A program made the translations under genes and the position numbers. The notes beneath the pieces were generated by a model that was given only the letters and a program-made list of their open reading frames with translations, was not told the DNA's origin and did no database searches. DNA of 64,000 nucleotides from Jiangella alba (GTDB lineage: Bacteria > Actinomycetota > Actinomycetes > Jiangellales > Jiangellaceae): contig NZ_FNUC01000002.1 of NCBI RefSeq assembly GCF_900106035.1, positions 1 through 64,000 of the forward strand, in the 5' to 3' direction. Of this stretch, positions 1 to 64,000 are shown in pieces. The first letter of the stretch is position 1. Every line of letters begins with the position of its first letter.

Positions 1-923
1 ACGCCGACGCGCTGCCGGCCATCGCGAAGAAGTCGCAGATCCCGGTCATCGCCGACATCCACTTCCAGCCGAAGTACGTCTTCGCCGCCATCGACGCCGG
101 CTGTGCGGCCGTCCGCGTCAACCCGGGCAACATCAAGAAGTTCGACGACAAGGTCGGCGAGATCGCGAAGGCGGCCAAGGACGCCGGCATCTCGCTGCGC
201 ATCGGCGTCAACGCCGGCTCGCTGGACCCCCGGCTGCTGGAGAAGTACGGCAAGGCCACCCCCGAGGCGCTGGTCGAGTCCGCCGTCTGGGAGGCGTCGC
301 TGTTCGAGGAGCACGACTTCCACGACTTCAAGATCTCGGTGAAGCACAACGACCCGGTCGTCATGGTCCGCGCGTACGAGCTGCTGGCCGAGCGCGGCGA
401 CTGGCCGCTGCACCTCGGTGTGACGGAGGCCGGCCCGGCGTTCCAGGGCACCATCAAGTCCGCCACGGCGTTCGGCGCGCTGCTGAGCAAGGGCATCGGC
501 GACACCATCCGGGTGTCGCTGTCCGCGCCGCCGGTCGAGGAGGTGAAGGTCGGCAACCAGATCCTGCAGTCGCTGAACCTGCGCCCGCGCAAGCTCGAGA
601 TCGTGTCCTGCCCGTCCTGCGGCCGCGCCCAGGTCGACGTCTACACGCTGGCCGACCGCGTCACCGCCGGGCTCGAGGGCATGGAGGTGCCGCTGCGAGT
701 GGCCGTCATGGGCTGCGTCGTCAACGGCCCGGGGGAGGCGCGCGAGGCCGATCTCGGCGTAGCATCCGGCAACGGCAAGGGCCAGATCTTCGTGAAGGGT
801 GAGGTCGTCAAGACGGTTCCGGAGTCGGAGATCGTCGAGACGCTGATCGAGGAGGCCCTGCGCATCGCCGAGACGATGGACGCCGGCGACGGCGACGGCG
901 GGCCGGTGGTCACCGTCGCCTGA
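1..923 (+). CDS. ispG: 4-hydroxy-3-methylbut-2-en-1-yl diphosphate synthase (3' part)
   Basis: Enzyme of the MEP isoprenoid pathway: reductively converts MEcPP to HMBPP with a [4Fe-4S] cluster. The 5' end lies outside the window; the reading frame is open from base 3. The translation shows the TIM-barrel part ([26 protein letters not shown]) and the C-terminal cluster-binding region with CPSCGR near base 610 and [10 protein letters not shown] near base 710, which hold the cysteines that ligate the cluster in this family. The next gene is the GNAT that follows ispG in many actinobacteria. Identification is firm. Confidence 0.97.
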
Positions 924-954
924 CGAAGGCGGCAACCGGGGGAAAGGGGGCGAC

Positions 955-1800
955 GTGCTCGGTACGTCGGCAGCGGTGCGGCCGCTGAGCCAGGCCGACC
1001 TGGACGACACCGTCGCGCTGCTCGGCCGCGACCCCTGCGTGGACGTCTTCGTCGGCTCCCGCGTGCACGCGTCCGGACTCGCGCCGTCGCGGCTGGCCGG
1101 TGAGCTGTGGGGCTACTACGAGGAGAACCGGCTGCTGTCGCTGTGCTACTCCGGCGCGAACCTCGTCCCGGTGGCCGCGTCGGCCCGGGCCGCCCGCACG
1201 TTCGCCGACCTCGCCGTCCGCCGCGGCCGCCGCTGCTCGTCCATCGTCGGCCCGGCCGACGCGGTGCTGTCGATGTGGGACCTCATCCGTCCCGAGTGGG
1301 GGCCGGCCCGCGAGGTGCGCTCCTGCCAGCCGGTCATGGCCATCGACGCCGCGCCCGCGGTGCCCGCCGACCCGCTGGTGCGCGCCGTCCGGCCGGACGA
1401 GGTCGACGTGCTGCTGCCCGCGGCCGTCGCGATGTTCACCGAGGAGGTCGGCGTCTCGCCCACCGGCACCGACGGCGGCGTCTACTACAAGGCGCGGCTC
1501 GCCGAGCTGGTCCGGGCCGGCCGCGCGTTCGCCCGGTTCGAGGACGGCGAGATCGTGTTCAAGGCCGAGATCGGCGCCGTCACCCCGCACGCCTGTCAGG
1601 TGCAGGGCGTCTGGGTGCGTCCGGACCGGCGGGGCGAGCGTCTGTCGGTCGGCGGCATGGCGGCGGTCGTCGAGCACGCGCTGCGCGAGATCGCGCCGGC
1701 CGTCACGCTCTACGTCAACGACTTCAACACCGCGGCGCGGGGCGCGTACCGCCGGGTCGGCTTCACCGAGGTCGGCCGGTTCGCCACCATCATGTTCTGA
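955..1800 (+). CDS. GNAT N-acetyltransferase with DUF4081-type N-terminal domain
   Basis: The 281-residue protein has an N-terminal region of about 130 residues typical of DUF4081 and a C-terminal GNAT fold from about residue 140. The acetyl-CoA loop is visible in VWVRPDRRGERLSVGGM. The GTG start at 955 follows a GGAAAGGGGG ribosome-binding site at 941-950. A GNAT of this type directly follows gcpE/ispG in mycobacteria, so the linkage is conserved; the substrate is unknown. The 3' end overlaps the convergent binding-protein gene by 11 bp. Confidence 0.85.
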   Translation: MLGTSAAVRPLSQADLDDTVALLGRDPCVDVFVGSRVHASGLAPSRLAGELWGYYEENRLLSLCYSGANLVPVAASARAARTFADLAVRRGRRCSSIVGPADAVLSMWDLIRPEWGPAREVRSCQPVMAIDAAPAVPADPLVRAVRPDEVDVLLPAAVAMFTEEVGVSPTGTDGGVYYKARLAELVRAGRAFARFEDGEIVFKAEIGAVTPHACQVQGVWVRPDRRGERLSVGGMAAVVEHALREIAPAVTLYVNDFNTAARGAYRRVGFTEVGRFATIMF

Positions 1801-2758
1801 CGACCTCCGCCCACAGCTCGCCGGCGTCGTCCCTGGTGGCGGTCGGCTGGCCGGCCAGGATGGCCGCGACGTCGTGCAGGATCCACGTCAGCGCCAGCGC
1901 GTCCGAGCCGAACCAGGCGGCGAAGTCGGCCGTCGCCGTGAGCGCGCCCGACGTGTCCAGGAGCGGGTGCTCCAGCACCGGGTCGCCGCCGCGGGTGACG
2001 ATGCCGGACAGCTCGACGACGATGTCGGCGCGGTGCCCGCCGAGCGTCTCCGGCGAGACCAGCGTGAAGCCCCAGGCGTTGCCGGCGTCGTCCTGGCCCG
2101 GCGGACGGGCGAAGCCGAGCTCGGCGAGGACGCGGCCCACCGTGCGGCCGCTGCCGTAGAGGCAGACCTGGTCGCCGCAGGCCGACAGCACCGACAGCGT
2201 GTCGCCGGTCCGGCCGGCGTCGGCGACCAGCGTCACGGTCTCGTCGACGGCCTCCCGCAGCCGGCCGGTCACCTCCTCGGCCTCGGCGTCGTGGCCGGTC
2301 ACCGCGGCGATGGTGGCGAGTCCTTCGTCCCACGGGCGGGTGTCGTCGGTGAGCAGTACCGGCGCGATCTGCTCCAGCTCGGGCAGCAGCTCGACGTGGT
2401 CCGGGAAGTTCACCCCGATGATCAGCTCCGGCGCGGCGGCGGCGACCAGCTCCGCGTTCGACGGTTCCACGATCTCGACGCCGGCGTCGCGCAGGATCGT
2501 GCGGGCCGCCTCCGTGTACGCGTCGCCGTCGTAGGGGTTGCGCGCCACCGCGTCCGGGACGACGCCCAGCGCGAGCAGGTGCAGGCCGGTCACCTCGTCC
2601 AGCGCCCAGATGCCGGAGTCGGTGACCGGCACGGTGACCTCGCCCGTGGCGCCGTCGACGGTGATGCTGCGGCCGGCGCCGGACGCGGGCTCCGGGTCGG
2701 TCCCGCCGCAGGCGGTGAGCGCGACGAGGGCCGCGAGGGCGGCGAGGGTCCGGTTCAT
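1790..2758 (-). CDS. iron-siderophore ABC transporter substrate-binding lipoprotein
   Basis: A 322-residue exported lipoprotein: a short hydrophobic signal ends in LTAC (lipobox, Cys17), followed by a Gly/Pro-rich linker and a class III periplasmic-binding fold (TroA/FecB-like; PELIIGVNFPDHVELLPELEQIAPVLL is the usual Y/F-P-S-T-like strand region). Such proteins capture ferric siderophores or haem at the membrane and pass them to a FecCD-type permease. No permease or ATPase gene is adjacent, so it is an orphan component. An IdeR/DmdR-like iron box lies 22 bp upstream of the ATG, which supports iron-repressed expression and the iron assignment. Confidence 0.86.
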   Translation of the reverse strand: MNRTLAALAALVALTACGGTDPEPASGAGRSITVDGATGEVTVPVTDSGIWALDEVTGLHLLALGVVPDAVARNPYDGDAYTEAARTILRDAGVEIVEPSNAELVAAAAPELIIGVNFPDHVELLPELEQIAPVLLTDDTRPWDEGLATIAAVTGHDAEAEEVTGRLREAVDETVTLVADAGRTGDTLSVLSACGDQVCLYGSGRTVGRVLAELGFARPPGQDDAGNAWGFTLVSPETLGGHRADIVVELSGIVTRGGDPVLEHPLLDTSGALTATADFAAWFGSDALALTWILHDVAAILAGQPTATRDDAGELWAEVVRT

Positions 2759-2780
2759 GGGGTTCCTTCGTGATCGCGAC

Positions 2781-2799
2781 TGAGGTTAGGCAACCCTCA
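2781..2799 (-). promoter_or_regulatory. IdeR/DmdR-type iron box
   Basis: The 19-mer TGAGGTTAGGCAACCCTCA matches the actinobacterial iron-box consensus TTAGGTTAGGCTAACCTAA at 15 of 19 positions and is itself an inverted repeat. On the minus strand it overlaps a possible -10 (TAACCT, 2783-2788) just upstream of the siderophore-binding lipoprotein gene. An iron-loaded IdeR/DmdR repressor is expected to block that promoter. The match is seen directly; the binding is inferred. Confidence 0.8.
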
Positions 2800-2809
2800 G
2801 CTTGAATGC

Positions 2810-2823
2810 TGAAGTCGACTTCA
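2810..2823. promoter_or_regulatory. 14-bp perfect palindrome in divergent promoter region
   Basis: TGAAGTCGACTTCA is a perfect palindrome between the iron box and the capA-like promoter, next to a minus-strand TTGACA (2824-2829). Its placement between divergent genes suggests an operator. The regulator is unknown. Confidence 0.45.
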
Positions 2824-2858
2824 TGTCAAATGTCGGCATGGACGAGCGGCTCGAACGG

Positions 2859-2888
2859 CTGACAACCCGGCGGCGGACCCCGCAGACT
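2859..2888 (+). promoter_or_regulatory. predicted promoter of the capA-like gene
   Basis: CTGACA at 2859-2864 and CAGACT at 2883-2888 are separated by 18 bp. The predicted transcription start lies at or just before the ATG at 2897, and there is no ribosome-binding site, so a leaderless or nearly leaderless mRNA is likely. Confidence 0.5.
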
Positions 2889-2896
2889 TGACCGCG

Positions 2897-4102
2897 ATGA
2901 ACCGCCGCCTCGCCCTCGTCGCCGCCACCGCCGTGGCCGGCCTGCTCGTCGTCGCCGGATGCGGGGGCGACGACGACCCCGGCGCGGCCCCGCCCAGCAC
3001 CCCGGCCGACGCCACGACGTCGCCGTCGGAGCGGCCGAGCCCCGCCCCGACGCCCGACCCGAGGACGTTCACGCTGGTCGCGACCGGTGACGTGCTGCTG
3101 CACGAGCGGCTGTGGACGCAGGCCCGCAACGACGCCGGGCCGGGCGAGGAGATGGACTTCGCGCCGCAGCTGGCGAACATCGCGCCGATCGTCCAGGGCG
3201 CCGGCCTCGCCGTCTGCCACCTGGAGACGCCGCTGGCGCCGGCCGGCGGCCCGTACGAGGGCTACCCGACGTTCTCCGGCCCGCCGCAGATCGTCACCGC
3301 GCTGGCCGAGACCGGGTACGACGCCTGCACCACCGCGTCGAACCACACCTACGACCAGGGCGCGGGCGGGGTCGACCGCACCCTCGACGCGCTCGACGCC
3401 GCCGGGCTGGCGCACGCCGGGTCGGCCCGCACGCCCGAGGAGTCGCAGACCATCACGCACGTCGACGTCGCCACCGCCGGCGACCCCGTCGACGTCGCGC
3501 TGCTCTCGTACACGTTCGGCTTCAACGGCATCCCCGCGCCGGACGGCGAGACGTGGCGCGGCAACGAGATCGAACCCGGCCGCATCCTCGCCGACGCCGC
3601 CACCGCGCGGGCCGAGGGCGCCGACGTCGTCGTCACCGCGCTGCACTGGGGCGACGAGTACGTCCACGAGCCGAACGCCCTGCAGAGCGAGCTGGCGCCG
3701 CAGCTGATCGCGTCGCCCGACATCGACCTCCTGCTCGGCCACCACGCGCACGTCGTCCAGCCGATCGAGAACGTCGGCGGCGAGTGGGTCGTGTACGGCA
3801 TGGGCAACCTGATGGCCAACCACGCCGAGCCGGAGGGGCCGAAGGCGGAGGGGCTGCTCACCCGGTTCACCTTCACCGAGGCCGCCGGTGGCACGTTCAC
3901 CGTCACGCAGGCCGAATACCTGCCGCTCTACCAGACCTACCAGCCGCCGGTCGAGGTGCTCGACGTGCCCGCGGCGCTGGCCAGCGGCGACACCGGCACG
4001 GCGTCGGCGGCCCGGCTGCGGCAGGCGCGCGACCGGACCACCGAGATCGTGCTGAGCAAGGGCGGAGCAGCCGCCGGGCTCACCCTGCTGAATCCGTCGT
4101 GA
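2897..4102 (+). CDS. CapA family lipoprotein (poly-gamma-glutamate synthesis / metallophosphatase-like)
   Basis: A 401-residue lipoprotein with signal and lipobox VAGC (Cys22), an acidic/Pro-rich linker to about residue 55, then a PGA_cap domain of the calcineurin-like phosphatase superfamily. Metal-ligand-type motifs are visible in order: [28 protein letters not shown] and [10 protein letters not shown]. The family includes CapA/PgsA, needed for poly-gamma-glutamate capsules, but no capBC synthase genes are nearby, so a cell-surface hydrolase or phosphatase role is as likely. ATG 2897 is preferred over TTG 2888 because it places the start 8 nt after the predicted -10 and gives a normal signal peptide. 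Confidence 0.84.
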
Positions 4103-4160
4103 CCGGCCGGTATCCTCGTCCTTCGTTGCCCGACCCGTCAGTGGAAGCCTGGAGAGTCCC

Positions 4161-5921
<1,761 letters not shown>

Positions 5922-5925
5922 GGGC

Positions 5926-6723
5926 ATGGACCTCTACCCGGCCGGCGCGGCGCACGCGGCGCTGGCCGGGGACGTCCTCGGGTACCGCGGGTACGTCGAG
6001 CACTCGGCGACGGTCGTGCGGCGGCGCGAGCTGCCCGGCCCGCGGGTCCCGGTCATCATCAGCTTCGGCGACCTGCTGTCGGTGCGGTCGCCGGGCGTCA
6101 GCGGCGAGCTGACCTCGTTCGTCGCCGGGTTCCACGACACCTACGCCGTCACCGAGTTCGTCGGCGCCCAGTGCGGGCTGCAGGTCGACCTCACGCCGCT
6201 GGGCGCGCACCGCCTGCTCGGCCTGGCCGGCTCCGACCTGCGCGACGGCGCGGTGCGCCTCGGCGACGTCTTCGGGCGCCCCGGCGACGAGTTCGTCGAG
6301 CGGCTGGCGGCGGCGCCGGACTGGCCGGCCCGGTTCGCGCTCGCCGACGCCTTCCTGTTGCGCCGGCTGCCGGTCGCGCGCGAGGCGGACCCCGAGGTGG
6401 GGTGGGCGTGGGAGCGGCTGGCGTGCGCCGGCGGGCGGGTGCGGATCGCGGACCTGGCCGCCGAGGTCGGCTGGAGCCGCCGTCACCTGGCCGCGCGGTT
6501 CCGGCGGCAGGTGGGCCTCGGCCCCAAGGAGACCGCGCGGGTGCTGCGCTTCGCCCGGGCGGTGAGACGGCTGGACACGTCGCCCCCGTCGCTGTCCGAT
6601 CTCGCCGCCGACACCGGCTACGCCGACCACAGTCACCTGGTGCGCGAGTTCCACGCGCTGGCCGGCTGCACGCCGTCCCAGCTGGTGGCCGAGCGCCGGA
6701 GCGCCGCGGTCCCCGTCCCGTAG
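5926..6723 (+). CDS. AraC family transcriptional regulator
   Basis: A 265-residue protein with an N-terminal ligand-sensing-type domain (about residues 1-150, resembling DUF6597 activators) and a C-terminal AraC double helix-turn-helix: the first helix pair in IADLAAEVGWSRRHLAARF and the second in LSDLAADTGYADHSHLVREF, ending in the typical GCTPSQL. ATG 5926 is 4 nt after the proS stop, with a short GGGG stretch before it. The target and ligand are unknown. A degenerate second copy of its last 45 bp or so lies 290 bp downstream. Confidence 0.87.
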   Translation: MDLYPAGAAHAALAGDVLGYRGYVEHSATVVRRRELPGPRVPVIISFGDLLSVRSPGVSGELTSFVAGFHDTYAVTEFVGAQCGLQVDLTPLGAHRLLGLAGSDLRDGAVRLGDVFGRPGDEFVERLAAAPDWPARFALADAFLLRRLPVAREADPEVGWAWERLACAGGRVRIADLAAEVGWSRRHLAARFRRQVGLGPKETARVLRFARAVRRLDTSPPSLSDLAADTGYADHSHLVREFHALAGCTPSQLVAERRSAAVPVP

Positions 6724-6956
6724 TCGCCTGCGCGGCGAGGCGGCGCGGCGAACGTTGTCGGTGCCCGCCCGTAGGGTGGGCCCCGCCCGGGCCCGGGAGG
6801 GGTCTGCGAGCCGGGTTCACGGGCGGCTTTCGCGGCCGAGGTCCACGGCGGTGAGCGGCTCTTGGCGCGCAGGGCCGTTCCACCAACGTGGCACGTCCGG
6901 CCCGCGGGTCGCCAGCGCGCCGCGACCCCGGCGCAGCGCGCGCCCCCGCTCACGAC

Positions 6957-7016
6957 CGACGCCCGCACGCTGTCCCAGCTGGTGGCGGAGCGGCGCGGTA
7001 CGTCCGTCGTTCCCGT
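6957..7016 (+). pseudogene. degenerate copy of the 3' end of the AraC gene
   Basis: In one frame this stretch reads LSQLVAERRGTSVVPV, closely matching the last residues of the AraC gene just upstream (PSQLVAERRSAAVPVP). The DNA match runs through GTCCCAGCTGGTGGC and about 30 further bases with substitutions. Nothing before it looks like the rest of an AraC gene, so it is a fossil of a duplicated or deleted second regulator. Exact limits are approximate. Confidence 0.6.
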
Positions 7017-7028
7017 ATCATCCCGGTC

Positions 7029-7070
7029 ATGCATCGGACTCACCCGATCACCCCGCCCCCCGCTCTCTAG
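7029..7070 (+). CDS. possible 13-residue proline-rich leader peptide
   Basis: An ATG-to-TAG open frame encodes MHRTHPITPPPAL directly ahead of the EamA gene. The three consecutive prolines are a known ribosome-slowing motif that needs EF-P, and the TAG stop lies inside the 3' arm of a stable hairpin (7058-7075). This is the geometry expected of translation-dependent attenuation. There is no clear ribosome-binding site, so the assignment is tentative. Confidence 0.3.
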   Translation: MHRTHPITPPPAL

Positions 7071-7075
7071 CGGGG
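7058..7075 (+). terminator. hairpin in the EamA leader
   Basis: CCCCGCT (7058-7064) and AGCGGGG (7069-7075) form a 7-bp GC-rich stem with a CTCT loop. It lacks a T tract, which is common in actinobacterial terminators. It overlaps the end of the possible leader peptide. Confidence 0.4.
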
Positions 7076-7088
7076 CGCGTTCCAGCGC

Positions 7089-7117
7089 GCCGGCTGCCCC
7101 TCTGACGGGTGGCCGGC
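7089..7117 (+). promoter_or_regulatory. second hairpin in the EamA leader
   Basis: GCCGGC at 7089-7094 and 7112-7117 flank a further CCC/GGG pairing, giving a second potential stem-loop between the first hairpin and the EamA ribosome-binding site. It could be an alternative structure in the leader RNA. Confidence 0.35.
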
Positions 7118-7184
7118 TTCTTCGCGCACTCCTGCGTGTCCCGCTCCCGCGCGCCGTCTTCCCTCTCGTCGCAGGAGCTGATCC

Positions 7185-8090
7185 GTGGAACACACTCGTA
7201 TCCTCACAACCTCGCGGGCGCACGTGGTGTCCGTCATGGGCGCCGGGGTCCTCTGGGGCACCGGCGGCCTGACCGGCGCGCTGCTCATCGACCGCACCGG
7301 CCTCGGCGTGCTCGCCGTCGCCGCGTTCCGGTTGCTGGTGGGCGGCGGGCTGGTCGTGCTGTGGCTGCTGGCCAGCGGCCGCCTGCACCGGCTACGGACG
7401 TCCGCCCGGGGCGTGCGCCGGCTGGTGCTGCTCGGCGCGCTGGCCGCGCTGTACCAGAGCTGCTACTTCGCGGCCGTCCAGCTGACCTCCGTCAGCCTGG
7501 CCACCCTGGTCACGCTGGGCGCGTCGCCCATCCTCGTCGTCGCGGCCGAGAGCGTGGCCGGGCGGCGGCGGCCGGACGGGCACATCGTCGCGGCCATCGT
7601 GACGGCGCTCGCCGGGCTGGTGCTGCTGGTCGGCACTCCGGCGGCGGGCGACCCGGCGGCGGTGCTGGCCGGGACGGCGTGCGCGCTGGCCTCGGCGTCC
7701 GGGTTCGCCGCCATCACGATGCTGGGCGCCCGCCCGGTCGACGACCTCGGGGCGCTGCCGACGGCCGGGCTGTCGTTCTGCGCGGGCGGGCTGCTGCTGC
7801 TCCCGCTGGCGGCGGCAGGTGGCGGCCTGACGATGGACCTGGACGTCGCGACGCTCGGCCTGCTGGTGTACCTGGGGCTCGCCCCGACGGCGCTGGCCTA
7901 CGGGCTGTACTTCACCGGCCTGCGCACCGTCGCGACCGGCTCGGCGGCGCTGTTCTCGCTGCTCGAGCCGCTGACGGCCGCCGCGCTGGGCGCCGTCGTG
8001 CTGGACGAGCGGCTGGGCACGGCCGGGCTGATCGGCGCCTTGTTGATCGGGACGGCGGTGTTGATGACGGCGACGGGCCGCCGCCGCTAG
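7185..8090 (+). CDS. EamA/DMT family transporter
   Basis: A 301-residue integral membrane protein made of two EamA repeats (about residues 15-145 and 155-295), with about ten hydrophobic segments. The second repeat carries the usual LAPTALAYGLYFTGLRTVATGSAALFSLLEPLTAA-type stretch. The drug/metabolite transporter superfamily exports amino acids, metabolites or drugs; the substrate here is unknown. GTG 7185 follows the strong site CAGGAG at 7172. The 460 bp upstream contain a fossil AraC end, a possible leader peptide and two hairpins, so its expression may be controlled in the leader. Confidence 0.88.
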   Translation: MEHTRILTTSRAHVVSVMGAGVLWGTGGLTGALLIDRTGLGVLAVAAFRLLVGGGLVVLWLLASGRLHRLRTSARGVRRLVLLGALAALYQSCYFAAVQLTSVSLATLVTLGASPILVVAAESVAGRRRPDGHIVAAIVTALAGLVLLVGTPAAGDPAAVLAGTACALASASGFAAITMLGARPVDDLGALPTAGLSFCAGGLLLLPLAAAGGGLTMDLDVATLGLLVYLGLAPTALAYGLYFTGLRTVATGSAALFSLLEPLTAAALGAVVLDERLGTAGLIGALLIGTAVLMTATGRRR

Positions 8091-8120
8091 CGTGGAGGCA
8101 GCCGACCCGGGAGCAGAGGC

Positions 8121-9533
8121 ATGGACGACACCGGATACGACTACGACCTCCTCGTCATCGGCTCCGGCCCGGGCGGGCAGAAAGCCGCCATCGGCGCCGC
8201 CAAGCTCGGCAAACGGGCCTGCGTCGTCGAGCGCCGGAACATGATCGGCGGCGTGTGCGTCAACACCGGGACCATCCCGTCGAAGACGCTGCGCGAGGCC
8301 GTGCTCTACCTCACCGGCCTGTCCATGCGCGAGCTGTACGGCCAGTCCTACCGGGTGAAGCACGAGATCACCGTGCAGGACCTGCTGGCCCGCACGCAGC
8401 ACGTCATCGGCCGCGAGGTCGAGGTGGTGCGGGCTCAGCTGTTCCGCAACCACGTCGATCTCGTGGTCGGCACCGGCCGCTTCGTCGACCCGCACACCGT
8501 CGCCGTCGACGGGCCGGGGGAGCACCGGCAGATCACCGCCGCGAACGTCGTCGTCGCCACCGGGACGACGCCGGCCCGCCCGGCCCACGTCGAGTTCGAC
8601 GAGGGCCGGGTGGTCGACTCCGACGGCATCCTGACGCTGGAGCGCATCCCCGACTCCATGGTCGTCGTCGGCGCGGGCGTCATCGGCATCGAGTACGCGT
8701 CGATGTTCGCCGCGCTCGGCACCCGCGTCACCGTCGTCGAGAAGCGGGCGCAGATGCTGGAGTTCTGCGACCCCGAGGTGGTCGAGTCGCTCAAGTTCCA
8801 CCTGCGCGACCTCTCGGTGACGTTCCGGTTCGGCGAAGAGGTCGAGAAGGTCGAGATCGGCTCGCACGGCACCGTCACGACGCTGGCCAGCGGCAAGCGC
8901 GTCCCGGCCGAGACCGTCATGTACTCCGCCGGACGGCAGGGCCTGACGGCCGGGCTGGGGCTCGAGAACGCGGGCCTCGAGGCCGACTCCCGCGGCCGCA
9001 TCACCGTCGACGCGCAGTACCGGACGACGGTGCCGCACGTGTTCGCCGTGGGTGACGTCATCGGCTTCCCGGCGCTGGCCGCCACCAGCATGGACCAGGG
9101 CCGGCTCGCGTCGCTGCACGCGTTCGGCGAACCGGCCAACGAACTGCGCGAGATCCAGCCCATCGGCATCTACACGATCCCGGAGATCTCCTACTGCGGC
9201 CGCACCGAGGTCGAGCTGACGCAGGACGCCGTCCCGTACGAGGTGGGCATCTCCCGCTACCGCGAACTGGCCCGCGGGCAGATCGTCGGCGACTCCTACG
9301 GCATGCTGAAACTGCTGGTCAGCCCGGCGACGCGGCAGATCCTGGGGGTTCACGTGTTCGGCACCGGCGCCGCCGACCTCGTGCACATCGGGCAGGCCGT
9401 CATGGGCTGCGGCGGCACCGTCGACTACCTCGTCGACACCGTGTTCAACTACCCGACGCTGTCCGAGGCGTACAAGGTCGCCGCGCTCGACGTCACCAAC
9501 AAGCTGCGCGCGCTGGACCGCTTCGATCTCTGA
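8121..9533 (+). CDS. sthA: soluble pyridine nucleotide transhydrogenase (Si-specific NAD(P)+ transhydrogenase)
   Basis: A 470-residue FAD flavoprotein that moves hydride between NADPH and NAD+. The FAD dinucleotide fold is at residues 10-20 (GSGPGG) and the NAD(P) fold at about 178-190 ([10 protein letters not shown]). The region that holds the redox disulfide in related lipoamide dehydrogenases reads [10 protein letters not shown] (46-55): the second cysteine is replaced by threonine, which is diagnostic of SthA. The C-terminal dimerisation domain is complete ([14 protein letters not shown]). The ATG is preceded by GGGAGCAGAGG. Cytosolic; balances NADPH and NADH pools. Confidence 0.95.
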
Positions 9534-9555
9534 GAATAACCAGTGAACAGCTGGG

Positions 9556-9561
9556 TACGGT
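9556..9561 (+). promoter_or_regulatory. -10 box of a predicted leaderless promoter (alpha/beta hydrolase)
   Basis: TACGGT ends 6 nt before the ATG at 9568. There is no ribosome-binding site between them, so transcription probably starts at the ATG. Confidence 0.5.
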
Positions 9562-9567
9562 TACGGC

Positions 9568-10455
9568 ATGAGATACGCGGCCAAGACCAGGCACCTGTTC
9601 CGCGACGTCGGCGGGCTGCGGCTGCACTATCGCGAGGCGGGCGTCCCGTCGTCGACGGCGGTGCTGCTCCTGCACGGCTTCCCCGCCTCGTCGCACTCGT
9701 TCCGCGAGGTGCTCCCCGTGCTCGGCGAGCGCTTCTACGCCGTGGCGCCGGACCTGCCCGGGTTCGGGTTCTCCGACGCGCCGCCGCCGGACGAGTACGA
9801 GTACACCTACGAGCGTCTGTCGGAGGCGATCGAGGCGCTGGTCGACGACCTGGGCGTGCGGCGCTTCGTGCTCTACGTGACCGACTACAGCACGCCGGTC
9901 GGCTACCTGATGGCGCTTCGGCACCCGGAGCGGATCGTGGGGCTGGTCGTGCAGAACGGCAACACGCACGAGGCCGGCCTGGGCGACATCTGGGACGACG
10001 CCCGCCGGTACTGGGCCGAGCCGACCGCGGAGAACCGCGCGAAGCTGCCCGACTGGCTGACCTTCGAGGGCACCCGCGACCAGTACCTCAGCGGGCTGTC
10101 GCCGGAACTGCAGGCGCTGCAGCCGCGCGAGACGTGGCACCTCGACTGGGAGCGGCTGACGCGGCCCGGCAACGTCGAGGCGCACTTCCAGCTCTTCGTC
10201 GACTACCAGCACCACGTGGCCCGGTTCCCCGACATCGCCGCCTACCACCGCGAGTACCAGCCGCCGTGCCTGGTGCTGTGGGGCCGTCACGACGTGTACT
10301 TCGACATCGCGGAGGTGCTGGCGTACCACCAGGAGATGGAGACGCTCGAGGCGCACCTCTACGACGGCGGGCACCTGTTCCTCGAGACGCACGCCGCCGA
10401 GGTCGCCGAGCAGCTCGTCGCCTTCACCGGCAACGTGCTCGACGCGGCCCGTTAG
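9568..10455 (+). CDS. alpha/beta hydrolase of the haloalkane dehalogenase / epoxide hydrolase type
   Basis: A 295-residue alpha/beta hydrolase. The oxyanion-hole motif HGFPA is at residues 36-40. The nucleophile elbow reads YVTDYSTPVG with Asp106 as the expected nucleophile, so it belongs with dehalogenases and epoxide hydrolases rather than serine esterases. GRHD (Asp242) and GGHLF (His269) supply candidate acid and base, and a cap domain lies between about residues 135 and 220. The substrate cannot be told from sequence. The 3' end overlaps the convergent DUF4439 gene by 4 bp. Confidence 0.82.
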   Translation: MRYAAKTRHLFRDVGGLRLHYREAGVPSSTAVLLLHGFPASSHSFREVLPVLGERFYAVAPDLPGFGFSDAPPPDEYEYTYERLSEAIEALVDDLGVRRFVLYVTDYSTPVGYLMALRHPERIVGLVVQNGNTHEAGLGDIWDDARRYWAEPTAENRAKLPDWLTFEGTRDQYLSGLSPELQALQPRETWHLDWERLTRPGNVEAHFQLFVDYQHHVARFPDIAAYHREYQPPCLVLWGRHDVYFDIAEVLAYHQEMETLEAHLYDGGHLFLETHAAEVAEQLVAFTGNVLDAAR

Positions 10456-10910
10456 ACGCGGCCGTCCAGACCCGGGAACGCGGTGGGCGCACCACCCCAG
10501 GCCAGTGCCTGGACGGTCACGGCGACGACGCCGCGGACGGCGAGTTCGCGCAGCTCGGGGGTGGTGGCGGCGCCGGCGAGGTCGGCGTACAGCCCGCCGA
10601 GCCGCTCTTCCAGCAGCACGCCCAGCGCCAGCGCGGACGCCTCGTCGGTGACGGGGGAGGGCAGCGCGTAACCGGGCTCGGCCGCGACCGGCGCGGCCCC
10701 GGCCGCCGCGATCAGCGCGGTCAGCTCGTCGCGGCGGGCCCGGTGCGTCGCCAGCGCCGCCAGCGCGGCCGGCGCGTCGTCGGGCAGGTGCGCGCCGAGC
10801 ACGCCGTAGCCGTACACGCAGGCGTGCTCGCCGGCCAGCGCCGCCTGCGCGGCCTCGACCGAGGGGTCTCCGGAGGCGGCGGACGGCGCCGGCGCCGGGG
10901 TCGTCGTCAC
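10452..10910 (-). CDS. DUF4439 ferritin-like domain protein
   Basis: A 152-residue all-helical protein with the pattern of DUF4439 ferritin-like domains (AAQAALAGEHACVYGYGVLGAHL, then THRARRDELTALI and the C-terminal AVTVQALAWGGAPTAFPGL). No signal sequence. The GTG start overlaps the TGA of the upstream lipoprotein by 4 bp (GTGA), so the two are co-translated and probably work together. A Glu and His in helix 1 and RRDEL in helix 2 could bind metal, but the function of the family is unknown. Confidence 0.78.
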   Translation of the reverse strand: MTTTPAPAPSAASGDPSVEAAQAALAGEHACVYGYGVLGAHLPDDAPAALAALATHRARRDELTALIAAAGAAPVAAEPGYALPSPVTDEASALALGVLLEERLGGLYADLAGAATTPELRELAVRGVVAVTVQALAWGGAPTAFPGLDGRV

Positions 10911-11410
10911 GTCAGCACCGCCCCGTGGCCGGCCTCGGAGGCGGCGATGGACGCCAGCACGGCGGCCAGCCGCGGCCCGGCGGCGCCCAGCGCGGCCAGG
11001 ACGCACGCGTCGGCGGCGGCCCGCTCGGCGTCGGCGACGGCGGCCAGCGCGGAGTCGGCGTCGGCGGCGATCGACGGCGCGGCCGCGGCGGCGGCGCCCG
11101 CGCCGTACGGCAGCGGTCCGTCGGCCCGCAACGCGGCCAGGTGCTCGTCGTGGTGCGCGGTCAGCGGCGCCAGCCGCTCGGCGAGGTCCGGATGCGCCGC
11201 GACGGTGGCCGCGTGCAGCGCCAGCAGCGCCTGCTCGCCGTGCGCCGCGCGCCAGCGCAGCTTCACGTCGGCGTCGAGCGACGCACGGGGTCCGGGAGCG
11301 GCCTTCGGACGGGGTTCGGCGCCGCACGCGGCCAGCGCCACGCCGAGCACCGGAGCCCCGGCGACCAGCGCGAGCAGCCGCCGCCGGCCCTCGTCCACCC
11401 TCTGCTTCAC
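10907..11410 (-). CDS. ferritin-like lipoprotein
   Basis: A 167-residue Ala-rich helical protein. The N-terminus is a signal peptide with lipobox LAAC. The mature part contains HGEQALLALHAATVA and LTAHHDEHLAALRADG, helix patterns with Glu/His spaced as in ferritin-like four-helix bundles, so it looks like a divergent paralog of its downstream partner. GTG 11410 is preferred over GTG 11419 because it lies 7 nt after the minus-strand -10 box TACGGT (11418-11423). Divergent from rimP. Function unknown. Confidence 0.72.
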   Translation of the reverse strand: MKQRVDEGRRRLLALVAGAPVLGVALAACGAEPRPKAAPGPRASLDADVKLRWRAAHGEQALLALHAATVAAHPDLAERLAPLTAHHDEHLAALRADGPLPYGAGAAAAAAPSIAADADSALAAVADAERAAADACVLAALGAAGPRLAAVLASIAASEAGHGAVLT

Positions 11411-11417
11411 GGAGCAC

Positions 11418-11423
11418 ACCGTA
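11418..11423 (-). promoter_or_regulatory. -10 box of a predicted leaderless promoter (ferritin-like lipoprotein)
   Basis: On the minus strand TACGGT ends 7 nt before GTG 11410, with no ribosome-binding site between them. Confidence 0.45.
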
Positions 11424-11475
11424 ACCGGTGCGAACGTGCCGGTGGATCGCCGGTCCTCGCTGTAGTCTTGGCTAC

Positions 11476-11497
11476 TCTTGACGGCAGGACGTCAAGA
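11476..11497. promoter_or_regulatory. inverted repeat ahead of rimP
   Basis: TCTTGACG and CGTCAAGA form 8-bp arms around GCAGGA. They sit right after a TACTCT -10-like hexamer (11473-11478), near the expected transcription start of the rimP-nusA-infB operon. It may be an operator or a 5' transcript hairpin. Confidence 0.45.
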
Positions 11498-11544
11498 ACA
11501 CGGTCACGGCACGAGACAACTCGACATCGAGGAAGGGGCATCCG

Positions 11545-12039
11545 ATGACATCGGCTTCTCATGACCTTCTGCAGCAGGTCATCGAGCCCGTGGTGGTGTC
11601 GGAGGGGCTCGACCTCGAACAGCTCGATCTGTCCCAGGCGGGCCGCCGCAGCCGGCTGCGCATCATGGTCGACGCCGACGGCGGGGTCGACCTCGACCGC
11701 TGCGCCGAGGTGTCCCGGCACATCTCCAAGGCGCTCGACGACAGCAACGTCATGGGCGACCGGCCGTACACCCTCGAGGTCAGCTCGCCGGGCGTCTCGC
11801 GGCCGCTGACCCTGCCGCGGCACTGGTCGCGCGCCACCGGCCGCCTGGTCCGCGCCGTCCTGCACGACGGCGGCGACGTCACCGGGCGCGTCGTGTCGGC
11901 CGGCGACACCTCCGCCGTGCTCGACGTCGACGGCGCCACCCGCGAGGTGGCCTACACCGACGTCCGCAAGGCCAAGGTGCAGGTCGAGTTCCGCAAGACC
12001 GACGACACCGATCTCGACGATTTCGAGGAAGAGGACTGA
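11545..12039 (+). CDS. rimP: ribosome maturation factor RimP
   Basis: A 164-residue cytosolic factor needed for maturation of the 30S subunit. It has the N-terminal alpha/beta domain ([21 protein letters not shown] and [15 protein letters not shown], then the highly conserved [14 protein letters not shown]) and a C-terminal SH3-like domain. The ATG follows GAGGAAGGGG. It is the first gene of the rimP-nusA-ylxR-infB cluster, which is conserved across bacteria. The acidic tail ([12 protein letters not shown]) is common in actinobacterial members. Confidence 0.96.
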
Positions 12040-12043
12040 GAGC

Positions 12044-13045
12044 GTGGACATCGACCTTTCGCTCCTGCGAGCACTGGAGCGAGAGAAGGACATCTCCTTC
12101 GACCTGGTCGTCGAGGCGACGGAGCGCGCTCTGCTGCTCGCCTACCAGCGCTCCGAGACCCATCAGCCGCGGGCCCGTGTCGAGCTCGACCGCAAGACCG
12201 GCCACGTCACCGTCTGGGCCCAGGAGGTCGACGACGACGGCGCCGTCACGCGCGAGTGGGACGACACCCCCGACGGCTTCGGCCGCATCGCCGCCACCAC
12301 CGCGAAGCAGGAGATCCTGCAGCGGCTGCGCGACGCCGAGGACGAGAACACCTTCGGCGACTTCCTCGACCGCGAGGGCGAGATCGTCTCCGGCACCATC
12401 CAGCAGGGCCGCGACCCCCGCACCGTCATGGTCAACCTCGGCAAGGTCGAGGCGGTGCTGCCGCCGGCCGAGCAGGTGCCGGGCGAGCGCTACGAGCACG
12501 GCAGCCGCATCCGCTGCTACGTCGTGCAGGTGCGCAAGGGCCAGCACGGCCCCGTCATCACCGTGTCGCGCACCCACCCGAACCTGGTGAAGAAGCTGTT
12601 CACGCTGGAGGTCCCCGAGATCGCCGACGGCACGGTGCAGATCGCCGGCATCGCCCGCGAGGCCGGCCACCGCAGCAAGATCGCCGTCTTCTCCACCGTG
12701 CCGGGGGTCAACGCCAAGGGCGCCTGCATCGGGCCCATGGGGTCGCGGGTGCGTGCGGTCATGACCGAGTTGCACGGCGAGAAGATCGACATCGTCGACT
12801 GGTCCGAGGACCCCGCCGAGCTGGTCGCCAACGCGCTGTCGCCGGCCCGGGTGCAGCGGGTCGAGATCGTCGACGCGGCCGCGCGGTCGGCCCGCGTCAC
12901 GGTCCCCGACTTCCAGCTCTCGCTGGCCATCGGCCGGGAAGGACAGAACGCCCGGCTGGCCGCTCGGCTGACCGGATGGCGCATCGACATCCGCCCCGAC
13001 ACCGAGCCCGAGACCGCTGATCACGGCGCCGACACGCCCGCGTGA
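12044..13045 (+). CDS. nusA: transcription termination/antitermination protein NusA
   Basis: A 333-residue RNA polymerase elongation factor affecting pausing, termination and antitermination. The N-terminal domain binds polymerase (about 1-130), followed by an S1 domain (about 135-200, [11 protein letters not shown]) and two KH domains ([24 protein letters not shown] and [17 protein letters not shown] motifs). It lacks the C-terminal acidic repeats of E. coli NusA, as usual in actinobacteria. GTG 12044 is 4 nt after the rimP stop and is preceded by GAGGAAGAGG inside the rimP end. Confidence 0.96.
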
Positions 13046-13066
13046 CCGTTCAGGCCCGAGAGACGC

Positions 13067-13072
13067 TAAACT
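13067..13072 (+). promoter_or_regulatory. -10 box of a predicted internal leaderless promoter (ylxR)
   Basis: TAAACT ends 6 nt before GTG 13079; TGACCG at 13043-13048 could serve as the -35 element with 18-bp spacing. It would allow ylxR-infB transcription independent of rimP-nusA. Confidence 0.45.
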
Positions 13073-13078
13073 GTTCGA

Positions 13079-13417
13079 GTGAATGACCGCGCGCCCGGCC
13101 GGTCACCTGTGCGCACCTGCGTAGGATGCCGGTCTCGTGCGGTGAAGTCCGAACTGCTCCGCGTCGTCGCGGGCGGTGCCGGCGCCGAAAGGGCGCTGGT
13201 TCCCGACCTCGACGGCCGGCTCCCGGGCCGCGGTGCGTACCTGCACCCACGTCAGGGCTGCCTCGACCAAGCCGAGCGACGTCGAGCGTTCTCGCGCGCA
13301 TTACGCGCCGAGGGGCCGCTCGACGATACTGGGCTGCGTCGGTGGCTCGCCGAGCACGAGGATCGACCCGATCGGCCGCAACGGCCGGCCGGAATGGATG
13401 AAGGAGACACGACGTGA
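13079..13417 (+). CDS. ylxR: YlxR family RNA-binding protein (DUF448)
   Basis: A 112-residue basic protein with the YlxR signature: RTCVGCRSRAVKSELLRVV near the N-terminus and GRGAYLHPRQGCLDQA in the middle. YlxR proteins have been linked to nucleoid/RNA binding and, in Clostridioides, to RNase P RNA; the position between nusA and infB is conserved throughout Gram-positive bacteria. The GTG start coincides with the expected transcription start of an internal promoter. The C-terminal tail after about residue 85 is not conserved. Confidence 0.88.
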   Translation: MNDRAPGRSPVRTCVGCRSRAVKSELLRVVAGGAGAERALVPDLDGRLPGRGAYLHPRQGCLDQAERRRAFSRALRAEGPLDDTGLRRWLAEHEDRPDRPQRPAGMDEGDTT

Positions 13418-13507
13418 CGCTCACGAGCGCTCGATGAGCACGCAGCGATGAGCACGCGCACCACCTAGCCGGTCCGAGCCGACACGCCCGGGCCGAGAAG
13501 GAGAGCA

Positions 13508-16500
13508 GTGGCAAAGGTCCGGGTACACGAGCTCGCGAAAGAGCTCGGTGTGACGAGCAAGGACGTCCTCGGCAAGCTGGGCGACCTCGGGGAGTACGTC
13601 AAGTCGGCATCGTCGACCATCGAGGCCCCCGTCGTCCGTAAGCTTCGCGACGCGTTCGCCAATCAAGGAACCGGCAAGGGAACCAAGCGGTCTCCCGGCA
13701 CCCCTGGCCCGTCGGCCAGGCCGGCAGCACCGGCCCCCAGCACGCCCAGTGCGGCCGCACCGGCGCCGGCACCCGCCGCGCCGGCGGCGAAGCCTGCCCC
13801 GCGCCCGGCCTCGCCGGCGCCCGCGGAGCAGCCGGCCGCGTCCGCGCCTCCGGCCGCACGGCCCGCTCCGGGCCCGCGGCCCGGCCCGGCGCCCACGCCG
13901 GGTCCGCGTCCGTCCAGCGGCGGCGGCCAGGGTCAGCGGCCCGAGCAGGGTCAGCGGCCCGACCAGGGCGCGCGTCCCGACCAGGGCGGGCGTCCGGGCC
14001 CCGGCCAGCGCTCCGGCGGCGGCCAGCGGCCCGACCAGGGCCAGCGTGGCCCTGGCGGCGGTCGTCCGGGCGCACCGAAGCCTGGTCCGGCCGCGCCGCG
14101 TCCGGCCGGCCCGCGTCCGGGCAACAACCCGTTCGGCGGCGAGAACACCGGCATGGGCCGGTCTCGTCCCGGCGGCGGCCCGCGTCCGGGCAACAACCCG
14201 TTCTCGTCCGGTGGCTCCACCGGCATGCAGCGTCCCGGCTCGCGCCGCGACGGTGAAGGCCGCGGCGCGCCCGGTGCGGGTGGCCCGCGGCCCAGCGCCC
14301 CGGCCCCGCGTCCGGGCGGTGGCGGCGGCGCCGGTGGCCCGCGCCCCAACCCCGGCATGATGCCGCCGCGCCCGTCGCAGCGGCCCGGTGGTGGCGGCGG
14401 CGGTGGCGGCGAGCGTGGTGGCCGTCCCGGCGGTGACCGCGGCGGTCGTCCCGGCGGCGGTGGCGGCGGTGGTCGTCCCGGCGGCGGTGGCGGCGGCGGT
14501 CGTCCCGGCGGTGGCGGCGGCTTCGGCGGCGGCCCCGGCGGCGGTGGCCGTCCCGGTGGCTTCGGCGGTCCCGGCGGCGGTGGCCGTCCGGGTGGCGGCG
14601 GTGGCCGCGGCCGCGGTGGCACGGCCGGCGCGTTCGGCCGTCCCGGTGGCCGGCCGGCCAAGAGCCGCAAGAGCAAGCGTCAGAAGCGCCAGGAATACGA
14701 CAACATGCAGGCGCCGTCGATCGGCGGTGTGCGGCTGCCCCGCGGCAACGGACAGGTCGTCCGGCTGCCCCGCGGCGCATCCCTCGCCGACTTCGCCGAG
14801 CGCATCGACGTCGACCCCGCGCAGCTGGTCCAGGTGCTGTTCGGCCTGGGCGAGATGGTCACGGCCACCCAGTCGGTGGACGAAGACACCTTCCGGGTGC
14901 TGGGCGAGGAGCTCGGCTTCGAGATCCAGATGGTGTCGCCCGAGGACGAGGACCGCGAGCTGCTCGAGTCGTTCGACATCGACTTCGACGCCGAGGTGGG
15001 CGACGAGGACGCGCTGGCGGCCCGGCCGCCGGTGGTCACCGTCATGGGCCACGTCGACCACGGTAAGACCAAGCTGCTCGACGCCATCCGCAAGGAGAAC
15101 ATCGTCGAGTCCGAGGCCGGCGGCATCACCCAGCACATCGGTGCCTACCAGGTCTCGGTCGAGCACGAGGGCGAGCCGCGGGCCATCACCTTCATCGACA
15201 CCCCGGGTCACGAGGCGTTCACCGCCATGCGTGCCCGTGGTGCGCAGGTGACGGACATCGTCATCCTCGTGGTCGCGGCCGACGACGGCGTCATGCCGCA
15301 GACCATCGAGGCGCTGAACCACGCGCAGGCGGCCGGCGTGCCCATCGTCGTCGCGGTCAACAAGATCGACGTCGAGGGCGCCAACCCGGCGAAGATCCGC
15401 CAGCAGCTCACCGAGTACAACCTGGTGGCCGAGGAGTACGGCGGCGACACCATGTTCGTCGACGTCGCGGCGAAGCCGGGGCTGAACATCGACAAGCTGC
15501 TCGAGGCCGTCCTGCTGACCGCCGACGCGGCGCTCGACCTGCGGGCCAACCCCGACATGCCGGCGCGCGGCGTCGCGATCGAGGGTCACCTCGACCGCGG
15601 CCGCGGCCCGGTGGCCACCGTCCTGGTGCAGCGCGGCACGCTGCGCCCGGGCGACGCCATCGTCACGGGTCAGTCCTACGGCCGGGTGCGCGCCATGCTC
15701 GACGAGTACGGCAAGCCGGTCGAGGAGGCCACGCCGTCGCGTCCGGTCCTGGTGCTCGGTCTCACCGCGGTGCCCGGCGCCGGCGACAAGTTCCTCGTCG
15801 CCGACGACGACCGCACCGCGCGCCAGATCGCCGAGAAGCGCGAGGCCATGGAGCGCAACGCCGCCCTGGCCAAGGCCCGAAAGCGGGTCACGCTCGAGAG
15901 CTTCATGGCCGAGAGCAAGGTCGAGACGCTGAACCTGATCCTCAAGGGCGACGTGTCCGGCTCGGTCGAGGCGCTCGAGGACGCGCTGCTCAAGATCGAC
16001 GTGGGCGACGAGGTCAACCTCAACATCATCCACCGCGGCGTCGGCGCCATCACGGCCAACGACGTCAACCTCGCCTCCATCGACCAGGGCATCATCATCG
16101 GCTTCAACGTCCGGCCGCAGAGCCGGACGGTCGAGGACCTGGCCGACCGCGAGGGTGTGGAGATCCGGTACTACTCGGTCATCTACTCGGCCATCGAGGA
16201 GATCGAGGCGGCCCTCAAGGGCATGCTCAAGCCGGAGTACGAGGAGGTCCAGCTCGGCACCGCCGAGATCCGCGAGGTGTTCCGGTCGTCCAAGATCGGC
16301 AACATCGCCGGTTGCATGGTCACCAACGGCATCATGCGGCGCAACGCGTCGGCGCGGCTGGTCCGCGACGGCGTCGTGGTGGGCGAGGGCCTCACGGTCG
16401 TGTCGCTGCGGCGCGAGAAGGACGACGCCACCGAGGTCCGCGAAGGGTTCGAGTGCGGTATCAATCTCGGCTCGTTCAACGACATCAAGGTCGGCGACCG

Positions 16501-16540
16501 CATCGAGACCTACGAGATGAAGGAGAAGCCGCGCGGCTGA
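13508..16540 (+). CDS. infB: translation initiation factor IF-2
   Basis: A 1010-residue GTPase that brings fMet-tRNA to the 30S subunit. Residues 1-55 carry the IF2_N helix; about 60-385 form a Pro/Ala- then Gly/Arg/Pro-rich low-complexity linker much longer than in most bacteria. Then comes a second IF2_N region (about 425-475). The G domain has GHVDHGKT (G1, near 515), DTPGHE (G3, near 564) and NKID (G4, near 617), followed by domains II, III and the fMet-binding C-terminal domain. GTG 13508 follows GAAGGAGAG. Confidence 0.97.
13920..14660 (+). repeat. low-complexity Gly/Arg/Pro coding repeats in infB
   Basis: Short degenerate repeats. First come units like [20 protein letters not shown], then two copies of RPGNNPF about 26 residues apart, then many GGGGRPGG units built from CCCGGCGGTGG-like DNA. 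The translated stretch is predicted disordered. Such tracts are prone to replication slippage and assembly error. Confidence 0.8.
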
Positions 16541-16562
16541 CGGCCGTCCGCGGCGGACTGAT

Positions 16563-16862
16563 GTGTTCGTCGGGACCATCGTGTTCGACCTGCTGCTCGG
16601 CGACGTGCATTCGTTGAAGCAGAAGCGCGCCGTGGTTCGGCCCATCGTGGCCGAACTGCGGCGCCGCTTCGACGTCGCCGTCGCCGAGGTGGGTCACCAG
16701 GACCTGCACCGCCGCACGGAGGTGGGGGTCGCCGTCGTCGCCGGCGACTCCCGGCAGTGCATCGACGTGCTCGACGCCGTCGAGCGGCACGTCGCGTACC
16801 GGCCGGAGATCGAGCTGCTCTCCACCCGGCGGCGGATCCACAACGACGAAGACGAGGAGTAG
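16563..16862 (+). CDS. DUF503 (YlxP-like) protein
   Basis: A 99-residue protein with the DUF503 pattern: MFVGTIVFDLLLGDVHSLKQKRAVVRPIV, then RFDVAVAEVGHQD and VGVAVVAGDSRQC. Members are small proteins of unknown function nearly always found between infB and rbfA; the fold resembles a ferredoxin-like domain. The start is GTG 16563. Only 2 nt separate it from rbfA, so it belongs to the same operon. Confidence 0.88.
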   Translation: MFVGTIVFDLLLGDVHSLKQKRAVVRPIVAELRRRFDVAVAEVGHQDLHRRTEVGVAVVAGDSRQCIDVLDAVERHVAYRPEIELLSTRRRIHNDEDEE

Positions 16863-16864
16863 TC

Positions 16865-17320
16865 ATGGCCGATCCAGCGCGGGCGCGCAAACTGGCCGAC
16901 CGCATCCGCGAGATCGCGGCCGAGACGCTGGAGCGCCGGGTCAAGGATCCCCGGCTGGGGTTCGTCACGGTCACCGACGCCCGCATCACCGGTGACCTGC
17001 GCGACGCCACCGTCTTCTACACCGTGTACGGCGACGAGGAGGAGCGCACGGCCACGGCCGCGGCGCTCGAGAGCGTCAAGGGCCTGGTCCGCTCCGAGGT
17101 GGGCCGGCGCACCGGCGTCCGGTTCACGCCGACGCTGGAGTTCGTGGCCGACGCCATCCCCGAGAACGCCGCGAACATCGACGACCTGCTGCGCACGGCG
17201 CGCGAGTCGGACGAGCGGGTGGCCCAGGCGGCCGCCGCGGCCGACTACGCCGGCGACCCCGACCCGTACCGCAAGCCGGCCGACGAGGAAGACGAGGAGG
17301 ACGACGACCACCGTGGCTGA
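16865..17320 (+). CDS. rbfA: ribosome-binding factor A
   Basis: A 151-residue KH-fold 30S maturation and cold-adaptation factor. The N-terminal KLADRIREIAAETLERRVKDPRLGFVTVTDARIT and the RTGVRFTPTLEFVAD region are characteristic. The tail is acidic (DEEDEEDDD) and its last codons overlap the truB start by 8 bp. The start at ATG 16865 fits the length of the family and follows the GAGGAGTAG sequence spanning the end of the previous gene. Confidence 0.95.
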   Translation: MADPARARKLADRIREIAAETLERRVKDPRLGFVTVTDARITGDLRDATVFYTVYGDEEERTATAAALESVKGLVRSEVGRRTGVRFTPTLEFVADAIPENAANIDDLLRTARESDERVAQAAAAADYAGDPDPYRKPADEEDEEDDDHRG

Positions 17321-18185
17321 CCCCGACGGCCTCGTCGTCGTCGACAAGCCCGGGGGCTGGACGTCGCACGACGTCGTCGCCCGTGTCCGCCGGCTGGCCG
17401 GCACCCGCCGTGTCGGCCACGCCGGCACGCTCGACCCGATGGCCACCGGCGTGCTGGTGGTCGGCGTCGGCAAGGCCACCAAGCTGCTCGGGCACCTGGC
17501 GCTGACGGCGAAGGAGTACGACGCCACCATCCGGCTCGGCGCGGCCACCGTCACCGACGACGCCGAGGGCGAGGTGACGGCGACGGCCGACGCGTCCGCG
17601 GTGACCGATAACGCCGTCGCGGCCGGTGTCGCCGCGCTGACCGGGCCGATCCAGCAGGTGCCGAGCGCGGTGTCCGCGGTGAAGATCGACGGCGTGCGCT
17701 CGTACCACCGGGTGCGCTCCGGCGAGGACGTCGAGCTGCCGGCGCGCGCCGTCGTCGTCAGCCGGTTCGACGTGCTGGCGTCGCGGCGCGTGGGGGAGTT
17801 CCTCGACCTCGACGTGTCGGTGACGTGCTCGTCCGGCACCTACATCCGGGCGCTGGCCCGCGACCTCGGCGCGGCGCTGGGCGTCGGCGGCCACCTGACG
17901 GCGCTGCGCCGCACCGCCGTCGGCCCGTACCGCCTCGACGTCGCCCGCACCCTGGACCAGCTCGGCGCCGAGTTCACCCTGGTGCCGCTGGCCGACGCCG
18001 CCGCGGCGGCGTTCCCGCGGCTGGACGTCGACGCCGAGACCGCCGGGCGGGTCGCGCACGGCATGCCGCTGCCGGCCACCGGGCTCGGGCCGGGACCCGT
18101 CGGGGTGTTCGGGCCGGACGGTACCCTGCTGTCCCTGGTCGAGGACCGGGGTTCCCGGGCGAAGCACCTGGCGGTGTTCGTATGA
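17313..18185 (+). CDS. truB: tRNA pseudouridine(55) synthase
   Basis: A 290-residue enzyme that makes pseudouridine 55 in the T-loop of tRNAs. The catalytic Asp41 is in GHAGTLDPMATG. Other family motifs are VDKPGGWTSHDVV at the N-terminus, KEYDATIRLG, VPSAVSAVKIDG and CSSGTYIRALARDLG, and a C-terminal PUA-like region is present. The GTG start overlaps rbfA by 8 bp. Cytosolic; last translation gene of the operon that starts at rimP. Confidence 0.96.
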   Translation: MADPDGLVVVDKPGGWTSHDVVARVRRLAGTRRVGHAGTLDPMATGVLVVGVGKATKLLGHLALTAKEYDATIRLGAATVTDDAEGEVTATADASAVTDNAVAAGVAALTGPIQQVPSAVSAVKIDGVRSYHRVRSGEDVELPARAVVVSRFDVLASRRVGEFLDLDVSVTCSSGTYIRALARDLGAALGVGGHLTALRRTAVGPYRLDVARTLDQLGAEFTLVPLADAAAAAFPRLDVDAETAGRVAHGMPLPATGLGPGPVGVFGPDGTLLSLVEDRGSRAKHLAVFV

Positions 18186-18625
18186 GCGATCGGCAGCAGG
18201 TCAACGAGCAGCTCGAGGCCGAGCTCGCGTTCCTCTGGCGCCGGGTGCGCCGGCTCTCCATCGACCTCGCCCGTCAGGTCGACGAAGGCCTCGAGGCGGC
18301 CGCGTACGGGCTGCTCGGGCTGCTCGCCGACGGCGGCGACGTCCGTGCCGCCGATCTGGTCGAGCGGCTGGGGCTGGACAAGTCCACCGTCAGCCGCCAG
18401 GTCACGCAGATGGAGACCTTGGGCCTGATCCAGCGGGTGCCCGACCCGCAGGACGGCCGGGCCCGGCTGCTGCACATCACCGACGCGGGCCGCGCCCGGG
18501 TGCAGCAGTTGCGCGGCGCCCGGGGCCGCTGGTTCGGCGCGGCGCTGGAGGACTGGCCCGACGCCGACGTCGACACGCTCGCCGTTCTGCTCAAACGGCT
18601 CAACGAGTCCATGGCACAGGAGTAG
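18182..18625 (+). CDS. MarR family transcriptional regulator (truB-linked)
   Basis: A 147-residue winged-helix protein. The recognition region is VRAADLVERLGLDKSTVSRQVTQMETLGLIQRVPDPQDGRARLLHIT, with the wing in DPQDGRARLL, flanked by dimerisation helices at both ends. Its ATG overlaps the truB stop by 4 bp (ATGA), so it is co-transcribed with the translation operon. It is about 35-40% similar by eye to the next MarR gene and ends in the same LLxKLN-type tail, which suggests a duplicated pair. The target is unknown. Confidence 0.86.
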   Translation: MSDRQQVNEQLEAELAFLWRRVRRLSIDLARQVDEGLEAAAYGLLGLLADGGDVRAADLVERLGLDKSTVSRQVTQMETLGLIQRVPDPQDGRARLLHITDAGRARVQQLRGARGRWFGAALEDWPDADVDTLAVLLKRLNESMAQE

Positions 18626-18694
18626 CGGTTCTGCCCGCCGCCGATCACGGCCACGCGCGCCCTCATCGGACGCTCCGGAGGGTGGGTGCGGCCG

Positions 18695-18746
18695 CTTTGC
18701 AATGAGCACCTATGGGCACCGGTGCGTAGGGGTGCTCATTGCAAAG
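18695..18746. terminator. 52-bp inverted repeat between the two MarR genes
   Basis: CTTTGCAATGAGCACC (18695-18710) and its perfect reverse complement (18731-18746) form 16-bp arms; the loop holds a further palindrome, GCACCGGTGC. It can fold as a very stable hairpin at the end of the rimP-to-marR operon, so a terminator is likely. Its low-GC arms for this genome also fit a foldback repeat or a regulator site. Confidence 0.55.
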
Positions 18747-18813
18747 GGGCTGACGGGTACGCGCGGGCCGATGCCGGGCTCGGCTCTGCCCGGAGGATGC
18801 CTCTCAGGAATAA

Positions 18814-18863
18814 AGTTGGTTGCTGCAACCATTAACCCCTATAGTTGCAGCGACCAACCAACT
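18814..18863 (+). promoter_or_regulatory. promoter and MarR-type operator pair for the marR-MFS operon
   Basis: TTGGTT (18816-18821) and TATAGT (18840-18845) are 18 bp apart. Overlapping them are the palindrome GGTTGCTGCAACC (18818-18830) and a second, reversed half-match GTTGCAGC-GACC-AACCAACT (18844-18863). The two sites are inverted copies of AGTTGGTTGCTGCAAC covering both promoter elements. This is the layout expected for autorepression by the MarR protein encoded next. Confidence 0.7.
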
Positions 18864-18881
18864 GAGGCGGTGACGCGCGCC

Positions 18882-19343
18882 ATGGGCAGCGATGTCTGGA
18901 GCGAGCTGGTCGACCAGGGACGTCTCCTGGTCCGGCTGGGCAAGCTCCTCACCCACCGCCACGTCGAGATCTACGAGGGCGTGGGTCCGACCCTGGGCGG
19001 CATGCTCGCCGCGCTGAGCAAGGGCGGCCCGATGCGGCTGACGGCACTCGCCGACCAGCTGCAGGTGGACACGTCCGTCGCCAGCCGGCAGGCGGCCGAA
19101 CTGGTGGAGCGGGGGCTGGTGGAGCGCCGTCCGGACCCGGACGACGCGCGCGCCGGCATCCTCGACCTCACCGCCGACGGCCACGCGGTGCTCCAACGGG
19201 CCCGCGAGCGCAGCGGCGAGATCGTCGCCGCCGCGCTCGAGGACTGGAGCGAGGCCGAGGCCCGGCAGTTGGTCGACCTGCTCACCAAGCTCAACGGCGA
19301 TCTCCGCGACGAGCTCTGCGGGGGAAGGGAACGCGTCCGATGA
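18882..19343 (+). CDS. MarR family transcriptional regulator of an MFS efflux pump
   Basis: A 153-residue winged-helix regulator: MRLTALADQLQVDTSVASRQAAELVERGLVERRPDPDDARAGILDLT is the helix-turn-helix and wing. It probably represses its own promoter and that of the efflux gene, which starts in the same ATGA. Binding of a drug or aromatic ligand would release it, as in EmrR/MarR systems (inference). ATG 18882 is chosen because GAGGCGG lies 11 nt upstream and the promoter elements end near 18845. Confidence 0.87.
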   Translation: MGSDVWSELVDQGRLLVRLGKLLTHRHVEIYEGVGPTLGGMLAALSKGGPMRLTALADQLQVDTSVASRQAAELVERGLVERRPDPDDARAGILDLTADGHAVLQRARERSGEIVAAALEDWSEAEARQLVDLLTKLNGDLRDELCGGRERVR

Positions 19344-20905
19344 CGACAGAGGCTGCTGCGCCGACGACGATGAATCATCGACAGGTGCTGGAGGCGATGT
19401 CCGGGTTGCTGCTCGCCATGTTCGTGGCGATGCTGTCCGGGACGATCGTCGCCAACGCGCTGCCGCGGATCATCGGCGACCTCGGCGGCAACCAGGACCA
19501 GTACACGTGGGTCGTGACGGCGACCCTGCTCGCGGCCACGGCCACCACCCCGATCTGGGGCAAACTGTCCGACCGCATGAACAAGAAGCTGCTCGTGCAG
19601 CTGTCGATCACCGTCTTCGTGATCGGCTCCGTGCTCGCCGGGTTCTCGCAGAGCACCGAGCAGCTGATCGGCTTCCGCGTCCTGCAGGGCCTCGGCCTCG
19701 GCGGGCTGCAGGCGCTCGTGCAGATCGTCATGGCGTCGATCGTCAGCCCGCGCGAACGCGGCCGGTACATGGGGTACTTCGGCGCCGTCATGGCGGTGGC
19801 GACGGTGGGCGGCCCGCTGCTGGGCGGCTTCCTCGTCGACTCCAGCCTCGGCTGGCGCTGGTGCTTCTGGGTCGGCGTCCCGTTCGGCGTCGCCGCGCTG
19901 GTGCTGCTGCAGCGGACGCTGAAGCTGCCGGTGCTCTCGTCCGACACCAGGATCGACTACCTCGGCGCCATGCTGATCCCCGGCGGCATCAGCGTGCTGC
20001 TGATCTGGGTCACGCTGGCCGGGTCGGACTTCGCCTGGATGTCGTGGGCGTCGGCCGCGTTCGTGGCGGGCGGTGTGCTGCTGATCGCCCTGGCGGTGCT
20101 GGTCGAGCGGCGCGCCGTCGACCCCGTGGTGCCGCCGCGGCTGCTGCGTCAGCGCACGATGATCCTCGCGATCATCGCCAGCGTCGCCATCGGCATCGCG
20201 ATGTTCGGCTCGTCGGTCTTCTTCGGCCAGTACTTCCAGATCTCCCGCGGCTACTCGCCGACGGCGGCCGGGCTGCTGACGCTGCCGATGATCGTCGGCC
20301 TGCTGCTCGCGTCGACCATCACCGGACAGCTGGTCACCCGGTTCGGGCGGTGGAAGAGGTTCCTCGTCCTGGGGACGGGGCTGATCGTGGTCGGGCTCGG
20401 GCTGCTGGGCACCATCGACCACTCGACGTCGCTGGTGCTGATCGGCGTCTACATGGCCATCCTGGGCGTCGGCGTCGGGTCGAGCATGCAGAACCTCGTG
20501 CTGGCCGCGCAGAACGGCCTCGACTACCGCGACCTCGGCGCCGGCACGTCCACGGTGACGTTCTTCCGCTCGCTCGGCGGCGCGGCCGGCGTCTCCGTCC
20601 TCGGCGCGATTCTGGCGACGCACGTCACCGACCTCGTCTCCGACGGGCTGGCCGGCATCCCGGGCGCGGGCGCCGCCACCCAGGACGGCGGGTCGACGTC
20701 GCTGGACCTGAGCGGGCTGCCCGGGCCGGTGCGCACCATCGTCGAGCACGCATACGGCGACGCGACGGCGCTGGTGTTCCTCATCTCCGGGGCGATCGCG
20801 CTGGTGGCGTTCGTCGCCGTGCTGTTCATGCGCGAGACGACGCTGCGCACCACGGTGGGCGACGCGGAGCTCGAGGAGCTGGAGGGGGCCGGCGCGCGGG
20901 CATAA
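19340..20905 (+). CDS. MFS drug efflux transporter, DHA2 (14-TM, EmrB/QacA) type
   Basis: A 521-residue membrane protein with about 14 hydrophobic segments. The first helix begins after residue 20; motif A appears as GKLSDRMNKK between TM2 and TM3, and the antiporter motif C-like stretch GGPLLGGFLVD lies in TM5. DHA2 pumps export cationic drugs or lipophilic toxins using the proton gradient. It overlaps the MarR gene by 4 bp. The substrate is not predictable. Confidence 0.9.
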   Translation: MTTEAAAPTTMNHRQVLEAMSGLLLAMFVAMLSGTIVANALPRIIGDLGGNQDQYTWVVTATLLAATATTPIWGKLSDRMNKKLLVQLSITVFVIGSVLAGFSQSTEQLIGFRVLQGLGLGGLQALVQIVMASIVSPRERGRYMGYFGAVMAVATVGGPLLGGFLVDSSLGWRWCFWVGVPFGVAALVLLQRTLKLPVLSSDTRIDYLGAMLIPGGISVLLIWVTLAGSDFAWMSWASAAFVAGGVLLIALAVLVERRAVDPVVPPRLLRQRTMILAIIASVAIGIAMFGSSVFFGQYFQISRGYSPTAAGLLTLPMIVGLLLASTITGQLVTRFGRWKRFLVLGTGLIVVGLGLLGTIDHSTSLVLIGVYMAILGVGVGSSMQNLVLAAQNGLDYRDLGAGTSTVTFFRSLGGAAGVSVLGAILATHVTDLVSDGLAGIPGAGAATQDGGSTSLDLSGLPGPVRTIVEHAYGDATALVFLISGAIALVAFVAVLFMRETTLRTTVGDAELEELEGAGARA

Positions 20906-20943
20906 TGTCGTTGTCAGACGACTTCGAACCCGGGAGAACACGC

Positions 20944-21882
20944 GTGCACCGCTGGACCGATCTCGACCAGGTCCCTCCCGGGTTCGGCCCGTCGGTCGTC
21001 ACCATCGGCAACTTCGACGGCGTCCACCTCGGCCACCGGCAGGTCCTGACCCGCATGGTGGCCGACGCCGCGGCTGCCGGCGCGCAGTCCGTCGCCGTCA
21101 CGTTCGACCCCCACCCGCGCCGGCTGCACCGGCCCGAGGACGCGCCGCCGCTGATCACCGGCGTGCGCGACAAGCTCGAACTGCTCGCGTCCACGGGCCT
21201 CGACGCCGTGCTCGTCCAGCCGTACACCTGGGAGTTCGCCCGCCAGTCGCCGGAGCAGTTCGTCCGCCGCTTCCTGGTTGACGGCCTGCGCGCCGTCACC
21301 GTCGTGGTCGGCCGCGACGTGCGGTTCGGCTGGCAGAACGCGGGCGACCTGTCGACCATGCTGTCGCTGGGGGCCGAGTACGGGTTCAGCGTCGAGGTGA
21401 TCGAGGACGTCAGCACCCCCGACGGCGCCCGCCGCTGGTCGTCGACGTGGGTGCGCGAGCTGCTGCTGGCCGGCGACGTCGCCGGTGCCGCGGAGATCCT
21501 GGGGCGGCCGCACCGCCTGCGCGGCGTCGTCGTCGAGGGCGACAAGCGGGGGCGCGAGCTGGGCTTCCCGACGGCGAACCTCTCGTCCGACGCCGACGGC
21601 CTGGTGCCGGCCGACGGCGTGTACGCGGGCTGGCTGTCGCGTGCGTCCGGCGACCGGCTCCCGGCCGCCATCTCGATCGGGACGAACCCGACGTTCGCCG
21701 GCGACTCGCGGCGGGTGGAGGCGTACGTGCTCGGCCGCACCGACCTCGACCTCTACGGCGACGAGATCCTGCTCGAGTTCGTCGAGCGCCTGCGCCCCAC
21801 CCTCAAGTTCGACTCCGTCGACGACCTCGTCGCCACCATGCACGACGACGCCGCCAAAGCCCGCGTCGTCCTGAGCGCCTAG
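20944..21882 (+). CDS. ribF: bifunctional riboflavin kinase / FMN adenylyltransferase
   Basis: Makes FMN and FAD from riboflavin. Of 312 residues, the N-terminal adenylyltransferase domain has GNFDGVHLGH (22-31) and the ISTPDG-like WSSTWVRELL motif; the C-terminal kinase domain has GRELGFPTANL and the YLF-type DLYGDEILLEFVERLRP. GTG 20944 follows GGGAGA and gives the usual length; ATG 20905 would add 13 residues. A TAATGT at 20903-20908 may be the -10 box. The stop overlaps that of the convergent GNAT within the palindrome GCGCCTAGGCGC (21875-21886). Confidence 0.95.
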   Translation: MHRWTDLDQVPPGFGPSVVTIGNFDGVHLGHRQVLTRMVADAAAAGAQSVAVTFDPHPRRLHRPEDAPPLITGVRDKLELLASTGLDAVLVQPYTWEFARQSPEQFVRRFLVDGLRAVTVVVGRDVRFGWQNAGDLSTMLSLGAEYGFSVEVIEDVSTPDGARRWSSTWVRELLLAGDVAGAAEILGRPHRLRGVVVEGDKRGRELGFPTANLSSDADGLVPADGVYAGWLSRASGDRLPAAISIGTNPTFAGDSRRVEAYVLGRTDLDLYGDEILLEFVERLRPTLKFDSVDDLVATMHDDAAKARVVLSA

Positions 21883-21886
21883 GCGC
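21875..21886. terminator. palindrome at overlapping convergent stop codons
   Basis: GCGCCTAGGCGC is a perfect 12-bp palindrome containing both stop codons (ribF TAG and the GNAT TAG on the other strand). It might help end transcription from both sides, although a stem with no loop is weak. Confidence 0.3.
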
Positions 21887-22436
21887 CCGGGACGCGGCTC
21901 GGGCCGGGGAAGTCGCCACGCACCGCGTCCATCACCACCTCGTCGCACGGCTCGCCGCGCCACCAGCCGGCCTGCCGCAGCCGTCCGGCCGGCCGGAAGC
22001 CGGCGCGTTCGTAGGCGCGGATCGCGCGCGTGTTCGGCGCCAGCACCTTGAGCCACACCATCCGCAGCGCCGCCAGGTGGAAGCCCCAGTCGAGGGTGAG
22101 GGTGGTCGCCTCGGCGGCGAGTCCGTGGCCGCGCGCCTCCGGCGCCAGAAGCATGACGAACTCCGCCGTCCGCACCGCGGGGTCGACCCGCAGCACCGTC
22201 AGGCCCACCGGCGCGCTGTCGTCCAGCCGCACCACCTCGAACCCCGCCCGCCGGTCGTCGCGCGCCTGCGCCTCGTACCCCGCCGCCCTCGTCTCGATGC
22301 TCTGCGGCAGCTGGGTGCCGTACCCGAGGATGGTCGCCGGATCGTTCTCCCAGCGGTGGTACTCCGCCACGTGCGCGGCCGTCGTCAGGGCCAGGCCCAG
22401 CCGCTCGCCACGGAGCAGCATCCGTTCGTCCGTCAC
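21879..22436 (-). CDS. GNAT N-acetyltransferase (RimJ/RimL-like)
   Basis: A 185-residue acetyltransferase: [27 protein letters not shown] at the start, the acetyl-CoA loop in [14 protein letters not shown], and [36 protein letters not shown] at the end, the usual pattern of RimJ/RimL and related GNATs. GTG 22436 is 7 nt downstream of minus-strand TAGGCT (22444-22449), so the mRNA is probably leaderless. The substrate is unknown (protein N-terminus or amino compound). Confidence 0.85.
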
Positions 22437-22443
22437 GGCCGTC

Positions 22444-22449
22444 AGCCTA
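22444..22449 (-). promoter_or_regulatory. -10 box of a predicted leaderless promoter (GNAT)
   Basis: Minus-strand TAGGCT ends 7 nt before GTG 22436. It lies just before the 3' end of the upstream methyltransferase gene. Confidence 0.45.
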
Positions 22450-23244
22450 GGCAGTGCGCGCGGCGAGCGCCGTCGTGAACCGGGCACCCGTAGTGATCAC
22501 CAGCGTCCCGTCGGCCTGCCGGGCCGGCGCGAGCGCCTCGGCGACGGCGGCACGGGCGGCCGGGAGGTCCGCCGGTGCGATGCGCTCGAGCGCGCCGCGA
22601 TACCCCACCGACCACGCCCAGTCCCACCACTGGCCGGCGTCGCGGAAGCGGACCGCGACGGCGACGTCATCGACCACGACGTCGGTGAAGCCGGCCGCCG
22701 CGACCATGGCGGCCAGCGCGGCCGGATCGTCGAACACGTCCGGCACGTCCGCGCCGAGACCCGCCCTGCGGCGCAGCCGGCGCCGGGCCTCCTCGGCGCG
22801 CGGGTCGGGCGGACCGTAACTGCTGGCGGCGAGGCGCCCGCCGGGCACGAGCGCCGAACGGTACGACCGCAGCGCGGCCGCCGGATCCGGCAGCAGGAAC
22901 AGCATGAAGCCGGCGAGGACGGCGTCGACGCTCGCGGGCGCAAGGCCCGGCGCGGCGGCGTCGCCGACCCGGACCGTCGCGTGCGCGAGCCCGCGCGCCG
23001 CGAGATCGGCGGCCGTCAGCTCGACCATCGCGGGGGAGAGGTCGACGCCGGTGACGCGCCCGGTCCCGCCCACGGCCGCGGCGGCCGGGAGCAGCACGTG
23101 GCCGCGCCCGGTGCCGACGTCGAGGACGCGGTCACCCGGCCGCAGCCCGGCCCGTGCCACCAGCTCGCGGCCGAGCGGCGCGAAGAAGTCGACGCCGGTA
23201 CGCTCGTACCCGGCCGCAGCGCGGTCCCAGATCCCGCCGTTCAC
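22447..23244 (-). CDS. class I SAM-dependent methyltransferase
   Basis: A 265-residue Rossmann methyltransferase: motif [14 protein letters not shown] (about 40-52), then [27 protein letters not shown] and LVPGGRL in the expected order. The C-terminal 100 residues hold [17 protein letters not shown], seen in UbiE/Coq5-like small-molecule methyltransferases. GTG 23244 is chosen because minus-strand TAGGGT (23252-23257) ends 7 nt before it. The 3' end abuts the GNAT promoter. The substrate is unknown. Confidence 0.84.
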
Positions 23245-23251
23245 GCCGACC

Positions 23252-23257
23252 ACCCTA
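23252..23257 (-). promoter_or_regulatory. -10 box of a predicted leaderless promoter (methyltransferase)
   Basis: Minus-strand TAGGGT ends 7 nt before GTG 23244. It is divergent from the rpsO promoter region, where TTGGGT (23265-23270) and TATCCT (23290-23295) are candidate elements with 19-bp spacing. Confidence 0.45.
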
Positions 23258-23382
23258 GAGCCGATTGGGTTCTGGCTGGGCCGCGCTGGTATCCTTGGCG
23301 CCGCCGTCAGAACGGCCGCGGTTTCATAGTGCACCGGTGGACATGCCCGGATGCGCCGCGCAACGATTCGACAAGGAGTCCC

Positions 23383-23652
23383 GTGCCGACCGACACGAAG
23401 ACCAAGCAGGCCATCATCGCCGACCACGCTCGTGGTGACGGCGACACGGGCTCGCCCGAGGTGCAGATCGCGCTGCTCACGCACCGCATCAACCACCTCA
23501 CCGAGCACCTGAAGGTGCACAAGCACGACCACCACAGCCGCCGCGGGCTGCTGCTGCTGGTCGGGCAGCGCCGCCGGCTGCTCAAGTACCTGCAGCGGGT
23601 CGACATCGCGCGCTACCGTGCGCTGATCGAGAAGCTCGGCCTGCGCCGATGA
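23383..23652 (+). CDS. rpsO: 30S ribosomal protein uS15
   Basis: The 89-residue ribosomal protein S15 binds 16S rRNA and makes bridge B4 with the 50S subunit. The family pattern is plain: [49 protein letters not shown] and the C-terminal [15 protein letters not shown] 23383 is preceded by AAGGAG. It is followed by pnp, as in most bacteria, with a strong hairpin between them. Confidence 0.98.
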
Positions 23653-23663
23653 GCTGACGCCGT

Positions 23664-23694
23664 GGGAGCGGACTCCGAGACCGGATCCGCTCCC
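23664..23694 (+). terminator. hairpin between rpsO and pnp
   Basis: GGGAGCGGA (23664-23672) and TCCGCTCCC (23686-23694) form a 9-bp stem with a 13-nt loop, 11 bp after the rpsO stop. It may be a terminator or, as known between rpsO and pnp in E. coli, a processing and stability site. The following 180 bp up to pnp hold no gene and probably form the pnp leader. Confidence 0.65.
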
Positions 23695-23877
23695 TCGGCC
23701 TATCAGCCGCCGGCACACAATTGAACAACGCCCAACCGATCAGGGCGGCCGTCTTGAACGCGGCAGGCCGGTCCTCGGTTGTGGCCCTCGGGAACAGACC
23801 CGCGGGCTTCCATCGAAGACCGGCGCGTACGAGATCTCATTCGAGCGGCCTCCCGCCACGCTCCAGGAGGACGACCC

Positions 23878-26097
23878 ATGTCGGGTCCGCAGATTCACAG
23901 CGCCGAAGCCGTTATCGACAACGGCAGGTTCGGCACCCACACCATTCGCTTCGAGACCGGTCAGCTCGCCCAGCAGGCGGCCGGCTCCGCCGTCGTCTAC
24001 CTCGACGACGAGACCATGCTGCTCTCCGCCACCACGGTGTCGAAGAACCCGAAGGACCACCTCGACTTCTTCCCGCTTACGGTCGACGTCGAGGAGCGCA
24101 TGTACGCCGCGGGCCGCATCCCCGGCTCGTTCTTCCGCCGCGAGGGCCGGCCCAGCGAGGAGGCCATCCTCACCTGCCGGCTCACCGACCGGCCGCTGCG
24201 CCCGTCGTTCGCGAAGGGCCTGCGCAACGAGGTCCAGGTCGTCATGACCATCATGTCGCTGCACCCGGACCACCTGTACGACGTCGTCGCCATCAACGCC
24301 GCGTCCGCGTCCACCCAGCTCTCCGGCCTGCCGTTCTCCGGCCCCGTCGGCGCCGTCCGGGTCGCGCTGATCGAGGACCAGTGGGTCGGCTTCCCGAACC
24401 ACTCGCAGCTGTCCGAGGCGGTCTTCGACATGGTCGTGGCCGGCCGGGTGCTGCCCGACGGCGACGTCGCCATCATGATGGTCGAGGCCGAGTCGACGGC
24501 CGAGACGTGGGGCCTGGTCCAGGCCGGCCGCACCGCGCCGACCGAAGAGGTCGTCGCCGCCGGGCTCGAGGCGTCGAAGCCGTTCATCACCGCGCTGGCC
24601 AACGCCCAGAAGCAGCTCGCCGACGTCGCCGCGAAGGAGACCGCCGAGTTCCCGGTCTTCCTCGACTACACCGACGAGGTCTACGCCGCCGTCGAGGCCG
24701 CCTCGCGCGACGAGCTGGCCAAGGCGCTCACGATCGCCGCCAAGCAGGAGCGCGAGCAGCGCCTCGACGAGCTCAAGGCCGAGGTCAAGGAGCGTCTGGC
24801 CGAGCAGTTCGAGGGCCAGGAGGGCCAGGTCAGCGCCGCGTTCCGGTCCGTCACCAAGGCGGTCGTCCGCGAGCGCGTGCTGCGCGACCAGGTCCGCATC
24901 GACGGCCGCGGCCTCACCGACATCCGCACGCTGTCGGCCGAGGTCGGCCCCATTCCGCGGGCGCACGGCTCGGCGCTGTTCGAGCGCGGCGAGACGCAGA
25001 TCCTCGGCGTCAGCACGCTGAACATGCTCAGCATGGAGCAGAAGCTCGACACCCTCTCGCCCGAGACGTCGAAGCGCTACATGCACAACTACAACTTCCC
25101 GCCGTACTCCACCGGCGAGACCGGCCGCGTCGGCTCGCCGAAGCGGCGCGAGATCGGCCACGGCGCGCTCGCCGAGCGGGCGCTGCTGCCGGTCCTGCCG
25201 GCCCGCGAGGAGTTCCCGTACGCCATCCGGCAGGTCTCCGAGGCGCTCGGCTCGAACGGCTCGACGTCCATGGGCTCGGTCTGCGCGTCCACGATGTCGC
25301 TGCTCAACGCCGGTGTGCCGCTGCGCGCGCCGGTCGCCGGCATCGCCATGGGGCTGATCTCCGGTGAGGTCGACGGCGAGCAGCGCTACGTCACGCTCAC
25401 CGACATCCTCGGTGCCGAGGACGCCTACGGCGACATGGACTTCAAGGTCGCCGGCACGCGCGAGTTCGTCACGGCGCTGCAGCTCGACACCAAGCTCGAC
25501 GGCATCCCGGCGTCCGTGCTGGCCGCCGCGCTGCAGCAGGCTCGCGACGCCCGCCTGACGATCCTCGACGTCATGTCCGAGGCCATCGCGGTGCCGGACG
25601 AGATGAGCCCCTACGCGCCGCGGATCATCTCCATCAAGATCCCGGTCGACCAGATCGGCGCGGTCATCGGCCCCAAGGGCAAGGTGATCAACCAGATCCA
25701 GGACGACACCGGCGCCGAGATCGCCATCGAGGACGACGGCACCATCTTCATCGGCGCCACCGACGGCCCGTCCGCCGACGCCGCGCGCAACGCCATCAAC
25801 GCCATCGCCAACCCGACGATGCCCGAGGTCGGCGAGCGCTACCTCGGCACCGTCGTCAAGACGACGAGCTTCGGCGCGTTCGTCTCGCTGCTGCCGGGCA
25901 AGGACGGCCTGGTGCACATCTCCAAGTTGCGTGCCCTCGCGGGCGGCAAGCGGGTCGAGAACGTCGACGACGTCGTCTCGGTCGGGCAGAAGATCCAGGT
26001 CGAGATCACCGAGATCGACGACCGCGGCAAGCTCGCCCTGACGCCGATCGTCGAGGAGGAGACTCCCGCGGCCGTCGACGAGGCGACTGAGTCCTGA
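23878..26097 (+). CDS. pnp: polyribonucleotide nucleotidyltransferase (PNPase)
   Basis: A 739-residue phosphorolytic 3'-5' exoribonuclease (guanosine pentaphosphate synthetase I in actinobacteria). Two RNase PH domains (about 10-230 and 330-560) flank a helical domain; the second has SDGSST-type [15 protein letters not shown]. They are followed by KH ([12 protein letters not shown]) and S1 ([32 protein letters not shown]). ATG 23878 is preceded by AGGAGG. The long leader upstream would be the site of autoregulation if it exists here. Confidence 0.97.
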
Positions 26098-26104
26098 CGG
26101 TCGC

Positions 26105-27424
26105 GTGACCACCACGTCGACACGGACGCTGCTGGGGGAGGACGAGGGCGGACTGGTCCGCCGTACCGTCCTCCCCGGCGGGCTGCGCATCGTCACCGAG
26201 GCCGTCCCGACGGTCCGGTCGGTCGCCTTCGGCGTCTGGGTGGGGGTCGGCTCGGTCGACGAGCTGCCCACCCAGGCCGGCGCGACGCACTACCTCGAGC
26301 ACCTGCTGTTCAAGGGGACGCCGAAGCGCACCGCGCTGGACATCTCGGCCGCCATCGAGTCCGTCGGCGGTGAGATCAACGCGTTCACCGCCAAGGAGTT
26401 CACCTGCTACTACGCGCGGGTGCTCGACACCGACCTGCCGCTGGCGGTCGACGTCGTGGCCGACATGGTCACGTCGTCGCTGATCACGCCGGCCGACGTC
26501 GAGAGCGAGCGCGAGGTCGTCCTCGAAGAGATCGCCATGCGCGACGACGACCCGTCCGACGCCGTGCACGACCTCCTGGCCGGGCACATGTGGGGCGACA
26601 GCCCGCTGGGCCGGTCCATCCTGGGCACGGTCGACAGCATCAACGGCATGGCCCGCGACACCGTCAACGACTACTACCGGCAGCACTACCTGGCCCGGAA
26701 CATGGTCGTCGCGGTGGCCGGGAACGTGCGCCACGACGACGTCGTCGCGCTGGTCGAGAAGGCGTTCGGCGCGGCCGGCTTCCTCGACGGCGACGACGAG
26801 CCGGCGGCGCCGCGCACCGGTGGGGTCGCGCCGTCGTCCGGTCAGGGCGTCACGCTGCTGCACCGGCCGACCGAGCAGGCCAACGTCGTGCTCGCGGTGC
26901 CCGGGCTGGCCCGCAACGACGAGCGCCGGTTCGCGCTCGGCGTGCTGAACGCGGCGCTCGGCGGCGGTATGTCGTCGCGGCTGTTCCAGGAGGTCCGAGA
27001 GCGGCGCGGGCTGGCGTACTCGGTCTACTCGTACGCCGCGCAGCACGCGGCGGCCGGGCTGCTCGGCGTCTACGTCGGCTGCCAGCCGAAGAAGGTCGAC
27101 CAGGTGCTGGAGCTGTGCCGCGCCGTGCTGGCCGAGGTCGTCAGCGGCGGCATCACGACCGAGGAGCTGGAGCGCGGCAAGGGGCAGGCCCGCGGCGGGC
27201 TGGTGCTCGGGCTCGAGGACACCAGCGCCCGGATGAGCCGGCTGGCCAAGGCCGAGCTGGTCTACGACGAGCTGCCCAGCCTCGACCAACTGCTCGCGCG
27301 GGTCGAGGCCGTCACGATCGACCAGGTCACCGACCTCGCCCGGGCGTTGTTGCCGGCCTCGCCGACGCTCGCCGTCGTCGGGCCGTTCGAGTCCGCCGGC
27401 CGGTTCGAGGCTGTGCTGGGCTGA
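26105..27424 (+). CDS. M16 family zinc peptidase (PepR-like)
   Basis: A 439-residue inverzincin. The HxxEH zinc motif is HYLEH (residues 62-66) and the distal Glu lies in EREVVLEEIAMRDDDP about 76 residues later; the C-terminal half has the R/Y pair region ERRGLAYSVYSY. These are features of an active M16B protease such as mitochondrial processing peptidase beta or mycobacterial PepR, which also follows the PNPase gene. GTG 26105 is 7 nt after pnp. It overlaps the next gene by one base. Confidence 0.93.
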   Translation: MTTTSTRTLLGEDEGGLVRRTVLPGGLRIVTEAVPTVRSVAFGVWVGVGSVDELPTQAGATHYLEHLLFKGTPKRTALDISAAIESVGGEINAFTAKEFTCYYARVLDTDLPLAVDVVADMVTSSLITPADVESEREVVLEEIAMRDDDPSDAVHDLLAGHMWGDSPLGRSILGTVDSINGMARDTVNDYYRQHYLARNMVVAVAGNVRHDDVVALVEKAFGAAGFLDGDDEPAAPRTGGVAPSSGQGVTLLHRPTEQANVVLAVPGLARNDERRFALGVLNAALGGGMSSRLFQEVRERRGLAYSVYSYAAQHAAAGLLGVYVGCQPKKVDQVLELCRAVLAEVVSGGITTEELERGKGQARGGLVLGLEDTSARMSRLAKAELVYDELPSLDQLLARVEAVTIDQVTDLARALLPASPTLAVVGPFESAGRFEAVLG

Positions 27425-28200
27425 TGGCGTCGTCGCCGCGCGAGCTGCTGTATCGGTGGTACGCGCGGCGGCTGACGGCGTCGCTGGCCGGCGGCCGGTT
27501 GCCGCGGCACGTCGCCGTCGTCATGGACGGCAACCGGCGCTGGGCCCGCGCGGCCGGCTACGCCGACCCGTCGATCGGGCACCGGTTCGGCGCCGAGCAC
27601 GTCGACCACCTGCTCGGCTGGTGCTCGGGCGTCGGCATCGGGCACGTGACGGTGTACGTGGCGTCGGCCGACAACCTGCGCAAACGCGACTCCGACGAGG
27701 TCGACCACCTCATGCGGATGGTCGAGGAGGTCGTCGCGCTGCGGCTGGCCGACCCCGCGCACGAGTGGCGGCTGCACGTCGCCGGACGGCTCGACCTGCT
27801 GCCCGACTCCACCCGGCTGGCGTTGAAGCGGGCCGTCGCGGAGACCGCCGGGCGGACGGGTCCGGCGCTGACGGTCGCGATCGGCTACGACGGCCGCCAG
27901 GAGATCGTCGACGCCGTCCGTTCCTACGTCGACGAGGCCGAGCTGGCCGGGGCGGCCCCGTCCGTCGCGGAGCTCGCCGACCGCCTCACCCCCGACGACA
28001 TCGCCCGGCACCTGTACACCCACGGCCAGCCCGAACCCGACCTCGTCATCCGCACCAGCGGCGAGCAGCGGCTGTCCGGCTTCCTGCTGTGGCAGTCGAC
28101 CCAGGCCGAGCTGTACTTCTGCGACGCCTACTGGCCCGGCTTCCGCCAGGTCGACTTCCTGCGGGCGCTGCGGACGTACGCGCGGCGGGCCCGCCCGTAG
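27424..28200 (+). CDS. cis-prenyltransferase (isoprenyl / undecaprenyl diphosphate synthase family)
   Basis: A 258-residue UppS-family enzyme that adds isopentenyl diphosphate in Z configuration. Conserved: VVMDGNRRWAR (33-43, catalytic Asp35), the ASADNLRK-RDSDEV region, and near the C-terminus DLVIRTSGEQRLSGFLLWQ and AELYFCDAYWPGF. The N-terminal YRWYARRL resembles actinobacterial short-chain Z-prenyl synthases more than housekeeping UppS, so it may make Z,E-farnesyl diphosphate rather than the C50-C55 lipid carrier (inference). The start overlaps the peptidase stop by 1 nt. Confidence 0.88.
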   Translation: MASSPRELLYRWYARRLTASLAGGRLPRHVAVVMDGNRRWARAAGYADPSIGHRFGAEHVDHLLGWCSGVGIGHVTVYVASADNLRKRDSDEVDHLMRMVEEVVALRLADPAHEWRLHVAGRLDLLPDSTRLALKRAVAETAGRTGPALTVAIGYDGRQEIVDAVRSYVDEAELAGAAPSVAELADRLTPDDIARHLYTHGQPEPDLVIRTSGEQRLSGFLLWQSTQAELYFCDAYWPGFRQVDFLRALRTYARRARP

Positions 28201-28219
28201 TGGCCGGGAGCATCGCGGC

Positions 28220-28597
28220 ATGACCACGCGGTTCACGGGCGACCTGCCGGGACCGGACGGTCTGTTCGAGTTCCCGCGGCTGTCGCGGTTCTTCGCCGAC
28301 GACGATCACCGCGCCTTCCTGATCCACTCCCACGGTCAGCTGGCGGGTTTCTGCCTGGTCCGGCCGTTCGACGACGGGGCGAGCTTCATCCACGCGTTCT
28401 TCGTCGTTCGTGCCCTGCGGCGTCATGGTGTCGGCCTGGCGGCCGCCACCGAGCTGCTGCGGTCCGGCGGGGGACGCTGGGTCATCGCCTTCGTGGAGCA
28501 GAACGCTCCGGCTAACCCTCCGCGTGCAGCCGCCGGCCGTGCGCGACCACGTCGTCGACCAGCGCCTCGACGTGTTCGGCCTCGGTGCGGTAGCTGA
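28220..28597 (+). CDS. GNAT acetyltransferase, C-terminally truncated
   Basis: The first 90 residues or so read as a GNAT (LAGFCLVRPFDDGASFIHAFFVVRALRRHGVGLAAATELLRS, then WVIAFVEQNAPA). The usual last strand, NxxARRFWRR, is missing. Instead the frame runs on for about 35 Arg/Pro-rich residues antisense to the end of the convergent decarboxylase gene, with an 86-bp overlap. It is probably a decayed gene whose 3' end was lost or overwritten, or a marginally functional short form. Confidence 0.55.
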   Translation: MTTRFTGDLPGPDGLFEFPRLSRFFADDDHRAFLIHSHGQLAGFCLVRPFDDGASFIHAFFVVRALRRHGVGLAAATELLRSGGGRWVIAFVEQNAPANPPRAAAGRARPRRRPAPRRVRPRCGS

Positions 28598-29984
28598 TCA
28601 GGCAGGCGCGGATCGCGTAGCGGCCCGCGACCACCGCGTTCGACGGGTACACCCGGCCGGCCCGCTGGACGGCGTACAGGATGCGCTCGTTGAGGTCGTC
28701 GAGGTAGGCGGCGTCGTGCGTGCCCGGCGGGACGTAGCGGAAGCAGACGATCGACAGGTCCGGGTCGGCCAGCGCCTCCAGCTCGTCGTGCTCGCCGACC
28801 AGGTGGTGCAGCCAGGCGGCCAGCTCGACGTCGTGGCGGATGCGCCGCGCGCTGGCGTCCCAGCCCTGAGCGAGCAGCGACACCCACACCGGCAGCGCGT
28901 CGAACGGCCGGGTGAACTGCGGCGTCCACTGGTAACGCAGCATCATGTCGCTCTCGACCTCGGCGTCGAGCTTGGTGTAGTCGGGCTGCAGCGTGAACGC
29001 GGCGACGTGCCGGGCAGGGTCGCGGAACAGCACGAGGCTGGCCGAGATCGGCATGTTCAGCCACTTGTGCGGGTCGCAGGTGAGGGAGTCGGCCCGCTCG
29101 ATGCCCGCGAACGCCGGGCGCAGCTCGTCCACCATCGCCGCCGGCCCGCCGTACGCGGCGTCGACGTGGAACCAGCAGCCGTACTGCTGCGCGACGTCGG
29201 CCAGCTCGGCCAGCGGGTCGATGGCGCCCAATTCCGTCGTGCCGGCCGTGCCGACGACGGCCAGCGGGCGGACGCCGTCGGCGAGGTCGCGCTCGATCGC
29301 CGCCGCGACCGCGTCGGGACGCAGCCGGAACCGGTCGTCCGTCGCGATGCGCCGGACCGCCGCGGTGCCGAGCCCGAGCAGGTCGGCGGCGCGGTCGACG
29401 GTTTCGTGCACGTCGTCGGAGCCGTAGATCGCCAGCGGCGGCCCGGCCGCGACGCCCTCGCGCCGCACGTCCCAGCCGGCCAGCGCGTCGCGGGCGACCG
29501 CCAGCGCCATGAGGTTCGCGGTCGCGCCGCCCGTCACGAACGCGCCGGACGACTGCTCGGGCAGGCCGAGCCTGGCCGCGAACCAGGCGAGCACGTGGTT
29601 CTCGATCTCGGTCGCGGCCGGCCCGAGCGGCCAGCCGCCGAGGTTCTGGTTGATGCCGGCCGCCAGCAGCGCGGCCGGGGCGCCCGGCACGGTGCCTGCG
29701 CCGGTGATGAACGCCATGAAGCCGCCGTGGCCGGTCTGCGCGCCGTGCTCGAACACGACGGTGCGCAGGTGGTCGAGGAGCTCGTCGTCGCCGAGCGGCT
29801 TGTCGGGCACGTCGCGGCCGTCGAGGACCGCGGCTCGGGTCTGGGCCGGCGTGTGCGGGTGCGTGACCGGCATCGCGGGCAGTCGCCGCAGGTACTCCGT
29901 CCACAGGTCCACCGTGGTCCGGCCGAACTCGGCGGCGCGGTCCGGGGTCCAGTCGAGGTCGGGGAGGGGCTCTGGTCGCTGCAT
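28512..29984 (-). CDS. group II pyridoxal-phosphate-dependent decarboxylase (aromatic amino acid / glutamate type)
   Basis: A 490-residue fold-type I PLP enzyme. HVDAAYGG (273-280) holds the Asp that binds the PLP ring nitrogen and DPHKWLN gives the Schiff-base Lys307; His193 (VHETVDRA) is the ring-stacking residue. The start GHGGFMAFITGAGTVPG is typical of L-2,4-diaminobutyrate, tyrosine or aromatic amino acid decarboxylases; the substrate is uncertain. ATG 29984 lies 6 nt after minus-strand TACGGT (29991-29996), so it is probably leaderless. Confidence 0.88.
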   Translation of the reverse strand: MQRPEPLPDLDWTPDRAAEFGRTTVDLWTEYLRRLPAMPVTHPHTPAQTRAAVLDGRDVPDKPLGDDELLDHLRTVVFEHGAQTGHGGFMAFITGAGTVPGAPAALLAAGINQNLGGWPLGPAATEIENHVLAWFAARLGLPEQSSGAFVTGGATANLMALAVARDALAGWDVRREGVAAGPPLAIYGSDDVHETVDRAADLLGLGTAAVRRIATDDRFRLRPDAVAAAIERDLADGVRPLAVVGTAGTTELGAIDPLAELADVAQQYGCWFHVDAAYGGPAAMVDELRPAFAGIERADSLTCDPHKWLNMPISASLVLFRDPARHVAAFTLQPDYTKLDAEVESDMMLRYQWTPQFTRPFDALPVWVSLLAQGWDASARRIRHDVELAAWLHHLVGEHDELEALADPDLSIVCFRYVPPGTHDAAYLDDLNERILYAVQRAGRVYPSNAVVAGRYAIRACLISYRTEAEHVEALVDDVVAHGRRLHAEG

Positions 29985-29990
29985 GGGCCG

Positions 29991-29996
29991 ACCGTA
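29991..29996 (-). promoter_or_regulatory. -10 box of a predicted leaderless promoter (PLP decarboxylase)
   Basis: Minus-strand TACGGT ends 6 nt before ATG 29984, with no ribosome-binding site. Confidence 0.45.
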
Positions 29997-30034
29997 CTCC
30001 CGGGGGCGTGTGACGGGCCGGGTGACGAGGGTGT

Positions 30035-30080
30035 GCCTCCCGGGTCCATGGCCTACCGCTACGGCCGAGACCCGGGAGGC
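30035..30080 (-). terminator. inverted repeat spanning the end of trmL
   Basis: GCCTCCCGGGTC (30035-30046) and GACCCGGGAGGC (30069-30080) are 12-bp perfect arms, with an inner GGCC/GGCC pairing. The trmL stop codon lies in the loop. It probably terminates the GlxA-trmL transcript before the decarboxylase promoter. Confidence 0.6.
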
Positions 30081-30547
30081 GAACCCCAGGCGCCGGCGTA
30101 GTCGTGCTGACGCCACGCCTCGTAGACGGCGACCGCGGCCGAGTTCGACAGGTTGAGCGAGCGCCGTCCGGCCAGCATCGGGATACGGACGTGGCCGGTG
30201 ACGCGCGGGTCGCGCAGCACGTCGGGCGGCAGGCCGGTCGGCTCCGGGCCGAACAGCAGCACGTCGCCGGCCTGGTAGGCGATGTCGCTGTGCCGGGTGG
30301 TGCCGGTGGTGGCGAACGCGTAAACGCGGTCCGGCTGGAGGGCCGCCCAGGCCGCGGCGAGGTCGTCGTGCACCGTCACGTCGGCGAGGTCGTGGTAGTC
30401 GAGGCCGGCCCGGCGCAGCTTGGCGTCGTCGAGGTCGAAGCCCAGCGGGCGGATCAGGTGCAGGTGGGCGCCGGTGGCCGCGACCATGCGGATGGCGTTG
30501 CCGGTGTTCGGCGGGATGCGCGGCTCGTAGAAGACGACGTGGAACAC
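30059..30547 (-). CDS. trmL: tRNA (cytidine/uridine-2'-O-)-methyltransferase, TrmL-like SPOUT
   Basis: A 162-residue knotted SPOUT methyltransferase that modifies the wobble base 34 of some tRNA-Leu. Clear motifs: [19 protein letters not shown] (motif 1), [11 protein letters not shown] (motif 2) and [22 protein letters not shown] (motif 3). It starts at GTG 30547, 13 bp after the GlxA-type gene, so both are probably on one transcript. Its last codons lie in an inverted repeat. Confidence 0.93.
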
Positions 30548-30560
30548 GGAAGGGACGATC

Positions 30561-31517
30561 TCACGACCGGAACGTGCGGCGGTAGCCGGACGGCGAGACC
30601 CCGAGGCTGGCGCGCAGGTGCTGGCGCAGGGAGGCGGCCGTGCCGAAGCCGCAGCGGCGGGCCACCTCGTCGACGGCGAGATCGCTGTCCTCGAGCAGGT
30701 GGCGGGCGCGGTCGACGCGCTGCTGGATCAGCCACTGGCCGGGGCTGACGCCGGCCTCCTGGCGGAACCGGCGGGTGAACGTGCGGACGCTCATCGCCTG
30801 CCGTACGGCGAGGTCGCCGAGGGTGAGCGGCTGGTCGAGGTGCGCCAGCGCCCAGGCGCGGGCGCCGGCCGTCGTGGCGGCGTCGGGTTCTGGGACCGGC
30901 TGGTCGACGTACTGGGCCTGGCCGCCGTCGCGCCACGGCGGGACGACGCAGCGGCGGGCCGCGCGGTTGGCGACGGCGGTGCCGAAGTCGCGGCGGACGA
31001 TGTGCAGGCACAGGTCGATGCCGGCCGCGACCCCCGCGGACGTCAGGATGTCGCCGTCGTCCACGAACAGGACGTCGGGGTCGAGCTTGACCTGCGGGAA
31101 CAGCTCGGCGAACCGGCTGGCGCTGCGCCAGTGCGTCGTCGCCGGCCGCCCGTCGAGCAGGCCGGCGGCGGCCAGCGCGAACGCGCCGGTGCAGATCGAG
31201 ACGATGCGTTTCGTCCGGATCGTCTCGAACGCCGCGCTCAGGTCCGCCGGCAGCGTCCCTTCGCGGGAGATGCTGGTCGTCTCGTACGACGCGGGGACGA
31301 CGACGGTGTCGGCGCTGCTCAGCGCGTCCGGGCCGTGCCGCACGACGACGTCGAAGTCGGCTTCGGTGCGGACGGTGCCCGGCTCGAGGCCGCACGTGTG
31401 CACGTCGTACAGCGCGCGTCCGTCGGCCGTCCTCGCCGCGCCGAAGATGCGGGCCGGGATCGACAGCTCGAACGGGATCACGCCGTGCCGGGCCAGCACC
31501 ACCACGCGATGCGTCAT
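30561..31517 (-). CDS. GlxA/FtrA family transcriptional regulator (DJ-1/PfpI + AraC HTH)
   Basis: A 318-residue regulator. Residues 1-185 form a DJ-1/PfpI amidase-like sensor domain with Cys in [24 protein letters not shown], and residues 220-318 an AraC double helix-turn-helix ([19 protein letters not shown] and [20 protein letters not shown]). Related proteins control amino acid, arginine or antibiotic genes. The divergent MFS transporter gene 70 bp away is the obvious candidate target. The ATG is preceded by AGGAT. Confidence 0.88.
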
Positions 31518-31587
31518 GGCCGGATCCTTTCACAGAGTGGCTGCCGGGCCACTGGTGGCGCCGGCTCCCGTACCGCAGGATCGTCGG

Positions 31588-33081
31588 GTGACGCAGACCG
31601 TGGCCGCCCGCCCGACCTCCCGGCGTTCCCCCGGCCGCGTGCATCGTGCCTGGTGGGTGGCGCTCGTCGCGTTCGTCGCGCTGGTCGGGGCGGCCGCCTT
31701 CCGGGCGACGCCGAGCGTCATGATCGAGCCGTTCCGCGACGAGTTCGGCTGGTCGCACGGCACCATCTCGTTCGCGATCTCCGTCAACATCATGCTCTAC
31801 GGCCTGACGTCGCCGTTCGCGGCCGCGCTGATGGAGCGGTTCGGCATGCGCCGGGTCGTGGCCTGCGCGTTGACGCTGGTGTCGGTGGGGAGCGGGCTGA
31901 CGGTCTTCATGACGGCGAGCTGGCAGCTGGTGCTCTGCTGGGGTCTGCTGGTCGGGCTCGGGACCGGCTCGATGGCGCTGGCGTTCGTCGCCACCGTCAC
32001 GGACCGGTGGTTCGTGGCGCGGCGTGGGCTGGTGTCCGGCATCCTCACCGCCGGGACCGCCACCGGGCAGCTCGTCTTCCTGCCGCTGCTGGCCGTCCTC
32101 GTGTCCGACCACGGTTGGCGGCCCGCTTCGCTGCTGGTCAGCGGAGTGGCGCTGGCTGCGGTGCCGCTGATCTGGTTCCTCCTCCGCGACCACCCCTCCG
32201 ACGTCGGGCTACTCCCGTACGGCGCGCCTGAGCCGGGTTCTGACGTGGGCGCCGCGTCTGCCTCGGCCACCCCCGCCACGTCTGCTTCGGCCACCCCAGC
32301 CGCGCCCGATCCCACTACTCCCGCAACTCGCGCCTCGGCCGCCCCGCTCACCCCCGCCGCGCCCGACCTCACTACTCCCGCAACCCCCACCTCGGCCGCC
32401 CCGCTCACCCCAGCCGCGTCGCCCGTCGCTCCGTCCTCGGCCTCGCCGGCGTCAGGAGCGGGCCGCCGGGCGATCACCGCCCTGACCACGGCCGCCCGCA
32501 CCAAGGCGTTCTGGCTGCTGGCGGGCACCTTCGCCATCTGCGGCGCGTCGACGAACGGCCTCGTCGGCACGCACTTCGTCCCCGCCGCGCACGATCACGG
32601 CATGCCGGTCACGACGGCGGCGGGATTGCTCGCGGTCATCGGCATCTTCGACCTCATCGGCACCGTCGCCTCCGGCTGGCTGACGGACCGGTTCGATCCG
32701 CGGTTGCTGCTCGGCGTGTACTACGCGCTGCGCGGGGTGTCGCTGATGGTGCTGCCGCTGCTGCTGGCCGGCGAGGTGCATCCGCCGATGCTGTTCTTCA
32801 TCGTCTTCTACGGCCTCGACTGGGTCGCGACCGTCCCGCCGACGATCGCGTTGTGCCGTGAGCACTTCGGCGCCTCCGGCCCGATCGTCTTCGGCTGGGT
32901 CCTGGCGTCGCATCAGATCGGCGCTGCGCTGGTCGCGTTCGGCGCCGGCCTGACGCGCGACGCCTACGGCAGCTACGACCTGGCCTGGATCGGCGCCGGA
33001 GCCCTGTGCGCCATGGCCGCCGCGATGGCCCTCGCCATCCGTCGTCGTGCTCCTCGGCCACCCATACCCACGACCGCCTGA
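31588..33081 (+). CDS. MFS transporter (OFA/monocarboxylate-type) with repeat-bearing central loop
   Basis: A 497-residue, 12-TM transporter. The first half begins VALVAFVALVGAAAFRATPSVMIEPFRDEFGWSHGTIS, typical of oxalate/formate or monocarboxylate MFS members (PFREEFGWS). The loop between TM6 and TM7 is about 85 residues of Ala/Thr/Pro with a 19-residue tandem repeat, unusual for the family. GTG 31588 lies 6 nt after CAGGAT (31576-31581), suggesting a leaderless start. It is divergent from the GlxA-type regulator. A degenerate duplicate of its 3' end lies just downstream. Confidence 0.86.
   Translation: MTQTVAARPTSRRSPGRVHRAWWVALVAFVALVGAAAFRATPSVMIEPFRDEFGWSHGTISFAISVNIMLYGLTSPFAAALMERFGMRRVVACALTLVSVGSGLTVFMTASWQLVLCWGLLVGLGTGSMALAFVATVTDRWFVARRGLVSGILTAGTATGQLVFLPLLAVLVSDHGWRPASLLVSGVALAAVPLIWFLLRDHPSDVGLLPYGAPEPGSDVGAASASATPATSASATPAAPDPTTPATRASAAPLTPAAPDLTTPATPTSAAPLTPAASPVAPSSASPASGAGRRAITALTTAARTKAFWLLAGTFAICGASTNGLVGTHFVPAAHDHGMPVTTAAGLLAVIGIFDLIGTVASGWLTDRFDPRLLLGVYYALRGVSLMVLPLLLAGEVHPPMLFFIVFYGLDWVATVPPTIALCREHFGASGPIVFGWVLASHQIGAALVAFGAGLTRDAYGSYDLAWIGAGALCAMAAAMALAIRRRAPRPPIPTTA
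32302..32415 (+). repeat. 57-bp tandem duplication in the MFS loop
   Basis: Two units (32302-32358 and 32359-32415) differ at a few bases. Each encodes 19 residues of the pattern APDxTTPATxxSAAPLTPA. The 57-bp length keeps the frame. Flanking Ser/Ala/Thr-rich codons look like further decayed copies. Confidence 0.8.
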
Positions 33082-33118
33082 CCCTGCGGTCCCGCCGCTT
33101 CCGCCACCCCGCCGCCTC

Positions 33119-33191
33119 ACGGGCGCCGCGATGACCCTTCGCCATCCGTCGTCGTGCCCCCTCGTCCGCCCCTCCCTGCGGCCGCCTGACT
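33119..33191 (+). pseudogene. degenerate copy of the MFS gene 3' end
   Basis: TCGCCATCCGTCGTCGTGC at 33139-33157 repeats exactly the sequence at 33032-33050 near the MFS C-terminus. The match extends on both sides, from GCCGCGATG to CCGCCTGAC, with substitutions and small indels. It looks like a local duplication of about 65 bp, not a gene. The rest of the 187-bp gap holds nothing recognisable. Confidence 0.6.
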
Positions 33192-33268
33192 CCACGTTGC
33201 CCCGCCGCCCGCCCGTGCGGACCCCGGCCGCCGAGGCGTTGTGGTGGCCGCCGAAGGCGCAGCTGGCC

Positions 33269-34234
33269 TCAGGTGCCGTCCGCGCGAACGGCCTCGGCGA
33301 TGCGCCGAGTCGCCCGGCTGGCGCGTTGACGGGCGGCGGCCCAGCTGATGCCGTGCCGGCCGGCCGCCGCGCTACCGCCCGCCTGGCCGGGACCGGGCGC
33401 GTAGATGTCGACCAGCAGCGTCGCGTCCTCCCGGCTGACCGTTCCGTTGCCGACCGCCCAGGCGAGCAGGTCGAGCAGTTCCAGGTCCGCCGGTCCGCCC
33501 ACCCGGGCTCGGTCGGACGGTGCCGGATCGCCTTCGGCCGAGTGCAGATTCTCATGGCTCGACGGCGTCTCGTGCCGCTGGTGTGCGAGCTCGTTCACCG
33601 TGAGGCGCAGCGTGTCCATGGCGATGTTCGCCGCCACCTTCACCGGCCGCCGCTCGACCGGATACCCCGCGATCACCGTCCACAGCGCCGTCACAGCGGC
33701 CTGCTCGAGGTTGGCCCGCGAGTCGCGCCCGGCGTGCGTCGCGGCGATGCGGACCGCCTTCCCGAGCATGAGCTGGAACACCGACCTCAGCGCGAGCTGG
33801 TCCCCGCCCTGCCCGAGCCGCAACAACGGCAGCAGCACGCCGTCGGCATCGCGGCGAACCGCCGCCTCGAGGTCGCCCAGCGACCGGACCCCGGCCAGCC
33901 GCCAACGCGCGACCGCCGAGTCGGAGGCCGGGGCGGCGCACAACCGCAGCCATTCGGCGTTCAGTTGCCCGATCAGGCTGTCGTCGCTGCGCCGCGCCGG
34001 ACCCTTCGCCCGCCCAGAGCTGGGGTCCTGCCGCACGCTTCCTGCGAGGGCATCGAGCCCGCCGCGGCCGACGTGGACGCGGTCATAGCCGGCTCTGCTC
34101 TGGGCACCGTCGCGCTCGGCCTCGGTTCGGGCGTCGTCGCAACCGACCTCGGCCGTCGACGCGTCGCCGTTGGCATGGCTGGCATGCCCGCGGCGGACCC
34201 TCGCGGGCGCTGGGGCAGTGATGGCTGCGGACAC
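33269..34234 (-). CDS. uncharacterised protein with sigma-factor-like helix-turn-helix features
   Basis: A 321-residue protein I do not recognise as a named family. Residues 85-230 (LNAEWLRLCAAP, LEAAVRRDADGVLLPLLRLGQGGDQLALRSVFQLMLGKA, NLEQAAVTALWTVIAGYPVERR) resemble sigma-70-like region 2 proteins, and the C-terminal DLLAWAVGNGTVSREDATLLVDIYAPG ... HGISWAAARQRASRATRRIAEAV resembles a region-4 helix-turn-helix. The first 80 residues look disordered. GTG 34234 follows GGAGGG. It is divergent from another unknown gene; the 226 bp between them carry repeated TTGCCC and DnaA-box-like sites. Confidence 0.65.
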   Translation of the reverse strand: MSAAITAPAPARVRRGHASHANGDASTAEVGCDDARTEAERDGAQSRAGYDRVHVGRGGLDALAGSVRQDPSSGRAKGPARRSDDSLIGQLNAEWLRLCAAPASDSAVARWRLAGVRSLGDLEAAVRRDADGVLLPLLRLGQGGDQLALRSVFQLMLGKAVRIAATHAGRDSRANLEQAAVTALWTVIAGYPVERRPVKVAANIAMDTLRLTVNELAHQRHETPSSHENLHSAEGDPAPSDRARVGGPADLELLDLLAWAVGNGTVSREDATLLVDIYAPGPGQAGGSAAAGRHGISWAAARQRASRATRRIAEAVRADGT

Positions 34235-34280
34235 GGTGGCTCCCTCCGGGGTGGGACGCCTCCACGCTCACGAACGGCAC

Positions 34281-34352
34281 TTGCCCGGAAACTTGCCCGA
34301 ACGCCGTGTACGCAGATCACAACGGTTGCCCGACTGTTCCGACCGCTTGCCC
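34281..34352. promoter_or_regulatory. four TTGCCC repeats between divergent genes
   Basis: TTGCCC occurs at 34281, 34293, 34326 and 34347 (intervals 12, 33 and 21 bp), with partly matching flanks (ACTTGCCCG, GGTTGCCCG, GCTTGCCCA). Spacings near whole helical turns suggest cooperative binding of a regulator, perhaps the sigma-like neighbour. Inference only. Confidence 0.4.
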
Positions 34353-34371
34353 AGCGGTCCGTCGGCTGCGT

Positions 34372-34409
34372 CTGTCCACAGGCTCGTCGGATCCAGGGAG
34401 TTGTCCACA
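34372..34409. promoter_or_regulatory. two DnaA-box-like sites
   Basis: CTGTCCACA (34372-34380) and TTGTCCACA (34401-34409) match the high-GC actinobacterial DnaA box; the second is the exact consensus. They are in the same orientation, 29 bp apart. Two boxes do not make an origin, but could titrate DnaA or regulate the adjacent gene. Confidence 0.45.
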
Positions 34410-34460
34410 TTCCGGCGAATCGCCGTTGAGCCGGCCGGCCCAGCGGAGCAGGGTCGAGGC

Positions 34461-36872
<2,412 letters not shown>

Positions 36873-37345
36873 CGACGGGCTCACTGGCCGCTGGCCGCTT
36901 GCCGTCCGCTGCTGGCTGCTGGGCGATTGGCTGCTGGCGGTTGGCTGGTCGGGCTCGCGGTTGTGTCCCGGCGGACGAGCGGCCTTCGGCGACGGGGCTG
37001 CCGGCGCGGCCCGTTCGTGGTGTCGCCGGCGGTGCCAGTCGGTCGAGCGACGACGACGGGGGTGGCTGCGGGCGCGGCGCGATTCGTGGTGTGGCAAGCG
37101 GCGCCGGGCGGTCGTGGTCGGTCCCGGGCAAGAGCGACGCGGCGGGACTCGCTGGTGGCGCTGGCGGTGCCAGTCGTGCGGACTCGGCGGCGGGTGGCTG
37201 CCGGTCGGTGGTGGTCGGTCGCGGGGAAGGGGCGTCGCGGCCGGAGATGTGACCGGCTGGACGACTGATGGTGACGACCCTCTTCTCACGGTGATCGAAA
37301 CCCGGCAAGGTAGGCGGACGGGGTGAGAGCCGAGGGAGCCGGGTG
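36873..37345. other. 473-bp gap without a recognised gene
   Basis: The sequence is low-complexity, with many GGCTGG/GCTGGC and CGGTCG words. A 14-bp direct repeat, GGCGGTGCCAGTCG, occurs at 37028-37041 and 37163-37176. Open frames here have no family pattern and none has a convincing start. GAGGGAG at 37332 is the ribosome-binding site of ggt. Confidence 0.5.
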
Positions 37346-39298
37346 ATGGGTGTGCAGCGGAGTAGACGGACGACGGCCGCGGTGCTGGCCGGGGCGATCG
37401 CGGCGGCAGGGGCCGGTCTCCTCGCCCCCGCGGAAGCGGCCGAGGCCGAGCGTTCCGGGCCGGCGGAACCGGCTGGGCAGACTGAGCGCGGCGGGCAGGT
37501 CGACGCAGTAGGGCAGCCCGGGCGGGCGGGGCTGCCCGAACAGGCCGGGGCGTCCCAGGGGCGCCCGTCGCAGCCAGAGAAGCAGCCGACGGCGACGGGG
37601 TATGGCGGCGCTGTCGCGACCGTCGACGCCGATGCGACGGCGGCCGGGTTGCAGGCGCTGCGCCGGGGCGGGACGGCGGCCGACGCGGCGGTGGCGGCGG
37701 CCGCGGCGCTGGGCGTCAGCGAGCCGTTCTCCGCGGGCATCGGCGGCGGCGGGTTCTTCGTGTACTACGACGCCAGGTCCGGCGAGGTCAGCACGCTCGA
37801 CGGGCGCGAGAGCGCGCCGGCGACGGCCACCGAGGATCGGTTCATCGACCCCGCGACGGGCGCTCCGCTGGCGTTCGCCGACGCGCGGGTGAGCGGGCTG
37901 TCGGTCGGGACGCCGGGCACGCTGGCCACCTGGGCCGAGGCGCTGGACCGCTGGGGCCGCTTCGACCTCGCCCGCAACCTGCGCCCCGCCATCGACCTGG
38001 CCGAGGACGGGTTCGTGGTCGACGAGACGTTCCGGTCGCAGGTCGCGGCGAACGTGGCGATCTTCGCCGACTTCCCGGCGACGGCCGAGCTGTACCTGCC
38101 GGCCGGCGTGCCGCCCGCCGTCGGCACCGTCCTGCCCAACCCCGACCTCGCCGACACCTACCGGCAGATCGCCCGCGACGGCATCGACGTGTTCTACGAG
38201 GGCCCGATCGCCGGCGAGATCGCGGCCACCGTCCAGGACCCGCCGGTCCGCGACGGCGCCACGCGCGTCGTCCGCCCCGGAGACCTGACGGCGGACGACC
38301 TGGCCGGCTACGAGGTGATCGAGCGCGAACCGACCGTCGTCGACTACCGCGGCCTGCAGGTCTACGGCATGCCGCCGCCGTCGTCCGGCGGATCGACCGT
38401 CGGCGAGGCGCTGAACATCCTCAAGAACTTCGACCTCGGCGGCATGGACGAGGCGCAGGCGCTGCACCACTACCTCGAGGCGACGGCGCTCGCGTTCGCC
38501 GACCGCAACCGCTACGTCGGCGACCCCGACGTCATCGACGTGCCGCTCGACGAGTTGCTGTCGCAGGAGTTCGCCGACGAGCGCGCCTGCCTGCTCGACG
38601 CCGACGCGGCGGCGCCGAAGCCGGTCGCGCCGGGCGTGCCGGACGGCGACTACGGCGACGGCTGCGCGTCAGCTGCCGACCCGGTCAGCGTGCCCGACGA
38701 GGGGTCCACCACGCACCTGACCACGGCCGACCGCTGGGGCAACGTCGTCGCGTACACGTTGACGATCGAGCAGACCGGCGGCAGCGGCATCGCCGTCCCC
38801 GGCCGCGGCTTCCTGCTCAACAACGAGCTGACCGACTTCAACTTCGCGCCGACGCAGGGCAGCGCGCCCGACCCGAACCTGCCCGGCCCGGACAAGCGGC
38901 CGCGCTCGTCCATGGCGCCGACGATCGTGCTCGACGAGGACGGCGAACCGCTGCTGGCGGTCGGCAGCCCCGGCGGCGCGACGATCATCGGGACGGTGCT
39001 GCAGACGCTGGTCAACCGCATCGACCTCGGCATGGACCTGCCCGGCGCGCTCGCCGCTCCGCGACTGTTCCAGCCCAACGCCGTGAACACCTCGGCCGAG
39101 AACGCCATCGCGACCGGTCCGCTCGGCGCCCTCCTGCGTGATGACTACGGGCACTCGCTCGCGGCGACGGCTGAGATCGGCGCCGCGACGGGGATCGAGT
39201 TCCTCGGACGCCATCGGCTGCAGGCGGTCGCGGAGCCGGTCCGCCGCGGCGGCGGCAGCGCCGGCGTGCTGCTGCCCATGCGCTGGCCGAGGAACTGA
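37346..39298 (+). CDS. ggt: gamma-glutamyltransferase
   Basis: A 650-residue exported Ntn-hydrolase that cleaves glutathione and other gamma-glutamyl compounds and self-cleaves into two chains. The signal peptide (about 1-32, LLAPAEAA) is followed by a roughly 50-residue Gln/Gly-rich linker. The catalytic domain starts at GYGGAVATVDADATAAGLQALRRGG; the processing nucleophile is Thr455 in GSTTHLTTAD, with later RSSMAPTIV and GSPGGATI motifs that bind the gamma-glutamyl group. ATG 37346 is chosen over GTG 37343 for its spacing from GAGGGAG. Confidence 0.95.
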   Translation: MGVQRSRRTTAAVLAGAIAAAGAGLLAPAEAAEAERSGPAEPAGQTERGGQVDAVGQPGRAGLPEQAGASQGRPSQPEKQPTATGYGGAVATVDADATAAGLQALRRGGTAADAAVAAAAALGVSEPFSAGIGGGGFFVYYDARSGEVSTLDGRESAPATATEDRFIDPATGAPLAFADARVSGLSVGTPGTLATWAEALDRWGRFDLARNLRPAIDLAEDGFVVDETFRSQVAANVAIFADFPATAELYLPAGVPPAVGTVLPNPDLADTYRQIARDGIDVFYEGPIAGEIAATVQDPPVRDGATRVVRPGDLTADDLAGYEVIEREPTVVDYRGLQVYGMPPPSSGGSTVGEALNILKNFDLGGMDEAQALHHYLEATALAFADRNRYVGDPDVIDVPLDELLSQEFADERACLLDADAAAPKPVAPGVPDGDYGDGCASAADPVSVPDEGSTTHLTTADRWGNVVAYTLTIEQTGGSGIAVPGRGFLLNNELTDFNFAPTQGSAPDPNLPGPDKRPRSSMAPTIVLDEDGEPLLAVGSPGGATIIGTVLQTLVNRIDLGMDLPGALAAPRLFQPNAVNTSAENAIATGPLGALLRDDYGHSLAATAEIGAATGIEFLGRHRLQAVAEPVRRGGGSAGVLLPMRWPRN

Positions 39299-39360
39299 CG
39301 AGAACGAGCGGCCAGCGGGGACCCGGCTCGGGCAGCGCGGTACACGACGGACCGCGGACG

Positions 39361-39604
39361 GGTGCTGTGCCGGTGGGGCGGTGGACGGTGCCGGCCGGCA
39401 GTGCGCCGCCGTGATGGCGGAGGGTGCGGGACGGGAGCGCGGTGCCGGTGGGGCGGTGGACGGTGTCGTGACGGCGGACGATGCCGGCCGGCAGTGCGCC
39501 GCCGTGACGGCGGAGGGCGCGGGCCGGGAGCGCAGTGCCGTGACGGCGGAGGGCGCGGGCCGGGAGCCCGGTGCCGTGACGGCGGACGGGGGCAGCCGGG
39601 GGCG
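39361..39604. repeat. nested tandem repeats downstream of ggt
   Basis: A 36-bp unit beginning GCCGTGACGGCGGAGGG occurs at 39501-39536 and 39537-39572, with a shorter third copy at 39573 and an earlier variant at 39408-39443. A larger block (CCGGTGGGGCGGTGGACGGTG plus GCCGGCAGTGCGCCGCC) also occurs twice, at about 39370 and 39445. The 380-bp gap holds no gene that I can support; read in frame the units give 12-residue repeats. It is not CRISPR, as there are no unique spacers. Confidence 0.7.
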
Positions 39605-39679
39605 GGCCGCGGAGAGCGCGCCGGGGGCCGGGCCGCGGAGCGTGCGGGGCGGCGCGGTCGCGGCGCCGCCCCCGTCGGG

Positions 39680-39991
39680 TCAGGTGAGGGCGCGTAGGAG
39701 CGCCGTCACCGCGGCGGCGACGATGATGACGACGAGGAAGGACTGGCGCAGGAACAGGGCGACGACACCGGCGGCGACGCCGGCGAGGAGGCGCAGGTCG
39801 AGGCCGAGCGAGCCGCCGGCATCGAACAGCTCGACGGCCACGAGGCCGGCCAGCATCGCGACCGGCAGCAGCGTCGCCACCCGCTGCACGTCGTCGCGCT
39901 CCAGGATCGACGAGGGCAGCGACACGCCCGCCAGTTTGAGCGCGTAGCAGCCGACCGAGGCGACGATCACCGCGACCCAGACCCCCGTCAT
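39680..39991 (-). CDS. azlD: branched-chain amino acid export protein, small subunit (AzlD)
   Basis: A 103-residue membrane protein with about four hydrophobic segments (VWVAVIVASVGCYALKLAG, ATLLPVAMLAGLVAVELF, LLAGVAAGVVALFL, LVVIIVAAAVTALL). The ALKLAG start and LLP motif are typical of AzlD, which works with AzlC to export branched-chain amino acids or analogues. Its ATG overlaps the azlC stop by 4 bp, so the two are translationally coupled. Confidence 0.9.
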   Translation of the reverse strand: MTGVWVAVIVASVGCYALKLAGVSLPSSILERDDVQRVATLLPVAMLAGLVAVELFDAGGSLGLDLRLLAGVAAGVVALFLRQSFLVVIIVAAAVTALLRALT

Positions 39992-40680
39992 CGCGCCGCC
40001 TCCTGGCCACGCCGCGGCAGCAGGCCGGCCACGACGGCGATCGGCGCGGCCGCGAGCACGGGCACGCCGGCCGGGACCAGCGGGATCAACGCCGTCGCCA
40101 CCAACGCCCCGCCGGCCGCGACCCACCGTCCTTCAGCAGAACGCAGCCGCGGCCACAGCAGCGCCAGGAACGCGGCCGGGATCATGGCGTCCAGCCCGAG
40201 CGTCTCCGGCTCACCGATCGCCGACCCACCCACCGCACCCACCAGTGAGCCGGCGTTCCACAGCAGGAACAGCAGCACGCCAGTGATCCAGAACGCGTAC
40301 CGCTGCGCCGCCCGCCCGTCGCGCCCGACCGCCATCGCCGTCGTCTCGTCGATGACCAGGTGCGCCGTCGCCAGCCGGCGCGGCCCGGCCAGCGACCGCC
40401 GGCCGAGGATCCGCGTCAGCGGCACCCCGTAGAACGCGTTCCGCACGCCGAGCAGCAGCGCCGTCGGCACGGCCGCCAGACCCGCACCGCCGGCGCCGAT
40501 GACGCCGACCAGCGCGAACTGCGACGCGCCGCTGAACATCACCAGGCTCAGCACCATCGTCTGCCACACGGTGAGGCCGGACGCGACGGAGACGGCGCCG
40601 AAGGAGGCGCCGAACGCCGCGGCGTACGCGGCGATGCCGGCGGCGTCGCGCCGGATCGCGGAGCGCGATTCGTCACTCAT
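39988..40680 (-). CDS. azlC: branched-chain amino acid export protein, large subunit (AzlC)
   Basis: A 230-residue membrane protein with about eight hydrophobic segments. It has the AzlC pattern AFGASFGAVSVASGLTVWQTMVLSLVMFSGASQFALVG near the N-terminus and ARNAFYG-like GVRNAFYGVPLTR in the middle. Minus-strand TACTGT ends 8 nt upstream of the ATG, inside the palindrome CAGTACTG (40690-40697), so expression may be controlled there. Divergent from the ASCH-domain gene. Confidence 0.9.
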   Translation of the reverse strand: MSDESRSAIRRDAAGIAAYAAAFGASFGAVSVASGLTVWQTMVLSLVMFSGASQFALVGVIGAGGAGLAAVPTALLLGVRNAFYGVPLTRILGRRSLAGPRRLATAHLVIDETTAMAVGRDGRAAQRYAFWITGVLLFLLWNAGSLVGAVGGSAIGEPETLGLDAMIPAAFLALLWPRLRSAEGRWVAAGGALVATALIPLVPAGVPVLAAAPIAVVAGLLPRRGQEAAR

Positions 40681-40741
40681 GCGGGCAGACAGTACTGAAA
40701 CGCACCGACAGTGATGAACCGATTCCGCATCGCGATACCGC

Positions 40742-40747
40742 TACGCT
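40742..40747 (+). promoter_or_regulatory. -10 box of a predicted leaderless promoter (ASCH-domain gene)
   Basis: TACGCT ends 6 nt before GTG 40754, with no ribosome-binding site. Confidence 0.5.
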
Positions 40748-40753
40748 GATGCG

Positions 40754-41341
40754 GTGCTGTTCCAGAAGCGTTTCTGGGCGGGCATCGCCGACGGCACGGT
40801 GACGCTGGCGTTCCGGCGCTGGGCCCGCCAGCAGGTGCTGCCCGGCCGCCCGTACCGTACGCCGGCCGGCCGCATCGAGGTCACCGCGGTCACCGTCGTC
40901 GACCCCGCCGCCATCAGCGACGACGACGCCCGCTCCGCCGGCCATCCGGACGCCGCCAGCCTGCTGGCCGACCTCCCCGGCGACCCCGCCAACCCGACGT
41001 ACCGCGTCGAGTTCCGGCCCGCCACCGACGCCGATCCGCGGACCGAGCTGGCCGCCGGCGGCGACCTCGAACCGGCCGAGATCGCGGAGATCACCAAGCG
41101 GCTCGACCGCCTCGACCGCGCGTCGTCCTACGGCGCGTGGACCCGCGAGACGCTCCGGCTGATCGACCAGCATCCCGAACGCCGCGCGGGCGACCTTGCC
41201 GAGCTGGTCGGCCGCGAGCGCGCGCCGTTCAAGCTCGACGTGCGCAAGCTGAAGAACCTCGGGCTGACGCAGAGCTTCCCGATCGGCTACCGCATCTCGC
41301 CGCGCGGCCGCGCCTACCTCGACGCGACGGCCGGCGGCTGA
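40754..41341 (+). CDS. ASCH domain-containing protein
   Basis: A 195-residue protein. Residues 1-100 (LFQKRFWAGIADGTVTLAFRRWARQQVLPGRPYRT, GRIEVTAVTVVDP, YRVEFRP) have the pattern of ASCH domains, beta-barrels related to PUA that bind RNA or nucleotides. Residues 105-195 look like a helical region and a winged-helix (AGDLAELVGRERAPFKLDVRKLKNLGLTQSFPIGYRISPRGRAYL). It probably acts in RNA or nucleic-acid regulation; the target is unknown. Confidence 0.78.
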   Translation: MLFQKRFWAGIADGTVTLAFRRWARQQVLPGRPYRTPAGRIEVTAVTVVDPAAISDDDARSAGHPDAASLLADLPGDPANPTYRVEFRPATDADPRTELAAGGDLEPAEIAEITKRLDRLDRASSYGAWTRETLRLIDQHPERRAGDLAELVGRERAPFKLDVRKLKNLGLTQSFPIGYRISPRGRAYLDATAGG

Positions 41342-41417
41342 CGGACGACGGCGCCCCGGCGGCGGGACGGACGGCGCCTCGGCGGCCGCTCCACCGCGCC
41401 CGCCGGGACGGACGGCC

Positions 41418-42053
41418 TCAGCGGCGCGGCTGGTCGGACGGCCCGACATGGTCGTCGAGCCACCCCTTCAGCGGCGCCAGCTCGCGCCACGCCGCGGCGA
41501 CCCGGGCCGCCGCCGACGGCGTGTGCAGCCAGTCGGGTGCGCCGGCGTCGGTCCAGCCGACCAGCGCCTTCTGCCGCAGCAAGTCGATGCGTGGGTGGTC
41601 GGCGTCGTAGCCGCGCGGGCGGGTCTTCAGCGCCTCGCCGTCGACGACGTACCCCGCGTCGCGGACGGACTCGACGATGTCGACGAGCGCCGAGCCCCGC
41701 CGGTCGTCGTCGACGGCGACGCGGTAGCGGGCGATCTGGTCGGGCGCCATCTGGTAGTAGCCGACGGCGATGAACAGGCCGGGCGCGCCGACGTGCACGT
41801 AGTGGCCGCCGACCACGACGCCCTGGTGGGTCTTGTACGGCGATTTGTCGGCGGCGAACCGGACGTCGCGGTACGGGCGGAAGAACCGGACGTCACCGAA
41901 CTCGGGGGACAGTTCGTCGGCGAGGGCGCGCATGGGATCGCGGACCGACTGCTCGTAGACGTGCTTGTGCGCGGCCCAGAACGACTTGGTGTTGTCGTTC
42001 TCGAGGTCCTCGTAGAAGTCGAGCGCCTCGACCGGGATGCCGGCGAACGTCAC
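41418..42053 (-). CDS. DUF2461 family protein
   Basis: A 211-residue protein of the DUF2461 (TIGR02453) family: FYEDLENDNTKSFWAAHKHVYEQSVRDPM at the start, VRFFRPYRDVRFAADKSPYKTHQG in the middle and PRGYDADHPRIDLLRQKAL near the end. The biochemical function is unknown. The GTG start overlaps the stop of the GNAT gene by 4 bp (GTGA), so it forms a two-gene operon with it, downstream of the NOS gene on the same strand. Confidence 0.88.
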   Translation of the reverse strand: MTFAGIPVEALDFYEDLENDNTKSFWAAHKHVYEQSVRDPMRALADELSPEFGDVRFFRPYRDVRFAADKSPYKTHQGVVVGGHYVHVGAPGLFIAVGYYQMAPDQIARYRVAVDDDRRGSALVDIVESVRDAGYVVDGEALKTRPRGYDADHPRIDLLRQKALVGWTDAGAPDWLHTPSAAARVAAAWRELAPLKGWLDDHVGPSDQPRR

Positions 42054-42610
42054 GACTCGTCCTCCGCGAGCGACGTGTGCAGCCGCACCTGTCGCAGCGT
42101 GGCCGTGCCGTCGCCGGTGAGGTCGAGTGTGCGGTGCGCGGTGTCGGGCGCCCAACCGGCCGGTTCGAGGAACCCGCGCAGGGCGTCGTCGCCGACGACC
42201 AGCCAGATGCGCGCGCGGGTGAAGCCGTCGGCGCGCAGGGTGTCGGCGACCGCGGCCAGCAGCCGGGAACCGTGCCCCTCGCCGAGTGCGGCGGGGTCGA
42301 CGTGGAACGCGACCACCTCGCCGTCGCCGGGCTGGGTGTCGGGGTCCTCGGACGGCGCCGTGGCGGCGAACCCGACCACCCGGCCGGCCTCGAGCGCGAC
42401 GAGCACCCGGTGGCGCGCGGACGGCGGGCGGGTGACGGCCTCGCGCCACGCGGCCGCGAACGTCGGGGCGTCGACGTCGGCCAGCAGGGCCGCCGGCAAC
42501 AGGGGGGCGTAGGACGCCGTCCACGCCCGGGCCTGCACGGCGCCGATGGCGTCGGTGTCGGCGGCCCAGGCGAGACGGACGGAACGATCGGCTACGGGCT
42601 GCTCGGACAC
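42050..42610 (-). CDS. GNAT N-acetyltransferase
   Basis: A 186-residue acetyltransferase: VRLAWAADTDAIGAVQARAWTASYAPLLPAALL at the N-terminus and VDPAALGEGHGSRLLAAVADTLRADGFTRARIWLV as the acetyl-CoA binding stretch. The GTG start is 7 nt after minus-strand TATCGT (42618-42623), so it may be leaderless, and it lies 21 bp downstream of the NOS gene end. Substrate unknown. Confidence 0.85.
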   Translation of the reverse strand: MSEQPVADRSVRLAWAADTDAIGAVQARAWTASYAPLLPAALLADVDAPTFAAAWREAVTRPPSARHRVLVALEAGRVVGFAATAPSEDPDTQPGDGEVVAFHVDPAALGEGHGSRLLAAVADTLRADGFTRARIWLVVGDDALRGFLEPAGWAPDTAHRTLDLTGDGTATLRQVRLHTSLAEDES

Positions 42611-42631
42611 CCCGCCTACGATACGACCCGG

Positions 42632-43816
42632 CTACGCGCCGGTCTGCGCGTGGTGGGGGCAACCGGCCGGCGCGTCGCCGTCCTGCGGTGGCGTCCAGCC
42701 GGGGCTGGGCAGGAAACCGGGCAGCGCCGTGGAGTCGTCGTAGTAGCGGTGGTAGACGGGCGACGTGGTGCCGGACATCGGCGGGACGACCCACGACCAC
42801 TCGGCGTGCGGGGTGCGTCCGGCCCGCTCCTCCTTGGCGACGAACCGCATGAACAGCTCGGATTCGTGGTGGTGGTCGGCGATCTTCACCCCGGCGGCGT
42901 CGAACGAGTGCAGCACCGCGCGGTTGATCTCGACGAGGACGCGGTCCTTCCACAGCGTCCGCACGTCGTCGACGTTCAGCCCGAGCAGCCGGCCGACCTG
43001 TGTCATGCGGTCGTACCGGTCGGCGTCGACGAGGTTGCGCGAGCCGATCTCGGTCCCCATGTACCAGCCGTTGAACGGCGCCGTCCGGTAGGTGATGCCG
43101 CCGATGCGCAGCGGCATCGACGAGATCGCCGGGACGGCGTGCCACCGGAGGTCGAGCTCGGCGAACCAGGGGAACTCCGGGTGCGTGAGAGGTACCTCGA
43201 GGACGGCGTCGCCGGGGATGTCGAACAGCCGGACGCCGTCCTCGGGGGTCTCGATGGCCAGCGGGAGCACGTCGAAGTCGGTGCCCTTGCCCGACCAGCC
43301 CAGGCTCTCGGCCCAGCGGGTGAACTCGGTCTGCGCGGGGTCGCCGATGACGGAGTCGAGGCCCTGGTAGCCCGCGTACCGGATCAGCTGGGCGTTGTGC
43401 AGCCGCGGCGCCGGCCGGCCGGGCTGATCGGGCGCGAACAGCGTCAGGACCGGCCGGATGCGCCCGCCGTTCGTGGCGACGCGCAGGTGTTCGACGCACT
43501 CGGCCGCGACGCCGTCGGCGGTGCGGACGTTGCGGCGGTCGCGGACGATCAGGCTGCGCCAGTAGAGCCGGCCGATGCAACGGTTGGCGTTGCGCCAGGC
43601 CACCTGGGCGCCGAACTCGAGCTCCTCGCTGGTGTGGCTGAACGCGCCGCGGCGGCCGAACTCGACCAGCGCCTCGCTGAACCGCTCGTCGGGATCGGGG
43701 GCGTGCGGGTTCTCGGCCGCGTGCTGCCGGAAGAACGCCTCGGCTTCGCTGAGGTCGACGGAGTGGATCGGAACGTCTGGAAGGCCCGGATGGTGGTGCG
43801 TCCCATCGGTCGTCAC
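42632..43816 (-). CDS. nos: bacterial nitric oxide synthase oxygenase
   Basis: A 394-residue NOS oxygenase domain that makes NO and citrulline from arginine. The proximal haem ligand is Cys80 in WRNANRCIG. The arginine-binding region reads NGWYMGTEIG (249-258, Glu256), and the pterin-side tryptophan lies in WSWVVPPMSG. There is no fused flavin reductase, as in other bacterial NOS, so it must borrow electrons. The short N-terminal extension and the Cys/His-rich tail (PAGCPHHAQ) are not conserved. GTG 43816 follows GAGGAGCTG. The 350 bp upstream hold no gene. Confidence 0.95.
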   Translation of the reverse strand: MTTDGTHHHPGLPDVPIHSVDLSEAEAFFRQHAAENPHAPDPDERFSEALVEFGRRGAFSHTSEELEFGAQVAWRNANRCIGRLYWRSLIVRDRRNVRTADGVAAECVEHLRVATNGGRIRPVLTLFAPDQPGRPAPRLHNAQLIRYAGYQGLDSVIGDPAQTEFTRWAESLGWSGKGTDFDVLPLAIETPEDGVRLFDIPGDAVLEVPLTHPEFPWFAELDLRWHAVPAISSMPLRIGGITYRTAPFNGWYMGTEIGSRNLVDADRYDRMTQVGRLLGLNVDDVRTLWKDRVLVEINRAVLHSFDAAGVKIADHHHESELFMRFVAKEERAGRTPHAEWSWVVPPMSGTTSPVYHRYYDDSTALPGFLPSPGWTPPQDGDAPAGCPHHAQTGA

Positions 43817-44175
43817 AGGGTCAGCTCCTCCGCTGTCGCGTCACAGGTGGCGGGTACCGGCATCCAGATGCGGACATTTCCGGCAAATCGCCCTGAACAT
43901 GATCATCGTGCCGTGAAAATGACGCACCGTCACGAATGATCTCAGAAGGCGGACGGCATCGTCTGGCGATCGGCCGAATCCGCCGAAGTCGGGCCTAACC
44001 GGGTGAGTTCACCGATCAGTGCTGGTCAGGTGGGTCGACGGTGTGTGCGCGGCGCGGTGACCAGGGGCGGGACCACTCGGGTGCCATCCGTGACGGCCGT
44101 CACGCTGCGTGACGATGGGATGGGCGCTGAGAAAACCGGTGGACCGTCGCGGCCGGCGCCCGTTAGGCATGGGGG
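43817..44175. other. 359-bp gap upstream of the NOS gene
   Basis: No gene supported. It contains the NOS ribosome-binding site (near 43820-43830) and short inverted elements: ATTT-CCGGC-AAAT (43875-43887) and ATGATCAT near 43900. The + strand end carries TAGGCA (44164-44169), a possible -10 box 6 nt before the next gene. The region is noticeably richer in A+T than its surroundings, as expected for a divergent promoter region. Confidence 0.45.
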
Positions 44176-45204
44176 ATGACGCAGACCGGATCGCGCGCGG
44201 CGCTCGACCGCGTCGTGCGGCGGGCCGGCGGCGCGAGCGTGTTCGAGGCGCTGGTGGCGTTGCCCGGATCGGACCTGACGACGCTGCAGCTCGAGCTCAT
44301 GCGGCGGCGGGCGGCCGCGCTGTCGCCGGCGACGGTGCTGGAACGGTATCGGCGCGACCGGTTCACCGCGCCGGCGCCGCTGCCGTTCGCCGCGTTGCGC
44401 CGGGTGGAGGACGTGCTGCTGGACGCGCTGGCGGCGCGGCCCGAGTCGGTCGAGGTGGTCACGCCCGCCCCGCTGGCGCCGCTCGGCACGCACTCCGTGC
44501 TGGCGACGGTCGACCAGAACAAGGTGGTGTCGACGGTCCGCGGGACGGACGTCGCGGCCGACCCGACCAACGGGCTGGCGCTCGAGGCGGCTGTCCGGCG
44601 GCAGGACCTGCAGCGGGCGGACGTTGCCGGCGCCGGCAGCGGGCCGGGAGGCGGGCCGTTGGCGGGGGTGGTGCGGCTGGCGGCGATCCAGCGCGTCGTG
44701 CGCGCCCAGTACGTCGCCGGGCCGGCGATGTTCGCGCACTTCTCGCTGTTCGCCCAGGTGACGGCGGGTCGCGATATCGGCGGGCTGGGGTTCGAGCGGG
44801 CCGCGCTGGCCGAGCAACTGGCCGTCGTCGCGGGGGCGTTGCCGCGGCTCGGTGCGGAGGAGGTGGAGGTGCGGCTGACGGTGCTGGAGCCGCGGTTCGC
44901 GCCGGTCGCCGACGCGATCGTGGCGGCGCTCGGCGGCCGGCCCGACGGAGCGGCGGCCGGCGTTCCGGTGCGGGCGGCGCTGGACCCGGGCCGGCCGAGC
45001 GGTCGCGGCTACTACGAGGGCCTCTGCTTCAAGGTCATGGCCAGGCTGGACGGCGAGTGGGCCGAGGTCGGCGACGGCGGGTTCACGGGCTGGAGCCGGG
45101 AACTGCTCAGCAACAAGAAGGAGCGCCTGCTGATCAGTGGCCTCGGCATCGACCGGCTGGCGGCCGCCCACGCCGCGGCTACGTCGCGAACCACCGCCAC
45201 CTGA
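44176..45204 (+). CDS. uncharacterised protein, possibly class II aminoacyl-tRNA synthetase-like (HisZ-like)
   Basis: A 342-residue protein not firmly recognised. VVTPAPLAPLGTHSVLATVDQNKVVSTVRGTDVAADPTNGLALEAA and the late motif GRGYYEGLCFKVMARLDG recall the core of histidyl-tRNA synthetase paralogs such as HisZ, but the anticodon domain is absent and class II motifs are weak. No signal or membrane segment. It starts 6 nt after TAGGCA, so it is probably leaderless. It lies between the NOS gene and the paa operon with no evident link to either. Confidence 0.6.
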   Translation: MTQTGSRAALDRVVRRAGGASVFEALVALPGSDLTTLQLELMRRRAAALSPATVLERYRRDRFTAPAPLPFAALRRVEDVLLDALAARPESVEVVTPAPLAPLGTHSVLATVDQNKVVSTVRGTDVAADPTNGLALEAAVRRQDLQRADVAGAGSGPGGGPLAGVVRLAAIQRVVRAQYVAGPAMFAHFSLFAQVTAGRDIGGLGFERAALAEQLAVVAGALPRLGAEEVEVRLTVLEPRFAPVADAIVAALGGRPDGAAAGVPVRAALDPGRPSGRGYYEGLCFKVMARLDGEWAEVGDGGFTGWSRELLSNKKERLLISGLGIDRLAAAHAAATSRTTAT

Positions 45205-45233
45205 GCGGCCGAGGAGGCAACCCCACCCCACTG

Positions 45234-45255
45234 TGACGCGTCAATGGTGTTACAC
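45234..45255. promoter_or_regulatory. possible operators upstream of paaA
   Basis: TGACGCGTCA (45234-45243) is a perfect 10-bp palindrome and GTGTTACAC (45247-45255) an odd-centre palindrome. Both sit immediately upstream of the predicted paaA promoter. A PaaR-type TetR or GntR repressor could bind here, but no regulator gene of that type is in the window. Confidence 0.4.
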
Positions 45256-45272
45256 AAACACAGCAGCAATGC

Positions 45273-45301
45273 TGGACAGGTGTCACATCCACGCCTAGCC
45301 T
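45273..45301 (+). promoter_or_regulatory. predicted leaderless promoter of the paa operon
   Basis: TGGACA (45273-45278) and TAGCCT (45296-45301) have ideal 17-bp spacing. The -10 box ends 6 nt before ATG 45308 and there is no ribosome-binding site, so the transcript should start at the A of the ATG. Confidence 0.65.
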
Positions 45302-45307
45302 GGAACC

Positions 45308-46291
45308 ATGGCGCCCACCGACCAGCGCACCGGCGACCCGGCCGGTCACACCGCCGACCGCGAGGCGGCGTTCTACGCGATCGTCGACTCCGACGGGCGC
45401 ATCGAACCGCGCGACGACATGCCCGAGGCGTACCGGAAGTCGCTGGTCCGGCAGATCGCGCAGCACGCGCACTCCGAGATCATCGGCATGCAGCCGGAGG
45501 GCAACTGGATCAGCCGAGCGCCGAGCTTGCGCCGCAAGGCGATCCTGCTGGCCAAGGTGCAGGACGAGGCCGGCCACGGCCTGTACCTGTACGCGGCGGC
45601 CGAGACGCTCGGCACGAGCCGCGACCAGCTGCTGGACAAGCTGCACACGAAGCGGCAGAAGTACTCCTCGATCTTCAACTACCCGACGTTGACGTGGGCG
45701 GACGTGGGCGCGATCGGCTGGCTGGTCGACGGGGCGGCGATCACGAACCAGGTGCCGCTGACGCGCTGCTCGTACGGCCCGTACGCCCGGGCGATGGTCC
45801 GCATCTGCAAGGAGGAGTCCTTCCACCAGCGGCAGGGCTTCGAGTCGCTGCTGACGCTCACCCGCGGCACCGAGGCACAGAAGGCGATGGCCCAGGACGC
45901 GCTGGACCGGTGGTGGTACCCGAGCCTGGCCATGTTCGGCCCGCCCGACACCGGCGAGCAGGCGTCCGGCGGCCACACAGAGCAGTCGATGCGCTGGGGC
46001 ATCAAGCGGTTCAGCAACGACGAGCTGCGGCAGCGCTTCGTCGACATGACGGTGCCGCAGTCCGAGGTGCTGGGGCTGACCATCCCCGACCCCGGCCTGC
46101 GCTGGAACGACGAGCGCGGCCACTACGACTTCACCCAGCCCGACTACGACGAGCTGTTCCGCGTCATCAAGGGCGACGGCCCGTGCAACGAGCAGCGGCT
46201 GCGGCACCGGGTCGCCGCGCACGAGGACGGAGCCTGGGTGCGCGAGGCCGCCGCGGCCTACGCGCGCAAGCGACAGGAGAAGGCAGCATGA
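45308..46291 (+). CDS. paaA: 1,2-phenylacetyl-CoA epoxidase, catalytic subunit A
   Basis: A 327-residue non-haem diiron monooxygenase subunit that epoxidises the ring of phenylacetyl-CoA, the first oxygenation step of aerobic phenylacetate degradation. It has the four-helix bundle with Glu and ExxH ligands: [26 protein letters not shown], and [13 protein letters not shown]. It is the first gene of a tight paaABCDE operon in which every junction overlaps by 4 bp. The predicted mRNA is leaderless. Confidence 0.97.
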
Positions 46292-46572
46292 CCGCCGAAT
46301 GGCCACTCTGGGAGGTCTTCGTCCGGGCCAGGCGCGGCCTGTCGCACAACCACGTCGGCAGCCTGCACGCGCCCGACGCCGCCATGGCGGTGCGCAACGC
46401 CCGCGACGTCTACACGCGGCGCGGCGAGGGCGTCTCGATCTGGGTGGTGCCGTCCGACCAGATCACGGCGAGCAGCCCGGACGAGAAGGACGCGTTCTTC
46501 GACCCCGCCGCCGACAAGGTCTACCGGCACCCGACGTTCTACGAGGTGCCGGCGGAGGCGAAGCACCTGTGA
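46288..46572 (+). CDS. paaB: 1,2-phenylacetyl-CoA epoxidase subunit B
   Basis: A 94-residue small subunit of the epoxidase: [51 protein letters not shown] is the diagnostic start. It bridges the A and C subunits in larger assemblies and has no catalytic residues. The ATG overlaps the paaA stop by 4 bp. Confidence 0.97.
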
Positions 46573-47288
46573 GCGAGCGGTACGCCCTGGCGCTCGGCGA
46601 CGACGCCCTGGTCCTGGCGCAGCGGCTGGGGGAGTGGGTGGCCCGCGCGCCGGAGCTGGAGGAGGACGTCGCGCTGGCGAACATCGCGCTCGACCTGCTC
46701 GGCCAGGCCCGCACCCTGCTGACGTACGCGGGCGAGCTGGAGGGACGGGGCCGCGACGAGGACGCGCTCGCGTACTGGCGCGACGACCGCGAGTTCCGCA
46801 ACCTGCTGCTGGTCGAGCTGCCGAACGGCGACTTCGCGGTGACGATGGCCCGCCAGCTGGTCTTCGCCGCCTACCAGTACGAGCTGTACGACCGCCTGCG
46901 CGCCGGCGCCGACGACACGCTGGCCGCCATCGCGGGGAAGGCGGTGAAGGAGGTCCGCTACCACCGCGACCACGCCACCCAGTGGGTGCTCCGCCTCGGC
47001 GACGGGACGGACGAGAGCCGCGGCCGCATGGTCGCCGGCCTCGAGACGGTCTGGCCCTACGTCGACGAGCTGTTCGAGCCGTTCGACGGCGCCGGCGTCG
47101 ACCCCGCGGCGCTGCGCGAGCCGTGGACGGCGTACGTGCACGGCGTGCTGGCCGAGGCCGGCCTGGCCGTGCCCGAGCCGGCCACACGACGAGGCGGCGG
47201 ACGGGACGGCCTGCACACCGAGCACCTCGGCTACCTGCTCGCCGAGCTGCAGCACCTGCACCGCTCGCACCCGGGGGTGACGTGGTGA
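46569..47288 (+). CDS. paaC: 1,2-phenylacetyl-CoA epoxidase subunit C (structural)
   Basis: A 239-residue ferritin-like subunit related to PaaA but without a full set of metal ligands; it forms the heterodimer scaffold with PaaA. Typical stretches are LGDDALVLAQRLGEWVARAPELEEDVALANIALDLLGQARTLL and VKEVRYHRDHATQWVLRLGDGT. The GTG start overlaps paaB by 4 bp. Confidence 0.96.
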   Translation: MSERYALALGDDALVLAQRLGEWVARAPELEEDVALANIALDLLGQARTLLTYAGELEGRGRDEDALAYWRDDREFRNLLLVELPNGDFAVTMARQLVFAAYQYELYDRLRAGADDTLAAIAGKAVKEVRYHRDHATQWVLRLGDGTDESRGRMVAGLETVWPYVDELFEPFDGAGVDPAALREPWTAYVHGVLAEAGLAVPEPATRRGGGRDGLHTEHLGYLLAELQHLHRSHPGVTW

Positions 47289-47755
47289 GCGCCGTCCGCG
47301 AGATCGTCGCCGCCGTCCAGGACCCGGAGCTGCCGGTCGTGACCATCGAGCAGCTCGGCATCCTGCGCGACGTCCGGGTCGACGACACCGGCGCTGTCAC
47401 CGTCGACATCACGCCGACGTACTCCGGCTGCCCGGCGATGGACGCCATCCGCGCCGACATCGCCGCCGCGCTGGCGAGGAACGGGGTGGACGACGTCGAG
47501 GTGCGGACGGTGCTGGCTCCGGCCTGGACGACGGACTGGATCACCCCCGACGGCCGCGCCGCCCTGGAAGAACACGGCATCGCGCCGCCCGGGCCCGCGC
47601 ACGGCACCGTCACGACGCTCACCCTCTCGGTCCGCTGCCCGCACTGCGGCTCCCCGGACACCCGCGAGCTGGCCCGGTTCGGCTCGACGGCGTGCAAGGC
47701 GCTCTGGGTCTGCCGGGCCTGCCAAGAGCCGTTCGACCACGTGAAGGCGCTATGA
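47285..47755 (+). CDS. paaD: phenylacetate degradation protein PaaD (MIP18/DUF59 type)
   Basis: A 156-residue protein: an N-terminal DUF59/MIP18 domain (VQDPELPVVTIEQLGIL, TPTYSGCPAMDAI) and a C-terminal four-cysteine zinc-ribbon-like segment with CPHCGSPDTRELARFGSTACKALWVCRACQ. PaaD is thought to mature the Fe-S or diiron centres of the epoxidase complex. The GTG start overlaps paaC by 4 bp. Confidence 0.95.
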   Translation: MSAVREIVAAVQDPELPVVTIEQLGILRDVRVDDTGAVTVDITPTYSGCPAMDAIRADIAAALARNGVDDVEVRTVLAPAWTTDWITPDGRAALEEHGIAPPGPAHGTVTTLTLSVRCPHCGSPDTRELARFGSTACKALWVCRACQEPFDHVKAL

Positions 47756-48852
47756 CGACGACCACCGCGGCGCCGCGCGAGCGGCGACGGCACTCCGTCA
47801 CCCACCGGCTGCGCGTCGCCGCCGTCGACCGCCTGACCGACGACGCCGTCGCGGTCACGTTCGCCGTGCCGGCCGAGCTGGCCGCCGACTACGAGTTCGA
47901 CGCCGGCCAGCACGTCAACGTCGCCCTGCCCGGCGGTGACGGCGTGCGGCGCAGCTACTCCATCTGCTCGCCGGCCGGGTCGGGCGTGCTGCGCATCGCG
48001 GTGAAGCGCATCCCCGGCGGCGCGTTCTCGTCGCACGCGCTGGAGACGCTGGCGGCCGGCGACGAGGTCGACGTCATGACGCCGGCCGGGCGGTTCACGC
48101 CGCCCTTCGCGCCGGAGCAGACGAAGCACTACGCGCTGGTCGCGGCCGGCAGCGGCATCACGCCGGTGCTGTCGATCGTCGCGACGGCGCTCGACACCGA
48201 GCCGGACAGCCGGGTCACGCTGCTCTACGGCAACAGGACGTCGTCCTCGGTGATGTTCCTGGACGAGCTGGCCGACCTCAAGGACCGCCACCCCGGCCGC
48301 CTGCAGTTGGTGCACGTGCTGTCCCGCGAGCCCGGGTCGACGGAGCTGCTGTCCGGCCGGCTGGACGGCGAGCGCCTCGGCCGCGTGCTCGACACCCTGC
48401 TGCCGCCGGACACCGTCGACGACTGGTACCTGTGCGGCCCGTACGACCTCATCACGACCGCCCGCGGGGTGCTGGCGGCCCGCGGCGTCGACCGCGCACA
48501 CGTCCACGCCGAGCTCTACCACGTCGGCGACCCGCCGCCGACGATCCGGGAGGAAGCCCGGCAGCAGGCCGTCACCTGCGCCGTCACCGCGTCGCTGGAC
48601 GGCCGCCGCACCGAGGTCACCGTCGACGATCCGGACGAGACCGTGCTCGAGGCCGTGCTCCGGGTCCGCAACGACGCGCCGTTCGCCTGCAAGGGCGGTG
48701 TCTGCGGCACCTGCCGGGCGAAGGTGCTCGACGGCGCCGTCACCATGGAGCGCCGCTACGCCCTGGAGGACGACGAGATCGCGGCCGGCTACGTCCTGAC
48801 CTGCCAGTCGCACCCCACGACGCCGACCCTCGAGGTCGACTACGACGCCTGA
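47752..48852 (+). CDS. paaE: 1,2-phenylacetyl-CoA epoxidase reductase subunit E
   Basis: A 366-residue reductase that feeds NADPH electrons to the PaaA diiron site. A ferredoxin-reductase part (FAD motif RRSYSICSPA, NAD(P) motif LVAAGSGITPVLSI) is followed by a plant-type [2Fe-2S] domain with CKGGVCGTC and a later Cys in LTCQSHP. The ATG overlaps paaD by 4 bp. Its 3' end overlaps the convergent response regulator gene by 13 bp. No paaK ligase or downstream beta-oxidation genes follow. Confidence 0.96.
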   Translation: MTTTTAAPRERRRHSVTHRLRVAAVDRLTDDAVAVTFAVPAELAADYEFDAGQHVNVALPGGDGVRRSYSICSPAGSGVLRIAVKRIPGGAFSSHALETLAAGDEVDVMTPAGRFTPPFAPEQTKHYALVAAGSGITPVLSIVATALDTEPDSRVTLLYGNRTSSSVMFLDELADLKDRHPGRLQLVHVLSREPGSTELLSGRLDGERLGRVLDTLLPPDTVDDWYLCGPYDLITTARGVLAARGVDRAHVHAELYHVGDPPPTIREEARQQAVTCAVTASLDGRRTEVTVDDPDETVLEAVLRVRNDAPFACKGGVCGTCRAKVLDGAVTMERRYALEDDEIAAGYVLTCQSHPTTPTLEVDYDA

Positions 48853-49499
48853 CCCACCAGGCCGTTCTCGTACGCGGCGATGACGAGCTGCGCGCGGTCG
48901 CGGGCGGCCAGCTTGGCCAGCAGGTGGCCGATGTGCGTCTTCACCGTCTTGATCGAGATGGTCAGCGTGGCCGCGATCTCGTCGTTGGACAACCCGGCCG
49001 CGACCAGCGCCAGCACCTCGGTCTCGCGGTCGGTCAGCCGGTCCAGGCCGGCGGCCGGCGCACGAGCGGGCCGGCCGACGTAGTGCTCGACCAGCCGGGT
49101 CAGGATGCTCGGCGCGAACAGCGACTCGCCCGCGTGCGTGCGCCGGATCGCGTCCAGCAGCTGCTCCGGCCGTGCGTCCTTGAGCAGGAAGCCGCTGGCC
49201 CCGGCCCGCAGCGCCGCGTACACGTACTCGTCCAGCTCGAACATGCTCAGCACGAGGACGTGCACGCCGGCCAGCCCGGGGTCGGCGGTGATGCGGGCGG
49301 TCGCCTCGATGCCGTCGCCGCCGGGCATCCGGATGTCCATGAGGACGACGTCGGGGCGCAGGTCGGCGGCGAGGGCGGACGCCTCGGCGCCGGTCGCGGC
49401 CGTCCCGGCGACGGCGAGGTCCGGCGCGGCGTCGAGCAGCAGCGCCAGGCTGTGCCGGAGCAGCGGCTGGTCGTCGGCGATCAGCACCCGGACGGTCAC
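48840..49499 (-). CDS. NarL/LuxR-type response regulator
   Basis: A 219-residue two-component regulator: receiver domain with DD (9-10), phospho-acceptor Asp55 (VVLMDIRMPG) and Lys in LLKDA, then a C-terminal LuxR helix-turn-helix (LTDRETEVLALVAAGLSNDEIAATLTISIKTVKTHIGHLLAKL). The GTG start overlaps the histidine kinase stop by 4 bp, so the two form one operon. The divergent ABC exporter genes are the probable target, a common DesKR-type arrangement. Confidence 0.93.
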   Translation of the reverse strand: MTVRVLIADDQPLLRHSLALLLDAAPDLAVAGTAATGAEASALAADLRPDVVLMDIRMPGGDGIEATARITADPGLAGVHVLVLSMFELDEYVYAALRAGASGFLLKDARPEQLLDAIRRTHAGESLFAPSILTRLVEHYVGRPARAPAAGLDRLTDRETEVLALVAAGLSNDEIAATLTISIKTVKTHIGHLLAKLAARDRAQLVIAAYENGLVGQAS

Positions 49500-50338
49500 G
49501 GGACCGCCCGGCCGGGGAACGACGCGGTGACGGCGAACCCGGCGCCGGCCGGGCGCGCCGCGAGCGTGCCGCCGAGCGCCGTCACCCGTTCCCGCAGGCC
49601 GGCCAGCCCGTGCCCGGCGCCGGGACGCGGCTCCCAGCCCGCGGCCGGGCCGTCGTCGCCCACCGTGACGACGACCGACCCGCCGTCGCGGCGCACACCG
49701 ACGCGGACCCGGGTCGGCCCGGCGTGCCGGGCGGTGTTGCTCAGCGTCTCGCGGACCACCGCGCACACCGTCAGCTGCGTGCCCGGCGAGACGCCGTCCA
49801 GCTCCGGGAGGTCGAGGGACGCGTCGAGGCCGGCGCCGCGGGCCGCCGCGACGATGCCGGGGAGGTCGGCCAGCGACTCCGCCGGCCGCAGCGCCGCCGT
49901 GGCGTCGGGTGTGCGCAGGACGGTGAGCATGCGGCGCAGCTCGGTGGTGGTCTCGCGGCTGACCTCCTCGATGTCGGCCAGCGCCGCCGCCTGCTGGCCC
50001 GGGTCGTCGAGCCGGACGGCGACCGCGGCGCGGACGGTGATCAGGCCCAGCCCGTGCGAGACGAGGTCGTGCAGGTCGCCGGCGATGCGCAGCCGCTCCG
50101 CCTGGGCGGCCCGCTCGCCGGCCCAGGCCGCCAGCCGGTCGTCGTAGGCGCGCCGCTCGCGGCGGGTGCGCAGCACGGCCCACACCGCGATCAGCACCGC
50201 GAGACCGACGACGACCAGCGGCAGCAGTTGCGTCGCGGGGTCCTGGTTGCCGATCGTCATGAGCCCCGACACCAGCAGGAAGAGCGCCGCCCAGGCCACC
50301 GGCCAGGCCCGTGAGCTCCAGGTCGGGCGGCTCTCCAT
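49496..50338 (-). CDS. DesK/NarX-type sensor histidine kinase
   Basis: A 280-residue kinase with only two or so membrane segments (about 12-30 and 38-57) and no large sensor, then HisKA_3 with His90 in AGDLHDLVSHGLG, and HATPase_c with the N box RETLSNTARHAG and G box GDDGPAAGWEPRPGAGHGLAGLRERV. The sensing is probably intramembrane, for example of envelope or drug stress. ATG 50338 is 6 nt after minus-strand TAGACT, so it is probably leaderless. Confidence 0.92.
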   Translation of the reverse strand: MESRPTWSSRAWPVAWAALFLLVSGLMTIGNQDPATQLLPLVVVGLAVLIAVWAVLRTRRERRAYDDRLAAWAGERAAQAERLRIAGDLHDLVSHGLGLITVRAAVAVRLDDPGQQAAALADIEEVSRETTTELRRMLTVLRTPDATAALRPAESLADLPGIVAAARGAGLDASLDLPELDGVSPGTQLTVCAVVRETLSNTARHAGPTRVRVGVRRDGGSVVVTVGDDGPAAGWEPRPGAGHGLAGLRERVTALGGTLAARPAGAGFAVTASFPGRAVP

Positions 50339-50344
50339 GGTCCG

Positions 50345-50350
50345 AGTCTA
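50345..50350 (-). promoter_or_regulatory. -10 box of a predicted leaderless promoter (histidine kinase)
   Basis: Minus-strand TAGACT ends 6 nt before ATG 50338. The 99-bp space to the divergent ABC gene also holds direct GGTCCGAG/GGTCCGAGC repeats (50339-50346 and 50381-50389), which may be response regulator sites. Confidence 0.45.
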
Positions 50351-50437
50351 GGGAGGCCACCACCCCGCGGCATCGGACCACGGTCCGAGCGACCGTGGCC
50401 CGATGACAACGCGCCCGCGCTGGGCTGACATGGGCGC

Positions 50438-51139
50438 ATGCTCACTTTCGACGATGTGGTGAAACGGCGCGGCTCGCGCGACGTCCTCGCCGGCGTGACG
50501 TTCCGGGCCGAGCCGGGCCGCGTCACCGCCTTCCTCGGCCCGAACGGCGCGGGCAAGTCCTCGACCCTGCGGATCCTGCTCGGCCTGGACCGGCCGACGT
50601 CCGGGACGGCGCTGGTGGACGGGCGCCCGTACGCGGCGCTGCGGCGGCCGCTGCGGGTGGTGGGGTCGGTGCTGGACGGGTCCGGGGCGCACCGGTCGCG
50701 GCCGGCGCGGCAGCACCTGGCGTGGGTGGCGCGCAGCAACGGGATACCGCGCCGGCGGGTCGGCGAGGTGCTGGAGCAGGTCGGGCTGGCGGACGCGGCG
50801 CGGGTGCGGGCCGGGCGGTTGTCGCTCGGCATGGGCCAGCGGCTCGGGCTGGCCGCCGCGCTGCTCGGCACGCCGTCGGCGCTGGTGCTGGACGAGCCGG
50901 TCAACGGGCTGGACCCGGAGGGGATCCGGTGGATCCGCGGACTGCTGCGCTCGTTCGCCGACGACGGCGGGACCGTGCTGCTGTCCAGCCACCTGATGGG
51001 CGAGGTCGCCTCGCTGGCCGACGACCTCGTGGTGATCGCCGGCGGACGGGTCGTGGCGGCCGGCCCGCTGGACCGGGTCACCGCCGGGTACCCGTCGCTG
51101 GAGGACGCCTTCTTCGCCCTCACGGACGGTGCGCGATGA
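50438..51139 (+). CDS. ABC transporter ATP-binding protein
   Basis: A 233-residue ATPase: Walker A GPNGAGKSS (34-42), signature LSLGMGQRLGLAAALLG, Walker B ALVLDEPVNGLD and the switch His in LLSSHLMGEV. It matches the bacitracin/antibiotic-type exporters (BcrA/NatA-like) with GxRRxxRVVG-type early sequence. It overlaps the permease gene by 4 bp. Probably controlled by the divergent two-component system. Confidence 0.93.
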   Translation: MLTFDDVVKRRGSRDVLAGVTFRAEPGRVTAFLGPNGAGKSSTLRILLGLDRPTSGTALVDGRPYAALRRPLRVVGSVLDGSGAHRSRPARQHLAWVARSNGIPRRRVGEVLEQVGLADAARVRAGRLSLGMGQRLGLAAALLGTPSALVLDEPVNGLDPEGIRWIRGLLRSFADDGGTVLLSSHLMGEVASLADDLVVIAGGRVVAAGPLDRVTAGYPSLEDAFFALTDGAR

Positions 51140-51897
51140 CCGCGCTGGACGCCGCCGCCCGCACCGTCCCGGTCACGCGCCTGCTGGCCGACGCCGTCGC
51201 GGCCGAGTGGCGCAAGGCGCTGACGCTGCCCGCCACGCTGATCGCGCTCGCCGTCGCGGTCGCCGGGCCGCTCGCGCTGGCCGCCCTCAACGCGAGCCAG
51301 GACGCCACCGACTCCGCCGCCGAGGCCGCGCTGGCCGCGTCGCCGCTGCTCACCATCGGCGCGATCGTCCTCGGCGTCGTCACCGCCGGCAGCGAGTACA
51401 GCGCCGGCCGGCCGGTCGCCGTCACGTTCGCCGTCATGCCGCGCCGCGCCGTCGTGCTGGCGGCGAAGTCGGCCGTCGTGACGGGGCTGGTCCTGGCGGC
51501 CTCCGCCGTCGCGATGCCGGGAGCGTTCGTCGCCGCGCGGGCGGCCGGCGGCGGACCGGGGGAGACCGAGCCCGGGCGCTGGCTCGGCGTCGCCGTCTAC
51601 GCGGTGCTCATCGCGCTCATCGCGCTCGGCATCACCACGCTGACCCGCAGCACCGTCGTCCCGCTGATCGTGCTGGTGGCGAACGGGACCGTCGTGTCGC
51701 TGGCGTTCCTGCTGTACCAGGTGACGCCGCTCGCGCTGTACCTGCCGGACCTCGCCGGCATGCGGATGCTCGCCGGCGACGACCGGATCGCGATCGACGA
51801 CGCGCTCGCCCCGCTGCCCGGCGGGCTGGTCATGGCCGCCTGGACGGTCGCGCTGCTGGCCGTCGCGGCCGCCGTGCAGCACCGCCGGGACGCCTGA
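51136..51897 (+). CDS. ABC transporter permease
   Basis: A 253-residue membrane protein with about six hydrophobic segments. The pattern AEWRKALTLPATLIALAVAVAGPLALA, then SEYSAGRPVAVTFAVMPRRAVVLAAKSAVV (the conserved E-Y/F region of ABC-2 permeases) and the C-terminal LPGGLVMAAWTVALLAVAAAV fit the partner of a drug or peptide exporter ATPase. The ATG overlaps the ATPase gene by 4 bp. Confidence 0.88.
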   Translation: MTALDAAARTVPVTRLLADAVAAEWRKALTLPATLIALAVAVAGPLALAALNASQDATDSAAEAALAASPLLTIGAIVLGVVTAGSEYSAGRPVAVTFAVMPRRAVVLAAKSAVVTGLVLAASAVAMPGAFVAARAAGGGPGETEPGRWLGVAVYAVLIALIALGITTLTRSTVVPLIVLVANGTVVSLAFLLYQVTPLALYLPDLAGMRMLAGDDRIAIDDALAPLPGGLVMAAWTVALLAVAAAVQHRRDA

Positions 51898-51915
51898 CCC
51901 GGGCCGCGCGCCCGG

Positions 51916-51921
51916 TACGCT
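51916..51921 (+). promoter_or_regulatory. -10 box of a predicted leaderless promoter (HAD-PrsW operon)
   Basis: TACGCT ends 6 nt before GTG 51928, which therefore is the preferred start among three consecutive GTG codons (51925, 51928, 51931). Confidence 0.5.
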
Positions 51922-51927
51922 GCCGTG

Positions 51928-52569
51928 GTGGTGCTGAAAGCCGATGCGATCCTGCTCGACCTCGACGGGACGCTGGTCGACTCGACCGACTCCATCGCGC
52001 GCTGCTGGCTGCGCTGGTGCCGTCAGTACGACGTCGACCCGGCCCGGCTGGCCGACGCGCACGGCCGCACCACCGCCGACATCGTCGCCGACCTCCTGCC
52101 GGGGCCCATGGTCAGCGCCGCGCTGGCCCGCATCGACGAGATGGAGATCGAGGACGCCGTCACGGTCCGGCCCATGCCCGGCGCGGCCGAGCTGCTGGCC
52201 TCCATCCCGGCCGGCCGCCGCGCCGTCGTCACGTCCGGCAGCGCCGTCATCGCCGCCGCCCGCATGCGCGCCGCCGGGCTGACGCCGCCCGGCGTCGTCG
52301 TCACCGCCGACGACGTGCTGCGCGGCAAACCACATCCGGAGCCGTACCTGCTGGGTGCGCAGCGGCTGGGCATCGAGCCCGGCCGCTGCGTCGTCGTCGA
52401 GGACGCGCCCAGCGGTATCGCCGCGGCCCGGGCGGCCGGCATGGCCGTCGTCGGGATCGTGTCCACGCACGAGGCGCGGCAACTGGAGGCCGATCTCGTC
52501 GCCGGCAGCCCGGCCGAGGTCAGGATCGACGGAACCGGCCCGCTGCTCGTCGACGTCACAGCCCCGTGA
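51928..52569 (+). CDS. HAD-IA family sugar-phosphatase-like hydrolase
   Basis: A 213-residue haloacid dehalogenase-type phosphatase: motif I DLDGTLVDS with nucleophile Asp11 and Asp13, motif II TSGSA, motif III Lys in GKPHPEPYL and motif IV VVVEDAPSGIAAARAAGM. A small cap domain lies between I and II. It resembles 2-deoxyglucose-6-phosphate or glycerol-phosphate phosphatases; the substrate is unknown. It overlaps the PrsW gene by 4 bp. Confidence 0.9.
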   Translation: MVLKADAILLDLDGTLVDSTDSIARCWLRWCRQYDVDPARLADAHGRTTADIVADLLPGPMVSAALARIDEMEIEDAVTVRPMPGAAELLASIPAGRRAVVTSGSAVIAAARMRAAGLTPPGVVVTADDVLRGKPHPEPYLLGAQRLGIEPGRCVVVEDAPSGIAAARAAGMAVVGIVSTHEARQLEADLVAGSPAEVRIDGTGPLLVDVTAP

Positions 52570-53687
52570 CCACCGCACTCGCATCGCACCAGCCGTGGAG
52601 CCGGCAGCAGCGCCGCCGCGTCCTCTGGCCCATTCTCGGCCTGGTCGCGGCGGCCGGCTGCGCCGTCGTCGTGCTCGGGCTCGCGGTCGGCGACCTCGCG
52701 CCGTCCACCATCGCCACCGCCACGCTGTTCGCGCTGCTGCCGGTGGTCGTGGTCGTCGGCGCGTTCCTGTGGCTGGACCGCTGGGAGCCCGAGCCCGGAC
52801 GGACCATGCTGGCGGCGTTCCTGTGGGGTGCCGGCGTCGCGACGCTCGGCGCGCTGCTGGTGAACTCGTTGGTCGCGGTCACGTACGGCGAGTACACGTC
52901 GTCGGTGGTGTCGGCGCCGTTCGCCGAGGAGGCGCTGAAGGGCGCCTTCCTGGTCGGCCTGCTGTGGCGGCAGCGCCACGAGCTGGACGGGCTGGTCGAC
53001 GGCATCGTCTACGCGGGGCTGGTCGCGGCCGGGTTCGCGTTCGTCGAGAACATCCTCTACCTGGGCCGGGCCTTCGACACCGCGTCCATCGACGGGTACA
53101 GCGTGTTCGTGGTGCGCGGCATCTTCTCGCCGTTCGCGCACCCGCTGTTCACCGTCTTCATCGGCATCGCCGTCGGACTCGCCGCGGGACGGCGCTCGGT
53201 CGCCGCGCGGGTGCTGCTGCCGATCGTCGGGTACCTGCTGGCGGCCGGGCTGCACGCGCTGTGGAACGCCTCGGCGCTGTGGGACGACGGCCAGGGCTTC
53301 ATCGCCGTCTACGTCGTGGTCATGGTGCCGGTGTTCGCCGCGATGCTCAGCATCGCGCTCTGGCAGCGCCGCCGCGAGCAGCGCGTCGTCGCCGCCCGGC
53401 TGGGCGAGTTCGTGCAGGCCGGGTGGATCCCGTGGTACGAGGTCGACCTGCTGTCGACCATGCGCAGCCGGCGTCGCTGGACCGCGGCGATGAAGTCGCA
53501 GTACGGCCGCGACGCCGCCGGCGCCGTGCGCGCCTACCAGGTCGCCGTCACCGAGCTGGCGTTCCTCGTCAACCGGCCGCGGCACGCCCGCGGCGACGAT
53601 CGCGACGACCCCCGGCTGGCCGAGGTGCTGGCCTTCGTCGGCGAGACCCGCGCCCGGGCCGTCGCGCTGACCAGCGCCGGACGGTGA
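52566..53687 (+). CDS. PrsW family intramembrane metalloprotease
   Basis: A 373-residue membrane protein with about eight helices. Family motifs: EEALKG with Glu121 and Glu122, GFAFVENILYLG, HPLFTVFIGIAVG and LHALWN, which provide the residues of the CPBP/PrsW-type active site. PrsW of Bacillus cuts the anti-sigma factor RsiW; the substrate here is unknown. The C-terminal 110 residues are cytosolic and charged. The GTG start overlaps the HAD gene by 4 bp. Confidence 0.88.
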   Translation: MTTALASHQPWSRQQRRRVLWPILGLVAAAGCAVVVLGLAVGDLAPSTIATATLFALLPVVVVVGAFLWLDRWEPEPGRTMLAAFLWGAGVATLGALLVNSLVAVTYGEYTSSVVSAPFAEEALKGAFLVGLLWRQRHELDGLVDGIVYAGLVAAGFAFVENILYLGRAFDTASIDGYSVFVVRGIFSPFAHPLFTVFIGIAVGLAAGRRSVAARVLLPIVGYLLAAGLHALWNASALWDDGQGFIAVYVVVMVPVFAAMLSIALWQRRREQRVVAARLGEFVQAGWIPWYEVDLLSTMRSRRRWTAAMKSQYGRDAAGAVRAYQVAVTELAFLVNRPRHARGDDRDDPRLAEVLAFVGETRARAVALTSAGR

Positions 53688-53717
53688 GGCGAGTCGGCCC
53701 GCGGGCCCGGATCACGG

Positions 53718-53723
53718 TAGCCT
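53718..53723 (+). promoter_or_regulatory. -10 box of a predicted leaderless promoter (dapA)
   Basis: TAGCCT ends 6 nt before ATG 53730 with no ribosome-binding site. Confidence 0.5.
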
Positions 53724-53729
53724 TCATTC

Positions 53730-54662
53730 ATGCCTGACGAGCTCTTCACCCTCGCCGCCGCCACGTCCGGCGCGCCGGGGGCCGCACCCTTCGGCCGCGT
53801 GTCGGTCGCCATGGTCACCCCGTTCCTCGACGACGGCGGCCTCGACCTCGAGGGGACGTCCGCCCTGGCGGAGAAGCTCGTCGCCGACGGCGCCGACGGC
53901 CTCGTCGTCGCCGGCACCACGGGCGAGAGCCCCACCACCTCCGACGCCGAGAAGGACCTCGTCCTGCGCGCCGTCGTCGAGGCCGTCGGCTCCCGCGCCC
54001 GCGTCGTCGCCGGCGTCGGCACCTACGACACCCGGCACACCAGCGAGCTGGCCCAGGCCGCGCAGAAGGCCGGCGCCCAGGGCCTGCTGGTCGTCTCGCC
54101 GTACTACAGCCGCCCGCCGCAGGAGGCGCTGTACCAGCACTTCGTCGCCGTCGCGTCGGCCACCGACCTGCCGGTCATGCTCTACGACATCCCGGTCCGC
54201 ACCGGCGTGCCCATCGCCACCGAGACGCTGGTCCGGCTGGCCGAGCACGACCGCATCGTCGCCGTCAAGGACGCCAAGGGCGACGTCTTCGCGTCGTCCG
54301 AGGTCATGGCCCGCACCGGGCTGGCCTACTACTCCGGCGACGACGCCCTCAACCTCGCCCTGCTCACGCACGGCGCCGTCGGCATGGTCAGCGTCGTCGG
54401 CCACGTCGCGGCGGCCGAGTACGCCCACATGGTGCGCGCGCTCGACTCCGGCGACCTCGTGCGCGCGCTGCAACTGCACCGCCGGCTCATCCCGGCCGTG
54501 CGCGGCATCATGGGCTCCGGCCAGGGGGCCACCATGGCCAAGGCCGCCGTCGAGCTGCGTGGCGTCATCCGCAACCGCACGGTGCGCTCGCCCCTCATCC
54601 CCGCCACCGACGAGCAGGTCGCGCAACTGCGCGCCGACCTCGCCGAGGCGGGGCTCGCATGA
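53730..54662 (+). CDS. dapA: 4-hydroxy-tetrahydrodipicolinate synthase
   Basis: First committed step of the lysine/diaminopimelate branch: condenses pyruvate with aspartate semialdehyde. The 310-residue TIM barrel has AGTTGESPTT (61-70), the SPYYSRPP strand with catalytic Tyr near 126, LYDIPVRTG, and the Schiff-base Lys180 in VAVKDAKGD. It starts directly at a predicted leaderless promoter and overlaps the RNase J gene by 4 bp, as in many actinobacteria. Cytosolic. Confidence 0.96.
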   Translation: MPDELFTLAAATSGAPGAAPFGRVSVAMVTPFLDDGGLDLEGTSALAEKLVADGADGLVVAGTTGESPTTSDAEKDLVLRAVVEAVGSRARVVAGVGTYDTRHTSELAQAAQKAGAQGLLVVSPYYSRPPQEALYQHFVAVASATDLPVMLYDIPVRTGVPIATETLVRLAEHDRIVAVKDAKGDVFASSEVMARTGLAYYSGDDALNLALLTHGAVGMVSVVGHVAAAEYAHMVRALDSGDLVRALQLHRRLIPAVRGIMGSGQGATMAKAAVELRGVIRNRTVRSPLIPATDEQVAQLRADLAEAGLA

Positions 54663-56347
54663 GCCATCCGCACCCGGAACTCCCCTCGCCGCCGTCCCTC
54701 GACCCCGCCGCGCTGCGCGTCGTCCCGCTCGGCGGGCTCGGCGAGGTCGGCCGCAACATGACCGTGTTCGAGTACGGCGGCCGGCTGCTGATCGTCGACT
54801 GCGGCGTGCTGTTCCCCGAGGACAACCAGCCCGGCGTCGACCTCATCCTCCCCGACTTCGAGTACATCCGGGACCGCCTCGACGACGTCGAGGCGATCCT
54901 GCTGACGCACGGGCACGAGGACCACATCGGCGCCGTCCCGTTCCTGCTGCGCGAGAAGCAGGACATCCCCGTCGTCGGCTCCCGGCTGACCCTCGCGCTG
55001 ATCGAGGCGAAGCTCCGGGAGCACCGCATCGACGCCTACCAGCTGCAGGTCAAGGAGGGGCAGTCGGAGCGGTTCGGCCCGTTCGAGGTCGAGTTCCTGG
55101 CCGTCAACCACTCCATCCCCGACGCGCTGGCGCTGTCCATCCGCACCCCGGCCGGCGTCGTGCTGCACACCGGCGACTTCAAGATGGACCAGCTGCCGCT
55201 GGACGGCCGGCTCACCGACCTCAACGGGTTCGCCCGGCTCGGCGACGCCGGCGTCGACCTGTTCATGACCGACTCCACCAACGCCGAGGTGCCCGGCTTC
55301 ACACCGCACGAGCGCGACATCGCCGACGTCCTCGACGGCGTCTTCACCCGCGCGCCGCGCCGCGTCGTCGTCGCGTCCTTCGCCAGCCACGTCCACCGCG
55401 TGCAGCAGGTCCTCGACGTCGCCGTCGCGCACGGCCGCAAGGTCGCCTTCGTCGGCCGGTCCATGGTGCGCAACATGGGCATCGCCCGCGACCTCGGCTA
55501 CCTCACCGTCCCCGGCGGCACCCTCGTCGACCTCAAGTCGATCGACGACCTCCCGCCCGACAAGGTCGTGCTGATGTCGACCGGCTCGCAGGGCGAGCCG
55601 ATGGCGGCGCTGTCGCGCATCGCCAACCGCGACCACCCGGCCATCCGCATCGAGCCCGGCGACGTCGTCGTGCTGGCGTCGTCGCTGATCCCGGGCAACG
55701 AGAACGCCGTGTCCCGGGTCATCAACGGGCTCACCCGCGAGGGCGCCACCGTCGTGCACAAGGGCAACGCCAAGGTGCACACGTCCGGCCACGCCTCCGC
55801 CGGCGAGCTGCTGTTCGCGTACAACCTGGTCAAGCCGCGCAACGTCATGCCGATCCACGGCGAGACCCGGCACCTGTTCGCCAACGCCGACATCGCCGTC
55901 GCCTCCGGGGTGCCGCGCGAGCGGGTCGCGCTGGCCGAGGACGGCGTCGTCGTCGACCTCCTCGACGGCGTCGCGCGCGTCGTCGGCGCGGTGCCGTGCG
56001 GCTACGTCTACGTTGACGGCTCCAACGTCGGCGGCGTCGCCGAGGCGTCGCTGAAGGACCGCCGCATCCTCGGCGAAGAGGGCTTCATCTCCGTCGTCGT
56101 GGTCGTCGACTCCGTCACCGGGAAGGTCACCGGCGGGCCCGAGATCCACGCCCGCGGGTTCGCCGAGGACGACAGCGTCTTCGACGACATCCGGCCCGAG
56201 CTGGTGGCGGCGCTGGAGAAGGCGGCCGAGGGCGGCAACGCCGACACCTACCAGCTGCAGCAGACGGTGCGCCGCACCATCGGCCGCTGGGTCGGCGGCC
56301 GGCTGCGGCGCCGTCCGATGATCATCCCGGTGGTCGTCGAGTCGTAG
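54659..56347 (+). CDS. rnj: ribonuclease J
   Basis: A 562-residue metallo-beta-lactamase/beta-CASP nuclease with 5'-3' exo- and endonuclease activity in mRNA turnover and rRNA maturation. The zinc motif is HGHEDH (84-89); further ligands lie in HTGDFK and in the beta-CASP region (FASHVHRVQQVLD, IHGETRHL). The C-terminal domain (about 460-562) is present. The ATG overlaps dapA, a conserved neighbourhood. Its 3' end overlaps the convergent AHSA1 gene by 26 bp. Confidence 0.96.
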   Translation: MSHPHPELPSPPSLDPAALRVVPLGGLGEVGRNMTVFEYGGRLLIVDCGVLFPEDNQPGVDLILPDFEYIRDRLDDVEAILLTHGHEDHIGAVPFLLREKQDIPVVGSRLTLALIEAKLREHRIDAYQLQVKEGQSERFGPFEVEFLAVNHSIPDALALSIRTPAGVVLHTGDFKMDQLPLDGRLTDLNGFARLGDAGVDLFMTDSTNAEVPGFTPHERDIADVLDGVFTRAPRRVVVASFASHVHRVQQVLDVAVAHGRKVAFVGRSMVRNMGIARDLGYLTVPGGTLVDLKSIDDLPPDKVVLMSTGSQGEPMAALSRIANRDHPAIRIEPGDVVVLASSLIPGNENAVSRVINGLTREGATVVHKGNAKVHTSGHASAGELLFAYNLVKPRNVMPIHGETRHLFANADIAVASGVPRERVALAEDGVVVDLLDGVARVVGAVPCGYVYVDGSNVGGVAEASLKDRRILGEEGFISVVVVVDSVTGKVTGGPEIHARGFAEDDSVFDDIRPELVAALEKAAEGGNADTYQLQQTVRRTIGRWVGGRLRRRPMIIPVVVES

Positions 56348-56771
56348 CCGCCGCCTCGCCCAGCGCGGCGAGGATGCGGCGCCAGCCGTTGCCCATGATC
56401 GTGCGCGACAGCTGGTCGGCGGGGGAGCGGGGGTCGAAGCCGCGGTGGGTGAACAGCACCCGGGTGCCGCGGCCCTCCCGGCGCAGCTCGAAGCGGACCA
56501 CCCAGCCGCGCGGCCCGTCCGCCGCGGCGTCGTCCCAGCTGAAGCTGAGCAGCTCCGGCTCGACCGCCTCGAGCACCTCGCAGGCGACCGTGCCGGAGAA
56601 GCCGACCGCCTCGATCGGCTTCGCCGCCATCGTGAACCGGGCGCCGACCCGCGGCTCGAACCCGTCCGGGCGCATCAGCCAGCGGGCCAGCAGCTCCGGC
56701 GTCGTCAGGGCGCGCCAGACCAACTCCGGCGGGTGCGGGTAGAACTGGTCCAGCTCGATCTCGGTGGTCAT
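56322..56771 (-). CDS. SRPBCC/AHSA1 family protein
   Basis: A 149-residue START-like barrel protein: IELDQFYPHPPELVWRALTTPELLARWLM is the classic AHSA1 start, with SFSWDDAA and GTRVLFTHRGF later. Such proteins paired with an ArsR gene are common in actinobacteria and may bind a hydrophobic ligand. Its ATG overlaps the ArsR stop by 4 bp. Confidence 0.9.
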   Translation of the reverse strand: MTTEIELDQFYPHPPELVWRALTTPELLARWLMRPDGFEPRVGARFTMAAKPIEAVGFSGTVACEVLEAVEPELLSFSWDDAAADGPRGWVVRFELRREGRGTRVLFTHRGFDPRSPADQLSRTIMGNGWRRILAALGEAAATTRRPPG

Positions 56772-57115
56772 GGGCGGTCCTCGCCGGCGAGGTCGTCCAG
56801 CACGTCGCCGAGGTCGGTGAGCCGGGCCCGCCAGTACCGCTCGTACGGCGTCAGCCAGTCGCGGACGCCGACGAGCGGGCCCGCGTGGACGGTGTAGTAG
56901 CGGTGCCGGCCGCGCTGCTCCTCGCGCACGAGGTCGGTGTCGCGGAGCACGCGCAGGTGCTCGGAGACGCTGGGGCGGGCCATGTCGAACCGGTCGGCGA
57001 TGTCCTGGACCGTCTGCTCGCCGTCGAGCAGGAGATCGAGGATGTCGCGGCGGGTCGGGTTGGCCAGCGCACCGAACAACCGGTCCTCCGGCGACGTCTT
57101 GCCCCGTTGCGGCAT
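56768..57115 (-). CDS. ArsR family transcriptional regulator
   Basis: A 115-residue winged helix regulator: FGALANPTRRDILDLLLDGEQTVQDIADRFDMARPSVSEHLRVLRDTDLVREEQRGRHRYYTVHAGPL. It has no ELCVCDL metal box, so it is probably not a metal sensor but one of the ArsR proteins paired with AHSA1 partners. The glyoxalase gene 14 bp upstream on the same strand suggests a three-gene operon. It may bind the inverted repeat in the glyoxalase promoter. Confidence 0.9.
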   Translation of the reverse strand: MPQRGKTSPEDRLFGALANPTRRDILDLLLDGEQTVQDIADRFDMARPSVSEHLRVLRDTDLVREEQRGRHRYYTVHAGPLVGVRDWLTPYERYWRARLTDLGDVLDDLAGEDRP

Positions 57116-57129
57116 GGCCCCGTTCTACC

Positions 57130-57492
57130 TCACCCGGCGGCCGACAGGACGTAGCCGTTGCCGTCGGGGTCTGCGAACGTGGCCTGGCGGCCCCACGGCA
57201 GCTCGTTCGGCCCGTCGACGCTCACCCCGGCGGCCCGCAGCCGCTCGACGTCGGCATCGAGATCGGACGACGCCAGGATGGTGCCGGCCGACGTCCCCGC
57301 CGCTGCGCCCGGGAACGGCCGGTGCAGCACGATCGCCGTCGCCGCCCCGGGCGGGGCGACCTCCAGCCAGCGGTTGTCGCCCATGGCGAGGTCGGTGCGC
57401 ACCTCGAACCCGAGCACGTCGGCATAGAACTCCCTGGCCCGCTCCTGGTCGTCGACGAACATGGTCAGCGTCTGGATCTGCGTCAGGCTCAT
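57130..57492 (-). CDS. VOC (glyoxalase/bleomycin resistance) family protein
   Basis: A 120-residue vicinal oxygen chelate protein: IQTLTMFVDDQERAREFYADVLGFEVRTD is the first beta-alpha-beta unit and GRQATFADPDGNGYVLS the C-terminal one. Close relatives are annotated glyoxalase-like with unknown substrates. The start at ATG 57492, 6 nt after the -10 box TATGCT, gives the usual length. It heads the glyoxalase-arsR-AHSA1 operon. Confidence 0.9.
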   Translation of the reverse strand: MSLTQIQTLTMFVDDQERAREFYADVLGFEVRTDLAMGDNRWLEVAPPGAATAIVLHRPFPGAAAGTSAGTILASSDLDADVERLRAAGVSVDGPNELPWGRQATFADPDGNGYVLSAAG

Positions 57493-57498
57493 GTGGTG

Positions 57499-57528
57499 AG
57501 CATAGGTAGGAATTTTCCTACGCGTCAA
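57499..57528 (-). promoter_or_regulatory. promoter with spacer operator for the glyoxalase-arsR-AHSA1 operon
   Basis: On the minus strand TTGACG (57523-57528) and TATGCT (57499-57504) are 18 bp apart, and the -10 box ends 6 nt before the ATG. The spacer is almost entirely the inverted repeat GTAGGAA-TT-TTCCTAC (57506-57521). A dimer bound there would exclude RNA polymerase. ArsR, encoded in the operon, is the natural candidate. Confidence 0.75.
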
Positions 57529-57604
57529 CCCAACGTCCATGATCATCAACCTTTTGCGACGTCATAGCAGCCCAGAAGGTTGATGATCATGGAGCGTTGG
57601 GTTG
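57526..57604. repeat. 79-bp foldback element A
   Basis: Arms of 28 and 29 nt, CAACCCAACG-TCCATGATCATCAACCTT and the reverse complement with one extra base (57526-57553, 57576-57604), surround a 22-nt loop; the stem continues imperfectly into the loop (CTTTTG/CAGAAG). The AT-rich core TGATCATCAACC is unlike the surrounding DNA. It overlaps the -35 box of the glyoxalase promoter. It looks like a MITE or REP-type repeat, or a bidirectional hairpin. Confidence 0.75.
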
Positions 57605-57674
57605 GGGAACGGTGGACGGTAGGACGGCAGGGGTGGCGGACGGTGTGCCAGCGCGGGCTGTGCCCGGTTCTTCC

Positions 57675-57807
57675 CCGTCCCCCTGATAGCTGCCCGTTCT
57701 TAGGCCGCGGTGCCGCGGGTCAAGCGGTGCTTCGCTCGCGCGAAGCGCCGTTCGGCTCCGCTTGAGGCGCGGTGCCACGGCTAAGAGAATGGGCAGCAGG
57801 GGGACGG
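57675..57807. repeat. 133-bp foldback element B with nested arms
   Basis: The ends are perfect 11-bp inverted repeats, CCGTCCCCCTG (57675-57685) and CAGGGGGACGG (57797-57807). Inside are further matching arms: CTGCCC...TTAGGCCG with CGGCTAAG...GGGCAG, TCAAGCGG (57720-57727) with CCGCTTGA (57758-57765), and a central GCTTCGC-TCGC-GCGAAGC (57729-57746). Most of the element can fold into one long interrupted hairpin. No transposase gene is present. Confidence 0.72.
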
Positions 57808-57972
57808 CGAACTGGAGCAAGGTGGCGCACCGTGGCACCACGGCGCACCGCACAGCGGCGAGCCGCGGCGCAGTGGCGCACTCGGCAAGCGTGCCAACGG
57901 GGCCGGCGCATCCAGCAGGCGAGCTGGCCAGCCGGCCGGTCAAGCGGCCCGGCAGTCGGTCGGCCGTCGACC

Positions 57973-58172
57973 AGGGGCCGAGCTGACCAGCCAGCCAGTC
58001 CGCCGGTCAGCAGTCGGCCAGGAGCCGAGCTGACCAGCCAGCCAGTCCGCCGGCCAGCAGTCGGCCCTGCGGTTGGCGGACTGGTCGGCAGAATGCGAGG
58101 TGGCCAGCCAGTCAGACGGTCGGTCGGTCGGCCGGTTGACCAGGAGCCGAGCTGACCAGCCAGCCAGTCGAC
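57973..58172. repeat. 47-bp tandem repeats upstream of ftsK
   Basis: AGGAGCCGAGCTGACCAGCC begins each unit: copies at 57973-58019 and 58020-58066, and a partial third at 58142-58172. The surrounding 300 bp are built of the same CCAGCCAGTC/GGTCGGCC words, so decayed copies probably extend to about 58240. No gene is supported in this stretch. Confidence 0.75.
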
Positions 58173-58350
58173 CAGCCGGCGAGCCAGCCAACCAGCCGGC
58201 CGGCCAGGCGGTCGGCCGATCGGTCAGCGGGTCGACCTGTGCACAGTGCGCCGTCGCGAACGTTCCTCGATCCCCACCCCACCTGCAACAACGGACATTT
58301 CACCCGACGCGCCGGGGCTCGTGTGACTGAAGATGCGCCTGTGTCGGATG

Positions 58351-58356
58351 TAGTGT
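58351..58356 (+). promoter_or_regulatory. -10 box of a predicted leaderless promoter (ftsK)
   Basis: TAGTGT ends 7 nt before ATG 58364; the intervening GATCTCC is not a ribosome-binding site. Confidence 0.5.
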
Positions 58357-58363
58357 GATCTCC

Positions 58364-60895
58364 ATGGCGACCCGAACAGCCACGGCACGGTCGCGAAGCT
58401 CGTCGGGTACCCCCAAGCGGCGTACCCCGGCTCGCGGCCGGAAGCGTCGCGCACCTGAGCCGCCCCCACCGCCGCCACCTCCGGAGCCGAGTCTCGCCGC
58501 GCAGTTCTTCGGCGGCATCGGCCGGATGTTCGTCGGCATCTGGATGGGCATCGCACACGTCGTCGGCGGCGTGGCCCGCAGTGTGGGACGGACGGCGACG
58601 AGCCTCGAGGCCGACCAGCGGCGCGACGGCGTCGGGCTGTTCCTCATCGGGACGGCGTTCATCGTCGCCGCGTCGGTGTGGTGGACGCTGGACGGCAAGA
58701 TCTACGAGGCCGTGTACCAGGGCATCGCGGGCGCCATCGGCACGGGCGCGTACGTCGCGCCGGTGCTGCTGGCCATGGCGGCCTGGCGCACGCTGCGCCA
58801 CCCCGACCGCAACGGCCCGGGCGGCCGCCAGGTCATCGGCTGGGTGTGTCTCGCGCTGGGCACGCTCGGCCTCGCGCACATCGCCGGCGGCATGCCGCGC
58901 CCGGTCGACGGGCAGGTGGCGATGGAGCGGGCCGGCGGCGCCATCGGCTACGTCTCCTCGACCATCCTGGCCGACCTGCTGACGGTGTACGTGGCGGGCC
59001 CGCTGCTGGGCCTGCTGACGCTGTTCGGCGTGCTGGTCATCACCGGCATCCCGCTGTACGAGGTGACGGCGCAGCTGCGGGCCGCCGCGCTGGTCGTGGG
59101 CGGCTGGCTGGGCTTCCGGCCCCCGGTCGCCGACGGCGAGGAGGCCGACGCCCGGGGGCGGCGCCTCGCGCCCAGCGACGACGAGCCGTACGACTCGCCG
59201 GTGCTGCGCGAGAAGCCGAAGCGCCGGCGCAAGGCCGAACCCGAGCCCGACGCCGACGACGACACCGCCGAGCTGGCCGGTCTCGGCGCCGAGGACGACA
59301 CCCCGACGGAGCCGGCGGTCGTCGACCGCGAGCTGCGCAAGCGGAAGAAGAAGGGCGCCGACGAGCCGGCCGAGCCGCCGCCGCACACCCCGATCCCGCA
59401 GCGGGTCGAGCAGCTGGCGCTGTCCGGCGACATCACGTACACGCTGCCCAACAGCGACCTCCTGCGCCAGGGCAGCCCGCACAAGGCCAAGTCGGCCGCG
59501 TCCGACCAGGTCGTCGACTCCCTGATGGGCGTGTTCGACCAGTTCAACATCGACGCCGTCGTCACCGGCTACACCCGCGGCCCGACGGTGACGCGGTACG
59601 AGGTCGAGCTGGGCACGGCGGTGAAGGTCGAGCGCGTCACGGCGCTGTCGAAGAACATCGCCTACGCGGTCGCCTCCGCCGACGTCCGCATCCTGTCGCC
59701 GATCCCGGGCAAGTCGGCCATCGGCATCGAGATCCCCAACACCGACAAGGAGATCGTCAGCCTCGGCGACGTCATGCGCTCGCCGGTGGCCCGCAAGGAC
59801 CACCACCCGATGATCGCCGGCCTGGGCAAGGACGTCGAGGGCGGCTTCGTCGTCACGAACCTGGCGAAGATGCCGCACCTGCTGGTGGCGGGCGCCACCG
59901 GCTCCGGTAAGTCGAGCTTCATCAACTCGATGATCACGTCGATCCTGATGCGCGCGACGCCAGACGAGGTGCGGCTGATCATGGTCGACCCCAAGCGGGT
60001 GGAGCTGTCGGCGTACGAGGGCATCCCGCACCTGATCACGCCGATCATCACCAGCCCGAAGAAGGCGGCCGAGGCGCTGCAGTGGGTCGTGCGCGAGATG
60101 GACATGCGCTACGACGACCTCGCCAACTTCGGCTTCCGGCACGTCGACGACTTCAACAAGGCGGTCCGCGCGGGCAAGGTGAAGGCGCCCGAGGGCAGCG
60201 AGCGGGTGCTGACGCCGTACCCGTACCTGCTGGTCATCGTCGACGAGCTGGCCGACCTCATGATGGTCGCCCCGCGCGACGTCGAGGACTCCGTCGTCCG
60301 CATCACGCAGCTGGCCCGGGCGGCCGGCATCCACCTGGTGCTGGCGACGCAGCGGCCGTCGGTCGACGTCGTCACGGGTCTCATCAAGGCGAACGTGCCG
60401 TCGCGGCTGGCGTTCGCGACGTCGTCGCTGGCCGACTCCCGCGTCATCCTCGACCAGCCGGGCGCCGAGAAGCTGGTCGGCCAGGGTGACGGCCTGTTCC
60501 TGCCGATGGGCGCGAGCAAGCCCATCCGCGTCCAGGGCGCCTGGGTCACCGAGACCGAGATCGCGTCGGTCGTCGGCCACTGCAAGGAGCAGCTGGAGCC
60601 GAGCTACCGCGAGGACGTCACGGCGCCGCAGGCGGCCAAGCGTGAGGTCGACGAGGACATCGGCGACGACCTCGACCTGCTCTGCCAGGCCGCCGAGCTG
60701 GTCGTCAACACGCAGTTCGGCTCGACGTCGATGCTGCAGCGCAAGCTCCGAGTCGGGTTCGCGAAGGCCGGCCGGCTGATGGACCTGATGGAGAGCCGCG
60801 GCATCGTCGGCCCGTCCGAGGGGTCGAAGGCGCGCGACGTGCTGATCAAGCCCGACGACCTCGACGAGGTGCTGGACGCCCTGCGCGGTGACTGA
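58364..60895 (+). CDS. ftsK: DNA translocase FtsK
   Basis: An 843-residue hexameric DNA pump for chromosome segregation at the septum. The N-terminal part has a basic/Pro-rich segment and about four or five membrane helices (about residues 80-250), then an acidic linker (about 265-350). The motor domain has Walker A GATGSGKSS (near 510) and Walker B VIVDELADLMM (near 625), followed by the DNA-reading gamma winged helix (about 760-843, LRVGFAKAGRLMDLMESRGIVGPSEGSKARDVL). ATG 58364 is chosen by the promoter; GTG 58355 would add 3 residues. It overlaps the next gene by 8 bp. Confidence 0.95.
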   Translation: MATRTATARSRSSSGTPKRRTPARGRKRRAPEPPPPPPPPEPSLAAQFFGGIGRMFVGIWMGIAHVVGGVARSVGRTATSLEADQRRDGVGLFLIGTAFIVAASVWWTLDGKIYEAVYQGIAGAIGTGAYVAPVLLAMAAWRTLRHPDRNGPGGRQVIGWVCLALGTLGLAHIAGGMPRPVDGQVAMERAGGAIGYVSSTILADLLTVYVAGPLLGLLTLFGVLVITGIPLYEVTAQLRAAALVVGGWLGFRPPVADGEEADARGRRLAPSDDEPYDSPVLREKPKRRRKAEPEPDADDDTAELAGLGAEDDTPTEPAVVDRELRKRKKKGADEPAEPPPHTPIPQRVEQLALSGDITYTLPNSDLLRQGSPHKAKSAASDQVVDSLMGVFDQFNIDAVVTGYTRGPTVTRYEVELGTAVKVERVTALSKNIAYAVASADVRILSPIPGKSAIGIEIPNTDKEIVSLGDVMRSPVARKDHHPMIAGLGKDVEGGFVVTNLAKMPHLLVAGATGSGKSSFINSMITSILMRATPDEVRLIMVDPKRVELSAYEGIPHLITPIITSPKKAAEALQWVVREMDMRYDDLANFGFRHVDDFNKAVRAGKVKAPEGSERVLTPYPYLLVIVDELADLMMVAPRDVEDSVVRITQLARAAGIHLVLATQRPSVDVVTGLIKANVPSRLAFATSSLADSRVILDQPGAEKLVGQGDGLFLPMGASKPIRVQGAWVTETEIASVVGHCKEQLEPSYREDVTAPQAAKREVDEDIGDDLDLLCQAAELVVNTQFGSTSMLQRKLRVGFAKAGRLMDLMESRGIVGPSEGSKARDVLIKPDDLDEVLDALRGD

Positions 60896-61538
60896 GCCCG
60901 GGTACGTCCTGACCGAGGACCGGCCGCGCGGCGACGTCCGCGCGGCCGTCCTGCTGCTGCACGGCGGCCGGTCGGAGAGCCGCGAGCCGGTCCGGCCGCG
61001 GCAGCCGTCCGTGCTGCGGCTGCGGCCGTTCGCGCGGGCGCTGCGGCGGGCCGGCGGGCCCCGGGGGCTGACGGTGTGGCGGCTGCGGTACGCGGTCCGC
61101 GGCTGGAACGGCGCCGACGAGTCGCCGCTGGACGACGTCCGGGCCGCGCTGGCCGCGGTGGCGGCGCGCGACCCGGACGTGCCGGTGGCGCTGGTCGGCT
61201 ACTCCATGGGCGGACGGTCCGCCGTGCGCGTGGCGGGGGAGCAGCCCGGCGTCGTCGCGGTGGCCGCGCTGGCGCCGTGGCTGACCCCGTCCGAGCCGCC
61301 GTCGCTGCTGGCCGGCAAGCACGTCCTGCTCATGCACGGCAGCGCCGACACCACGACCGACCCGCGCGCGACGGCGGCGCTGGCGGCCGCGCTGGCCGGC
61401 GTGGCCGCGTCCTGCCGGTACGTCCCGGTGGCCGGCGACCGGCACGCGATGCTGCGCCACCCGTCGGTCTGGCACCGCGAGGTGGCCCGGTTCGTGCTGG
61501 CCCGCACGGGCCTCGCCGCCCCCGATCAGGCCCGCTGA
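60888..61538 (+). CDS. alpha/beta hydrolase (dienelactone hydrolase-like)
   Basis: A 216-residue serine hydrolase: LLLHGG at the oxyanion strand, nucleophile Ser106 in GYSMGGRSA, candidate acid Asp in HGSADTTTDP (about 150) and His in GDRHAML. No cap domain, and close in size to small dienelactone hydrolase or YqiA-like esterases. The GTG start lies inside ftsK. The substrate is unknown. Confidence 0.86.
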   Translation: MTEPGYVLTEDRPRGDVRAAVLLLHGGRSESREPVRPRQPSVLRLRPFARALRRAGGPRGLTVWRLRYAVRGWNGADESPLDDVRAALAAVAARDPDVPVALVGYSMGGRSAVRVAGEQPGVVAVAALAPWLTPSEPPSLLAGKHVLLMHGSADTTTDPRATAALAAALAGVAASCRYVPVAGDRHAMLRHPSVWHREVARFVLARTGLAAPDQAR

Positions 61539-63103
61539 CGGCGGCCGGTGCCGCCGCGCTGCCACGGGCGCGGGCCGTCCAGCGGCCGGTAGTCCACCCC
61601 CAGCGCGTCGAGCCGCTCCAGGTGCGCGGGCAGCCGCCGCAGCAGCCCGGCGGCGTCGCGGCGCTCCGGCGCCGTCCAGGCGACCTCGGCCAGCGCGCTG
61701 AGCCGCGGGAACGCCGCGTACTCGACGGCGGACGGCGTCGGCAGGTACTCGGTCCAGTGCTGGCCCTGCACGCCGATCAGCCGGCCCGGCCCGTCGCCGG
61801 TCTCGGGCTCCCAGGCGGCGACGTCCTCGACGGTGATCAGGCCGCCGATGGCCAGCGGCTCGTCCGCGCCGTCGGACTGGTGGTAGTCGAAGTACGCCAC
61901 CTCCTTGGAGCACATGACGACGTCGTGACCGGCCGCCATCGCCTTGACGCCGTAGTCGCTGCCGCGCCAGCCCATGACGACGGTGTCGGCCGGCATGCCG
62001 CCGTCGTCGACGACCTCGTCCCAGCCGACGACCCGCCGGCCCCGCGTCGTCACGTGCTCGTGCAGGCGGCGCAGGAACCAGCTCTGCAGCTCGTCGACGG
62101 AGGCCAGCCCCAGCTCGGCGGCGCGGGCGGCGGCCGCGGGGCTCGCCCTCCACTCCGTCCGCGGGACCTCGTCGCCGCCGAGGTGCACCCACGGTCCGGG
62201 GAACACGTCCAGCACGGTGTCGAGGACGTCGCGGGCGAACGCCAGGGCCTCGTCCGTCGGCGCCAGCACGTTGTCCGAGATGCCCCACGTGCGCCGCACC
62301 TGCACCGGCTGCCCGGTGTTGCCCAGCTCCGGGTATGCGGCCAGCACCGACTGCACGTGGCCGGGCAGGTCGATCTCCGGGACGACGGTGACGGCGCGCG
62401 CGTCGGCGTAGGCGACGATCTCGCGCAGGTCGTCGAGCGTGTAGAAGCCGCCGTGCGGGGTGCCGTCGAAGTCGTCCGTGCGGCCGATGACGGTCTCGGT
62501 GCGCCACGAGCCGGCCTCGGTGAGCCGCGGGTGCGCCGGGATCTCGACCCGCCAGCCCTGGTCGTCGGTGAGGTGCAGGTGCACGACGTTGAGGCGGTGG
62601 AGCGCCGCGAGGTCGATCAGCTTGAGCACGAACGCGACCGGCTGGAAGTGCCGCGCGACGTCGAGGTGCACGCCGCGCCACTCGAACCGGGGCGCGTCCT
62701 CGATGTCGGCGCACGCGACCTCGACGGGTCCGGCGGCGACGGGGGCGCGGCGCAGCGCCGCGGGCGGCAGCAGCTGGCGGAACGTCTGGACGGCGCGCGC
62801 CAGCGCCGCGGCGGTGCCGCCGTCGATCGTGACCCGCTCGGGCGTGATCGTCAGCCGGTAGCCCTCCGGGCTGTCGCGCACGGTGTCGCCGAGGCGCAGG
62901 ACGATCGTCGCGGCGGGGTCGGCGGCCGGCACGACCGGCGCGCGGACCCCGGCGCCGGTCAGGACGTCGTGCAGCAGCCAGGCGGCCCGGCGGGCGTCAC
63001 CGTCCGCGCCGATGGCGGTGTCGTGGTCGAGGGTGAGCGTCCCGGCGCGCGGCTCGTGGACCAGGGGCAGCGGGACGAGGGCGGGCACAGGGTGGTCAGG
63101 CAT
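61526..63103 (-). CDS. family 20 beta-N-acetylhexosaminidase
   Basis: A 525-residue GH20 enzyme that removes terminal GlcNAc/GalNAc from chitin or glycan chains. The N-terminal GH20b-type domain (about 1-135) precedes the catalytic TIM barrel, which starts FEWRGVHLDVARHF. The catalytic pair is Asp311-Glu312 in HLGGDEVP, with HLHLTDDQGWRVEI and VPEIDLPGH conserved. No signal peptide is visible, so it is probably cytosolic. The ATG overlaps the upstream PhoD-type gene by 8 bp. Confidence 0.94.
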   Translation of the reverse strand: MPDHPVPALVPLPLVHEPRAGTLTLDHDTAIGADGDARRAAWLLHDVLTGAGVRAPVVPAADPAATIVLRLGDTVRDSPEGYRLTITPERVTIDGGTAAALARAVQTFRQLLPPAALRRAPVAAGPVEVACADIEDAPRFEWRGVHLDVARHFQPVAFVLKLIDLAALHRLNVVHLHLTDDQGWRVEIPAHPRLTEAGSWRTETVIGRTDDFDGTPHGGFYTLDDLREIVAYADARAVTVVPEIDLPGHVQSVLAAYPELGNTGQPVQVRRTWGISDNVLAPTDEALAFARDVLDTVLDVFPGPWVHLGGDEVPRTEWRASPAAAARAAELGLASVDELQSWFLRRLHEHVTTRGRRVVGWDEVVDDGGMPADTVVMGWRGSDYGVKAMAAGHDVVMCSKEVAYFDYHQSDGADEPLAIGGLITVEDVAAWEPETGDGPGRLIGVQGQHWTEYLPTPSAVEYAAFPRLSALAEVAWTAPERRDAAGLLRRLPAHLERLDALGVDYRPLDGPRPWQRGGTGRRQRA

Positions 63104-64000
63104 GGTCGGCTCCTGGTTGTCCGTTCTCCACGACGAAGGTCGCGCGGGTGCTGATCGGCGCGCCTGGCTGCGAAATGTACGGCACGACCCGGAAGTCGTT
63201 GACGAGTTGGTCCGGGGTGACCGTGACCCGCAGGTAGCCGCGCTGGAAGTTGCAGAACTTCAGGTGCGGGTTGGCCCGCAGGTAGTCCTCACCCACCGGC
63301 AGCATGTCCGCGCCGTCGCGGTTGCTGCTGATCGAGGTGCCGACGAACTCGGCGCCGACCACCGGCGACTCGGGGTCGTCGTAGTCGGCCTTGAGGTCCA
63401 TGACGTAGTTGCTGTGCCGGTCGCCGGTGACGACGACGAGGTTCTCGGCGCCGCGCTGGTGGGCCTCGGAGAGCACGCGCTCGCGCTCGGCGACGTAGGC
63501 GTCCCAGGAGTCCGCGAACCAATGGTCGACGTTCTCGTCGGGGTTGCGGTCGAGCTGCGCCATGGGGACCTGGTTGCCGATGATCTGCCAGCGTGCGCTG
63601 GACGACGAGAAGCCGTCGACGAGCCAGTCGGCCTGCGTGCCGCCGAGCATGGTGGCGTCGGGGTCCAGCCGGCCGTCACGCGCGGACCGGTACTGCCGCG
63701 AGTCCAGCATGGTGATGTCGGCGAGCTCGCCATAGCCGAGACGGCGGTGGATGCGGATGTCCGGGCCGGCCGGGGTCTGCGTGTGCCGCAGCGGCAGGTT
63801 CTCGTACATCGCCTGGAACGCGGGCCGCCTTGCGCTGCCGGAAGACGGCGGGGTCCTGGTCCGGTTCGGTGTCGGGCTTGGACGCGCCGGCCTGCCACCC
63901 GTCCTCGACCTCATGGTCGTCGAAGGTGTGGATCCACGGGCACAGGGCATGCGCGGCCTGCAGCTGCGGGTCGGACTTGTACAGCGCGTACTGCAGCCGG
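63096..64000 (-). pseudogene. PhoD-type alkaline phosphatase/phosphodiesterase, frameshifted and truncated by the window edge
   Basis: Only the C-terminal part of a PhoD-like metallophosphatase is present. From 64000 down to about 63826 the frame reads RLQYALYKSDPQLQAAHALCP, WIHTFDDHEVEDGWQAG and VFRQRKAA. Then one extra C on the coding strand (the run at 63822-63824) moves the family match to another frame, which continues AFQAMYENLPLR, DITMLDSRQYR, QIIGNQVPMAQLD and VVTGDRHSNYVMDLK to the stop. HTFDDHEVE and TGDRHSNY are metal-site motifs. This is either a real mutation or a sequencing error. Confidence 0.82.

Follow-up and report, generated by a model that had tools for sequence, protein, structure and literature searches.

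A solo hairpin upstream of ftsK in Jiangella alba is probably related to palindromes that flank chromosomal AbiEi-DUF559-like genes

The gap between a glyoxalase/ArsR/AHSA1 operon and ftsK in Jiangella alba contains two foldback elements, here called A and B, and a short tandem array, and the question is what these repeats are and how they could have come to lie there. The origin and spread of REP-like palindromes is an old question, which to our knowledge has so far been tied to one enzyme type. The gap is part of a stretch of 64,000 nucleotides that was analysed as a whole (the window), from an assembly (G000) of 7.68 Mb in 4 contigs. The three kinds of repeat, reported in an earlier note on the window, are all real (Table 1). 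The gap is also free of genes, as had been stated, but it is longer than the ca 750 bp given and extends from 57493 to 58354 if the glyoxalase gene starts at the ATG at 57492. According to the sequence and Pfam, it is bounded by the minus-strand operon and the plus-strand ftsK, the product of which is 94% identical to FtsK of J. rhizosphaerae and J. endophytica. The short palindrome upstream of the ArsR operon is unchanged or slightly altered in six relatives (G004, G007, G008, G009, G010 and G011), and it is a possible operator of the ArsR-family regulator. A known Rfam RNA family for the gap was rejected, since the covariance models gave 11 weak matches to 56800-58800 and none at the gathering score.

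Table 1. Features of the gap upstream of ftsK and of its surroundings (positions in the window).
Feature	Position	Strand	Basis or remark
AHSA1/SRPBCC-type protein	56322..56771	-	PF08327
ArsR-family regulator	56768..57115	-	PF01022
Glyoxalase-family gene, first of the flanking operon	57130..57492	-	PF00903
Palindrome GTAGGAATTTTCCTAC upstream of the ArsR operon	57506..57521	.	Read from sequence
Element A palindrome, core TCCATGATCATCAACCTTTTG / CAGAAGGTTGATGATCATGGA, loop CGACGTCATAGCAGCC	57526..57604	.	Probable solo copy of the AbiEi-DUF559-associated hairpin family
Block with B and tandem array, missing in relative G008	57594..58277	.	Comparison with relatives
Element B, nested hairpin, 133 bp, second dispersed family of the genus	57675..57807	+	Repeat search, alignment
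47-bp tandem repeat	57957..58066	.	2.3 copies, 92% matches
ftsK	58355..60895	+	PF01580; FtsK alpha, gamma and 4TM domains

We begin with element A. It is 79 bp long, with arms at ca 57526-57557 and 57573-57605, and its inner 21-nt arms are 95% complementary. Its GC content is 0.51, compared to 0.73 for the window, which bears out the deviating composition noticed earlier. It lies ca 34 bp upstream of the glyoxalase start codon and hence, as had been proposed, in the position of the opposite operon's promoter.

The element is not alone. The region was matched in 12 of the 12 Jiangella genomes searched, the own one included, with best matches at E 1e-24 or better in ten of them and weak ones alone in G003 and G006. 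In 61 stretches of the own genome (673 kb), consisting of the window and others picked for matching A or B, we count at least 39 non-overlapping places with an A hairpin, a lower bound since 40 of 43 first-look candidates were scored. Both flanks are common to 9 of 27 relative loci and a fetched own-genome locus, which means that some of these repeats have been inherited in place.

All 39 places are intergenic according to a home-made gene caller that overlooks some genes, some AbiEi-DUF559 genes among them. With these crude gene calls, 36 of the 39 copies are in tandem or convergent gaps and 3 in divergent ones, the copy in the window being situated in a divergent promoter region. Copies between convergent genes number 14 of 39, and this could be taken to mean that the palindromes are kept as terminators, mRNA-stabilising hairpins or some other RNA or DNA structure and are immobile, a reading with which the conserved pairing of element B (see below) would also agree. 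However, 53 of 222 background gaps longer than 60 bp are convergent too, so the enrichment is modest, and neither the locus-specific hairpin pairs around one gene family nor the empty sites described below would be explained. We consider this possibility to be very improbable.

What, then, is the family associated with? Some of the A copies are paired ca 1.07 kb apart, with a single gene in between. In the own genome, a gene is found between matching hairpins at three loci, L061, L068 and L092, and at each of them the two hairpins are alike, while the arms differ between loci. Among the own gene-side hairpins compared, the best match to the window copy of A (query of 58 nt) is the right-hand hairpin of L061. 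The scores are 46 and 38 for the two hairpins of L061, 37 and 30 for L068, 24 and 17 for L092, and 5-13 for six other classes. The gene codes for an AbiEi antitoxin-like protein, and its presence between two A-type hairpins is a new observation. The family is located outside the window on which the earlier note was based.

The partner protein has a length of ca 330 amino acids. Over its N-terminal and central region it is matched by AbiEi profiles, namely the one PADLOC profile in 24 of 24 aligned members, Pfam AbiEi_4 in 17 and AbiEi_1 in 4 of them. In the C-terminal part, DUF559 is matched at E 0.01 in 2 of 24 members and REase_MTES_1575 in 1 of 24. PDB profiles give weak matches (E 0.006-0.01) to the endonuclease-like 3hrl in the C-terminal part and to the abortive-infection proteins 6y8q and 9hlo in the N-terminal part. 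In the alignment E198, D229, E240 and H247, among others, are invariant. The weak profile matches and these invariant acidic and histidine residues tentatively suggest a DNA-binding AbiEi-like N-terminal part and a DUF559-like endonuclease domain, possibly of the PD-(D/E)XK fold, at the C-terminus, for which the structure model calculated from three sequences was poor (pLDDT 50).

Five close homologs in the own genome are intact, a further copy is broken, and five distant homologs are matched in part. Of the distant ones, L233 is flanked by two nearly identical hairpins, the sequence of which is unrelated, L234-L236 are close to other hairpins, and L232 has no strong hairpin. The six neighbours of the three own-genome units are LacI-type, ABC permease, luciferase-like, methionyl-tRNA synthetase, UbiA and hydroxyisobutyrate-dehydrogenase-like genes. 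A cognate AbiEii nucleotidyltransferase or toxin gene is absent among them, and the units are therefore not AbiE pairs. Carriage by plasmids or phages was also considered and rejected. One query gave no match in 72,556 plasmid records at E 1e-10, and scans of viral contigs with two query proteins gave no relative. Two unannotated faecal phage records do match, at 31-36% identity. The stretch from one of these has no hairpin scoring 11, and the other has four hairpins, all of them upstream and with no matching pair.

We now turn to the homologs in other genomes, which are found in 76 of 148 Actinomycetes genomes at E 1e-10. We compiled 99 loci (10 own ones, 29 fetched by homolog search and 60 by place), a non-random set of mostly long, high-scoring homolog matches in which related loci are non-independent and one locus, L372, comes from another search. 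With a strong hairpin defined as one scoring at least 14 within 300 bp, 50 loci have one upstream, 51 downstream, 36 on both sides, 65 on either side and 34 on neither, the last including 5 of 33 close Jiangella homologs. The first-pass count was 49 upstream, 50 downstream and 35 on both sides. In the ftsK controls, that is, the 66 of 78 loci that are longer than 14 kb, the corresponding numbers are 3 upstream, 1 downstream, 0 on both sides and 4 on either side (Fisher p of 6e-10 for both sides and 1e-15 for either side). When the close Jiangella homologs are excluded, strong hairpins remain on both sides in 16 of 66 loci and on either side in 37 of 66, a set that still contains the distant Jiangella homologs. 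Hairpins of this strength occur in 8 of 396 windows of 320 bp drawn at random from the ftsK control loci and in none of 990 dinucleotide-shuffled flanks. Together with the many recurrences of A and B in the genome, this shows that they are not due to chance.

At loci with two strong hairpins, the 5′ hairpin is located at a median of 75 bp before the profile start and the 3′ one at a median distance of 2 bp (range -11 to 222) from the profile end. The former position raises the option that the hairpins are operators, with the AbiEi-like protein acting as an autoregulator and wider regulator and the copies elsewhere forming its regulon. AbiEi and Rv2827c, both antitoxins, bind 23-bp inverted repeats in their own promoters and autoregulate through them (PMC7319586, in part), and such kin could account for the 5′ hairpin. 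The window copy in its divergent promoter region would fit as well. Operators do not, however, explain the 3′ hairpin or the solo copies, most of which lie in the tandem or convergent gaps mentioned above, and an operator needs neither long near-perfect stems, nor presence and absence between species, nor a fused nuclease-like domain. We therefore judge this option to be rather unlikely.

The two hairpins of a locus also match each other in most cases. For 20 loci other than the close Jiangella homologs, in which both hairpins score at least 12, the own-pair match scores are 4-22, and in 19 of the 20 the score exceeds the 95th percentile of the cross-locus scores, which is 7, while in 14 it exceeds their maximum of 11 (mean 4.7, 380 pairs). 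Moreover, hairpin similarity follows protein similarity. For the 59 of 99 loci with a hairpin score of at least 13 and a protein retained in the alignment of 90, the Mantel r is 0.74. It is 0.36 without the close Jiangella homologs (34 loci) and 0.47 within them, in each case with 0 of 2000 permutations reaching the value. Below 50% protein identity, just 4 of 1312 hairpin pairs score 10 or more. Both the pair-match and the Mantel tests are based on the first-pass hairpins, for which some gene anchors are misplaced (e.g. L372). The earlier expectation that similar hairpins occur in other actinobacteria is thus correct in kind, since homologous genes often have their own hairpins, but many of these are of different sequence. 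Three distant homologs are found near ftsK in Phytoactinopolyspora loci that had been selected for their ftsK gene alone. Two of them, L197 and L120, have matching hairpin pairs, and the third, L121, has no hairpin of its kind.

These results bear on another scenario, in which an unrelated transposase moves the hairpins as miniature elements and the AbiEi-DUF559 gene is carried along as a passenger between two of them. This would account for the solo copies and the composite repeats that lack the gene (see below). Against it, many lineages of the class have this same gene family enclosed by matching hairpins, with the parallel divergence just described, and a search for the Y1 HuH transposase family (PF01797), the one family searched for, gave no match in the own genome, the control giving matches in 5 of 14 genomes. 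RAYT/Y1 transposases were for this reason rejected as the own-genome partner, and we find the passenger scenario quite improbable.

Next, 12 genomes were searched with a query made of 18 joined gene-side hairpins, the places being counted by eye for matches down to ca E 7e-9 and with the gene-side copies included. Among the matches listed, each genome matched its own hairpin class or classes alone. The number of distinct places is at least 21 in the own genome, 19 in G103, 16 in G143, 11 in G088, 10 in G132, 8 in G079, 6 in G090, 3 each in G063 and G124, 2 in G024 and 1 in G139. It is 1 in G051, in which no solo copy was found, because the two matches obtained there represent the two strands of a single hairpin, the one beside the gene. 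The hairpin loops at many loci often hold GTCATAGC or GCTATCA-like motifs, even when the arms differ between lineages (uncounted).

The occupancy of orthologous sites differs between relatives. G009 has the L068 gene unit, which lies next to metG, and so does G005, there with an internal gap. The site is empty in G010 and G002, where 21 bp separate the flank blocks, it holds 574 bp of other sequence in G004, and the flanks are 1.6-2.4 kb apart in G001, G006 and G011. In G007 (C1:989918-991043), G008 (C19:77823-78880) and G003 (C96:16881-18010), the unit is inverted compared to the own genome, G009 and G005, both flanks being seen for G007 and G003. In these three the gene part is on the opposite strand to the flank, and both orientations of the unit are hence found at this locus. 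At L061, other, mutually similar sequence lies beside the left flank in G010, G005 and G009, and an A-type hairpin is found at the right flank in G003, G004 and G005.

Solo hairpins vary likewise. L058 is missing at the orthologous site in G009 and apparently also in G008. L059 is missing in G010 and G005, with other sequence in G008 and a hairpin of another class in G001. L062 is missing in G010, G005, G001, G004 and G002, again with other sequence in G008, and L063 is missing in G010. Target-site duplications, which the earlier note had suggested looking for, were not seen in the five comparisons of filled and empty sites, no fixed target was seen at these sites, and the filled sites have ca 10-25 bp more of unmatched sequence beside the hairpins. 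Insertion and deletion are for these reasons not fully separable. With no duplication seen, the sites are unlike those of an insertion sequence or MITE.

The ftsK site itself is just as variable. In G008, hairpin A is present and fused directly to ftsK-proximal sequence, the block in between being missing (Table 1). In G004, A, B and the array are all lacking, and a short palindrome, GGAAATGATCATTTCC, is found instead. In G009, copies of B are present and spread over two contigs, the ftsK contig having the same reading as J. rhizosphaerae L118 over the compared part. For G007, G010 and G011, the homology ends at 57530-57532, just within the foot of A, with different sequence beyond, and in J. 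endophytica (L119) another gene is located upstream of ftsK. It follows from these differences that element A and the B block have been gained or lost separately.

Taken as a whole, the earlier proposal of dispersed repeats of REP or MITE character holds, given the many copies in the own genome and genus, the compensatory changes in B and the empty sites in relatives. Element A is probably a lone member of a palindrome family associated with the chromosomal AbiEi-DUF559 genes. The system would resemble REP/RAYT but would have arisen independently, around a different enzyme. From the sequence comparisons we infer that the partner protein mobilises the hairpins. The AbiEi part would recognise the hairpin arms, the nuclease part would cut the hairpin at that point, and during repair or replication the cut hairpin would be copied to new intergenic sites or inverted. 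On a wider reading our opinion is evenly balanced: a second, independently evolved REP-like class might exist, in which chromosomal AbiEi-DUF559 nucleases throughout Actinomycetes copy their own hairpins and preserve them, every enzyme co-evolving with a hairpin private to it and the unit being invertible between hairpins.

The likeness to REPtrons and REPINs (PMC3733652, PMC8266576 and PMC3116915, each in part) consists of an enzyme gene flanked by two palindromes, solo copies of the cognate palindrome scattered over intergenic regions, several distinct genes per genome each with its own palindrome class, and the lack of a plasmid match for the one query used here. According to the relevant part of PMC3116915, each RAYT is likewise distinctive and single-copy. 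The differences are the AbiEi and DUF559-like protein in place of the Y1/HuH transposase, and the flanks of the hairpins, since by eye the six-base flanks of the 39 A hairpins share no common GTAG (or CGTC) foot. The system would work like a REPtron, but it is not a member of that group. TIRtrons and CGTC REPs offer inverted repeats beside a mobility-type gene, but TIRtrons encode tyrosine transposases, and CGTC REPs are described as having no dedicated transposase (PMC3733652, in part), the main text of which contains no occurrence of actinobacteria, Streptomyces or DUF. With type IV AbiE toxin-antitoxin systems the family shares the AbiEi domain and antitoxin kin that bind inverted repeats (PMC7319586, in part), and it differs from them by the additional nuclease-like C-terminus and by the hairpins that are also 3′ of the gene and dispersed. 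Among the titles and abstracts listed from the open-licence PMC literature, there was no report linking DUF559 or AbiEi to dispersed palindromes.

If the proposal is correct, an abortive-infection antitoxin scaffold has been turned into a mobile-DNA or genome-structuring enzyme, and the system may account for part of the intergenic palindromes in high-GC genomes. A common actinobacterial protein would gain a candidate substrate, its own flanking hairpin, and as this can often be read from the genome, many natural enzyme-hairpin pairs become available for direct tests of binding, cutting and dispersal.

Apart from A, the gap holds element B and the tandem repeats, which are separate from it. 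The structure proposed for B is found in the sequence, with perfect 11-bp ends, CCGTCCCCCTG, at 57675-57685 and 57797-57807 and nested inner arms. In the own-genome stretches it occurs at no fewer than 40 places, a lower bound as 40 of 96 first-look candidates were scored. In the alignment of 51 of 52 copies, from which one overlapping row was removed, 1479 of 1525 cells (97%) are paired, and 11 of 30 pairs show compensatory changes in at least two sequences (relatedness uncorrected). The arm covariation called for earlier is therefore present, and it argues that the stem is kept by compensatory changes. No partner gene for B was found. Its copies often form inverted pairs, minus then plus, ca 50-600 bp apart (L096, L099, L200, L204, L209, L211 and L220), with no evident gene within them, and this spacing is too tight for a gene of AbiEi-DUF559 size.

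The 47-bp tandem repeat noted earlier is real but short, and it is followed by related, degenerate GC-rich repeats that reach ca 58238. Compared to the rest of the own genome, the array part gives weak matches alone (E above 1). At L112 (4325-4904), ca nine tandem copies of a 62-bp unit adjoin a B core, an analogue of the array in the window. A composite repeat of ca 0.6-0.8 kb is found at L064, L066, L083, L086, L113-L115 and other loci (at about 4500-5500 of each). The order of its parts is constant: a variant B hairpin, GC-rich short repeats, a variant A hairpin with TGATCATCCACC or CCAGG arms, and a part C (TAGGTCGACCCCTCCCGGCCCGGGTGGGGCCCACCCTACGGGCGGGCACCGACAACGTCG). At L113, to the right of A, a transposase-like reading frame, possibly of the IS481 type, starts beside the composite repeat.
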